From NCBI GenBank assembly GCA_021323895.1, contig JAJPKD010000271.1:1-32703 (forward strand): a DNA stretch of 32,703 nucleotides. Reading direction: 5' to 3'. Origin of the DNA: Acidobacteriota bacterium (GTDB taxonomy: Bacteria; Acidobacteriota; Blastocatellia; Pyrinomonadales; Pyrinomonadaceae). Under the pieces are notes generated by a model. The model searched no databases. It was given only the letters and a program-made list of their open reading frames with translations, and was not told the origin of the DNA. Positions 1 through 32,703 of the stretch are shown piece after piece. Within the stretch, counting starts at the first letter, position 1. The number at the start of each line of letters is the position of its first letter. A program made the translations under genes and the position numbers.

Positions 1-308
1 GAATCGTAACTGACATACACAGCCAGCAGCAGGAAACACACTCCGACTAACCGGACACTGATGGCCTCGACTCGTTCGCGCCGAGCTTCGTCAACATCTG
101 CATGCAGCCGCCAAACGAGAATTGCGCCAGAGGTGACTTCGATCAGACTATCGAATCCGAATCCAACCAGCGCGATGCTGCCAGCAATGAGCCCGGCACC
201 GATGGCAATCAGCCCTTCAAGACTGTTGTAGCCAATCGTGAAGTATTCGATGTAACGACCTCGCCTCACCAACGCGGCTCGATTAGCTGTGATTGCTGCC
301 TGACTCAT
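1..308 (-). CDS. Cation transporter, CDF-like (partial, N-terminal part)
   Basis: The frame is open from an ATG at 308 to the window edge, giving 102 codons; the C-terminus lies outside. It begins MSQAAITANRAALVRRGRYI and has a first membrane segment followed by GFGFDSLIEVTSG. That motif matches the Asp-containing metal site at TM2 of cation diffusion facilitator relatives, which usually have four to six membrane helices and export divalent metals by proton antiport. It starts 9 nt after the full-frame stop (318) of the preceding CDF gene, so the two are probably co-transcribed. The substrate cannot be read from this fragment. The family call is fairly secure; the subfamily is inferred. Confidence 0.75.
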   Translation of the reverse strand, partial: MSQAAITANRAALVRRGRYIEYFTIGYNSLEGLIAIGAGLIAGSIALVGFGFDSLIEVTSGAILVWRLHADVDEARRERVEAISVRLVGVCFLLLAVYVSYD

Positions 309-317
309 TTCAATTCT

Positions 318-455
318 TCAGTGCGTGTGTTCGTGCGACTCGTGCTGCTTAGCAATTTTCATGATGCAATACATATCATTCGGCTCACAGCCTTCGACTT
401 CAATTTGGATTGTCGTGTGCGTTATTTCATAACGCTCATTGAGCTGCCTGGCGAC
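318..455 (-). pseudogene. Orphaned C-terminal segment of the CDF gene at 456-1256
   Basis: The 45 codons between the premature TAA and the next in-frame TGA stay in the same frame as the upstream CDF gene. They encode VARQLNERYEITHTTIQIEV and then a Cys/His-containing end (HESHEHTH). This is the typical last strand and helix of the CDF cytoplasmic domain. TAA is not a selenocysteine codon, so the simplest readings are a recent nonsense mutation or a one-base sequence error. Confidence 0.7.
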
Positions 456-1256
456 TTAGCGCAGCACGTTTTCGCCACTCCTGACACTTTGCTCTTCCAC
501 CGCGATGTGACAGCTACAGGCAATCATCCCCGAACCCACAGTCCAGACGTGCAAATCGTGCACGGCCAACACCCCTTCAATGTCGTTGATTGTCGTCTCC
601 ACGATCGAAATGTCCAAGCCTTTCGGTGTGGCTTCCAATAGAACGTTGACTGATTCCTTGAGCACATCCCAGGAACTCCACAGAATCAACAGGCCGATGA
701 GCACGGAAACGATTGGGTCGGCGATTGATGTATGCGTGAATGCAACGATGAAACCCGCTACCACGACACCGGCTGCTGAGATCGCATCACCCAACATGTG
801 CATGTAAGCGCTCCGGACATTGAGATCCTTCTTGGCGGCCTTTCGCAGCCAGAGACTGATTACCGTGTTGAGCAGAATCGCGATGAACGCAACGACAATC
901 ATCGGTGTGCTTTGCACCGGCTCCGGGTGACGAAAGCGCGAGATTGCCTCCCAGAAAATCAAAAACGCAATCAATACGAGCGAGAGTGCGTTAATCAGAG
1001 CAATAAGTATCCCCACACGATGATGACCGTAGGTTCGCTTGGCCGAAGATGGCCGTTGCCCAATCCACAAACCATACCAAGACAGGACGAGTGCGAGCGC
1101 GTCCGCGAAGTTGTGGCCCGCGTCGGACAGCAGAGCCAGAGAATTCGAAAAGTAGCCGGTCACTGCTTCGCCTGCCACGAATGCGACCGTTATGGCTACC
1201 GATAGCAGCAAAAGCCGCCCGGTCAGTGAACTCCCGTGATCGTGGCCGTGACCCAT
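456..1256 (-). CDS. CDF family cation efflux protein, CzcD-like, cut short by an in-frame TAA
   Basis: This is a 266-aa product with an N-terminal metal-binding His motif (MGHGHDHGSS), six predicted membrane helices and the paired CDF metal sites LLSDAGHNFADAL (TM2) and HMLGDAIS (TM5). It continues into the cytoplasmic ferredoxin-like domain with HDLHVWTVGSG. The family exports Zn, Co or Cd in exchange for protons. Translation stops at TAA (456-458), but the same frame then runs 45 more codons to a TGA at 318. Those codons encode the expected end of the domain, including THTTIQIEVEG, and a His-rich tail. The ancestral protein was therefore about 312 aa. Membrane sites are intact, so the shortened protein might still work, but dimerisation could suffer. 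An AGGAG lies before the ATG. Confidence 0.85.
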   Translation of the reverse strand: MGHGHDHGSSLTGRLLLLSVAITVAFVAGEAVTGYFSNSLALLSDAGHNFADALALVLSWYGLWIGQRPSSAKRTYGHHRVGILIALINALSLVLIAFLIFWEAISRFRHPEPVQSTPMIVVAFIAILLNTVISLWLRKAAKKDLNVRSAYMHMLGDAISAAGVVVAGFIVAFTHTSIADPIVSVLIGLLILWSSWDVLKESVNVLLEATPKGLDISIVETTINDIEGVLAVHDLHVWTVGSGMIACSCHIAVEEQSVRSGENVLR

Positions 1257-1306
1257 TTCCGTAAGCTCCTTCTAACTAACTCGATGCCTTTGCGATGTGT
1301 TGCCGG

Positions 1307-1771
1307 TTATTTTTTGCGAACTGCGGCGTATCCGCCGTGGCATCCGTTGAATAACCATCCCAGTGCCAGAACAATCTCTTTATGCTGCTTGTCAGGTTTG
1401 GTTTTGCCGAGACGCACTTCAACGGCAGTAGCAAACAAAGCCACACGATATGACGCGGGCGGCTTTGCAGCCAAAGCGTAGGCGCCCGGCGCTATATCGC
1501 TGAAGGCGAATTGACCATGGGCGTCCGTGCGAGTGGTCGCAATAACTTCATCTTCTCCAATGCGTCTCAGCTCAACCGTTGATCCCGCTAGTGGCTTTTC
1601 GATCTCCGTGTTTAGGTTTGCACTAACAACCTTGCCCCTTAACGACCTCGCAGTTAAGTGTTCCAATACACAGATGTCGGTGTCGTCTTGCTGTTGAGCG
1701 TCGACCGCCATTGTCCCGAGTGTCAACATAAGAACGGTGATGATGCCGCACTTAAATATTCGCATTTTCAT
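1307..1771 (-). CDS. Exported small protein with a CarboxypepD_reg-like (Ig-fold) domain
   Basis: The product is 154 aa. A signal peptide (MKMRIFKCGIITVLMLTLGT, cleavage near VDA-QQ) is followed by a beta-rich domain at about residues 44-125. This contains TRTDAHGQFAFSDIAPGAYA, the usual signature of carboxypeptidase-regulatory or SpaA-like folds. Such domains are structural and common in exported acidobacterial proteins; no catalytic residues are visible. The C-terminus (GWLFNGCHGGYAAVRKK) has one Cys and one His. It lies between the PCYC-type protein and the CDF gene in the same direction, so it probably belongs to the metal operon. Its role is unknown. Confidence 0.75.
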   Translation of the reverse strand: MKMRIFKCGIITVLMLTLGTMAVDAQQQDDTDICVLEHLTARSLRGKVVSANLNTEIEKPLAGSTVELRRIGEDEVIATTRTDAHGQFAFSDIAPGAYALAAKPPASYRVALFATAVEVRLGKTKPDKQHKEIVLALGWLFNGCHGGYAAVRKK

Positions 1772-1814
1772 TCTGAAGATCCCGTCCTAACGAAACGTGG
1801 TACGTGCAGCTCAC

Positions 1815-2303
1815 TCAGTCTGCGGCATATTTCTCGATGATCAGCTTGCGAATCTCGCTGGGCTTAAGGCCTTTCTGTTTTTCGAGTTGATAGGCCATCA
1901 GCACTTCGTCAACGCAGACGGCGCATCCGCTCGCATGCTCGTTCTCGTAACAGCTATGGAGACTCTTGTGGCCGTGGGCTTCGTCGCAATAGCAGTAACA
2001 CGGAAGTTGCGCGATGGTGTTGGGAATTTCGCGGACAGCTTTGTAAGCCGCAAATGTCTTGCCGGTAAACTTGTCGGGCGCCAGAGTAGGCGGCAGAGCT
2101 GAAGGCGGCGTTTCATTGAAGGCCGGCACGCGCTTCGCCGAGGCTTGAGGCGAGTGAACGTCCGAATTCGGACTCGCTGCCGACGAAGCCTTGCTGATTG
2201 ATTGCGTCGAGTTAATGTTTGACGATTGTCCCGGCTTCAACCAGAAGACCGCGCCCACAGCAATCATAGCGAGACCGAGAATGACAAGTATTTTTGTTTT
2301 CAT
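1815..2303 (-). CDS. PCYC-motif Cys-rich exported protein, probable metal binder
   Basis: The product is 162 aa. It starts with a hydrophobic anchor or signal (MKTKILVILGLAMIAVGAVF), continues with a low-complexity Ser/Pro/Ala linker, then a conserved C-terminal domain. That domain contains QLPCYCYCDEAHGHKSLHSC and later HASGCAVCVDE, giving six cysteines and several histidines. It resembles the PCYCGC-motif (lipo)protein family, which I take to be extracytoplasmic metal-binding proteins. No lipobox Cys is visible, so it is probably held by an uncleaved anchor. A GGAG lies before the ATG. The neighbouring ZIP and CDF genes support a metal-trafficking role. No enzymatic activity is suggested. 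Confidence 0.75.
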   Translation of the reverse strand: MKTKILVILGLAMIAVGAVFWLKPGQSSNINSTQSISKASSAASPNSDVHSPQASAKRVPAFNETPPSALPPTLAPDKFTGKTFAAYKAVREIPNTIAQLPCYCYCDEAHGHKSLHSCYENEHASGCAVCVDEVLMAYQLEKQKGLKPSEIRKLIIEKYAAD

Positions 2304-2327
2304 ATTGGAATCTCCGTTTAGCGTGAG

Positions 2328-4094
2328 CTACGCGCCCAAGCCTTGTTTGACATGCGTGATTAGCCTCTCGACTTCCGTTGCCGGAATGGGATTGTTTACA
2401 TCGCGCGGATCGAGCGTCGCGAAAACCCTAAGCAGTAATTCATCGTATGCTCCGCGGGCGTCGCCAGTTGCTTTGGCAGCCAACGGAGCCATCAGATCGT
2501 TCGCCGCCTGTAGAAAACCGCGCGCGTCCTGATATTCAATGAAGTTGTCTTTCCCCGGCACGCCCGGCTCTATGATCGTGATGTGCCCACCTTCCGTCGC
2601 TGTAGCATACTCGCCGTTGGCAGTATCCAGAACAAATCGGATTACCCGCGCCCGAAATGCTGGCGTGTCGTAAGCAGCGCCGGCAACTGCCCGACGCGCT
2701 TGTTCCGTCACCGTCAGTGCGGCTTGGTATTTCTGATCGACTGCTTTGGGATCTGCTTTGCTGTCAGGCGCGATGCTCACATAAGCAGTCAAAGCGTTGT
2801 TCAGCTGATCAAATACACCGCGGGCTCGCAGTAGTTTTTGCAGAGCCAGAGCCTCGGGATCACTGCCCATTAAGAGTTCGTGCTGTGGATGCCCGGCATG
2901 TTTGCCCGCGCGCTTGAGGTCGAGTGCCGGGTCAGGACCTTTGCCACTCGCGCCGCGATCGTGAAGTTCTTTTGACGCGCGAACGTGGCCTTCCAAGACA
3001 GTGAGCGCGCCCACGGCATTCACTTCATCGGTCAACGGCTCACGCATGCCGCCGGGCTGAACGTTAATGGTCGCTGTTCCGCTCTGTCCGCGCTCATCAA
3101 TCAGACGGTATTGCCCTTCAGCGCCGGTGACTACCACTACTACTTTGCCGCCCGCCGAAACCACCACTTCGCCGGTGTAAAGTCCATTCCCTTCGAAAAC
3201 CAGCGGGAAGCTGCCACCGTTCTCAATGCTGAACGATGCTCCGCGCGCGATCGCGATTGAGGAAGGCTCAACTTGCCTATTTGCGAACCGCAGGACCGCG
3301 CTCGGTTTCGAAGTAGCCGCATTCATGGTCGCGCGCGACTGCGCCACTTCCGCTACTAACTCAGTGCCAAATCCGATGAACAGTCCAATAGCGACCGCCG
3401 TCATGGCACCGACGACACCCAAGGTCTGGAAGCGAATCCGGAACAGCTCACGCGCAACGTAGATGAGAGAACCAACAGCCAGAGACAGAAACAGCAACTC
3501 GATTGAACGATTGACCCACACGCCGCCGATGAATGCGCCCAGCGCGGTTGGTCCGCCGCCAATGAGTCCCAACCAGAGCAGCCTTCCCCAACTCACCTCA
3601 TGACCCGCTAATGGCCCCGCGATCCCGAATCCTTCAGTCGCATTGTGCAACGCAAAGCCAATCACGAGAACCGTTCCGAGACTGACTGCCCCGCCCGCAA
3701 ACGATTGTCCAATTGCTAGACCTTCAGCAAAGTTGTGAAGGCCGATGCCTATCGCGATCATCGTGGCGATTTCTAGAGCCTCGGCTCCGGTCGCAAGCCG
3801 CCGCGCCCGATGAGCTTCAAGCCAAGCCAATCCGACTAAGCCCGCCAGAATGCCGGCAACGAAGATCAGACTCTGATACAGCGCGCCGCTAAATGAGCCG
3901 CCTTTAGCGGTCACTTCGACCGACTCCATGGCTTGATAGCCGACTTCGATAATGAGAAAGAGCAGAACTCCTGCCGCCGTCATCGTCAACAGTCCGCGCA
4001 GCCGTTCGGATGCGCGACGCCAACGGGCCACCGGCAGTCCCAGAAAAATCGTGATGCCGGCGATAGCTCCCAGCAGAATATTTGTGCGAATCAA
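2328..4094 (-). CDS. ZIP family metal transporter with a large C-terminal extension
   Basis: The product is 588 aa, about twice the usual ZIP length. Residues 1-250 form the ZIP membrane domain with the two signature metal-site helices HNFAEGLAIG (about 120-129) and HNATEGFGIA (about 150-159). ZIP proteins move Zn2+, Fe2+ or similar ions into the cytoplasm, although direction can vary. Residues about 270-360 look beta-rich and resemble a cupredoxin-like fold without obvious Cu ligands. Residues about 380-588 are helical and soluble. This tail is probably periplasmic or extracellular and may bind or sense metal, which is inference. It starts with an ATG at 4094 and lies 26 nt after the small ORF at 4121-4339. 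Confidence 0.85.
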   Translation of the reverse strand: MIRTNILLGAIAGITIFLGLPVARWRRASERLRGLLTMTAAGVLLFLIIEVGYQAMESVEVTAKGGSFSGALYQSLIFVAGILAGLVGLAWLEAHRARRLATGAEALEIATMIAIGIGLHNFAEGLAIGQSFAGGAVSLGTVLVIGFALHNATEGFGIAGPLAGHEVSWGRLLWLGLIGGGPTALGAFIGGVWVNRSIELLFLSLAVGSLIYVARELFRIRFQTLGVVGAMTAVAIGLFIGFGTELVAEVAQSRATMNAATSKPSAVLRFANRQVEPSSIAIARGASFSIENGGSFPLVFEGNGLYTGEVVVSAGGKVVVVVTGAEGQYRLIDERGQSGTATINVQPGGMREPLTDEVNAVGALTVLEGHVRASKELHDRGASGKGPDPALDLKRAGKHAGHPQHELLMGSDPEALALQKLLRARGVFDQLNNALTAYVSIAPDSKADPKAVDQKYQAALTVTEQARRAVAGAAYDTPAFRARVIRFVLDTANGEYATATEGGHITIIEPGVPGKDNFIEYQDARGFLQAANDLMAPLAAKATGDARGAYDELLLRVFATLDPRDVNNPIPATEVERLITHVKQGLGA

Positions 4095-4120
4095 AATGAC
4101 TTACCTCGTATTACTTAATC

Positions 4121-4339
4121 TTAGCGTCCTCGCCCGCGTCGGTTCATCGACGACAGTTGGCGTCGTCGTTGACGGTTAATGCCAGCCACTTTGGCGACCT
4201 TGCGCTTCCCGCGTCTGCCTCTATCGGACCATAGCTTTGCGATCAAATAAATTGCAGCCATCAGGACTGCGACCAGCAGCAATTTCAGTCCCTTGTGAAA
4301 GAGAAGGTTGTGCAGGACATTGGATGAATGCTGAAACAT
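4121..4339 (-). CDS. Small basic membrane protein, unknown function
   Basis: The product is 72 aa with one clear membrane helix (LKLLLVAVLMAAIYLIAKLW). A strongly basic C-terminus follows (RGRRGKRKVAKVAG, then QRRRQLSSMNRRGRGR). An AGGA lies 6 nt before the ATG. It sits between the ZIP gene and another small membrane gene with short spacing in the same direction, so co-transcription is likely. I do not recognise the family; the Arg-rich tail would face the cytoplasm under the positive-inside rule. Confidence 0.6.
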   Translation of the reverse strand: MFQHSSNVLHNLLFHKGLKLLLVAVLMAAIYLIAKLWSDRGRRGKRKVAKVAGINRQRRRQLSSMNRRGRGR

Positions 4340-4352
4340 TTCTTTTCCTAGG

Positions 4353-4604
4353 TTACGGAATCGCGAGGCGTCGTGCTGAATAAAAGAGAAATAGTGAGAT
4401 GATGAGAGACACGACTCCGGTCATTCGCAAATAAATGATGTACCGAGGCGACTCCACGAACAGGCCATAAATCTTCAGCGCCACTCGTTTGCGCAGCCGT
4501 TCACTGATCCACCACTTTTGGATTCTGTGCGGCCACACCAAGGCAACGAGTGCATATGCAAGTGTGATAAAAGCGGCCACGATAGTCATGATCAATTGGG
4601 CCAT
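4353..4604 (-). CDS. Small two-helix membrane protein, unknown function
   Basis: The product is 83 aa with a hydrophobic N-terminus (IMTIVAAFITLAYALVALVW), a basic central loop (RIQKWWISERLRKRVALKIY) and a second membrane helix near the C-terminus (MTGVVSLIISLFLFYSA). The stop is 13 nt before the next small gene. No metal-binding residues are evident. It may be an accessory subunit of a neighbouring transporter, which is inference from position only. Confidence 0.6.
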   Translation of the reverse strand: MAQLIMTIVAAFITLAYALVALVWPHRIQKWWISERLRKRVALKIYGLFVESPRYIIYLRMTGVVSLIISLFLFYSARRLAIP

Positions 4605-4632
4605 AGCGTCTCAGTCTGCGCGCCACATCTCT

Positions 4633-5301
4633 TTATTCTTTAGCGCCTGCTTTCTTGAGCATTTCGATCACGTCTGTATGATTGCGCTCCACGGCGTGCA
4701 TCAGTGGCGTTTCTCCGCGTTCGTCTTTTGCGTTAACGTCAGCGCCCGCCCCCAGCAGAAGTCCCACCACGTCCGGAAATCCACGTAGCGCGGCAATCAT
4801 TAGCGGCGTCTCTCCGATATTGGATTTGAGATTTACATCCGCTTTGTAGGCAATCAGCAATTGAGTGGCCGACGTATTGCCCGTTAATGCCGTCAAATGT
4901 AAAGCAGACGAACCGTTACTGGTCCGCGTGTTCGGATCGGCCCCTCCCTTGAGCAAGGCTTCCGCAACCCCGTCAGCATTCGCGCGAATCGAATTCATCA
5001 ACACCGTGTCTCCGCTTTCACTCCTGGTATTGGGACTCATGCCAGCGGCGAGAAATAATTTGACCGTGTTGACCTCACCGTGCTTGGCGCTCTCAAGAAA
5101 AGCAGCTTCAGTAAAGGGCGTTCCTTTTTGCTCCAGCTCCCTGCGGGCGGCGTCCCGAGATTTGCCGCAGCGAGCCACGAATAGCAGCGGACCCACAATG
5201 AGCAAACCCAAACCGAGGATCAAGAGAATTCGCTTGAGACGCGCGCGAACTTTGGGCGCCGACCCGGCACTACCTTCGACTCTTCTGGCGACTGAATTCA
5301 T
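4633..5301 (-). CDS. Membrane-anchored ankyrin-repeat protein
   Basis: The product is about 222 aa. A basic N-terminus and one membrane helix (ILLILGLGLLIVGPLLFVA) are followed by about five ankyrin repeats. These include GDTVLMNSIRANADGVAEAL, GGADPNTRTSNGSSALHLTA, IGETPLMIAALRGFPDVVGL and DERGETPLMHAVERNHTDVI. Ankyrin repeats bind proteins, and the anchor should put them in the periplasm. I chose the ATG at 5301, which gives an 11-nt gap after the CDF stop. A GTG at 5340 would add 13 residues and overlap the CDF gene by 28 nt. Neither start has a strong Shine-Dalgarno. Its partner is unknown. Confidence 0.8.
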   Translation of the reverse strand: MNSVARRVEGSAGSAPKVRARLKRILLILGLGLLIVGPLLFVARCGKSRDAARRELEQKGTPFTEAAFLESAKHGEVNTVKLFLAAGMSPNTRSESGDTVLMNSIRANADGVAEALLKGGADPNTRTSNGSSALHLTALTGNTSATQLLIAYKADVNLKSNIGETPLMIAALRGFPDVVGLLLGAGADVNAKDERGETPLMHAVERNHTDVIEMLKKAGAKE

Positions 5302-5312
5302 CCTCGGCTCAA

Positions 5313-6203
5313 TCACAAATGTACTTCGTTCGTCGCGCACATTTGATTTTCGAGTTGCACCGTAATGTGATTAATCTTGAACTTCGAAAAGACCAGTGTG
5401 CGCACTGCCTGCAAAACTTGGTCGTGCTGCTTATCGTCGACCAAAACCGCATGTGTGCTCATCGCATTGATCCCGGACGTCAGCGTCCAGACATGCAAGT
5501 CGTGAACGTCTACCACTCCCGGTAGTTGGCGGATCGATTCGCGCAACGCCGTCAGATTCACATCCGAAGGCGTACCCTCCAGCAAGACACCCAGGGCCTC
5601 TCTAAGCAGCAGCCAGGTTCGTGGCAAAATGAAGAGTCCAATGCCTGCCGAGATCAACGGGTCGGCGTAGTACCAGCCCGTTGTGAGCATGATGACGCTG
5701 GCGAAGATCACACCAATCGAAGTCAACATGTCCGAAAGCACCTCGAAGTAGGCACCCTCCATGTTCAGACTCTCGCGCGAACCGGTGCGCAGAATGTACA
5801 TGCCGATGATATTGACGACGAGACCGACGACAGCCACACCCAACATCAAACCGCTTTCCACTTCGGGCGGTTTCATGAATCGCCGATATGCTTCGTAAAG
5901 GATGTAGAGCGAGATGCCGATCAGGACGATGGCATTCGTAAGCGCAGCCAGAATTTCGACGCGGTAGTAGCCGTAGGTCCTTTCGGGTGAGGCCGGACGT
6001 TCCGCAAACCAGATCGCCATCAGCGCCAAACCGACGCCACCAACGTCGGTTAGCATATGACCGGCATCAGCGAGCAGCGCCAGGCTGCCGGTGATTAGAC
6101 CGCCGATCACTTCCACTACCAGATAGGTGATCGTCAATCCGAAGACGAGGGCCAGACGGCGTTTGTTACGACCGGCTGCACTCTGTGTGTGTGCGTGTCC
6201 CAT
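5313..6203 (-). CDS. czcD: CDF family Zn/Co/Cd efflux protein, CzcD-like
   Basis: The product is 296 aa, full length for the CzcD subfamily. It starts MGHAHTQSAAGRNKRR and has six membrane helices. The metal-site motifs are LLADAGHMLTDVG (TM2) and EVLSDMLTSIG (TM5). The cytoplasmic domain has VVDVHDLHVWTLTSG and ends INHITVQLENQ. It exports divalent cations from the cytoplasm using the proton gradient. A TGA stop lies in frame 9 nt upstream of the ATG, fixing the start at 6203. It lies downstream of the rhodanese and P-type ATPase genes, consistent with a shared efflux operon. The family is certain; the exact metal is not. Confidence 0.9.
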   Translation of the reverse strand: MGHAHTQSAAGRNKRRLALVFGLTITYLVVEVIGGLITGSLALLADAGHMLTDVGGVGLALMAIWFAERPASPERTYGYYRVEILAALTNAIVLIGISLYILYEAYRRFMKPPEVESGLMLGVAVVGLVVNIIGMYILRTGSRESLNMEGAYFEVLSDMLTSIGVIFASVIMLTTGWYYADPLISAGIGLFILPRTWLLLREALGVLLEGTPSDVNLTALRESIRQLPGVVDVHDLHVWTLTSGINAMSTHAVLVDDKQHDQVLQAVRTLVFSKFKINHITVQLENQMCATNEVHL

Positions 6204-6407
6204 TGGGTAAGAGTCAGTGACGACCGCGATGACCGTGGCCTACGCCGTGGCCGGATGATGAACGGTTTTGGATTGCGGCCTCCGATGCCAATGCGCAGAC
6301 CGCCGAAAGTCGAACGGCCAAACGGCGAATAGAATCCACGAGAAAGACCGACACATCGCGAATATCTCATTCTGCGCAAGTCTGTTACTTCAATTTCCGA
6401 GAGGGTT

Positions 6408-6872
6408 CTATCGCTCAATCGGCAGGGCAGCCGCTTCCCAGGCTCGATAGCCACCCAGCAGCGCCGCTGCATTCGTGACTCCTTGCCGTTTCAACTGAAG
6501 TACCGCACGGGCACTTGTCTCTTCGGCCGGTCAAGAACAGTAGGTAATGATTTTCTTTCCCTTCGGCAGTGAAGATCCGCGCACCGCAATCTCGGCTTCG
6601 GGCAGCGAAAGTGCTCTGGCTATGTGGCCTGCCTGGAACGCGCTGGCTTGGCGCACGTCAACGAATACGGCCTCGCCTTTTTCGACCGCCGCCCTTGCTT
6701 CTGGAATAGATACGCGCTCGACTGTCCTTTGCGCCGCATGGTCATCCTCGCCAATGGGCGCAGTTGGCGGCGTTTGTGTCCGCGATACATTGCTGGGACT
6801 GCTGGTGTTCTGTGAGATGCAGCCACTTAAGAGGACTAAAGCCGCCATCACCATCAACACTAAGACTCGCAT
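6408..6872 (-). CDS. Rhodanese-like lipoprotein with in-frame TGA (candidate selenoprotein, CxU)
   Basis: The full reading is 154 aa if TGA at 6531-6533 is selenocysteine; ordinary calling stops at 113 aa. A lipoprotein signal (MRVLVLMVMAALVLLSGC) is followed by a rhodanese domain with VFVDVRQASAFQAGHIARAL. The active-site loop reads ITYCS-U-PAEETSARAVL, and the frame continues through LQLKRQGVTNAAALLGGYRA to a TAG at 6408. Everything after the TGA is a normal rhodanese C-terminus, so the frame is conserved. The related YCxCPxE loop has Cys where TGA stands, three residues into the loop after the catalytic Cys112. A stem-loop lies 15-33 nt downstream. Rhodaneses move sulfane sulfur; here the site is extracytoplasmic. 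A good SD (AAGGAG) precedes the ATG. The alternative is a nonsense mutation. Confidence 0.7.
6498..6516 (-). promoter_or_regulatory. Candidate bacterial SECIS hairpin in the rhodanese gene
   Basis: Reading the mRNA (minus) strand, the sequence AAGTGCC-CGTGC-GGTACTT forms a 7-bp stem (one G-U) with a 5-nt loop. The loop starts 21 nt after the TGA at 6531-6533 and has G at position 2 followed by T. This fits the general bSECIS rule of a small loop 16-37 nt after TGA with an early G. It is the least E. coli-like of the four hairpins. Confidence 0.5.
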
Positions 6873-6912
6873 TTGAAACTCTCTCCTTTCATTTAAAAAC
6901 GTTCGAACTTCA

Positions 6913-9000
6913 TCAACGGCTAGTCTCGTAAGACCCTTCGCGACCAGTCGACGGTCGCTCGATTGGACGAACAGGCTTGGCAGAAGGCTTGGATGTCTGA
7001 GCCTGAACCGAATTCGTGAATGCCAACATTAGACCACTTACTAAAAGAATTCCGGCGGCCAACGCGACGCTCGCTTTGGTATCTCTTATGGCGCCTGCCG
7101 GCTCGAATTTCAGAAGCCGCAAGCTGTTTACGATGACGATAACGGTTACTCCCACGTCGGCAAAGATCGCCAGCGCCAGACTGCTCCAGCCACCCACAGC
7201 CAGGCCGATGAAAACAAGCTTTGTCAGAATCGCGATCGCGGTATTGATCTTGATGGTTGAGATGGTCTTGCGCCCCAGTCGCACAAGATAAGGCACCAGG
7301 CCGAGCCGGTCATTGAGGAGCGCGATCGAAGCGGACTCAATCGCGGTATCGCTTCCCGCCGCGCCCATGGCAATGCCAACGGAGGCGAGCGCCAACGCAG
7401 GCGCGTCGTTAACTCCGTCGCCAACCATAGCCACCGTTGAATATCTTTGGGTGAGATCGCGGATAGCTTCAGCCTTGTCCTCAGGTAACATCTCCGCGCG
7501 GACTTCGCGAATCCCAACAGCCCGGGCAACTTCCTCGGCGGACGCTTGGCTGTCGCCCGTCAACATCACTGTCTCGATCTTCAGACGACTAAGCTCGCTG
7601 ATTACTTCTTTGCTTTCTGTTTTGAGTTCGTCAGTGAGCGCGACGATTCCTTCGACGCCGTCATTGTTGCTGACGATGATCGAAGTCTTTCCTTCGCCCT
7701 GCAGTGCCTCGACTCTCGCGACGACTTCGGTTTGGACGTCGTGCTCTTCAGTTATGAAGGGAAGCTTCCCAATGCAGTGATGCGCGTCGTAACACACAAT
7801 GCAATCTGCTTTCGCGCCTTTACCGAGAATCGCTTGAAAGTTCTTGGCGGCGTGCAGATCGAGTTTTTCGCCGCGAGCCGCGGCGACGATTGCTTGCGCT
7901 AAGGGATGCTCCGAATAACTTTCGATTCCGGCGGCGCAAGCTAGCAGATGCTCACGCGTTGCTCCGCCGATTGGCAACACGTCGGTGACTTTGAGCTTGC
8001 CGTGCGTCAAAGTGCGGGTCTTATCCAAAGCCACGGCGGCCACTCGTCCGATAGCTTCGACATATTTTCCGCCCTTGATGAGCGCGCCGCGTGCCGAGGC
8101 GTTACCGATGGCCGCGTAGATCGATATCGGCGTGGAAATCACCAGCGCGCACGGGCAGGCGATCACCAATAGGGTCAGCGCCTCACGAAACCAGGTGTCA
8201 AAAGGTCGGCCAAAGAAGAGCACAGGAATCGCCACCAGGTGCAAAGCCAAAAACAATACCGTCGGCGTGTAATATGAAGAGAAGTTTTCGATGAACTTCT
8301 GCGTTTCAGCTTTGGACTTCGTCGCGGCAAAAGTGATGTCAATGATCTTGGCCAGGGTGGAGTCCTGAGCCTCTTTGGTGACGCGGGCTTCCAGATAGCC
8401 CTGCATGTTAAGCGTACCGGCAAAGAGCATGTCTCCCTCATGCTTGTCTTTAGGGAGCGGCTCACCCGTGATGGTTGATTCGTCAACCGAAGACGATCCA
8501 AAGACACCTTCGGAATCCATGGCGATCATTTCCGCAGGCTTAATGACGAGCGCATCGCCTACTCGGATTTGGGTGAGCGGGACTTCCTGCGTTTCATCGG
8601 CTGCGTTCTTAATCGTCGCGACCTTTGGGGTACGATCGACCAGCGCTTGTAACGCCGACTTGCTGGCCGCGATACCGTACTCTTCCAATCTTTCCGCCAG
8701 GGTGAATAAGACGATTACAACCGCCGCCTCTGGGTACTGGCGCGTGTAGAAAGCGCCAATCACGGCTACGATCATCAGCAGATTGATACTGCGGAAGTTC
8801 AACCGCGCGAGCGCGACGAGTCCATGCCAGATAGTTCGGTAGCCAATCGCCAAAATGATCACCGTGAAGAAGGGGACGGCGACCCTGGGTGTCATCTCCC
8901 AGCCCGCCAGCGAAAGAACTTCGAAGACGCTGACGACCGCGATGCTGAATATCAGCCATCTGAACTTCGTATCTCCGAATAGCGTCACTTTCTGGTTCAT
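6913..9000 (-). CDS. Zn/Cd-type P1B ATPase with an altered DKTGT motif
   Basis: The product is 695 aa without an N-terminal HMA domain. It has the P1B core: TGEP actuator loop, ACPCALV with the transport-site Cys282 and Cys284, the SEHPLA motif of the nucleotide domain, MLTGDS and GDGVNDAPAL. It would pump Zn2+, Cd2+ or Pb2+ out of the cytoplasm using ATP. The phosphorylation motif reads DKTRTLT at 326-332, with Arg329 in place of the nearly invariant Gly; Asp326 itself is kept. A one-base GGC to CGC change would explain it. The C-terminus has an extra membrane helix and a Pro/Arg-rich tail. It lies 40 nt upstream of the rhodanese gene. No clear Shine-Dalgarno precedes the ATG. Confidence 0.88.
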   Translation of the reverse strand: MNQKVTLFGDTKFRWLIFSIAVVSVFEVLSLAGWEMTPRVAVPFFTVIILAIGYRTIWHGLVALARLNFRSINLLMIVAVIGAFYTRQYPEAAVVIVLFTLAERLEEYGIAASKSALQALVDRTPKVATIKNAADETQEVPLTQIRVGDALVIKPAEMIAMDSEGVFGSSSVDESTITGEPLPKDKHEGDMLFAGTLNMQGYLEARVTKEAQDSTLAKIIDITFAATKSKAETQKFIENFSSYYTPTVLFLALHLVAIPVLFFGRPFDTWFREALTLLVIACPCALVISTPISIYAAIGNASARGALIKGGKYVEAIGRVAAVALDKTRTLTHGKLKVTDVLPIGGATREHLLACAAGIESYSEHPLAQAIVAAARGEKLDLHAAKNFQAILGKGAKADCIVCYDAHHCIGKLPFITEEHDVQTEVVARVEALQGEGKTSIIVSNNDGVEGIVALTDELKTESKEVISELSRLKIETVMLTGDSQASAEEVARAVGIREVRAEMLPEDKAEAIRDLTQRYSTVAMVGDGVNDAPALALASVGIAMGAAGSDTAIESASIALLNDRLGLVPYLVRLGRKTISTIKINTAIAILTKLVFIGLAVGGWSSLALAIFADVGVTVIVIVNSLRLLKFEPAGAIRDTKASVALAAGILLVSGLMLAFTNSVQAQTSKPSAKPVRPIERPSTGREGSYETSR

Positions 9001-9018
9001 CGTGGTATTGCGGTTTGC

Positions 9019-9732
9019 CTATTTGAACTGTCTGAGGATTACGATCTCAGCCCGCTGGCGCACCTCGTCCAAAAAGCCCGCCATCGAAGCTTCGATCTTC
9101 TCTTCCGTCAGAGTCTTTTCTATTTCCGCGCGGGCCTGTTCCAGCCGCGGCACAATGGCACCGGGCGCACGCGCCCGAAAGTGTCGCAAGTAGGTTTCGT
9201 TATAATAATTTTCAATCTCTTTCGGGGTGACAACAACAAAAGAGCGAAAGCGAAAGTCCAGGTACTTGTCGATATCGACTCGTTCGTGGACGATTTCTCG
9301 CAGGCGCTCGGAATTAAGCCCGACGCGGATCATTCGTTGCCTGAACTCATCCTGCGAAGAAAAATGGCGCACTAATTCGCTTAGCTCTGCCTCTACCTCT
9401 TTGTCGTCCCCATGAAGGTGGGGAAGTTTGTCGGCTTCTTGCAGGATCAGCCGCTGATCTATAAGGAGGGATAGCGCGCGTTTTAGATCGTCCACCTTAA
9501 TCGGCTCGATTGGCGTGTTAGGTTGTAAAGCCATCTGCCAAACCACGTCCGAATAGGTGATCAGCTGCTCGTTCACCGTAGCGACCATATAGTCAACGAC
9601 CACTGTGTTGCTTTCGCGCGAAGCGGCTTGGCCTGCACTACTGGGCGCCGCTAGCAGGCTGAAACAAACGCTAAGCACACCGACGATGAACGTACGAATA
9701 GAAAAGGCTTTATCGATCAATCCAGTATTCAC
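9019..9732 (-). CDS. SurA N-domain-like exported protein lacking a PPIase domain
   Basis: The product is 237 aa. A signal peptide (hydrophobic FIVGVLSVCFSLLAA, cleavage near SSA-GQ) is followed by a SurA_N-like chaperone domain: VVVDYMVATVNEQLITYSDV, LLIDQRLILQEADKLP, then helices including RLREIVHERVDIDKYLDFRF. The C-terminal helix (ARAEIEKTLTEEKIEASMAG) completes that fold. No parvulin domain is present, and the length is about half that of SurA. It probably assists outer-membrane or periplasmic subunits. Its place between the PII-like gene and the P-type ATPase suggests it serves the efflux machinery, which is inference. The start is GTG at 9732, 6 nt after the PII-like stop. Confidence 0.8.
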   Translation of the reverse strand: MNTGLIDKAFSIRTFIVGVLSVCFSLLAAPSSAGQAASRESNTVVVDYMVATVNEQLITYSDVVWQMALQPNTPIEPIKVDDLKRALSLLIDQRLILQEADKLPHLHGDDKEVEAELSELVRHFSSQDEFRQRMIRVGLNSERLREIVHERVDIDKYLDFRFRSFVVVTPKEIENYYNETYLRHFRARAPGAIVPRLEQARAEIEKTLTEEKIEASMAGFLDEVRQRAEIVILRQFK

Positions 9733-9738
9733 GCTCGG

Positions 9739-10074
9739 TTACAGCGCCTCCTCCTGCGTTTCTCCGGTTTGAATGCGAACTGCCTCCTCGATGGCGGAAA
9801 CAAAAACCTTCCCGTCGCCGTGATTGCCGGTGTGGGCCGTCGCGGCGATGGTGCGCACGATTGCTTCCACCATTTCATCAGCAGTAACAATTTCCAGGCG
9901 CACTTTTTCATGAAATTCGTTCAGGTGCATGCTGTGCTCTTCGTGCGCGCTTTGGCGTCTTCCGAACCCACGCACGTCACTCAAGGTCATCCCCGGAAAC
10001 CCGTCGATTGTTTCCAGCGCGCTGACAACCTTGTTCACCATGAAAGGCTGCACCATCGCGATAATGATCTTCAT
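9739..10074 (-). CDS. PII-like signalling protein linked to metal efflux
   Basis: The product is 111 aa, full PII length. It begins MKIIIAMVQPFMVNKVVSAL and keeps the C-terminal signature TGNHGDGKVFV. The T-loop lacks the usual uridylylation Tyr context and is instead His/Glu-rich (SAHEEHSMHLNEFHEKV). This resembles the PII-NG group, whose genes adjoin heavy-metal RND pumps. It may bind metal or a nucleotide and modulate the pump; that is inference. An AAGGAG precedes the ATG. The start lies 12 nt after the stop of the CzcA gene. Confidence 0.85.
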   Translation of the reverse strand: MKIIIAMVQPFMVNKVVSALETIDGFPGMTLSDVRGFGRRQSAHEEHSMHLNEFHEKVRLEIVTADEMVEAIVRTIAATAHTGNHGDGKVFVSAIEEAVRIQTGETQEEAL

Positions 10075-10086
10075 TGAATTAGCTCC

Positions 10087-13000
10087 TTAATATTCGACCC
10101 GCTCTCGCTCAAACCAGCGATAAAGCATGGGCAGCACGAGCAGCTTCAGGACGGTTGAAACAAGTAAACCGCCAATCACCACCGTCGCCAATGGACGTTG
10201 CACTTCCGCGCCGGCTGACGTTGCGATGGCCATGGGCACAAATCCGAGACTTGCGACCAGCGCGGTCATAAGGATCGGACGCAGCCGGGCGTCGGCTCCT
10301 TCTCTAACAGCTTCATCCAGCGATTTCCCTTCGTCGCGCAGCTTGTTGACGTAGCTGACCATGACGATACCGTCGAGCACCGCGACGCCGAATAAGGCAA
10401 TGAAGCCGACACCCGCGGAAATGGAAAACGGTAAGCCGCGCACAAATAAGGCGAAGACGCCACCAACTATTGCCATGGGAATGCTTGTGTAGATCAGTAT
10501 CGCCTGCTTGATTGAATTAAATGTCGTGAACAGCAGCATAAAGATGAGGAAGAGCGCCAGCGGCACCACGATCATGAGTCGCGCCGTGGCGCGCTGCAGG
10601 TTCTCGAATTGGCCACCCCAGGTCAGGTAATAACCGGAAGGAGTCTGCACTTGCTTATCGATCGCTTTCTTTGCTTCTTCCACGAAGCTCTTGGTGTCCC
10701 GGCCGCGCACGTTGAGTTCCACTCCGATACGGCGGCGGGTATCCTCTCGTGAAATTTGTGCAGGGCCTTCAACGATCTTTATGTCCGCGAGTTGCGACAG
10801 GGGCACGCGGGCGCCGCTCGGGGCCGGAACCAGCAAGTTCTTAATCGTCTCGACGTCTTTGCTGGTTGCCTCGGCTAGTCGAACCACCAGGTTGAATCTC
10901 TGCTCTCCCTCGTAAACCAGGCCCGCTGATTTGCCCGCCACGATTGATTCAACCACATCGTTGACATCCGAGACATTAATGCCGTAACGCGCGATCGCCG
11001 CGCGGTCCGGTTTGATCTGAAGTTGCGGTAAGCCCGTCACCTGTTCGACCTTGACGTCTTCCGCGCCTCGAACCCTTGAAACTACACCAGCGATCTGATC
11101 GGCAGTCTTCTTAAGTTGATCAAGATCATCTCCAAACAACTTGATCGCCACATCTGAACGCACCCCGGAGATAAGTTCCGAGACGCGCAGTTCAATAGGC
11201 TGCGAGAAACTGAAGTTTGCTTCCGGCATCCCGTTCTCCAACGCCTGCGACATCTTTTCGACCAGTTCTTCGCGGGTACGCGCGCTCGTCCATTGCTCAT
11301 GGGGCTTCAACTCGACGTACACGTCGCTCAGATCGACGCCCATCGGATCAGTCGCTACTTCCGCGCGCCCGGTCTTAGAGATGACCTTCGTGACTTCGGG
11401 AAACTTTCTGAGTATTGCTTCTACGGCTGTCGCTGTTTCTATCGAGCGACTGAGAGATACGCTTGGCAGCCGTTGAATCTGAATTGCCAGCGAGCCTTCT
11501 TCCAGGCGGGGAATAAACTCCGCACCCAGGAACGGGAACAGCGCAAAGCTGACGAGCACAAGCGCCGTAGTCGCCGCGAGCGTTTTGGTGCGATGGGTGA
11601 GAACAAATTCCAACGCCGGCTTGTACCAGCGCTTCGAGTAACGAATAAAAATGCTCTCCGTTTCGGCGACTTTTCCCTTCAGAATGAAAGTCATCGCTGC
11701 CGGGACGTAGGTAAGCGAAAGAATCAAGGCACCGATGAGCGCGAACACGACGGTTAAGGCCATCGGCTTGAACATCTTGCCTTCAATGCCACTGAGGCTG
11801 AGGATCGGCAGATAAACGATGGTGATGATTGCCACGGCAAATACGACGGGACGGCCAACTTCCAAACAGGCTTCGAGGATGGTGCGTTCGGGCGGTTCGT
11901 GTGAACCGGCGTGTTGAGCTTCCGCCCGTCGGCGCACGGCGTTTTCCACCACGATCACCGCGCCGTCAACGATCAAGCCGAAGTCCAGTGAACCGAGGCT
12001 CATCAGGTTGCCGGACACATTGAAGATGCGCATCAGAATTGCCGCGAACAGCATCGAGAGCGGAATGACGGTGGCCACCAGTAAGGCACCGCGCCAATTC
12101 CCTAGCAGGATGATGAGCACGATTATTACCAGCACCGCGCCTTCGATGAGATTTTTGGCGACGGTGTGAATAGTGCGATTCACAAGTTCGGTGCGGTCAT
12201 AGAAAGGAACCAACTGCACGCCCTTAGGTAGAGTCTTGCGCACCGCTTCGACTCGTTCTTTTACTCGGTCGACGACTGCGCGAGAGTTCTCGCCTTTGAG
12301 CATCATGGCGATGCCCGCCACAATCTCACCTTTGCCATCGGCCGTTACCGCACCTTGCCGGACGGTCGCTCCAGTCACCACTTCGCCGAGATCGCGGACG
12401 AAGATCGGCACACCTTCCTTGCCTGCCTTAACGATGATGTTGGCGATGTCGTCGGCTTTCTCGGCGAGACCGATGCCTCTCAGCAGATACTGCTCGGGGC
12501 CATGTTCGATATAAGCGCCGCCGACATTCGCGTTGTTGCGCCCAACCGCTTCGAGGACATCTCGAAGCGTCAGACCGAACGATTGCAGCTTGGCGGGATC
12601 GAGGCGCACCTGGTATTGCTTTTCCAGTCCGCCAAAACTGTTAACTTCGACCACGCCGGGAACACCCAGCAACTGTCGCCGCACGCTCCAATCCTGAATC
12701 GTACGCAGGGCCGTCGCGTCATAACCGCTTCCAGCAGCGCCAACGAGCTGGTACTGGTAGATCTCGCCGAGGCCGGTAGAGATCGGTCCCATCTCCGGCG
12801 CGCCGATGTTTTCAGGAATCTGATCGCGCGCTTCACCGAGACGTTCCAGCACCAGTTGGCGCGCGAAATAAATGTCCGTCGAATCATCGAAGACAACGGT
12901 AACCGCCGAAAGACCAAAGCGAGAGATTGAACGAATCTCGGTTAGTCCCGGCAATCCCGACATCGCCACTTCCACTGGAAACGTAATCTGCCGCTCAATC

Positions 13001-13179
13001 TCGAGTGGTGCGAGACTCGGAGCAGCAGTCAATACCTGAACTTGAACGTTGGTAACGTCGGGTACGGCATCGATTGGAAGTTGTTGCAGACTGTAGAGTC
13101 CCGCGCCAATCAGAATCGCGACCATCAAAAGGATCAAAACCCGCTGCGAGACAGCAAACCCAATGATTCCATCAATCAC
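10087..13179 (-). CDS. czcA: Heavy-metal efflux RND inner-membrane transporter, CzcA-like
   Basis: The product is 1030 aa, normal HME-RND length. The N-terminus (RVLILLMVAILIGAGLYSLQ) is a membrane helix, and 12 helices with two large periplasmic loops follow. The TM4 motif DFGLIVDGAVIVVEN carries the Asp-Asp-Glu proton-relay set typical of the CzcA (Zn/Co/Cd) type; CusA-type (Cu/Ag) pumps lack the first Asp. The family drives metal out of the periplasm or cytoplasm through a tripartite complex using proton influx. The start is GTG at 13179. It forms an operon with the MFP and OMF genes upstream (gaps of 35 and 18 nt). The identification is firm; the substrate is inferred. Confidence 0.93.
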   Translation of the reverse strand: MIDGIIGFAVSQRVLILLMVAILIGAGLYSLQQLPIDAVPDVTNVQVQVLTAAPSLAPLEIERQITFPVEVAMSGLPGLTEIRSISRFGLSAVTVVFDDSTDIYFARQLVLERLGEARDQIPENIGAPEMGPISTGLGEIYQYQLVGAAGSGYDATALRTIQDWSVRRQLLGVPGVVEVNSFGGLEKQYQVRLDPAKLQSFGLTLRDVLEAVGRNNANVGGAYIEHGPEQYLLRGIGLAEKADDIANIIVKAGKEGVPIFVRDLGEVVTGATVRQGAVTADGKGEIVAGIAMMLKGENSRAVVDRVKERVEAVRKTLPKGVQLVPFYDRTELVNRTIHTVAKNLIEGAVLVIIVLIILLGNWRGALLVATVIPLSMLFAAILMRIFNVSGNLMSLGSLDFGLIVDGAVIVVENAVRRRAEAQHAGSHEPPERTILEACLEVGRPVVFAVAIITIVYLPILSLSGIEGKMFKPMALTVVFALIGALILSLTYVPAAMTFILKGKVAETESIFIRYSKRWYKPALEFVLTHRTKTLAATTALVLVSFALFPFLGAEFIPRLEEGSLAIQIQRLPSVSLSRSIETATAVEAILRKFPEVTKVISKTGRAEVATDPMGVDLSDVYVELKPHEQWTSARTREELVEKMSQALENGMPEANFSFSQPIELRVSELISGVRSDVAIKLFGDDLDQLKKTADQIAGVVSRVRGAEDVKVEQVTGLPQLQIKPDRAAIARYGINVSDVNDVVESIVAGKSAGLVYEGEQRFNLVVRLAEATSKDVETIKNLLVPAPSGARVPLSQLADIKIVEGPAQISREDTRRRIGVELNVRGRDTKSFVEEAKKAIDKQVQTPSGYYLTWGGQFENLQRATARLMIVVPLALFLIFMLLFTTFNSIKQAILIYTSIPMAIVGGVFALFVRGLPFSISAGVGFIALFGVAVLDGIVMVSYVNKLRDEGKSLDEAVREGADARLRPILMTALVASLGFVPMAIATSAGAEVQRPLATVVIGGLLVSTVLKLLVLPMLYRWFERERVEY

Positions 13180-13214
13180 GTTAGAGGTATCCCTTCACTG
13201 AGCTAGACAAAACG

Positions 13215-14687
13215 TTAGTCGCCCTCACCCAAACTGCCCTTCATCAATTGCGTCTTCAGTGCGAAGCTGCCTTTGGTAACTACTTTGTCACCCAGCTTCA
13301 GGCCGCTGATCACCCGGTGGTAGTTGTCCTGCTCGCCGCCAAGCTCGACATTGCGGGCCTCAAACACACCCGGCTCGTTTTCCTTCGGAACGAATACGAC
13401 GCTGCGATCGCCGATGCGTTGCACTGCTTCCGACGGAACCACTAGGTCCTCACCAGCGCCGCTGCCGCTTGCGGTCTCGAATCCCACCTCAACGAACATC
13501 CCCGCTTTGAGCCGTTCGCCGGGGTTGCTTAGCTCGACCCGCACGCGCGCGGTTCGAGTTTCTTCGCTTAGGCGAGGGTCGATGTAGTTAACCCGTCCGG
13601 CAATACCGTTTGGCCCCAGGGCTGCCGAACGGATTTCTGCCGGCGTGCCGTTGTGAATGCTTCCCACCTGAGATTCGGGCACGTTCGCAATCACCCAAAC
13701 GGTGGAGAGGTTCCCGATAGTGAAGAGCGTCTTTCCAGCCTCGACACCCGCGCCCGCGTTGACGTTTCGTTCCATGACCGTACCTGACACGGGTGAACGC
13801 ACCGGAATAAATGAAATGTTCTCTTTGTGGTAATCCTTCGCCGCTTCGTTCACGGTCACACCGAGCGCGGATAAACTCGTTCGTAAATGCTCGACTTCGG
13901 TGCTGCTGGTTTCCACCTCAGTCTGTGCTTCCTGCACTTCGCGATTGAGAGAGATGTTGCTTTGAAACTCGTATTCAGCCTTCGCCGTCGTATAAGCCGT
14001 CTCGGCCGTTACCAGATCTTTGCCAGCGCCGACGCCCAACTCGATTAGTCGGCGAGTGCGCTTCAAAGTGGCTTCGGCTTCATCCAATTTAGCTTTTGCC
14101 GAGAGCACGCCGGCGCGATTCTCAGCCCGCTGCACCCGTTGCAGATTCCGGCGTGCTGCTTGCTCGCGGGTCATTGCTTCGCGCAGTTTGCCGTGCATCT
14201 CCGCCACCTCGGGACTGGCGATTATTGCGAGCACCGAACCGGCGCCGACCCGGTCGCCAAGTGATACATTGACGCGCTCGATGCGGCCAGAGACCAATGG
14301 CGTGACCTGCTGGGTCTGCTGCTGGTTGGCTTCAACTGTTCCTGTCACTTTCAAAAGCGAGACCGCGGGGCGTTGGGTTATCCCCTGAATCTCGATCCCA
14401 GCCGCCGAAACCGCCTCTGGAGAAAGTTTCACCTCGCTGGGAGCAGCGCTTTCGCCCTTGGTTTCGACTGTAGCTCCTTCCTTCTTCGGCTCGGCCCGCC
14501 CCCGGCGCATGTAAAGCACCGCGACGACGGCGACTATGGCTACGAGCGCCACCACCGCGACGATGACGATCGTTTGCCGAGATGAGAAACGCGAGCGACT
14601 TACCGTCGTAAACTTTGGGCCCGCCGCTTCACCGTCGGTGGAGTCGCTGTCACTATCAATATGTTCCTGGGTTAATTGATCACTCAT
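13215..14687 (-). CDS. czcB: Membrane fusion protein of the efflux pump, CzcB-like
   Basis: The product is 490 aa. The cytoplasmic N-terminus is unusually long and acidic, followed by one membrane helix (IVIVAVVALVAIVAVVAVLY). Lipoyl-like half-motifs flank a long helical hairpin at about residues 160-270, with many Ala/Glu/Arg heptads. A beta-barrel domain includes VRSPVSGTVMERNVNAGAGV and the C-terminal domain reads DRSVVFVPKENEPGVF. MFPs bridge the RND pump and the outer-membrane channel. A GAGGA precedes the ATG. No His-rich metal-binding N-terminus or CusB-type Met cluster is seen, in line with a Zn/Co/Cd rather than Cu pump. Confidence 0.9.
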   Translation of the reverse strand: MSDQLTQEHIDSDSDSTDGEAAGPKFTTVSRSRFSSRQTIVIVAVVALVAIVAVVAVLYMRRGRAEPKKEGATVETKGESAAPSEVKLSPEAVSAAGIEIQGITQRPAVSLLKVTGTVEANQQQTQQVTPLVSGRIERVNVSLGDRVGAGSVLAIIASPEVAEMHGKLREAMTREQAARRNLQRVQRAENRAGVLSAKAKLDEAEATLKRTRRLIELGVGAGKDLVTAETAYTTAKAEYEFQSNISLNREVQEAQTEVETSSTEVEHLRTSLSALGVTVNEAAKDYHKENISFIPVRSPVSGTVMERNVNAGAGVEAGKTLFTIGNLSTVWVIANVPESQVGSIHNGTPAEIRSAALGPNGIAGRVNYIDPRLSEETRTARVRVELSNPGERLKAGMFVEVGFETASGSGAGEDLVVPSEAVQRIGDRSVVFVPKENEPGVFEARNVELGGEQDNYHRVISGLKLGDKVVTKGSFALKTQLMKGSLGEGD

Positions 14688-14705
14688 TTGTCTGGTTCCT
14701 CACTC

Positions 14706-16124
14706 TCATTTAATGGGCGTCCCCATGGCTGCTGCTAGATCGGCCAACGCGCGGTACTGTTCACTCAAGGCCTCGGTAAACTCGCGCTGCGAGTCCACGA
14801 GCCGCCGTTGCTCTGTAAGCAAGTCGGTAATTTTGAACTCGCCAATCTGATAGGCTGCGCGGATAGCTCGAATGTTCTCGTTTGACCGGGTGATGACACC
14901 CTGGTCGTAGGTGGCGATTGCGGCGCGCGCGGCTTCATATCGTGCAAAGGCGCTCTGCACTTCTGTGCGCACCACGTGTTCAAGAAATTCGCGTCGCCGT
15001 TTCGCTTGATCGATCGCTAACGCGGCTTCGGTTTTCGTTCCCTGATTTCGATTGAAAACCGGAATGCCCACTGAGACACCAAACGAAAGTAATTTGTCCC
15101 GATCAGTGAGGACTCCAACCGGCGTATCGTCAAAGGCGGACCGACTGACTGTGTATTTACTGAAAGGCGTTATATCGGGGACGCCTTCGGCGCGCGCCAA
15201 GCGCAGTCCCGCCTGAGCAACTTCTTCGGTCAATCGCGCCAGACGAAGGTCCGGGCGGGTGCGCAGGGCAATCTCAACTGCGGACTCTACTGAAGACGGC
15301 GGCGACGGCAGCGGCGGCGCATTCAAATCTTCGTTCAAACGCAGTAACTCATCGACTGGCGTTCCTGTCAGACTCTTAAGCCGCAGAATTGCTGCCTGTA
15401 ATTTCCCTTCGACCAGCGCGCGACGGGAACGCAAGCGGTCCACCTCCACGCGCAAGAGATTCAACTCGAGTGGTGCCGACTCGCCCTCGTTGACGCGCGC
15501 CTGCACAAAGCGGGTCGTCTGCACATCGATCTCGTTAAGGTTTTGGGTGATTTCCAGTTCTCGTAGTGAGGCCAAGGCTTCCGCGTACGTCGCCCGAACG
15601 TCATTTGCCAGCCGACGTTCGCGATCGGCTATCTCAGCTTCGGCAGCCTCGAATTCGGCCTGCGCGAGTTCGCTGCGACGTCGTCGCTTGCCACCCATTT
15701 CCAGCGGTACTGCCACGCCGATACTCGTCTCGACTTCGCCTGCCGAACCCGTGAAGCGTCCAGTTGTCTGCTCAAAGTCAATCGTCGGGTTTGGTCTCAG
15801 CCCCGCTTGCCGCAAACGAGCGCGTGCTCGTTCAATGTCGAGCCGCGCGGCCGTTAACTCACCATTGGTCGTCAGTGCCCGGCGTACCAGGTCGATGGAT
15901 GATGTGCCTTGCAGTGGGTCGAAATAGCGACTCACGATCGTGCTCGGGAAACTGTTGGCGAGTGACTTACCCGTATTGAGATCTGCTGCGGGTGTATCGG
16001 CGATCTTAAGTTCGCTAGTCACGACCGGTTGTTGGGATAAAGCCGAACTGCTAAACATCAAGACAGAGAGAATCAGCGCCCAGCCTTGAACAAAGCGAGC
16101 CGACCCTCGGCGGTAAAACGACAT
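14706..16124 (-). CDS. czcC: Outer-membrane efflux channel, CzcC/TolC-like
   Basis: The product is 472 aa from the ATG at 16124. This start follows an AAGGAA by 8 nt; a TTG at 16157 would be the longer alternative. A signal peptide (ARFVQGWALILSVLMFSSSA, then LSQQP) is followed by two repeated OEP domains. These are marked by SIDLVRRALTTNGELTAARL, LRQAGLRPNPTIDFEQTTGR, VESAVEIALRTRPDLRLARL and GVSVGIPVFNRNQGTKTEAA. The family forms a trimeric outer-membrane duct for the RND pump. It is the first gene of the czcCBA set; about 140 nt separate it from the Cys-rich ORF upstream. Confidence 0.92.
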   Translation of the reverse strand: MSFYRRGSARFVQGWALILSVLMFSSSALSQQPVVTSELKIADTPAADLNTGKSLANSFPSTIVSRYFDPLQGTSSIDLVRRALTTNGELTAARLDIERARARLRQAGLRPNPTIDFEQTTGRFTGSAGEVETSIGVAVPLEMGGKRRRRSELAQAEFEAAEAEIADRERRLANDVRATYAEALASLRELEITQNLNEIDVQTTRFVQARVNEGESAPLELNLLRVEVDRLRSRRALVEGKLQAAILRLKSLTGTPVDELLRLNEDLNAPPLPSPPSSVESAVEIALRTRPDLRLARLTEEVAQAGLRLARAEGVPDITPFSKYTVSRSAFDDTPVGVLTDRDKLLSFGVSVGIPVFNRNQGTKTEAALAIDQAKRRREFLEHVVRTEVQSAFARYEAARAAIATYDQGVITRSNENIRAIRAAYQIGEFKITDLLTEQRRLVDSQREFTEALSEQYRALADLAAAMGTPIK

Positions 16125-16268
16125 AGTCACGTTCCTTTTTTCGAACCCTCGCTGCAACGCTGTCGCGAAGAGAGACGGGCTGCATGATTGTTCCTGGGAT
16201 GGGTTAATGGTTGCGAAGCACCATTGAACCCAAAGCGACGCGGAATGGCGTCTACGAAGGCTTAGGAA

Positions 16269-16628
16269 TTAGACGAGTCGTGGAGGAGGATTGGGATTTT
16301 CAAAATGGTTTTGCGGAATGGCTAGCTGTTCGTTCTGGAGTGGCCCCAATTTGATCTGCGGCATACCAGGCGGCACGAAAACCACGCCGGCGATAACGTG
16401 GGCGCAACAACAGAAACAATCCTCATCGCGAGGCTCTTGATTCTGTGGTTGATCAGGTTGCGATTCGTCGCGCGCCGTGAGTCTTGACTGGCTTGAAGCG
16501 TTAACCTCGTTGTCCGCGCCCGCGCGTTTGGTGGCGGTCGCAGCCCCGCCGAATTCTTCACCGCAAATTTGCGGATAAGTGATATCGGCAGCCGTGTAAA
16601 ACAGAAACAGGAACACCACGCCGCGCAT
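16269..16628 (-). CDS. Small exported Cys-cluster protein, unknown function
   Basis: The product is 119 aa from the ATG at 16628; an upstream ATG (16673) or GTG (16706) would lengthen it by 15 or 26 residues. It opens with a hydrophobic signal-like stretch (MRGVVFLFLFYTAADITYPQ) and has a polar Gln/Asp-rich middle with one distinctive cluster, EDCFCCCAHVIAG. The C-terminus is Pro-rich (NPNPPPRLV). I do not know its function. Its place directly upstream of czcC suggests a role in metal sensing or handling at the cell surface. The Cys-x-Cys-Cys-Cys-x-His arrangement would bind soft metals well, which is inference. Confidence 0.65.
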   Translation of the reverse strand: MRGVVFLFLFYTAADITYPQICGEEFGGAATATKRAGADNEVNASSQSRLTARDESQPDQPQNQEPRDEDCFCCCAHVIAGVVFVPPGMPQIKLGPLQNEQLAIPQNHFENPNPPPRLV

Positions 16629-16803
16629 AACGCAGCGTCGCACTCCTGTGTTACTTATCCCGAACGAAGGCATATTACACGAACCCGAAGTGAAATTTTC
16701 TAACACACTGAATCAGAGGCAGTCAAGCTGCGTTCAGTTGCTGTATCGAGCGTCATTATCGATAACGGTCGCCGGTCTTGCGCCTGAAAGATGATTGTCC
16801 TAC

Positions 16804-18999
16804 TCAGAATCTGAGACCATAGTTGAGATGGAGGTTGCGTCCTATCTCTGGCGCAATCGCTTTAATAAAGGACAAGTGATTGCGATACAACTTATCGGTC
16901 AGATTCTGCCCGCTCAATGACAGAATGTGTGCCACTCGCTTGGTGACAAAAGTATACGACGCATTAAGATTGATGACGCCGTAACCCGCCGTCGGTGTTT
17001 CATTATCAAAGACGCGAACCTGACGATTCACCAGAACAACTTCCGGTTTGAGATTGAATGCTTTATCTCGCCAGTCAAGGCCGAGAGTCGTGCGCAACGG
17101 CGGAATGCGCGGGAGCGGTTTGTTTAGTGAGACAATGTCCGCGCGGACGTAATCCAACTTAGTGTTGAGCCATAAGGTAGGCAATACACGTGCTTCGACA
17201 CTCGCTTCAGTGCCCACAAAGCGGCTCGTTCCCTGAGCGTATCTGATGACGGGAAGATTTGATCTCGAATCAACTTGTCCAGTGAAGTCGGTAAAAACGA
17301 AGTTGCGAATGTTGTAGTAATAAACGCTGCCTTCGTAGTGGACTCGCGAGCTGTTGTGGCGCAGCGAAAGGTCCACGCCATCGCCTTGTTCTGAATTCAG
17401 GTCTTGGTTACCAATATCAAAAGTCATAATGCCCGGATGCGGCCCATTGTTATAAAGCTCCTCGAGCGCTGGCGCGCGAAAGGAATGTTGATAGTTGGCC
17501 ACAAGCGATCCGCCCTTCCACAACGGCACGCGCGCTCCAGCGCTGCCTGAAAAACCAAGGAAATTGCGGTCGCGGAAATTGCCTTCCGGGTTGTAGCCGT
17601 TCTGCTCGATCCGCCCGCCGAACTGAAAGCCGATGCGTTCAAAATCCAGGCGCTCCAGATCGTAAACAGCAAACGAATGCTGCTTGGTGTGTGGGGCCGG
17701 CGCTTCCGCGCCCACCGATAAGAAGTCACGAGTAAAACCAGAGAAGCCGAAAGTGCCAGAGAGTTTCCCCCGCCGGCGGTGATTGAAGTTCGCGCGATAG
17801 TTGAAATTCTTGTTGGTAGCGACCGAGTCAAGCTCGGTTACATTTTCATCTGATTCGAACTCGAATTCGCGAACCTTGTAGTCGTTATAGCGCACCGCGA
17901 AATCGGTTCCTTCAATGAAACCATTCAGGCCGCGCAATCCGCCCTTCGCCTCAAAGCTGTGGCGACGTTCTTTCAAATATTCAAAGTCAACTTCGTCTGG
18001 TTCGACGGGAATGCCGTGCCGCCGGCGATCAAATGAATAACTAAATGCCAGCCAACCACGGCGGGGGAACCAGCCCGCGCCGCCGCTGACGTTACCGCCT
18101 CTCGCGTAGGAATTCAGAACCGTGCCGAGTGGCGTGCGATAGTCGTTTGCGTTGAGCGCTCCGCCGTTACCGAAAAACAAAAAGTTCTTCACGCCATATT
18201 TGAACCCCGCGCTGCCGCCTGCTTGCCAGTTGTTTGTGCCACCGAACGTCGTTACGTAACCTGACAGTCCTTGCTGATATACATCGTTCGAGGAAATGCC
18301 GTTTACTACACCGCCAATCGCGTTGCTACCGTAGAGCAAAGTCGCGGGACCTTTCACGATTTCTACTCTCTCCAGCGACAGCACATCGATTGGTTCAACT
18401 TCATCAGCCGATTGCGAAGCGATCCCGCCCAGACGCAACCCATCTTGCAGAACGAGAACGCGATCTCCATCGAAGCCGCGAATGACCGGCCGACCAGAAC
18501 CAGGACCGAAACTGCGCTTGGCGACGCCGAGTTGATTCTCCAGTGTTTGGCCAATTGAAACAGGATTCTTCTGCGCCAGTTCTATAGCGCCAACTGAATT
18601 AACTGACTGATAAGCAGCGCTGACTGCTTCGGCTGAGCCGCTGGCGGTTACCGTCACCTGCTCACTAACAGGTGCCAGAGTCAATTCAAAGCGGACCTCT
18701 TGAGTACCAGGTGTGACTCTAACTTTCCTAATGACGTCAGGCACGCGATCGAGATGAGCGATGACTTGATATGTCCCAACGGGAACATCTTTGAACTCAA
18801 AAGCGCCGTTCTCATCGGTCAATACCGATTTCCTCAATTCGACGATCGTAATTACGACGTTTCGCGCCGCCTGCTGTGCGGGTTCGATTGTGACCGTTCC
18901 CCGAACCGTTCCTGAAGAGCTGACACCCTGCGCAAAGGCGCCTACCGATAACAACAGAATAGGCAATAGGGCCGATAGACCCATCTGATTCCTCACCAC
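16804..18999 (-). CDS. TonB-dependent outer-membrane receptor with CarboxypepD_reg domain
   Basis: The product is 731 aa. A signal peptide (LSALLPILLLSVGAFAQG) is followed by a carboxypeptidase-regulatory domain at about 30-110 (DENGAFEFKDVPVGTYQVIA). The plug domain includes SFGPGSGRPVIRGFDGDRVL and LERVEIVKGPATLLYGSNAI. A 22-strand barrel ends in the expected terminal Phe (LNYGLRF). It imports a chelated metal or other ligand using TonB energy. It heads the minus-strand metal array, so a Zn- or metal-related ligand is plausible. The start is one of two adjacent GTG codons (18999 or 18996); the first has GGAGG 5 nt upstream. Confidence 0.92.
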   Translation of the reverse strand: MVRNQMGLSALLPILLLSVGAFAQGVSSSGTVRGTVTIEPAQQAARNVVITIVELRKSVLTDENGAFEFKDVPVGTYQVIAHLDRVPDVIRKVRVTPGTQEVRFELTLAPVSEQVTVTASGSAEAVSAAYQSVNSVGAIELAQKNPVSIGQTLENQLGVAKRSFGPGSGRPVIRGFDGDRVLVLQDGLRLGGIASQSADEVEPIDVLSLERVEIVKGPATLLYGSNAIGGVVNGISSNDVYQQGLSGYVTTFGGTNNWQAGGSAGFKYGVKNFLFFGNGGALNANDYRTPLGTVLNSYARGGNVSGGAGWFPRRGWLAFSYSFDRRRHGIPVEPDEVDFEYLKERRHSFEAKGGLRGLNGFIEGTDFAVRYNDYKVREFEFESDENVTELDSVATNKNFNYRANFNHRRRGKLSGTFGFSGFTRDFLSVGAEAPAPHTKQHSFAVYDLERLDFERIGFQFGGRIEQNGYNPEGNFRDRNFLGFSGSAGARVPLWKGGSLVANYQHSFRAPALEELYNNGPHPGIMTFDIGNQDLNSEQGDGVDLSLRHNSSRVHYEGSVYYYNIRNFVFTDFTGQVDSRSNLPVIRYAQGTSRFVGTEASVEARVLPTLWLNTKLDYVRADIVSLNKPLPRIPPLRTTLGLDWRDKAFNLKPEVVLVNRQVRVFDNETPTAGYGVINLNASYTFVTKRVAHILSLSGQNLTDKLYRNHLSFIKAIAPEIGRNLHLNYGLRF

Positions 19000-19379
19000 T
19001 TAGTCCTCCCTAACTAGGCATTTCTTCTGAAATCTTGAAGATCTTCTATTCGAGGTTAGAGGGCTCGATTTGAAAGTGAATGTCAGTTTCATTGTGAAGC
19101 ATCGTAGCGGAATAGATGATGGCTGTCAAAGGGGAATGAGTCGCGAGAAAAGAGTTGCGGAAGGCGGATGCGAGCGAACTATCTGCAAGCGCAGAATATT
19201 ATGGCTTCCAACGAACTAAGAGCGAGACGCGGTCGGGGAAATGCCTGACGGCAAGTCTCCAAGGACCTTTGCCTCGCTCCTCATCTCGGCTATACAAGCC
19301 GAGCCTGAGCTTCAAAATGAACAACAGAAAATCAGGCCGCCACGTCCCACCCCGCTTCGCGACGGCCTGGCGGCACTGG
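19000..19379 (-). other. Intergenic region upstream of the TonB receptor gene
   Basis: About 380 bases contain no supportable gene on either strand. They should hold the promoter of the TonB receptor and downstream metal genes. I see a perfect 10-bp palindrome (GAAGATCTTC) near 19036-19045 and the hairpin reported separately at 19336-19374. I could not assign a Zur-, Fur- or MerR-type operator with confidence. Confidence 0.5.
19336..19374 (-). terminator. Possible terminator hairpin after the receiver-domain ORF
   Basis: The arms GCCGCCA and TGGCGGC can form a 7-bp GC-rich stem 5 bases beyond the stop at 19380 on the minus strand. They are followed by a T-rich stretch (CTGATTTTCTGTTGTT). The loop is long (25 nt), which weakens the call. 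Confidence 0.3.
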
Positions 19380-19850
19380 TCAACTCCCTGTGTCTGGGCG
19401 GGAGGCCGTGCCAGACTCGTTCATCGCCGATTCCAGTTTTGAATCAACTAACAACCGCGAAATGATTTTATGAATCGCTGAAAAACTCTCGCCCTTTTGG
19501 ACATATTCATCGCCACTGGATGCGCGCCTGAATTCGTTCAGGCTGCTTTCGAGTTCACCACCAACTACCATAGCTGGCAAGCCCTCTCGATGCTTCAGAG
19601 AACTAACTAGCTGCGCGAGATCAAACGCTGCCCTGTGGCGCATCTCGTGATCGAAAATAAAGAGATCATAACGAATGTCGCTTTTTATGAACCTCTCAGC
19701 GGAGTCGCGGTCAGGGCACGATACGACATGATATTCGGGTTTGGGAAAAGCCGCTCTGAGAAACTGGATCAGACCTAAGTCATCGCCAACATACAGCAGC
19801 CTAATCTGACTGTTTGCGCCACTATGCCCGTTTGTGTGGACGTGAGGCAG
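19380..19850 (-). pseudogene. Response-regulator receiver domain without a standard start codon
   Basis: The minus-strand frame is open from a TAG at 19902-19904 to a TGA at 19380. It encodes a single receiver domain: IRLLYVGDDLGLIQFLRAAF (acidic pair at the end of strand 1), DLFIFDHEM (phospho-acceptor Asp region), PAMVVGG and EYVQKGES (conserved Lys). No ATG, GTG or TTG occurs in frame before the domain begins near 19805. The first ATG, at 19643, would remove half the fold. A CTG at 19850 is the only start-like codon far enough upstream. It is either a rare non-canonical start, a lost 5' end or a sequence error. No output domain or partner kinase is present. Confidence 0.5.
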
Positions 19851-20026
19851 GTCTGAAAACGGGTGATCAACTACTCCTGTTCTGTTATCCTCAGAGCCGT
19901 TCTAGTCGTTGAAAACCCGACAACGGCCAATGCGTAGCTCACCATCCCGTCTCTTCGAGTGATGAGCATCGCCGTTGAGCATGGAAGAAGGTTTCAACTC
20001 ACGGCGAATCGGTTACGCGAAGCAAG

Positions 20027-20048
20027 TCTATGTATATTTATACATAGA
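20027..20048. promoter_or_regulatory. AT-rich palindrome, probable operator of the XRE gene
   Basis: Two perfect 10-bp arms (TCTATGTATA and its reverse complement) are separated by TT, about 40 nt before the XRE start codon. The element is far more AT-rich than its surroundings and contains -10-like sequence on both strands. The position fits autoregulation by the downstream HTH protein. Confidence 0.55.
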
Positions 20049-20072
20049 GTCAGGGTAGTGCGCCAAATCCCT

Positions 20073-20090
20073 TCAGGAGGTAACTCCTGA
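20073..20090 (+). promoter_or_regulatory. Hairpin enclosing the Shine-Dalgarno of the XRE gene
   Basis: TCAGGAG and CTCCTGA form a perfect 7-bp stem around the 4-nt loop GTAA. The SD sequence GGAGGT lies in the 5' arm and loop, and the last paired base is the A of the ATG. Folding would block ribosome binding, so translation may be controlled. Confidence 0.5.
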
Positions 20091-20404
20091 TGGGAAAAGG
20101 CTCACGACCCAAGCCGGAGAGACTAGCGGAGAAGCTCCGGGATATTCGCCTGGCACTTGGGTTGTCTCAACCTGAAATGCATCGGCAGTTAGGACTTGAG
20201 GACGAAGTGGAGTACACGAATATCTCGAAGTACGAGCTAGGCCGAAACGAACCACCGCTTACAACGCTCTTGCGATACGCGCGAATCGCGGGCGTTCATT
20301 TGGAAGACATCGTCGATGATGAATTGGACCTACCAGAGAAGCTACCCGGCAATGTGAAATACAAAGGCATCAGAAGCAAATCCTTGTTTCGCAGACGGCG
20401 ATGA
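20090..20404 (+). CDS. XRE-family helix-turn-helix regulator
   Basis: The product is 104 aa. A basic start (MGKGSRPKPERLAEKLRDIR) leads into a full HTH_3 domain at about residues 10-70 (LALGLSQPEMHRQLGLE, then TNISKYELGRNEPPLTTLLR). A short linker (YARIAGVHLEDIVDDELDLP) and an Arg-rich end follow. It would bind DNA as a dimer. It is an isolated plus-strand gene, convergent with the mer operon, and preceded by the palindrome and SD-blocking hairpin. Very similar short XRE proteins recur in Blastocatellia as far as I recall. Its targets other than its own promoter cannot be read here. Confidence 0.88.
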   Translation: MGKGSRPKPERLAEKLRDIRLALGLSQPEMHRQLGLEDEVEYTNISKYELGRNEPPLTTLLRYARIAGVHLEDIVDDELDLPEKLPGNVKYKGIRSKSLFRRRR

Positions 20405-20512
20405 GGCGATCCAAAGTTAAGCCTTCACCTGGAGCGCGCAAAGCCAAGCTTCCGAGCTTTCCTGATTCAATCATCAATTGTTCGCAAGCGAAAGCAGACT
20501 CCTTATGGAATA

Positions 20513-21388
20513 TTATGACTTCTGCCGTTTCTTGATCTCCACCAATGCTTCTTCCACCGTGCCGTGCGGTTTGTCTTTGAGTTCCGGGTATCCATTCAAC
20601 CACTCATTTAGAGCTTCTTCAGACCTGAAGAAGTTAATGACGCCTCAACCACCGCCCGCGAAGAAAATCGTCGACGCGGGCTGGGCAGTGATCAACTTGG
20701 CCTTATCAAAGATGAGGTGAATACGTGCGGTACTTTCCGGCGAGGAATCATCTATCGTGACCTTTTCACTTGCGAGTTTGTCGCTGACCAGCGACAGCGA
20801 GTCGAGCGCTCAATTCACATTGAACTGTCGCCCACTGTCGAGACTTATCTTATGAAAGACAAAGTCCAGGCGCGGTTCCCATTTAATGTAGTGCGGCACG
20901 ACACGATAGCTGGCTTTAGCGGCGCTACTGTCTTTCTTCAAGATATCGTATCGTTCAAGCATGTTCAGCCCACGCTTCACGTCTGCTTCACTCACACCGA
21001 CAGCTTTCGCTAACTCAGACGTGCTCGGCGTCGGCTTGGCATCACGTTCAGCATTAATCAGCGCGCGCGCAATCAATTTCTCGTCCGGAGTCAACACCAG
21101 CGTCACCCATCCCCAGCGCCGAACGATCTCATGAAGTTCGGGATGAGACTTGATGTAGTTGCCGATGCGAAAGCGCGTTTCGTCTGACGGCTCAACTTTG
21201 AGCGCGGCCATCGCGATATCGACGCTGGTGACGCTGAAATCCTGACCCCAATCGTTCACCAAATAATCGATGACCTTTTGTTCTTGAGGGTTGAGCTGTC
21301 CTTGATCAATGGCAGCGTTTGCGGCGCTACTAAATAACAGCACGCACGATACCAACAGTAATCCGCGTTTGATCATAAAGGATCGCAT
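20513..21388 (-). CDS. merB: MerB-like organomercurial lyase, exported, with two in-frame TGA (candidate di-selenoprotein)
   Basis: The frame runs 291 aa if TGA at 20810-20812 and 20645-20647 are selenocysteine. A signal peptide (GLLLVSCVLLFSSAANA) precedes an N-terminal winged-helix part (STSELAKAVGVSEADVKRGL). The first TGA falls in FNVN-U-ALDSL, matching the WC-ALDTL site of R831b MerB, where Cys96 and Asp99 are catalytic; the Asp is kept at U193+3. The second TGA falls in AGGG-U-GVINFFRS, matching FC-C-HVHFF, where Cys159 is catalytic. Reading continues through EALNEWLNGYP to TAA. MerB splits C-Hg bonds and releases Hg2+; Sec at both sites would be unusual. Each TGA has a GGTC-loop hairpin downstream. 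Canonical MerB is cytosolic, so an exported form is also unusual. Last gene of the mer operon, 17 nt after the TlpA-like stop. Confidence 0.85.
20614..20633 (-). promoter_or_regulatory. Candidate bSECIS hairpin after the second merB TGA
   Basis: On the mRNA strand CTTCTTCA-GGTC-TGAAGAAG is a perfect 8-bp stem with a GGTC loop. The loop starts 19 nt after the TGA at 20645-20647. The apical part CAGGTCTG is the same as in the E. coli fdhF SECIS, whose G and T contact SelB. Confidence 0.8.
20779..20796 (-). promoter_or_regulatory. Candidate bSECIS hairpin after the first merB TGA
   Basis: On the mRNA strand TGTCGCT-GGTC-AGCGACA is a perfect 7-bp stem with a GGTC loop. The loop starts 20 nt after the TGA at 20810-20812. 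Loop sequence and distance match the second merB hairpin although the stems differ in sequence, as expected for selected structure. Confidence 0.75.
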
Positions 21389-21405
21389 AGATCTTACATC
21401 CTCTC

Positions 21406-21894
21406 TTAAGTTCCTGATTTCGCCTTGAGTAAAGTTTCGATGTCGCGCTCAATGTCAGCGCTCTTATTCGGTGGCGAGCCGGAATATTTCTTGTAGAACT
21501 TCCAACCGGGTGCGATGACGTAGGTTGCCGGAAAGCTGATTACGCCGAAGTCAGAAACCGAATCGTCATTCCCTACCAGAATCGTGTAACGCATCTTGTA
21601 TTGAGTTGCGAATTTCTGGATGTCGCTCGCCCAGCCGGATTGCACTGCCAACCCGATGACTTTGACGCCGCGCGAAGAATATTTTTCTTGCAACTTATTG
21701 AAGGCAGGAATTTCTCCGACACAGTTCTCACACCAGGTCGCCCAGAAATCGAGGACCACAATGTTGTCCTTCAGGTCTTGCGAGCGCAGCGTCTGGCCGT
21801 CGAGTTTCGGCAATGAAAACTCAGGCAGCGGTTTCGGGTCCTGCCCCGCCACGCTACAAAACAGAAAACAAATAAGGACGAATACTCGCATCAT
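21406..21894 (-). CDS. TlpA/ResA-like exported thioredoxin
   Basis: The product is 162 aa. A signal peptide (MRVFVLICFLFCSVAG) leads into a redoxin/AhpC-TSA fold with WATWCENCVGEIPAFNKLQ, so the redox pair is Cys55 and Cys58. The cis-Pro loop is ISFPATYVI. It would reduce or shuffle disulfides in the periplasm. Its ATG overlaps the stop of the CopZ-like gene (ATGA arrangement), so the two are translationally coupled. In this operon it may keep the Cys or Sec residues of the exported MerB-like and thioredoxin-like proteins reduced, which is inference. Both CxxC cysteines are normal codons here, in contrast to its neighbours. Confidence 0.88.
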   Translation of the reverse strand: MMRVFVLICFLFCSVAGQDPKPLPEFSLPKLDGQTLRSQDLKDNIVVLDFWATWCENCVGEIPAFNKLQEKYSSRGVKVIGLAVQSGWASDIQKFATQYKMRYTILVGNDDSVSDFGVISFPATYVIAPGWKFYKKYSGSPPNKSADIERDIETLLKAKSGT

Positions 21895-22388
21895 CTCACT
21901 TTGCCGGATTCATGGATTTGTTCCCTTAGCCGCTTGACCGCTCTATTCACTTCGCCGAGGCAGCACGCGCCCGATGGATTGCGAGTTTCACACGCGCATA
22001 GGCCTTCTCGGATAAGCCTCGAAATTCGTTCTGGAATTGTGGTGTTGCCGGTTCGGAAGATTTCATCTCGGACGTGGCTCTCCTCGAATCCAAAGCAATA
22101 GCACAAAGGAATTGGATCTGTTTTCGCCTTGAGGCCGACAATCGTCCGCAGATCATCCTTAGTGAATACTCGGTTACTATTTTCTTCGAAATAGACGACC
22201 GGACAATCGCGTGCCTGGCAGAAGCAAAACGCTCCCGTCAATGCTTGTTCGAGTAGATGAGGGTTCAACATCAAGAGGACCGTCTTTCGTGAGACAGGCC
22301 GGCCTTCGTCCTTGCAAGTGGCGCAGCTTTCAACCATTGGTTCTAAACTTCGCTCTGCAATCAAAGTGTCCGTTGCACAACAGGTCAT
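21891..22388 (-). CDS. CopZ-like Fe-S-cluster metallochaperone
   Basis: The product is 165 aa with 15 cysteines. The N-terminal part starts MTCCATDTL and has ESCATCKDEGRPVS, then FCFCQARDCPVVYFEENSNR, a Zn-binding domain as in Archaeoglobus CopZ. The C-terminal part reads LCYCFGFEESHVRDEIF, then LIREGLCACETRNPSGACCL, a BFD-like [2Fe-2S] domain with four Cys ligands. The family passes Cu+ or related soft metals to transporters. No HMA domain is present. It sits between the Sec thioredoxin-like gene (29-nt gap) and tlpA. Within a mer operon it probably handles Hg2+ or Cu+ in the cytosol. Confidence 0.8.
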   Translation of the reverse strand: MTCCATDTLIAERSLEPMVESCATCKDEGRPVSRKTVLLMLNPHLLEQALTGAFCFCQARDCPVVYFEENSNRVFTKDDLRTIVGLKAKTDPIPLCYCFGFEESHVRDEIFRTGNTTIPERISRLIREGLCACETRNPSGACCLGEVNRAVKRLREQIHESGKVR

Positions 22389-22417
22389 GTTCGAGTTCTT
22401 GCTGATACTAACCTCAA

Positions 22418-22990
22418 CTATTTCGCACGCTCGCGTAACAACTTCTGGATCGCTTCTCTGGTCCCATCAATTCCGTGGATGACAGGGACATTTGAATAAG
22501 CTGGTTCAGGCGGCGCTTGACTCCACTGCTTTCCCGGCGCATAGACAGCGACATAATCCCAAACCACAGATGAGCTGTCCTTCTCGCCGAGTGCCTGAGA
22601 AACAAGATGCTCCTTATCCCAATATTGCGAAGCTCTCAGATCGGATACTCGCGCCAGCGTTCTAGTCGAGGGCGCGCCTAAATCAGTTGTCAATACCGGT
22701 TCCCAGATCACAAACACCCGGACTCTTGGATCGCGTTGTTCATCAAGCAGCTTTTGGATTGCAGAGGCCCCCTGCAAACATACCGTTCAAGTGGGAGACA
22801 GCATCACTACCAAGCGAACGGAATTCGCAGAGCCGTTGAATGCATCCTTGAGCGATGAAATATTGGAACCAGTCAGACGAACCAGCGGTTGCTGTCCGTT
22901 GGGAACAGTGCTCCCCCAGTAAAAGTAATAGAACGCCACCAAGACGATCGCCGCCAGCCCACCTCCGATAATGATTCCCTTGCGTTTCAT
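22418..22990 (-). CDS. Membrane-anchored thioredoxin-like protein with UxxC (candidate selenoprotein)
   Basis: The ATG at 22990 opens a 190-aa frame interrupted once by TGA at 22787-22789 (codon 68) and ending at a TAG. One N-terminal helix (GIIIGGGLAAIVLVAFYYFY) anchors the protein, with the rest outside. The region reads RLVVMLSPT-U-TVCLQGASA, the place of a CxxC motif after a beta strand, so the site is U68-x-x-C71. The C-terminal half (VRVFVIWEPVL, then VWDYVAVYAPGKQW and NVPVIHG) continues the fold. Normal calling splits it into two ORFs (22787-23071 and 22418-22777). A UUGCAG-stem hairpin follows the TGA. The start lies 13 nt after the MerT-like stop. The role is probably redox or Hg2+ capture outside the membrane, like MerP; I do not recognise an exact family. 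Confidence 0.8.
22759..22777 (-). promoter_or_regulatory. Candidate bSECIS hairpin in the thioredoxin-like gene
   Basis: On the mRNA strand TTGCAG-GGGGCCT-CTGCAA forms a 6-bp stem, extendable by G-T and G-C pairs, with a G-rich loop. The loop starts 15 nt after the TGA at 22787-22789, or 17 nt if the stem is extended. The stem TTGCA is also found around the apical loop of the E. coli fdhF SECIS. Confidence 0.65.
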
Positions 22991-23003
22991 TTCTCTCTCA
23001 CAT

Positions 23004-23369
23004 TCAGCCGGCCAAAAGGTTCGCCAGGAAATTCGCGATGGCTTGCGGAAACAGAATAAACACGAGCACAACGATCGACGAGAACCACAGGAGAAGCGCG
23101 CTCACGAGATTCGGTTTACAGTTGCATTGTTTGGCCCGCCACCGTTGATAAAAGCCAAATCCGATCAGCAGCACGGATGCTGCTAGCAAGAACGGTCGAA
23201 GCTTCACAAAGAATGCGGAAGTCCCGGCCGTACCCGCCGCGAAAAGAAAAGGAAGCAGCGGCAGGCAACAACTCGATGCCAAAACTACGCTACCGAGCGC
23301 ACCTAAACTCGCAAGAATCGTACTTGGGGAGCGCCCGCCTTTGTTGGTAGCAAAACTGTTACTTGTCAT
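23004..23369 (-). CDS. merT: MerT-like mercuric ion transporter
   Basis: The product is 121 aa from the ATG at 23369; a longer frame reaches 23426 but would overlap merR. It has three membrane helices. The first carries the Hg-binding vicinal pair SSCCLPLLPFLFA (Cys34-Cys35). The cytoplasmic loop has AKQCNCKPN (Cys82, Cys84), matching the second MerT Cys pair. MerT passes Hg2+ from the periplasm to cytosolic MerA. No MerA or MerP is in the window, so the sink for Hg2+ is unclear. It is the second gene of the operon. The Shine-Dalgarno is weak. Confidence 0.85.
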   Translation of the reverse strand: MTSNSFATNKGGRSPSTILASLGALGSVVLASSCCLPLLPFLFAAGTAGTSAFFVKLRPFLLAASVLLIGFGFYQRWRAKQCNCKPNLVSALLLWFSSIVVLVFILFPQAIANFLANLLAG

Positions 23370-23395
23370 GTCGCTGTTTTGCAAGAGCATGAGCG

Positions 23396-23801
23396 CTAAT
23401 CGTTGACGGGCAACACCGGGCAGCAAGCCGAATCGCCATGTTCTTTGAGTTCTTCATCACAAGCCGCGAGTTGTCGCGCAAGCAGATGGCGAAAAGCTTT
23501 CATCGCCTTTAGCCGTTCATCCAATTCAGAAAGTTTACGGTTAAGCAGGTCACGCACTCTTCGACATTCCTCAGCGCCGCCTGTCGCCAACAGTCCTTTT
23601 ATTTCCTCGAGTGAGAATCCCAACTCTTTCGCTTGCTTGATGAATCGCACTCGCTCAATGTGCTCAGGCGCGAACAGTCGAAATCCACCTAAAGAACCGC
23701 GCAGGCCTCGGCAAGAGCTTCACCTTCTCGTAATAACGCAGAGTGTCGATGCTTACGCCCGCACGCTTCGCTACTTCCCCAATTTGTAGCCCACTGTCCA
23801 T
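23396..23801 (-). pseudogene. merR: MerR mercury-responsive regulator, +1 frameshift
   Basis: The protein starts MDSGLQIGEVAKRAGVSIDT at 23801, preceded by GAGG, and reads LRYYEKVKLLPRPA. Then the frame breaks. Skipping one base (near 23699) restores GSLGGFRLFAPEHIERVRFI and a normal MerR end of about 134 aa. The length of 406 nt (3n+1) agrees with a single inserted base. The three Hg-ligand cysteines are present: EECRR, LAACDEE and ACCPVL, corresponding to Cys82, Cys117 and Cys126 of Tn501 MerR. The DNA-binding wing lies exactly where the shift occurs. A sequencing or assembly error is as likely as a true pseudogene. First gene of the operon, just below its promoter. Confidence 0.82.
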
Positions 23802-23820
23802 CCAAGCCCTCGACAAAGAG

Positions 23821-23852
23821 ACTATAGACTCTAGAGCTGAGTCCAGAGTCAA
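23821..23852 (-). promoter_or_regulatory. MerR-type promoter/operator of the mer operon
   Basis: On the minus strand TTGACT (-35, 23847-23852) and TATAGT (-10, 23821-23826) are separated by 20 bp instead of 17. The long spacer with an imperfect dyad (ACTCTGGAC / CTCTAGAGT) is the hallmark of MerR-family control, where the activator untwists DNA to realign the elements. A start site about 7 nt below the -10 gives a leader of about 13 nt before merR. Confidence 0.8.
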
Positions 23853-23873
23853 GTCTTGGCGTCGCATTACCCA

Positions 23874-24944
23874 TTAGTGACTGTGGCGATGATGAACGTC
23901 GGGATAATGAGGGTGGCTGTGTATCAACTCCTCGTGCTTATGCGAGTGGCTATGCGTCTGAGCCGATAGCTCAGGTTCAGTGTGATGTTGATGATGCTCG
24001 TCATGCGAGTGTCGATGCTCGTGTTCCATAGCCTTATGACGATGCTCATGTCCGTGTCGTTCTGTCAGATGCAACCAAAGGCCGATCCCCATCAGCGCCG
24101 CCGCCGCCAGAAAGTAAGGCGTGGGTCTGTCACGCAATAAGGCGATTGAGATCGCAGCGCCGGCGAATGGCGCCAGCGAGAAGTACGCGCCCGTTCTTGC
24201 CGTGCCGATGTGCCTCAGTGCCAGGACAAATAACGTGAGACTTACACCGTAGCCCAGAAAGCCAATTGAAGCGGCCATTACGATCACGGGTACGTCAGGC
24301 AGCTTCGCACCAACCAGAAACGCAATCGACAAATTCACTGTTCCGGCTATCAAGCCTTTCAAGGCCGCAATCTGTACCGGGTCTCCAGCTGAGACTCGTC
24401 TTGTCAGATTGTTATCTATGGCCCAGGCCAAACACGCGCCCGCAATTCCCAATGGACCCCATGCCGCGCTCAATTCGGGTTTCCCAGACCACGACAGCAG
24501 AAGTCCTCCGAGCGTGATGGCAGCCATCCCAAGCGCGATGCGACGGTCGAAGTTCTCTTTGAAGACGAACCATGCCAGCAGAGCAGTGAAGACGCCCTCG
24601 AGATTAAGCAGCAACGAAGCTGACGACGCGGCGGTGACGCGCAGACCGAACAACAGCAAGATAGGACCGACGACGCCACCTGAAAGAATTGCTCCGGCGA
24701 GCCATGGGAAATCGGCTCGCTTCAGACTCGCTTCGCGCTCGTTTGTCTTTGAGCGCCGGAGCTTCCACCACAAGGTTAGACCAACGCCTGAGCCAAGATA
24801 GAGCAAAGCGGCCAGAATGATCGGATCGGTATTACCGAGCAGGATCTTTGAGAACGGCGTGCTAGCTCCAAACAGTAGCGCAGCAGTCAGAGCGAAATAG
24901 ATTCCGATACGCCCTGACTCGTGACTGTACTCATGAATCTTCAT
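23874..24944 (-). CDS. EamA/DMT transporter with a His-rich C-terminal tail
   Basis: The product is 356 aa. Ten membrane helices form two EamA repeats (ALTAALLFGASTPFSKILLG and LGIAGACLAWAIDNNLTRRV start them). From about residue 295 a soluble tail holds some 25 histidines (HGHEHRHKAMEHEHRHSHDE, later HSHSHKHEE and HHRHSH). The EamA family moves small metabolites; the His tail suggests a metal ion substrate or buffering of Zn/Ni/Co. It reads in the same direction as the mer operon, but the mer promoter lies between them (gap of 72 nt to merR), so it is probably separately controlled. A GGAAG lies 6 nt before the ATG. The transport substrate is not known. Confidence 0.9.
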   Translation of the reverse strand: MKIHEYSHESGRIGIYFALTAALLFGASTPFSKILLGNTDPIILAALLYLGSGVGLTLWWKLRRSKTNEREASLKRADFPWLAGAILSGGVVGPILLLFGLRVTAASSASLLLNLEGVFTALLAWFVFKENFDRRIALGMAAITLGGLLLSWSGKPELSAAWGPLGIAGACLAWAIDNNLTRRVSAGDPVQIAALKGLIAGTVNLSIAFLVGAKLPDVPVIVMAASIGFLGYGVSLTLFVLALRHIGTARTGAYFSLAPFAGAAISIALLRDRPTPYFLAAAALMGIGLWLHLTERHGHEHRHKAMEHEHRHSHDEHHQHHTEPELSAQTHSHSHKHEELIHSHPHYPDVHHRHSH

Positions 24945-25064
24945 GTAACGTCTTCCACGGCGAGTGTAGCCCCCGGCTTGAATGTAGGTGAAGCCGTCAT
25001 CGCGGTAATTATTCCGCCGCGACTAATGCCGTCCCTGACGTGCAGGTCTTACGGAGGTATTTTA

Positions 25065-25322
25065 ATGAATCGACTACCGATGAATCTCTATCGCCTCCAG
25101 GATTGGGTGACGACAAGAATGCGAAAGAGGTTTCGCGAAGGACCGACCTCCCGTTCTGGAAAATCCAAAAAAAAGCGAAGCGATCACGCTGACATCAACG
25201 TTCTTAGTCGGTCTTTCAGAACTGCTTCTTTGGGAGTCCTGACACCGCGCTGTAACCACTCTCGGACTTTGGTCACAGTTAAGGTGTGCGTGACCGAACT
25301 GATGACTTTCACCTCAAGTTGA
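25065..25322 (+). CDS. Possible small basic protein, doubtful
   Basis: An ATG with a strong Shine-Dalgarno (GGAGG, 7-nt spacing) opens an 85-aa frame starting MNRLPMNLYRLQDWVTTRMR, then a Lys/Arg-rich stretch. The second half overlaps the antisense pseudogene at 25184-25462, whose coding signal is much clearer. I include it only because of its ribosome binding site. Confidence 0.25.
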   Translation: MNRLPMNLYRLQDWVTTRMRKRFREGPTSRSGKSKKKRSDHADINVLSRSFRTASLGVLTPRCNHSRTLVTVKVCVTELMTFTSS

Positions 25323-25462
25323 GTCAATCCTCCCGGATCGAGATCCTGTTTACGAAACGCGCAGAGACCTAAGACCTACGCCTCATACAGCCCATCGGCT
25401 TCGACCTCTACGGAATGGCGAATGCCATCCAGATCGACGAAAGATACGATGCAATCCGCCAT
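25184..25462 (-). pseudogene. Small conserved acidobacterial hypothetical protein, interrupted by TAG
   Basis: Starting at 25462 the frame reads MADCIVSFVDLDGIRHSVEV, EADGLYEA, then TAG (25376-25378). It goes on in frame with VLGLCAFRKQDLDPGGLTQL, EVKVISSVTHTLTVTKVREW and ends TGA at 25184. The whole would be about 92 aa, one residue being the stop. The pattern (C..SF.DLDG.RHSVEV, YEA, then THTLTV...W) resembles small hypothetical proteins I associate with Acidobacteriota. TAG is not used for selenocysteine, so this is a nonsense mutation or an error. No function is known. Confidence 0.6.
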
Positions 25463-25551
25463 TTTGGGCGGAGTTTAGCACTTTCGGTAATTTTCGCCAA
25501 TCCAACGGTGTGCCATTTACGGCACAACGAAAAAGCGCAGTGCAACTTGAT

Positions 25552-25908
25552 TTAGGGATTCTGTTTCGCGCGCTCCGAATAGTAATCACGGCCACGCTCT
25601 GCGAGTCGAAAGTGCCGCAAATTGTAGTGAGGGTTCTCTATTCCGCCGTCGCCCCAGGGCGAAATGTGCACCGATAGAAGGCCGTCTCTGACCATCTCGG
25701 TGATGAGATTGGCGTCGGGATAATAGAAATATGGATTGTTCTCGACAAAGAACGCCACATGGTCGTGTTCGTGCGCGACGTTAGTGTCAACGGTTTGTTT
25801 GTGCAACGTATCGGCCAGCCAACATCCGTCGTGCAAGTATTTCAGGATTTCAAGCTTTTTTTCTTCGTCTGTTTGATAATGTTCGGGCGCAGGAAAATGG
25901 TATGTCAT
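25552..25908 (-). CDS. Hypothetical cytoplasmic protein
   Basis: The product is 118 aa from the ATG at 25908, which has AGAGGA 6 nt upstream; a TTG at 25929 would add 7 residues. The sequence is acidic and aromatic-rich with no signal or membrane segment (MTYHFPAPEHYQTDEEKKLE, then NNPYFYYPDANLITEMVRDG, ending LAERGRDYYSERAKQNP). The central VRDGLLSVHISPWGDG and the end HFRLAERGRDYY resemble a winged-helix end, but I cannot name a family. It is divergent from the PNP/Argonaute pair, about 100 nt away, so it might share control with that module. Confidence 0.65.
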   Translation of the reverse strand: MTYHFPAPEHYQTDEEKKLEILKYLHDGCWLADTLHKQTVDTNVAHEHDHVAFFVENNPYFYYPDANLITEMVRDGLLSVHISPWGDGGIENPHYNLRHFRLAERGRDYYSERAKQNP

Positions 25909-26010
25909 CGGTAATCCTCTCACTCCCAAAACTCTTGGTGCGGTGAAGCAAATGATCTACCAAGTCATTTAAGGCAACTTTCGCCTGTGCTACATTCTTG
26001 TTGCAAAGTT

Positions 26011-28269
26011 ATGCAAGATAGCGATGATACACAGGATCTGAAGGGTAAAGTAGATTTTGGCGTCATCACGGTCCGCGAGGACGAGTTTGAGGCCATATTG
26101 AAGCGATTACCGACCCAACGACTTATTCACGGTCGCCTCACGTATGCTCTCTCTACTCTCACGACCACTAACGATGACGAATACCAAATCGCTTCGGTAC
26201 GATGTCCCGAGCAAGGAAATGTTCACGGACAGTCCGTGGCTCACACCCTGATAGAAGAGCTAGATCCTCAGTGGCTTCTTTTGATCGGGATTGCCGGATC
26301 AATACCGAACGATGAATACACATTAGGGGACGTTCTGCTTGCCGCTCGGCTTCACAACTTCAGTGTGAGCGCCAGTATCGAAGATTCACAGCAACAGACT
26401 CGCCAGGAATATTCGGAAGGGGGAGGGCCGATGCATCCTAAGGTGCAGGACTTAATTGCTCACCTCCCCGCATTGACTCCGTTCCTGGAGCCCTGGTACG
26501 AGGCTGACTCAATCGGCGTTCCGCGACCTCATGTGAGTTTTTCTGCTTCGAAGTTTTACGGCGATGCGGATTGGAAGAAGAATATTCGATTGTGTCTTGG
26601 TCGATACTTTGGAAAGAGTCCCGTTCGAGATCATCCGAAGGCAATCACTGGCTCAATAGCTTCGAGCGACACTCTCGTTAAAAGCACTCACCTTGCGAGC
26701 GAATGGTTGAAGGTAGCGCGGCAAATAAGAGGCGTGGAAATGGAACTCGCCGGCGTCTATCAGGCCGCATGGACTGCGCAAAAACCGGTGTTGGCGATCC
26801 GAGGCATTAGCGACATCGTGGGCTATAAGCGCTCGGCGGAATGGACTAACTACGCATGCAATACGGCAGCCTCGTTTGCGCACGCGCTACTTAGGTCTCG
26901 GCCAATCCGTCCGCTCGCAGTGCAGGCGGAGCGTTCCGTATTTCTGCCGATCGCTGGCATCGCTATGATGCCGAGTGAGCCGGTTGGTATCTTCCGGAAT
27001 AAGCCCGTACACGCAGCCCACATTCAAAAAGACGAAAGATTGTTCTCCAACCTGCTGGAAGTCTCGTATTTTCCACCAAAGCTTTACACGGTTAGGACCT
27101 CGTGCGCCGACAGGAAAGAAATATGGTCCACGCTCCGCCACGAAACCGAATACCCGGCGACAGATTGGATCTATAAGGGCAAGACTCTCTACGCGTTTCA
27201 TGATTTCTCAGACCCGATCTGGCAGAAGGTTTGCGAGACAAGCACATTGGAGGAGCACGATACTTCAGATTGGTCGGACTCAGACGACGTGAATCGGCGG
27301 GCTGAATTCATAGAACTGATGAAGGGTTGTCTTAAAGAGTTGGGCCGCACCCATGACTTGTATTACAGCCATCATCCCCGCGTCAGAAAGCGACGAAAGA
27401 GGTTTGAACATCTCTATTTCGCGCCGACATCAGAATATTCAGGTTCTGCCTTTCTGGAGATCACGGATTTAATCAATCCTTATGACTTCATTATTAACCT
27501 GAAGGACAGGACAACTCCCGTCGCCCGACATCTGTTTGCTCAATTGTCAGACGCGACGCGTCAACTGATTGCCGGGTTTTCATATCAGAATCAGCCCAAC
27601 AGAGATTTGCTCCGGCCGCTTGTCCAGAATCTGAATGAAGTGCTGAAGCTTCGTTTCTATCAACAGGACTGTTTTACAGATGTGTATGTCAGACGTGACG
27701 CGAAGCAGCTTATTGAGGCTGAGACAATAGACGACGAAGACCTGATTCACTTAAACCGAATGCTATTAGAAGATGCGTTCCCAAATGAGGTGTTCAAGCG
27801 ATCCCTGTGTCAAAGGACTCTGGTAAGGCAGAGTGTCGTACAATCAAGACCTCGGGTGGTGTTTAAGGCTTACTATTCAAGGGCCAGGAAGTTTTCCCAT
27901 TACCGCCATCATGCGTTTCGGTTCCAGTTCACACGAGTTGAAGGCAAGTGGTACCTTGAAATTACACCGACTTACCACTACACGCACGACGGCCACCGCG
28001 TATGTTGGTTCTATGAAGACTTAGTTAAAGGAATAAAGAGGATCGAAACGAACGAGGCGGTCTTCCGCCAAGTCTTGTTCTGGGCGGAGGTTCTTCAAGA
28101 CAGTCGCCACGGCTTCTTTCACGGCCCCTCTTATCCGTATTTGCGTTTTCGGAGACTCGCAGAATTTAAATCGGATTTTGGAGTCCCGGATCAGCTCTGG
28201 GCCAGCAAGGAATCACTGCGCTTGAAACGAGCCTCAGAATCACAATCTTCACTTACCTATGAGAGTTGA
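26011..28269 (+). CDS. Nucleoside phosphorylase-domain protein, candidate pAgo partner (APAZ-like C-terminus)
   Basis: The product is 752 aa from the ATG at 26011; a GTG at 25987 would add 8. Residues 1-300 form a PNP/MTAN-like domain: VDFGVITVREDEFEA, LLIGIAGSI, GVEMELAG at 241-248 (ribose-binding Glu) and AIRGISD at 262-268 with the catalytic-type Asp268. PNP-family effectors in Detocs and some CBASS systems destroy ATP, so a toxic nucleosidase role is possible. The C-terminal 450 residues include KWYLEITPTYHYTHDG at 646-661 and LVKGIKRIE, which I suspect is the APAZ-type region that pairs with short Argonautes. It overlaps the Argonaute gene by 11 nt. PNP is certain; the APAZ call is inference. 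Confidence 0.78.
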   Translation: MQDSDDTQDLKGKVDFGVITVREDEFEAILKRLPTQRLIHGRLTYALSTLTTTNDDEYQIASVRCPEQGNVHGQSVAHTLIEELDPQWLLLIGIAGSIPNDEYTLGDVLLAARLHNFSVSASIEDSQQQTRQEYSEGGGPMHPKVQDLIAHLPALTPFLEPWYEADSIGVPRPHVSFSASKFYGDADWKKNIRLCLGRYFGKSPVRDHPKAITGSIASSDTLVKSTHLASEWLKVARQIRGVEMELAGVYQAAWTAQKPVLAIRGISDIVGYKRSAEWTNYACNTAASFAHALLRSRPIRPLAVQAERSVFLPIAGIAMMPSEPVGIFRNKPVHAAHIQKDERLFSNLLEVSYFPPKLYTVRTSCADRKEIWSTLRHETEYPATDWIYKGKTLYAFHDFSDPIWQKVCETSTLEEHDTSDWSDSDDVNRRAEFIELMKGCLKELGRTHDLYYSHHPRVRKRRKRFEHLYFAPTSEYSGSAFLEITDLINPYDFIINLKDRTTPVARHLFAQLSDATRQLIAGFSYQNQPNRDLLRPLVQNLNEVLKLRFYQQDCFTDVYVRRDAKQLIEAETIDDEDLIHLNRMLLEDAFPNEVFKRSLCQRTLVRQSVVQSRPRVVFKAYYSRARKFSHYRHHAFRFQFTRVEGKWYLEITPTYHYTHDGHRVCWFYEDLVKGIKRIETNEAVFRQVLFWAEVLQDSRHGFFHGPSYPYLRFRRLAEFKSDFGVPDQLWASKESLRLKRASESQSSLTYES

Positions 28270-29749
28270 ATTGCTTCACCCCGAACCGGATCTGGAATTT
28301 GGGAATCATGGAACCTGTCCAGATATTCGTTTTGGCATTGGCCACTACGGAGCGTTCGACTTTGCTGATCCAGATGGCCCGCGACAAATCAAAGTTGGCT
28401 TGGTTGGCACCTATGAAACCTTGACAGCTCTAACCGAGTGGCTTCAATTGTGCCAATCAGAAATCGAAGCCAAGCGAAGCAACCAGCCGCGCCTCTATCC
28501 GCCCTTTCCGGGGTTTGCGGAGAACCATAGTTTCCATTCGAAATTGACGTGGAACACCAACGATTTTCGCAGAGTGACAATTCCGGCCGACATAACCGAA
28601 ATCGGTAATTACAATACCCTGCTTGAGAAAGTTGCGGCACTGTACGTTGAAGAAATAGAGCAAGCGATTGAAAAGGGCGCCGCCGTGGTCCTATGCGCAT
28701 TGCCCTTAGATCATTTGCGGCTGGTAACTTATTCGGCTATTGAGGAGGAGGAAGACCAGAAATCTGAGGAAGGTGATGCTGCGTCCGAAGCGAAGCCGGA
28801 GGACTCGGCCGATGACGAGCACGAGCACGCAATTTATGATTTCCACGATTTGCTGAAAGCTCGCAGCTTGCATCTTCGCACGCCGTTACAAGTTGTATTG
28901 CCCGCGACTTATGACAAGACCAAGAACGCTGCACAAAAGCAGTTGTTGAATCGTGATCAGCAAGATGAAGCGACAAGAGCCTGGAACCTATTTACAGCGA
29001 TTTACTACAAGGCCCGTGGCATCCCATGGCGTATGATCAGAGATGAGTCGGACGTAAGGACTTGCTACCTTGGAGTCAGTTTCTTCCGCACTCTCGATGA
29101 GGAACGAATCTATGCCAGCTCCGCACAGGTCTTTAATGAAAGAGGTCAAGGCGTCATAGTTCGCGGTGGCGTTGCATACGAAGATAAAGAGGACCGCCAG
29201 GTTCACCTTGATTACGACGGTTCCTATAATCTAATCAAACTGGCCCTGCAGGCATTCCGGGGCGAGCATTATCATTACCCAGGTCGGGTAGTGATTCACA
29301 AAACTTCATCTTTCACTGCCGACGAATACAAAGGGTTCACGCAGTTTCTGAAAGACAAGGGCATTGAATTAGTGGACTGCCTATACTTGCGGCAATCATT
29401 CACTCGACTTTTTCGTCCGTCGAATTATCCACCCTTACGAGGCATGCTGTGGCACTTGGAGGACAATCGGGCCATCCTTTATACGCGAGGAAGCGTGCCA
29501 TTTTATGAAACGTATCCCGGGACCTATCCGCCGCGTTCCCTCTACCTCGAGAGTGTGGCCGCTCAGAAACCGATCAAAGAACTGGCGCGCGAGTGCTTAG
29601 TTCTAAGCAAAATGAACTGGAACAACACGCGGTTCGATGGCCACTTACCAATCACGTTGAGAGCAGCGAAGCAGGTGGGCAAGATCCTCAAATACCTAGA
29701 TGACGAAAACTCCAAACGGATATCGTCGTCTTATCGATTTTACATGTAG
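28259..29749 (+). CDS. Short prokaryotic Argonaute (MID-PIWI), catalytically inactive
   Basis: The product is 496 aa. The N-terminal half has MID-like features (KVGLVGTYETLTALTEWL, QPRLYPPFPGFAENHSFHSK). An acidic linker at about 160-195 is very Glu/Asp-rich. The PIWI part follows: CYLGVSFFRT (269-278), VVIHKTSSF (344-352) and KMNWNNTRFDGHLPITLRAA (451-470). Active PIWI domains have Asp in the first and third motifs (as in HRD); here they are Ser and Lys/Thr, so guide-directed cleavage is unlikely. Short pAgos act as guide sensors that switch on a partner effector, usually TIR, SIR2 or nuclease fused to APAZ. The coupled PNP protein fits that role. No PAZ or N domain is present. Confidence 0.85.
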   Translation: MRVELLHPEPDLEFGNHGTCPDIRFGIGHYGAFDFADPDGPRQIKVGLVGTYETLTALTEWLQLCQSEIEAKRSNQPRLYPPFPGFAENHSFHSKLTWNTNDFRRVTIPADITEIGNYNTLLEKVAALYVEEIEQAIEKGAAVVLCALPLDHLRLVTYSAIEEEEDQKSEEGDAASEAKPEDSADDEHEHAIYDFHDLLKARSLHLRTPLQVVLPATYDKTKNAAQKQLLNRDQQDEATRAWNLFTAIYYKARGIPWRMIRDESDVRTCYLGVSFFRTLDEERIYASSAQVFNERGQGVIVRGGVAYEDKEDRQVHLDYDGSYNLIKLALQAFRGEHYHYPGRVVIHKTSSFTADEYKGFTQFLKDKGIELVDCLYLRQSFTRLFRPSNYPPLRGMLWHLEDNRAILYTRGSVPFYETYPGTYPPRSLYLESVAAQKPIKELARECLVLSKMNWNNTRFDGHLPITLRAAKQVGKILKYLDDENSKRISSSYRFYM

Positions 29750-29791
29750 AGTCTTGCCCTTCAAGGTTTGGCTAAATGCGAGCCATAGATG

Positions 29792-29813
29792 CGGCAAACG
29801 GCTTGCCGTTTTT
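29792..29813 (+). terminator. Intrinsic terminator after the Argonaute gene
   Basis: CGGCAA-ACGGC-TTGCCG forms a 6-bp GC-rich stem with a 5-nt loop, followed at once by five Ts. It lies 43 nt after the Argonaute stop and before the convergent helicase, so it should end the plus-strand transcript. Confidence 0.75.
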
Positions 29814-29846
29814 GGCGGAGATCTTCTCGACTTTGTACAGGCGCGG

Positions 29847-32348
29847 TCATTCTATGTCTCTCAACAATTCCTTTTTCATGGTTTCATAAACGTCAGGCCA
29901 GAGAAGTCGCCGTTCACGAAATACCTCATAAATTGTCGGCCTGAGGGTGATGGGTAGGGCTTTCGCACAAATATCGTTCAACGCAGCATACAGACGCTCT
30001 GCCAGTTTCAAATATTCGCTCAGTTCGATGACTGTAATCTTGTTGTCTGGATTCGCGGTGTCTGTCGCTGGCCGCAGCGGGCCGACGAATGTCGAATAGA
30101 TTTCAGCGGGATTGACGTGCTCGCGCACCCACTGAATGTGATTGTAAAGCTGGCCAACATCGTCCTTTCGATATCTTGATCCGGCCTGTTTGTCGACTTT
30201 CACTTCCTGATTGAAAGCCGATCCACCTTCGGTCGCCCACAAGACGTCTGGCCCGGTTCCAAAGTCGTGGTCGGGTCTACTCGCGCTTAGACCGAGATAC
30301 TCACCCAAGGTTCTGATAGCCTCTTCGGTTTGAGCTGTTGACCCTGTGCCATCAAGTGCCGCGAGATCTGAATGAAAGTTGCGAAATGAGATCTGGTCGA
30401 CTTTGTTCCCATTATAGAGATACCTAGCTACTTCAATTACCTGCGGTGGCACATCCGGTTCTTCTTGAGCTGGTGCTCGCAAATCAATCGGCGGGATATT
30501 CTTGTTTATAGTCCTGGCCCGCCGATAAGTGTCATGCGCAGCGTTAACCTCGCCAAGCAGTTCATAAGAATATCCAAGCCACAGTGTGTGCCACGCACCC
30601 GCATTGCGACTGGCAGCAAATGTTTCATCGAGGGACAGACTCAGCGCCTGTGCAGCGTTCGTGTAATCACGTGCCCACAGAGCATTCCCAAATTTGGCTT
30701 CCGCCGTTGAGATTGCTAGAGCTTCCGCGTCCACTTCGGGAGGCTGGTCAGCGTCGCTCTCTTCCATGTAATTCTGATAACTGCTCAGCCAATTCCGTTC
30801 CCGGTCTAGACATTGACTCGCCGCAGCTATTAGAGAGTCACAGTCTTCCGCAGCCTTAGACGCGGCAACACCAAGTTCCAGCTGTTGTCGTAAGAATTTT
30901 GGCAGAGCCGCTTGGTTGATTGGAACCAGCAGCCAATCAACCAGGCTTTTACCTGTAAGTATCACCACGCCGTGATCGCTCATGCCGCGCGAAATGCGGC
31001 CGAAGCTTTGCACAATTCGGGAGGCAATCGTTGAGCGCAGGAGCTTGTCCAATCCTAGTTTTTCCCACAGATATCGCTCCAACGGGCCGACGCCGGATGG
31101 TAGTTCATCAATAACCATAACGCGGCATGTTTCACCGGGCAGGTCTACACCGTCATACCGCGCGACAAGTACAAGTTTTTTGGCCGACGCTGCGTTCTTG
31201 AAGTCGTCAACCTGCTTGGTGACGTTATCTGAAGCCTGGTCGCCAGCAAGTCCCTGCCACTTCTCAGCGTGCTTATTCGACGGGACTAAAATCAAGGCCT
31301 TTCGCTCGCGAATAACCTCTTCGGTGACGCTAAAATCATCAGAACCGCAGGACGAGTTCAAGCGAGGTGCCAATATTAGTCTCTCACACTCGCCTGCCGT
31401 AGTAGTCGGCGCGATGATCCGATTGGGAACTTTGGCGAACGTTCTTACAAACGCGTCCTCAGCTGTTAGCGTGGCGGATAGATAGAGCCGGCGAACGGTC
31501 TTCTGAAAATAGGGAAGCGACAGCGTCGGCACAACGGCGGGCGTGAACGTTACTTCCTGACCGCTGATGAACAGGCAGCAGAGGTCAATATGATCGCGGA
31601 GATGCTCCCAACAGAACTTTGTTTCCTGTCGCTCATCGAGCTTCCCCTCAGCGAGTAGCCTAGTGAGTTCTCCTAATCGTTCCCGAAGGGCAAACGGAGG
31701 CACAAACCACGAACGGTTTGCATGGCCCCGTTCGATTGTCTCAGCGAAACCGGTTCCCATGCCGACGCTCGCAAAATAGCCATGAAACAGCGCAGCGATT
31801 TGCGAAAAGGAATTCGGAAACGATTCTCTAGTCAGTCGCAGAGTGAATTGGTCCCTGATCAAATGCTCGGCTGCATGCGCGTCGTCAAAAACGATTGCCT
31901 CAAGACCTTCGCGACCGAATCGCGACTTGCCATTGAAGAGCGCATGATAGGTAGTGATACACGGTGCACGACCACTTTGGTAAAGATCGTTGCTGAACTC
32001 GCCACGAAAGTATGTGGTTACGGGTAATCCATAGCCATCAGCTTTTGCGGCGGTCTGCTCAACAAGTTGAATTGAGCTGCACGCGTAACCTACATGTCCC
32101 CTCGTCTCATTGACCAAGGATTGCCCTGCTAGCAGCCCCACTAAAGTTTTCCCAGCCCCAGTGTTAAGGACTATTGCGATATCCGCTTCTGCTCTGTTCT
32201 CGTGCCAGGTCCGAAGGGCGTCGCCCTGCGCCAGCCACATATCATTGATCGCCGGATCAGTTACACGCAGTGATTGAAACAATTCAATGGGCTCGATAAT
32301 CCGCTTCGAGTCTTTTGGCTTGGAGATCTTGCTAAAGTCTATCGGCAT
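29847..32348 (-). CDS. SF2 helicase with C-terminal PD-(D/E)XK-like nuclease
   Basis: The product is 833 aa from the ATG at 32348; the open frame continues to 32495 but the first 49 residues look non-coding. Residues 56-68 hold Walker A (IVLNTGAGKT), 153-158 hold FDDAH (motif II), and the second RecA lobe has VQSFGRISRG (motif VI). A helical TPR-like stretch (ALWARDYTNAAQALSLSLDE, WHTLWLGYSYELLGEV) follows. The C-terminal domain reads GPDVLW (Asp701), QEVKVDK (Glu715, Lys717) and GQLYNHIQWV, the Asp-ExK plus QxxxH/Y order of PD-(D/E)XK nucleases. It probably unwinds and cuts invading DNA. It is convergent with the pAgo pair. A TATACT lies 6 nt before the ATG and no Shine-Dalgarno is seen, so the mRNA may be leaderless. 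Confidence 0.82.
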   Translation of the reverse strand: MPIDFSKISKPKDSKRIIEPIELFQSLRVTDPAINDMWLAQGDALRTWHENRAEADIAIVLNTGAGKTLVGLLAGQSLVNETRGHVGYACSSIQLVEQTAAKADGYGLPVTTYFRGEFSNDLYQSGRAPCITTYHALFNGKSRFGREGLEAIVFDDAHAAEHLIRDQFTLRLTRESFPNSFSQIAALFHGYFASVGMGTGFAETIERGHANRSWFVPPFALRERLGELTRLLAEGKLDERQETKFCWEHLRDHIDLCCLFISGQEVTFTPAVVPTLSLPYFQKTVRRLYLSATLTAEDAFVRTFAKVPNRIIAPTTTAGECERLILAPRLNSSCGSDDFSVTEEVIRERKALILVPSNKHAEKWQGLAGDQASDNVTKQVDDFKNAASAKKLVLVARYDGVDLPGETCRVMVIDELPSGVGPLERYLWEKLGLDKLLRSTIASRIVQSFGRISRGMSDHGVVILTGKSLVDWLLVPINQAALPKFLRQQLELGVAASKAAEDCDSLIAAASQCLDRERNWLSSYQNYMEESDADQPPEVDAEALAISTAEAKFGNALWARDYTNAAQALSLSLDETFAASRNAGAWHTLWLGYSYELLGEVNAAHDTYRRARTINKNIPPIDLRAPAQEEPDVPPQVIEVARYLYNGNKVDQISFRNFHSDLAALDGTGSTAQTEEAIRTLGEYLGLSASRPDHDFGTGPDVLWATEGGSAFNQEVKVDKQAGSRYRKDDVGQLYNHIQWVREHVNPAEIYSTFVGPLRPATDTANPDNKITVIELSEYLKLAERLYAALNDICAKALPITLRPTIYEVFRERRLLWPDVYETMKKELLRDIE

Positions 32349-32354
32349 TGTGTG

Positions 32355-32360
32355 AGTATA
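32355..32360 (-). promoter_or_regulatory. -10 element placing transcription start at the helicase ATG
   Basis: TATACT lies 6 nt upstream of the ATG at 32348, with no Shine-Dalgarno in between. This spacing would put +1 at or next to the start codon. The -35 is not obvious. Confidence 0.35.
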
Positions 32361-32538
32361 ACTCTGCAACTTTACTGACCGTGAGTGTGATTCCAATTTA
32401 AGTCGCTTTTCAAAAAGCTTACATCTGGTTGCGGCTCGGAACTCAGGTGTCTTGTTCCTCGGCTTCGCGGATGTCGGTAATCTGATTTGGGTCAATTTGC
32501 ATGGGTTCTTCAGCCAGAACCTTCAGTATTTGGCACCC

Positions 32539-32703
32539 CTAAGCTACATATGTTTCATACTCGCTTCCATCGTCCATGATGAGCGTGACGAATTTCACCC
32601 CATAGGAAATTTTCGTGAAATTCGCGATCTTATTTCTGAATGTAACGGCGGTTGTCTTCTTGCCTTGGTTCTCCGTCACTCGTCTCGTGGCTATTGCCTT
32701 GCC
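32539..32703 (-). CDS. Hypothetical protein (C-terminal 54 residues only)
   Basis: The frame enters at the window edge and ends TAG at 32539. The visible part reads RRVTENQGKKTTAVTFRNKI, then FTKISYGVKFVTLIMDDGSE and YETYVA. It is a beta-rich, soluble C-terminus with no recognised motif. It is in the same direction as the helicase and separated from it by about 190 nt, so it may belong to the same cluster. Confidence 0.6.
   Translation of the reverse strand, partial: GKAIATRRVTENQGKKTTAVTFRNKIANFTKISYGVKFVTLIMDDGSEYETYVA

Follow-up and report, generated by a model that had tools for sequence, protein, structure and literature searches.

A rhodanese-domain gene with a probable active-site Cys-Sec pair in a bacterial metal-efflux gene cluster

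Introduction

Within the 32,703-nucleotide stretch of DNA analysed here (the window), a short minus-strand gene encodes a rhodanese domain whose reading frame contains a TGA two codons after that of the active-site cysteine. The locus raises the question whether this codon is read as selenocysteine (Sec) or ends the protein and, if it is read, what a Cys-Sec pair would do at such a position. Based on analyses of the gene, its homologues and the source genome, we propose that the TGA, taken by itself, is almost certainly decoded as Sec, and that the product is very probably a rhodanese selenoprotein with an active-site Cys-Sec pair. An extracytoplasmic role in sulfur redox chemistry is the function that we favour, with less assurance, from sequence features and gene order.

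The gene and its product

The features of the gene are as follows.

6408-6872, minus strand: gene for a rhodanese-domain, putative lipoprotein of 154 residues, with Sec predicted at 114 (PF00581, 5.7e-15)
6819-6872, minus strand: predicted signal peptide with lipobox LSGC (Cys18), read from the sequence
6531-6533, minus strand: in-frame TGA, residue 114, at +2 from active-site Cys112 (codon 6539-6537)
6498-6516, minus strand: candidate bSECIS hairpin AAGTGCC/GGTACTT with loop CGTGC, assigned by the published model and covariation

The open reading frame starts with ATG at 6872 and stops with TAG at 6410-6408. A good ribosome-binding site, AAAGGAGAG, lies just 5' of the ATG, in the sequence context AAAGGAGAGAG. 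The translation reads ...KIITYCS-TGA-PAEETSARAVLQLKRQG... and closes with LLGGYRAWEAAALPIER before the stop. The lipobox occupies residues 15-18 (LLSGC) and the protein is predicted to be an exported lipoprotein; similar lipoboxes were recognized in 18 of 48 homologues with a crude pattern that undercounts them.

The PF00581 rhodanese model covers residues 58-148 and thus spans the TGA, scoring 56 bits against a gathering score of 22.2. In the AlphaFold prediction the rhodanese domain reaches a pLDDT of 95-98, the nearest solved structures all contain rhodanese domains, and Cys112 aligns with the catalytic position of solved relatives. The initial annotation, which named no strand, had described a rhodanese lipoprotein with a TGA two residues past the catalytic Cys, in agreement with the reading frame, the Pfam match, the lipobox and the positions of Cys112 and the TGA at 114.

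The TGA column in homologues

Of 396 genomes searched in the phylum, 180 gave a rhodanese match, and the TGA site was read in 48 sequences from 40 genomes. Thirty of these are the best matches, taken without selection, while the other 18 were selected as stretches with a one-TGA match or adjoining another match. The site holds TGA in 42 of the 48 sequences, Cys (TGC or TGT) in the remaining 6, and nothing else. The unselected 30 contribute 25 TGA and 5 Cys, and the selected 18 contribute 17 TGA, all in one constant column, and a single Cys copy that sits beside a TGA copy. The first, active-site Cys is present in every one of the 48, and the loop, YCSU in the window protein, reads C[STA][UC] in all homologues. 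The TGA hence recurs across species and aligns with Cys, as the comparison suggested in the initial annotation was meant to reveal. Close homologues truncated at the same place, which had been named there as an argument against Sec, were not seen; TGA or Cys is followed by a conserved C-terminal half. In one genome (G197), the reading frame called with translation table 11 stops at the TGA.

The nearest relative found is 52% identical over 98 columns, and named genomes, when scanned with the window sequence alone as query, yielded six loci, only one of which is close. Tandem rhodanese pairs occur as TGA with TGA in G075 and G157, and as TGA with Cys in G042.

The SECIS hairpin

The bSECIS model describes a loop of 3-9 nt with a G in the first two positions, on a stem of 4-16 bp located 16-37 nt after the UGA (PMC13188914). 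The hairpin proposed earlier for this gene, a 7-bp stem with a CGTGC loop at 21 nt, is found exactly, at 6516-6498; its stem includes one G-U pair, its loop begins 21 nt past the TGA and, with the loop CGUGC in the RNA, it lies within the published limits. An Rfam search of the window gave no match. In single-sequence folding the hairpin is no more stable than shuffled sequence (z 0.17). Synonymous-codon shuffles, whose codon frequencies were pooled over this conserved stretch itself and which are hence conservative, gave a stability z of -0.53 and a p of 0.033 for the hairpin rule in the window, and were significant in some homologues only.

Covariation was assessed in a gapless alignment of 39 TGA homologues, in which 83.5% of stem cells pair. 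Double-change cells number 19 against 7.8 expected in shuffles, a value that none of 500 shuffles reaches, although these counts are somewhat inflated by kinship of the sequences. When the register is slid, only 30-50% of cells are paired, each register being worse than the true one. The pair that carries most weight links the third positions of a Ser codon and a Val or Ala codon, as C-G in 23 and as U-A in 9 of the 39 sequences; these changes are silent in the protein, which argues that the constraint acts on the RNA. The hairpin is therefore taken as real because it is conserved and covaries in homologues, not because of its own stability. It had been regarded as a weak point of the proposal, and so it is when judged alone against shuffled sequence, but the covariation answers that worry. 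The Cys forms do not clearly keep the hairpin pattern.

Selenocysteine machinery and Sec/Cys switching

The source genome encodes SelB (375 bits), SelA (530 bits) and SelD (362 bits, itself with an internal in-frame TGA), together with a tRNA-Sec with the anticodon TCA. The absence of SelB, which would have counted against Sec, was thus not encountered. The genome is a bin of 322 contigs, 95% complete with 3% estimated contamination, and the source bacterium, judged by its relatives, appears to belong to the phylum Acidobacteriota. Given these bin figures the window contig could be misbinned, although further genes in the window are also likely to encode TGA selenoproteins.

SelB exceeds the cut-off in 254 of the 396 sampled genomes and is present at an E-value of 2e-93 or better in 38 of 38 genomes with a TGA form, counts that come from related species and are not independent. 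In G227 and G189, which belong to the same family, SelB matches are at background level only (~1e-55), and the rhodanese homologues of these two genomes carry TGT at the site. The Cys copy of G227 sits among TGA forms in the rhodanese tree, on which the Sec/Cys label switches at least 4-5 times. Clustering of the labels on this tree is no better than that of shuffled labels, and the window copy has no firm placement in it.

Genomic context

The window gene lies on the same strand as a series of metal-transport genes.

5313-6203, minus strand: downstream neighbour, CDF family cation efflux transporter (TIGR01297, 283 bits, cut-off 82)
6913-9000, minus strand: upstream neighbour, heavy-metal P-type ATPase of the Zn/Cd/Pb type (TIGR01525, 546 bits, cut-off 346)
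10087-16157, minus strand: further upstream, CzcC-like outer membrane, CzcB-like adaptor and CzcA RND heavy-metal efflux genes

The P-type ATPase reading frame ends 40 bp before the rhodanese gene begins, and about 200 bp separate the rhodanese gene from that of the CDF transporter. Between czcA and the ATPase gene, genes for a P-II-like small protein (9739-10074) and a SurA-like protein (9019-9732) are found, both on the minus strand. Since the searches gave no relative above 52% identity, the link to a metal cluster is that of one locus only.

The relatives have other neighbours. A gene for a Bcp-type peroxiredoxin lies directly upstream on the same strand in 11 examined loci, including that of the G227 Cys form (pairs at L022, L026, L027, L029, L031, L034, L038, L042, L044, L045 and L047). 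In two relatives, one of them at the locus of the window copy's nearest relative, a 4Fe-4S/NrfD polysulfide-reductase-like gene faces the rhodanese. The source genome has a second TGA rhodanese, 39% identical to the window copy and immediately downstream of selB. Such a paralogue follows selB by ~110-220 bp in the source genome and in G383, and in G025 a TGA rhodanese lies near selB with one gene between. In the source genome, selB and this second rhodanese, a lipoprotein with the TGA in YCT-U-PAEH, share a strand at G000:C180:6690-9171 (L072, L048).

Several further genes of the window, all on the minus strand, were noted. A MerB-like protein (20513-21388) matches PF03243 at 6e-9 when TGA is read through, and has no NCBIfam match; it has two in-frame TGA codons (NVN-U-ALDSL and GGG-U-GVINFF), without whose readthrough the frame is cut after residue 192. 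After a MerT-like gene, the frame at 22418-23071 contains a TGA in LSPT-U-TVC, a thioredoxin-like UxxC motif, and its product matches no Pfam or NCBIfam family. A putative iron-sulfur metallochaperone, CopZ_Nterm_CC (21891-22388; NF047645, 127 bits, cut-off 100), belongs to the mercury-type gene group. The CYCXC family (seleno)protein at 1752-2303 (NF041379, 104.8 bits, cut-off 90) is a Cys form (PCYCYC), and the TGA near its C terminus is probably a true stop.

Discussion

TGA is the normal stop in the standard bacterial code and the hairpin is weak as a single sequence, so that the codon might simply end the protein or have arisen as a disabling mutation, leaving a truncated product or a pseudogene with a remnant frame downstream. 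Against this stand 42 homologues, in 38 genomes, that share the TGA, with Cys as the sole alternative, the conservation of frame and motifs past the TGA, the covariation at silent sites and the complete Sec machinery of the genome. Both the pseudogene and the plain-stop readings are rejected on the TGA/Cys column, the covariation and the machinery, and we regard them as having almost no chance of being correct.

Two other explanations accept the selenoprotein and differ in its purpose. Instead of doing sulfur chemistry, Sec may serve mainly as a periplasmic ligand for a metalloid or a soft metal (Hg, Cd, Cu), on behalf of the efflux systems encoded next to it. The gene is flanked by those of the heavy-metal P-type ATPase and the CDF transporter and lies downstream of the CzcCBA genes; the likely TGA genes of the MerB-like and the thioredoxin-like protein are found at a distance of 14-16 kb, and metal binding has been suggested for some other selenoproteins (PMC13188914). 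The relatives, however, have genes for peroxiredoxin, polysulfide-reductase-like proteins, enolase or SelB as neighbours and not metal genes, G075 alone among them having a CDF gene, about 4 kb off, and all homologues retain the rhodanese active-site Cys; metal binding as the main role is thus unlikely. The paralogue beside selB, a linkage seen in three genomes of the genus, points instead towards selenium handling, with the protein as a perselenide carrier. This we consider very improbable, as SelD and SelA act in the cytoplasm and a predicted lipoprotein would reside outside it, and as genomes in which no SelB was detected still carry Cys forms.

We favour a Cys-Sec sulfur redox protein outside the cytoplasm. 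Homology, the Sec decoding signals, the conservation of both residues and the gene order are observed, and from them we infer export, chemistry, substrate and partner; in particular, the Cys-x-Sec loop, the predicted lipoprotein signal and the peroxiredoxin- and polysulfide-type neighbours suggest sulfane-sulfur or thiol redox chemistry. UGA would be decoded as Sec by SelB, tRNA-Sec and the SECIS hairpin within the coding sequence. A sulfane donor (persulfide, polysulfide or thiosulfate) may then pass sulfur to Cys112, or Cys112 may become oxidised, whereupon Sec114 would attack it with release of sulfide or the thiol; the resulting selenenyl-sulfide bond would presumably be reduced by a thiol partner. 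A selenenyl-sulfide pair, perhaps for metal or persulfide handling, had also been suggested in the initial annotation. The activity of the window copy may serve the metal-efflux gene cluster.

More speculatively, and with rather more doubt than conviction, the large group of exported Sec rhodaneses in Acidobacteriota may represent an unrecognised extracytoplasmic redox system, linked to persulfides or peroxide and working with a Bcp-type peroxiredoxin or an NrfD-type polysulfide reductase, in which Sec and Cys were exchanged as SelB was lost and from which one copy was recruited into a metal-efflux cluster. Standard gene calling ends genes of this kind at the TGA, and as they also score under the curated model, they are probably overlooked in genomes of Acidobacteriota. 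In addition, the family forms a natural Sec/Cys series, including Cys versions in genomes without detectable SelB, that could be used to ask what Sec adds at +2 of a rhodanese.

Comparison with known systems

GlpE and PspE, single-domain thiosulfate sulfurtransferases, share the fold and the position of the active-site Cys with the window protein, which scores 34 of 102 bits against the GlpE model, far under its cut-off. To our knowledge they have neither Cys nor Sec at +2, unlike the CxU rhodanese family. TsoB (NF045694, rhodanese/DsbD fusion-like) is likewise a rhodanese selenoprotein and weakly matches the rhodanese part, at 19.9 bits against a cut-off of 805; its model, however, has 572 positions, two Sec (UxxxxU) and a DsbD-like part, whereas the window protein consists of one short domain and its gene has one TGA only.

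Rhodanese selenoprotein forms 1, 2 and 4 carry UxxS or UxxG in place of CxU (PMC13188914). The same 2026 review, citing Zhang and Gladyshev 2005, lists CxU rhodaneses as 'rhodanese-like domain-containing protein form 3' (NF041203, example TKB26178.1), and a 2022 review gives them as COG0607 form 2 (PMC9312934); the initial annotation does not mention this listing. Our search of the published literature returned nothing specific on the Acidobacteriota CxU group.

The closest known family is NF041203 (rhodanese_LYCAU, 'rhodanese-related (seleno)protein'), which has Sec or Cys at +2 from the active-site Cys, i.e. the CxU/CxC loop seen here. It is the best NCBIfam match of the window protein and is also matched by all 48 homologues. 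The window protein nevertheless scores 71.9 bits against a cut-off of 115, the selB-side paralogue 91.7 bits, and nine of ten homologues scored singly fall below the cut-off; the tenth, from the same taxonomic family as the window organism (L062), passes with 123 bits. Besides its score, the window protein differs from NF041203 members in its lipoprotein signal and its place in a metal-efflux gene cluster, and on sequence grounds appears to be a diverged relative of that family. Given its score, we class it among the CxU rhodanese selenoproteins but outside the NF041203 equivalog. CxU rhodanese selenoproteins are thus already on record, and the window gene adds a member.

Follow-up and report, generated by a model that had tools for sequence, protein, structure and literature searches.

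The window analyzed here, a 32,703-nucleotide stretch of an Acidobacteriota contig, carries on its minus strand (20513..21388) a MerB-family frame that encodes 291 residues when TGA is read as selenocysteine (Sec) and that ends in TAA. Exactly two stops lie inside the frame, both TGA, at codons 193 (20810..20812) and 248 (20645..20647); the assignment as a putative double-Sec MerB-like protein rests on the PF03243 domain, the absence of any other interruption, and eight homologs that carry both TGAs. The N-terminus is hydrophobic and ends in ANA/A, and those of the homologs are similar, as judged by inspection without a predictor. On this basis a signal peptide is predicted over approximately residues 1–26 (…AANA/A; 21311..21388, minus strand) and the protein is apparently exported. 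The first-pass annotation, made from the sequence alone, had likewise proposed a signal peptide and a location outside the cytosol; the hydrophobic N-terminus was confirmed by inspection only, and export remains an inference.

PF03243 scored the window protein at 36.4 bits, above the gathering cut-off of 27, and five homologs at 30–48 bits, with another (L028) slightly under the cut-off at 25.4 bits. The cut-offs of the canonical MerB models in NCBIfam (NF033555, 200 bits; NF009710, 193 bits) were not met, the window protein giving no match at 0.01 and the homologs scoring only 19–23 bits, far below these thresholds. A profile built from nine close relatives and four distant ones matched solved MerB structures (5c17, MerB2, E 2.8e-17; 1s6l, E 3.7e-16), and the next unrelated match was at 0.03. 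By residue count in the profile alignment to 1s6l, U193 corresponds to Cys96, D196 to Asp99, and U248 to Cys159, such that Asp99 of the canonical catalytic triad (Cys96, Asp99, Cys159) is retained and both Cys positions are TGA; the first-pass claim of two TGA-only interruptions at exactly these positions, with Asp99 kept, thus held. The structural Cys117 of MerB is not Cys in the window protein; Cys occurs in that stretch of L027–L030. The AlphaFold model built with the profile alignment (pLDDT 85.8, pTM 0.80; an earlier model from two sequences, pLDDT 54, was left out) recovered only MerB structures under 0.001 in Foldseek, and its VIA-align comparisons with MerB structures met the test for the MerB fold (Z 11–15), with rmsd of 2.0–2.6 Å over 114–126 residues in seven of eight structures and 15–27% identity to characterized MerB in the structural alignments. 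Because the top row had an rmsd of 7.2 and the winged-helix background reached Z values up to 10, the sequence evidence is given more weight than the fold.

Each TGA is followed by a SECIS-like hairpin on the same strand. Hairpin 1 (20779..20796; TGTCGCT-GGTC-AGCGACA) has a perfect 7-bp stem and its loop begins 20 nt past the TGA; hairpin 2 (20614..20633; CTTCTTCA-GGTC-TGAAGAAG) has a perfect 8-bp stem with the loop at 19 nt, as the first-pass annotation had claimed. When all 1,242 TGA trinucleotides on both strands of the window were screened in any frame for a perfect stem of at least 6 bp capped by a GGTC or GGTT loop, only the two Sec sites and one other qualified, the latter an out-of-frame TGA located 5 nt upstream of the first site, with hairpin 1 in common. 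All nine genes of the family showed this spacing (20 nt at site 1, 19 nt at site 2), and the loop was GGTC at 17 of their 18 sites (the exception being site 2 of L040). The stems covary through compensatory changes (e.g., at site 1, GTCGCT/AGCGAC, GCTGCT/AGCAGC, and GCTGTT/AACAGC). With the amino acids fixed, synonymous recoding attained the observed stem in 0.2–0.9% of trials at 16 of the 18 sites and in 3% at site 1 of L039, where the stem includes a G-U pair; site 2 of L040 was not scorable. One caveat is that hairpin 2 owes part of its form to the codons of the conserved FFRSEE motif, in which TTC TTC … GAA GAA is a ready-made inverted repeat and the Arg-Ser codons supply GGTC. Since these codons preform a hairpin, the Cys159 position was perhaps easy to convert to Sec, although this is inferred.

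The first-pass annotation had proposed looking for Sec machinery in the genome, and that check was passed: the source genome encodes SelB (375 bits, above the cut-off), SelA (530 bits), SelD (362 bits; itself a predicted selenoprotein with one TGA in the motif CSGU), and a tRNA-Sec with anticodon TCA (ARAGORN). TGA also serves as an ordinary stop, ending two MerB homologs as well as two genes of the cluster (MerT and CopZ-like); its use in these cluster genes shows that the code is not reassigned. Three sequence-level tests usual for a bacterial selenoprotein were passed, namely the Sec machinery, a SECIS-type hairpin after the UGA, and alignment of the TGA with Cys in homologs. Sec decoding at both codons is very likely on these grounds; production of the protein and insertion of Sec are inferred, as there are no protein data.

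To date, the double-Sec version is represented by nine genes, the eight others coming from Acidobacteriota genomes at 27–73% identity. Among GTDB contigs there was a single match, from a Blastocatellia MAG; it is 73% identical overall and keeps both TGAs. Searches of Acidobacteriota added seven more (G500, G504, G510, G323, G097, G125, and G112). All nine contain exactly two TGAs in identical alignment columns, with U-x-x-D at the first site and an invariant Asp99, and none has the random non-Cys residues that would have undermined the first-pass reading. Because both TGAs recur in separate genomes, sequencing error is untenable as their source, even though raw reads were not examined. H179 and F254 are common to the double-Sec proteins and the Cys MerB-like proteins, and more distant MerB-like proteins have Cys or TGA at each of the two catalytic positions. 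Against the nearest relatives, dN/dS was 0.10–0.14 before the TGAs, 0.16–0.28 between them, and 0.08 past the second (a single comparison with unsaturated dS), which indicates purifying selection on the segments after each TGA. The first-pass claim that read-through restores a complete MerB C-terminus in a two-Sec organomercurial lyase is accordingly supported, with lyase activity and Sec insertion still inferred.

Phylogenetic analysis placed the nine exported double-Sec proteins in one clade (100/100), apart from Cys-only MerB and from a cytosolic one-Sec clade (support 100/97) formed by MerB-like proteins of six other Acidobacteriota genomes (L060–L064 and L066). The latter resemble the window protein in having TGA at Cys159 and an equivalent kind of hairpin over the FFRSEE codons, but differ in that Cys96 remains Cys and no signal peptide is visible. 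Their single TGA fits the idea that the Cys159 position was readily converted to Sec. A search of 396 Acidobacteriota genomes turned up no Cys counterpart of the exported clade, and plasmids yielded only remote actinobacterial alkylmercury lyases of the Cys type (24% identity). A PF03243 search of genome G000 missed even the window gene, and therefore the absence of further MerB in that genome has not been shown. Separately, a MerB-like protein without a signal peptide (L075:1360-2124, plus strand) has TGA at both catalytic positions (GAUAEDAF and DYUMQTVFF); it is possibly an independent double-Sec case, with a long branch that leaves its origin unsure. Decayed double-Sec copies were also observed (L042, and a C-terminal remnant at G002:C2:331046-331123), which suggest that, like a resistance trait, the gene is gained and lost.

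In the window, the genes are arranged in transcription order as merR, merT, a predicted UxxC selenoprotein, a CopZ-like gene, a TlpA-like gene, and the double-Sec merB, all on the minus strand. The MerR-type regulator (23396..23801) is split by a 1-nt frameshift in the assembly, either a sequencing error or a genuine loss, its C-terminal piece matching TIGR02051 (MerR) at 4.8e-20 and its N-terminal piece a MerR-family HTH. The MerT-like mercuric transporter (23004..23426) is recognized by a CC pair in TM1 and CNC in the loop, and by NF033556 at 2.1e-8, under the cut-off. Next lies a membrane-anchored thioredoxin-like protein (22418..22990) with no match in Pfam or NCBIfam, predicted to be a selenoprotein from its TUTVC motif (TGA at 22787-22789); the motif recurs in L049, where the homolog reads LSPTUPGC (LSPTUxxC motif) and is frameshifted further on. 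The CopZ-like 2Fe-2S metallochaperone of the CC type (21891..22388) scored 127 bits with NF047645, above the cut-off, and the TlpA/ResA-like thioredoxin with an N-terminal signal (21406..21894; PF00578, and NF002854 at 1.5e-21, under the cut-off) is the immediate upstream neighbor of the double-Sec merB in all nine genomes. A metal island in the same window includes a CusA/CzcA RND pump with adaptor and TolC-like genes (10087..16157, minus strand) as well as Zn/Cd/Cu-type exporters. Elsewhere, a rhodanese-like lipoprotein, also a predicted selenoprotein, is encoded at 6408..6872 on the minus strand (ITYCSU, TGA at 6531-6533; NF041203 at 3.6e-20, under the cut-off).

Comparable neighborhoods were seen in other genomes. 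G510 has the order merR, merTP, Sec-MerP/TlpA fusion, double-Sec merB, and CusA-type pump, the fusion being a predicted Sec-MerP (GMTUDGC) joined to a TlpA domain directly upstream of the lyase-like gene (L051:9496-10209, minus strand). In G112, genes for a MerR-family regulator, a CopZ-like protein, and a distinct MerB-like protein of the Cys type lie near the double-Sec gene. These mer-type neighborhoods are a firmer link between the family and mercury than the fold by itself. No MerA was found above the cut-off in the two genomes tested, and the best candidates (337–340 bits against a cut-off of 454) lack the C-terminal CC pair and resemble dihydrolipoamide dehydrogenase. MerA thus appears to be lacking, with the reservation that a MAG at 95% completeness cannot prove absence.

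The TGAs at Cys96 and Cys159, the retained Asp99, the hairpins, the Sec machinery, the conservation across nine genomes, and the mer-type neighborhood are shown by sequence. Our main reading of them, which we consider likely (probability roughly 0.72), is that the protein belongs to the MerB (alkylmercury lyase) superfamily and is an exported selenoprotein in which two selenolates replace both catalytic thiolates; export and C-Hg lyase activity are inferred. In the MerB mechanism, one of the two cysteines (Cys96 or Cys159) captures the organomercurial and the other gives a proton to Asp99, which protonates the leaving carbon (PMC4525700). By analogy, SelB would insert Sec at both codons and the protein would then be exported, one selenolate (U193 or U248) would bind the R-Hg+ substrate, the other would hand a proton to Asp196, and Asp196 would protonate the carbon leaving group. 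The resulting Hg(II) would be held as a Se-Hg-Se adduct and removed by thioredoxin-like partners, whether TlpA, the UxxC protein, or Sec-MerP. Two Sec residues may mean that both ligands are ionized at neutral pH and bind Hg more tightly, probably at the price of a product that is released slowly; the neighboring TlpA and UxxC proteins could ease this. Both points are inferences. Given that no MerA was recognized, export and storage are possible fates of the Hg(II) produced.

Several points weigh against this reading. There are no protein or activity data, similarity to characterized MerB is low, the NCBIfam MerB cut-offs are far off, Cys117 is absent from the window protein, the substrate could be another organometal, and a MerT transporter without MerA fits poorly with an exported lyase. 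A bolder reading, which the evidence falls just short of favoring, is a selenium-based mer system of Acidobacteriota in which an exported diselenolate lyase would cleave organomercurials outside the cytosol and pass Hg(II) to Sec partners (the UxxC protein and Sec-MerP/TlpA) without MerA.

Among the rival explanations, the protein could be an exported two-Sec metal binder, a scavenger or chaperone for Hg(II) or another soft metal, that kept the MerB fold and cleaves no carbon-metal bond. The adjoining TlpA-like and CopZ-like genes and RND pumps, the low overall similarity to MerB, and D99S variants of MerB, which reportedly have altered metal affinities (PMC8261052), speak for it; however, Asp99 is invariant beside both Sec residues in all nine proteins, for which a mere binder has no obvious need, and H179 and F254 are likewise shared with Cys MerB-like proteins, so we regard it as unlikely. 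We think it similarly improbable that the protein is a lyase for another organometal or organometalloid. A role in organometallic biochemistry has been proposed for SaoL-type MerB relatives (title of Haft and Gwadz 2023, cited in PMC13188914) and the metal island holds Zn/Cd/Cu-type exporters, but the neighbors are of merR and merT type in the window and of merR, merTP, and MerP type in G510. A pseudogene, or a 192-residue product truncated at the first TGA, is very unlikely: TGA is a normal stop in the source organism and decayed copies are known, but nine genes with identity down to 27% have exactly two TGAs and no other stop, dN/dS is low past each TGA, the SECIS-like hairpins are conserved, and the full Sec machinery is present. 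Reassignment of TGA to another amino acid, supported solely by the open frame, is all but excluded by the genes that TGA terminates and by the presence of SelA, SelB, SelD, and tRNA-Sec.

With canonical MerB (R831b; 1s6l, 3f0o; PF03243), the window protein shares the MerB-domain fold, an HTH-like region before the domain, the triad positions, the FFxS motif, and a mer-type neighborhood; it differs in having Sec for both catalytic Cys, a predicted signal peptide, and ∼70 extra N-terminal residues, in lacking Cys117, and in scoring under the MerB equivalog cut-offs. SaoL (NF040728), a MerB-like organometallic lyase, is also a MerB-like selenoprotein but is tabulated with one Sec, in a CU motif (PMC13188914), and its cut-off of 140 bits was not reached by the window protein (16 bits) or its homologs (21–22 bits); the window genes that were scanned gave no match to a Sao partner. 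Like the Sec-MerP/TlpA fusion of G510, the MerT/CopZ-fusion and UxxU metal-binding selenoproteins (NF045683, NF041115) place Sec in mercury or metal transport, but they are not lyases. An inventory of 119 prokaryotic selenoprotein families from May 2026 has SaoL as its one MerB-like entry (PMC13188914), a 2020 review mentions “Organic mercuric lyase MerB2” as a selenoprotein but gives no detail (PMC7435645), and a 2021 survey shows MerA and no MerB entry in its Acidobacteria row (PMC8261052). The open-access literature searched yielded no description of an exported MerB or of one in which both catalytic Cys are replaced. Standard gene calling halts at the first TGA, which is a blind spot for such proteins. 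Mercury has a higher affinity for selenium than for any other biological ligand, and selenoenzymes are generally regarded as victims of mercury. An enzyme with two Sec residues at the MerB Cys positions would make the Se-Hg affinity a tool, and it would allow any advantage of Sec over Cys in C-Hg cleavage to be tested directly.
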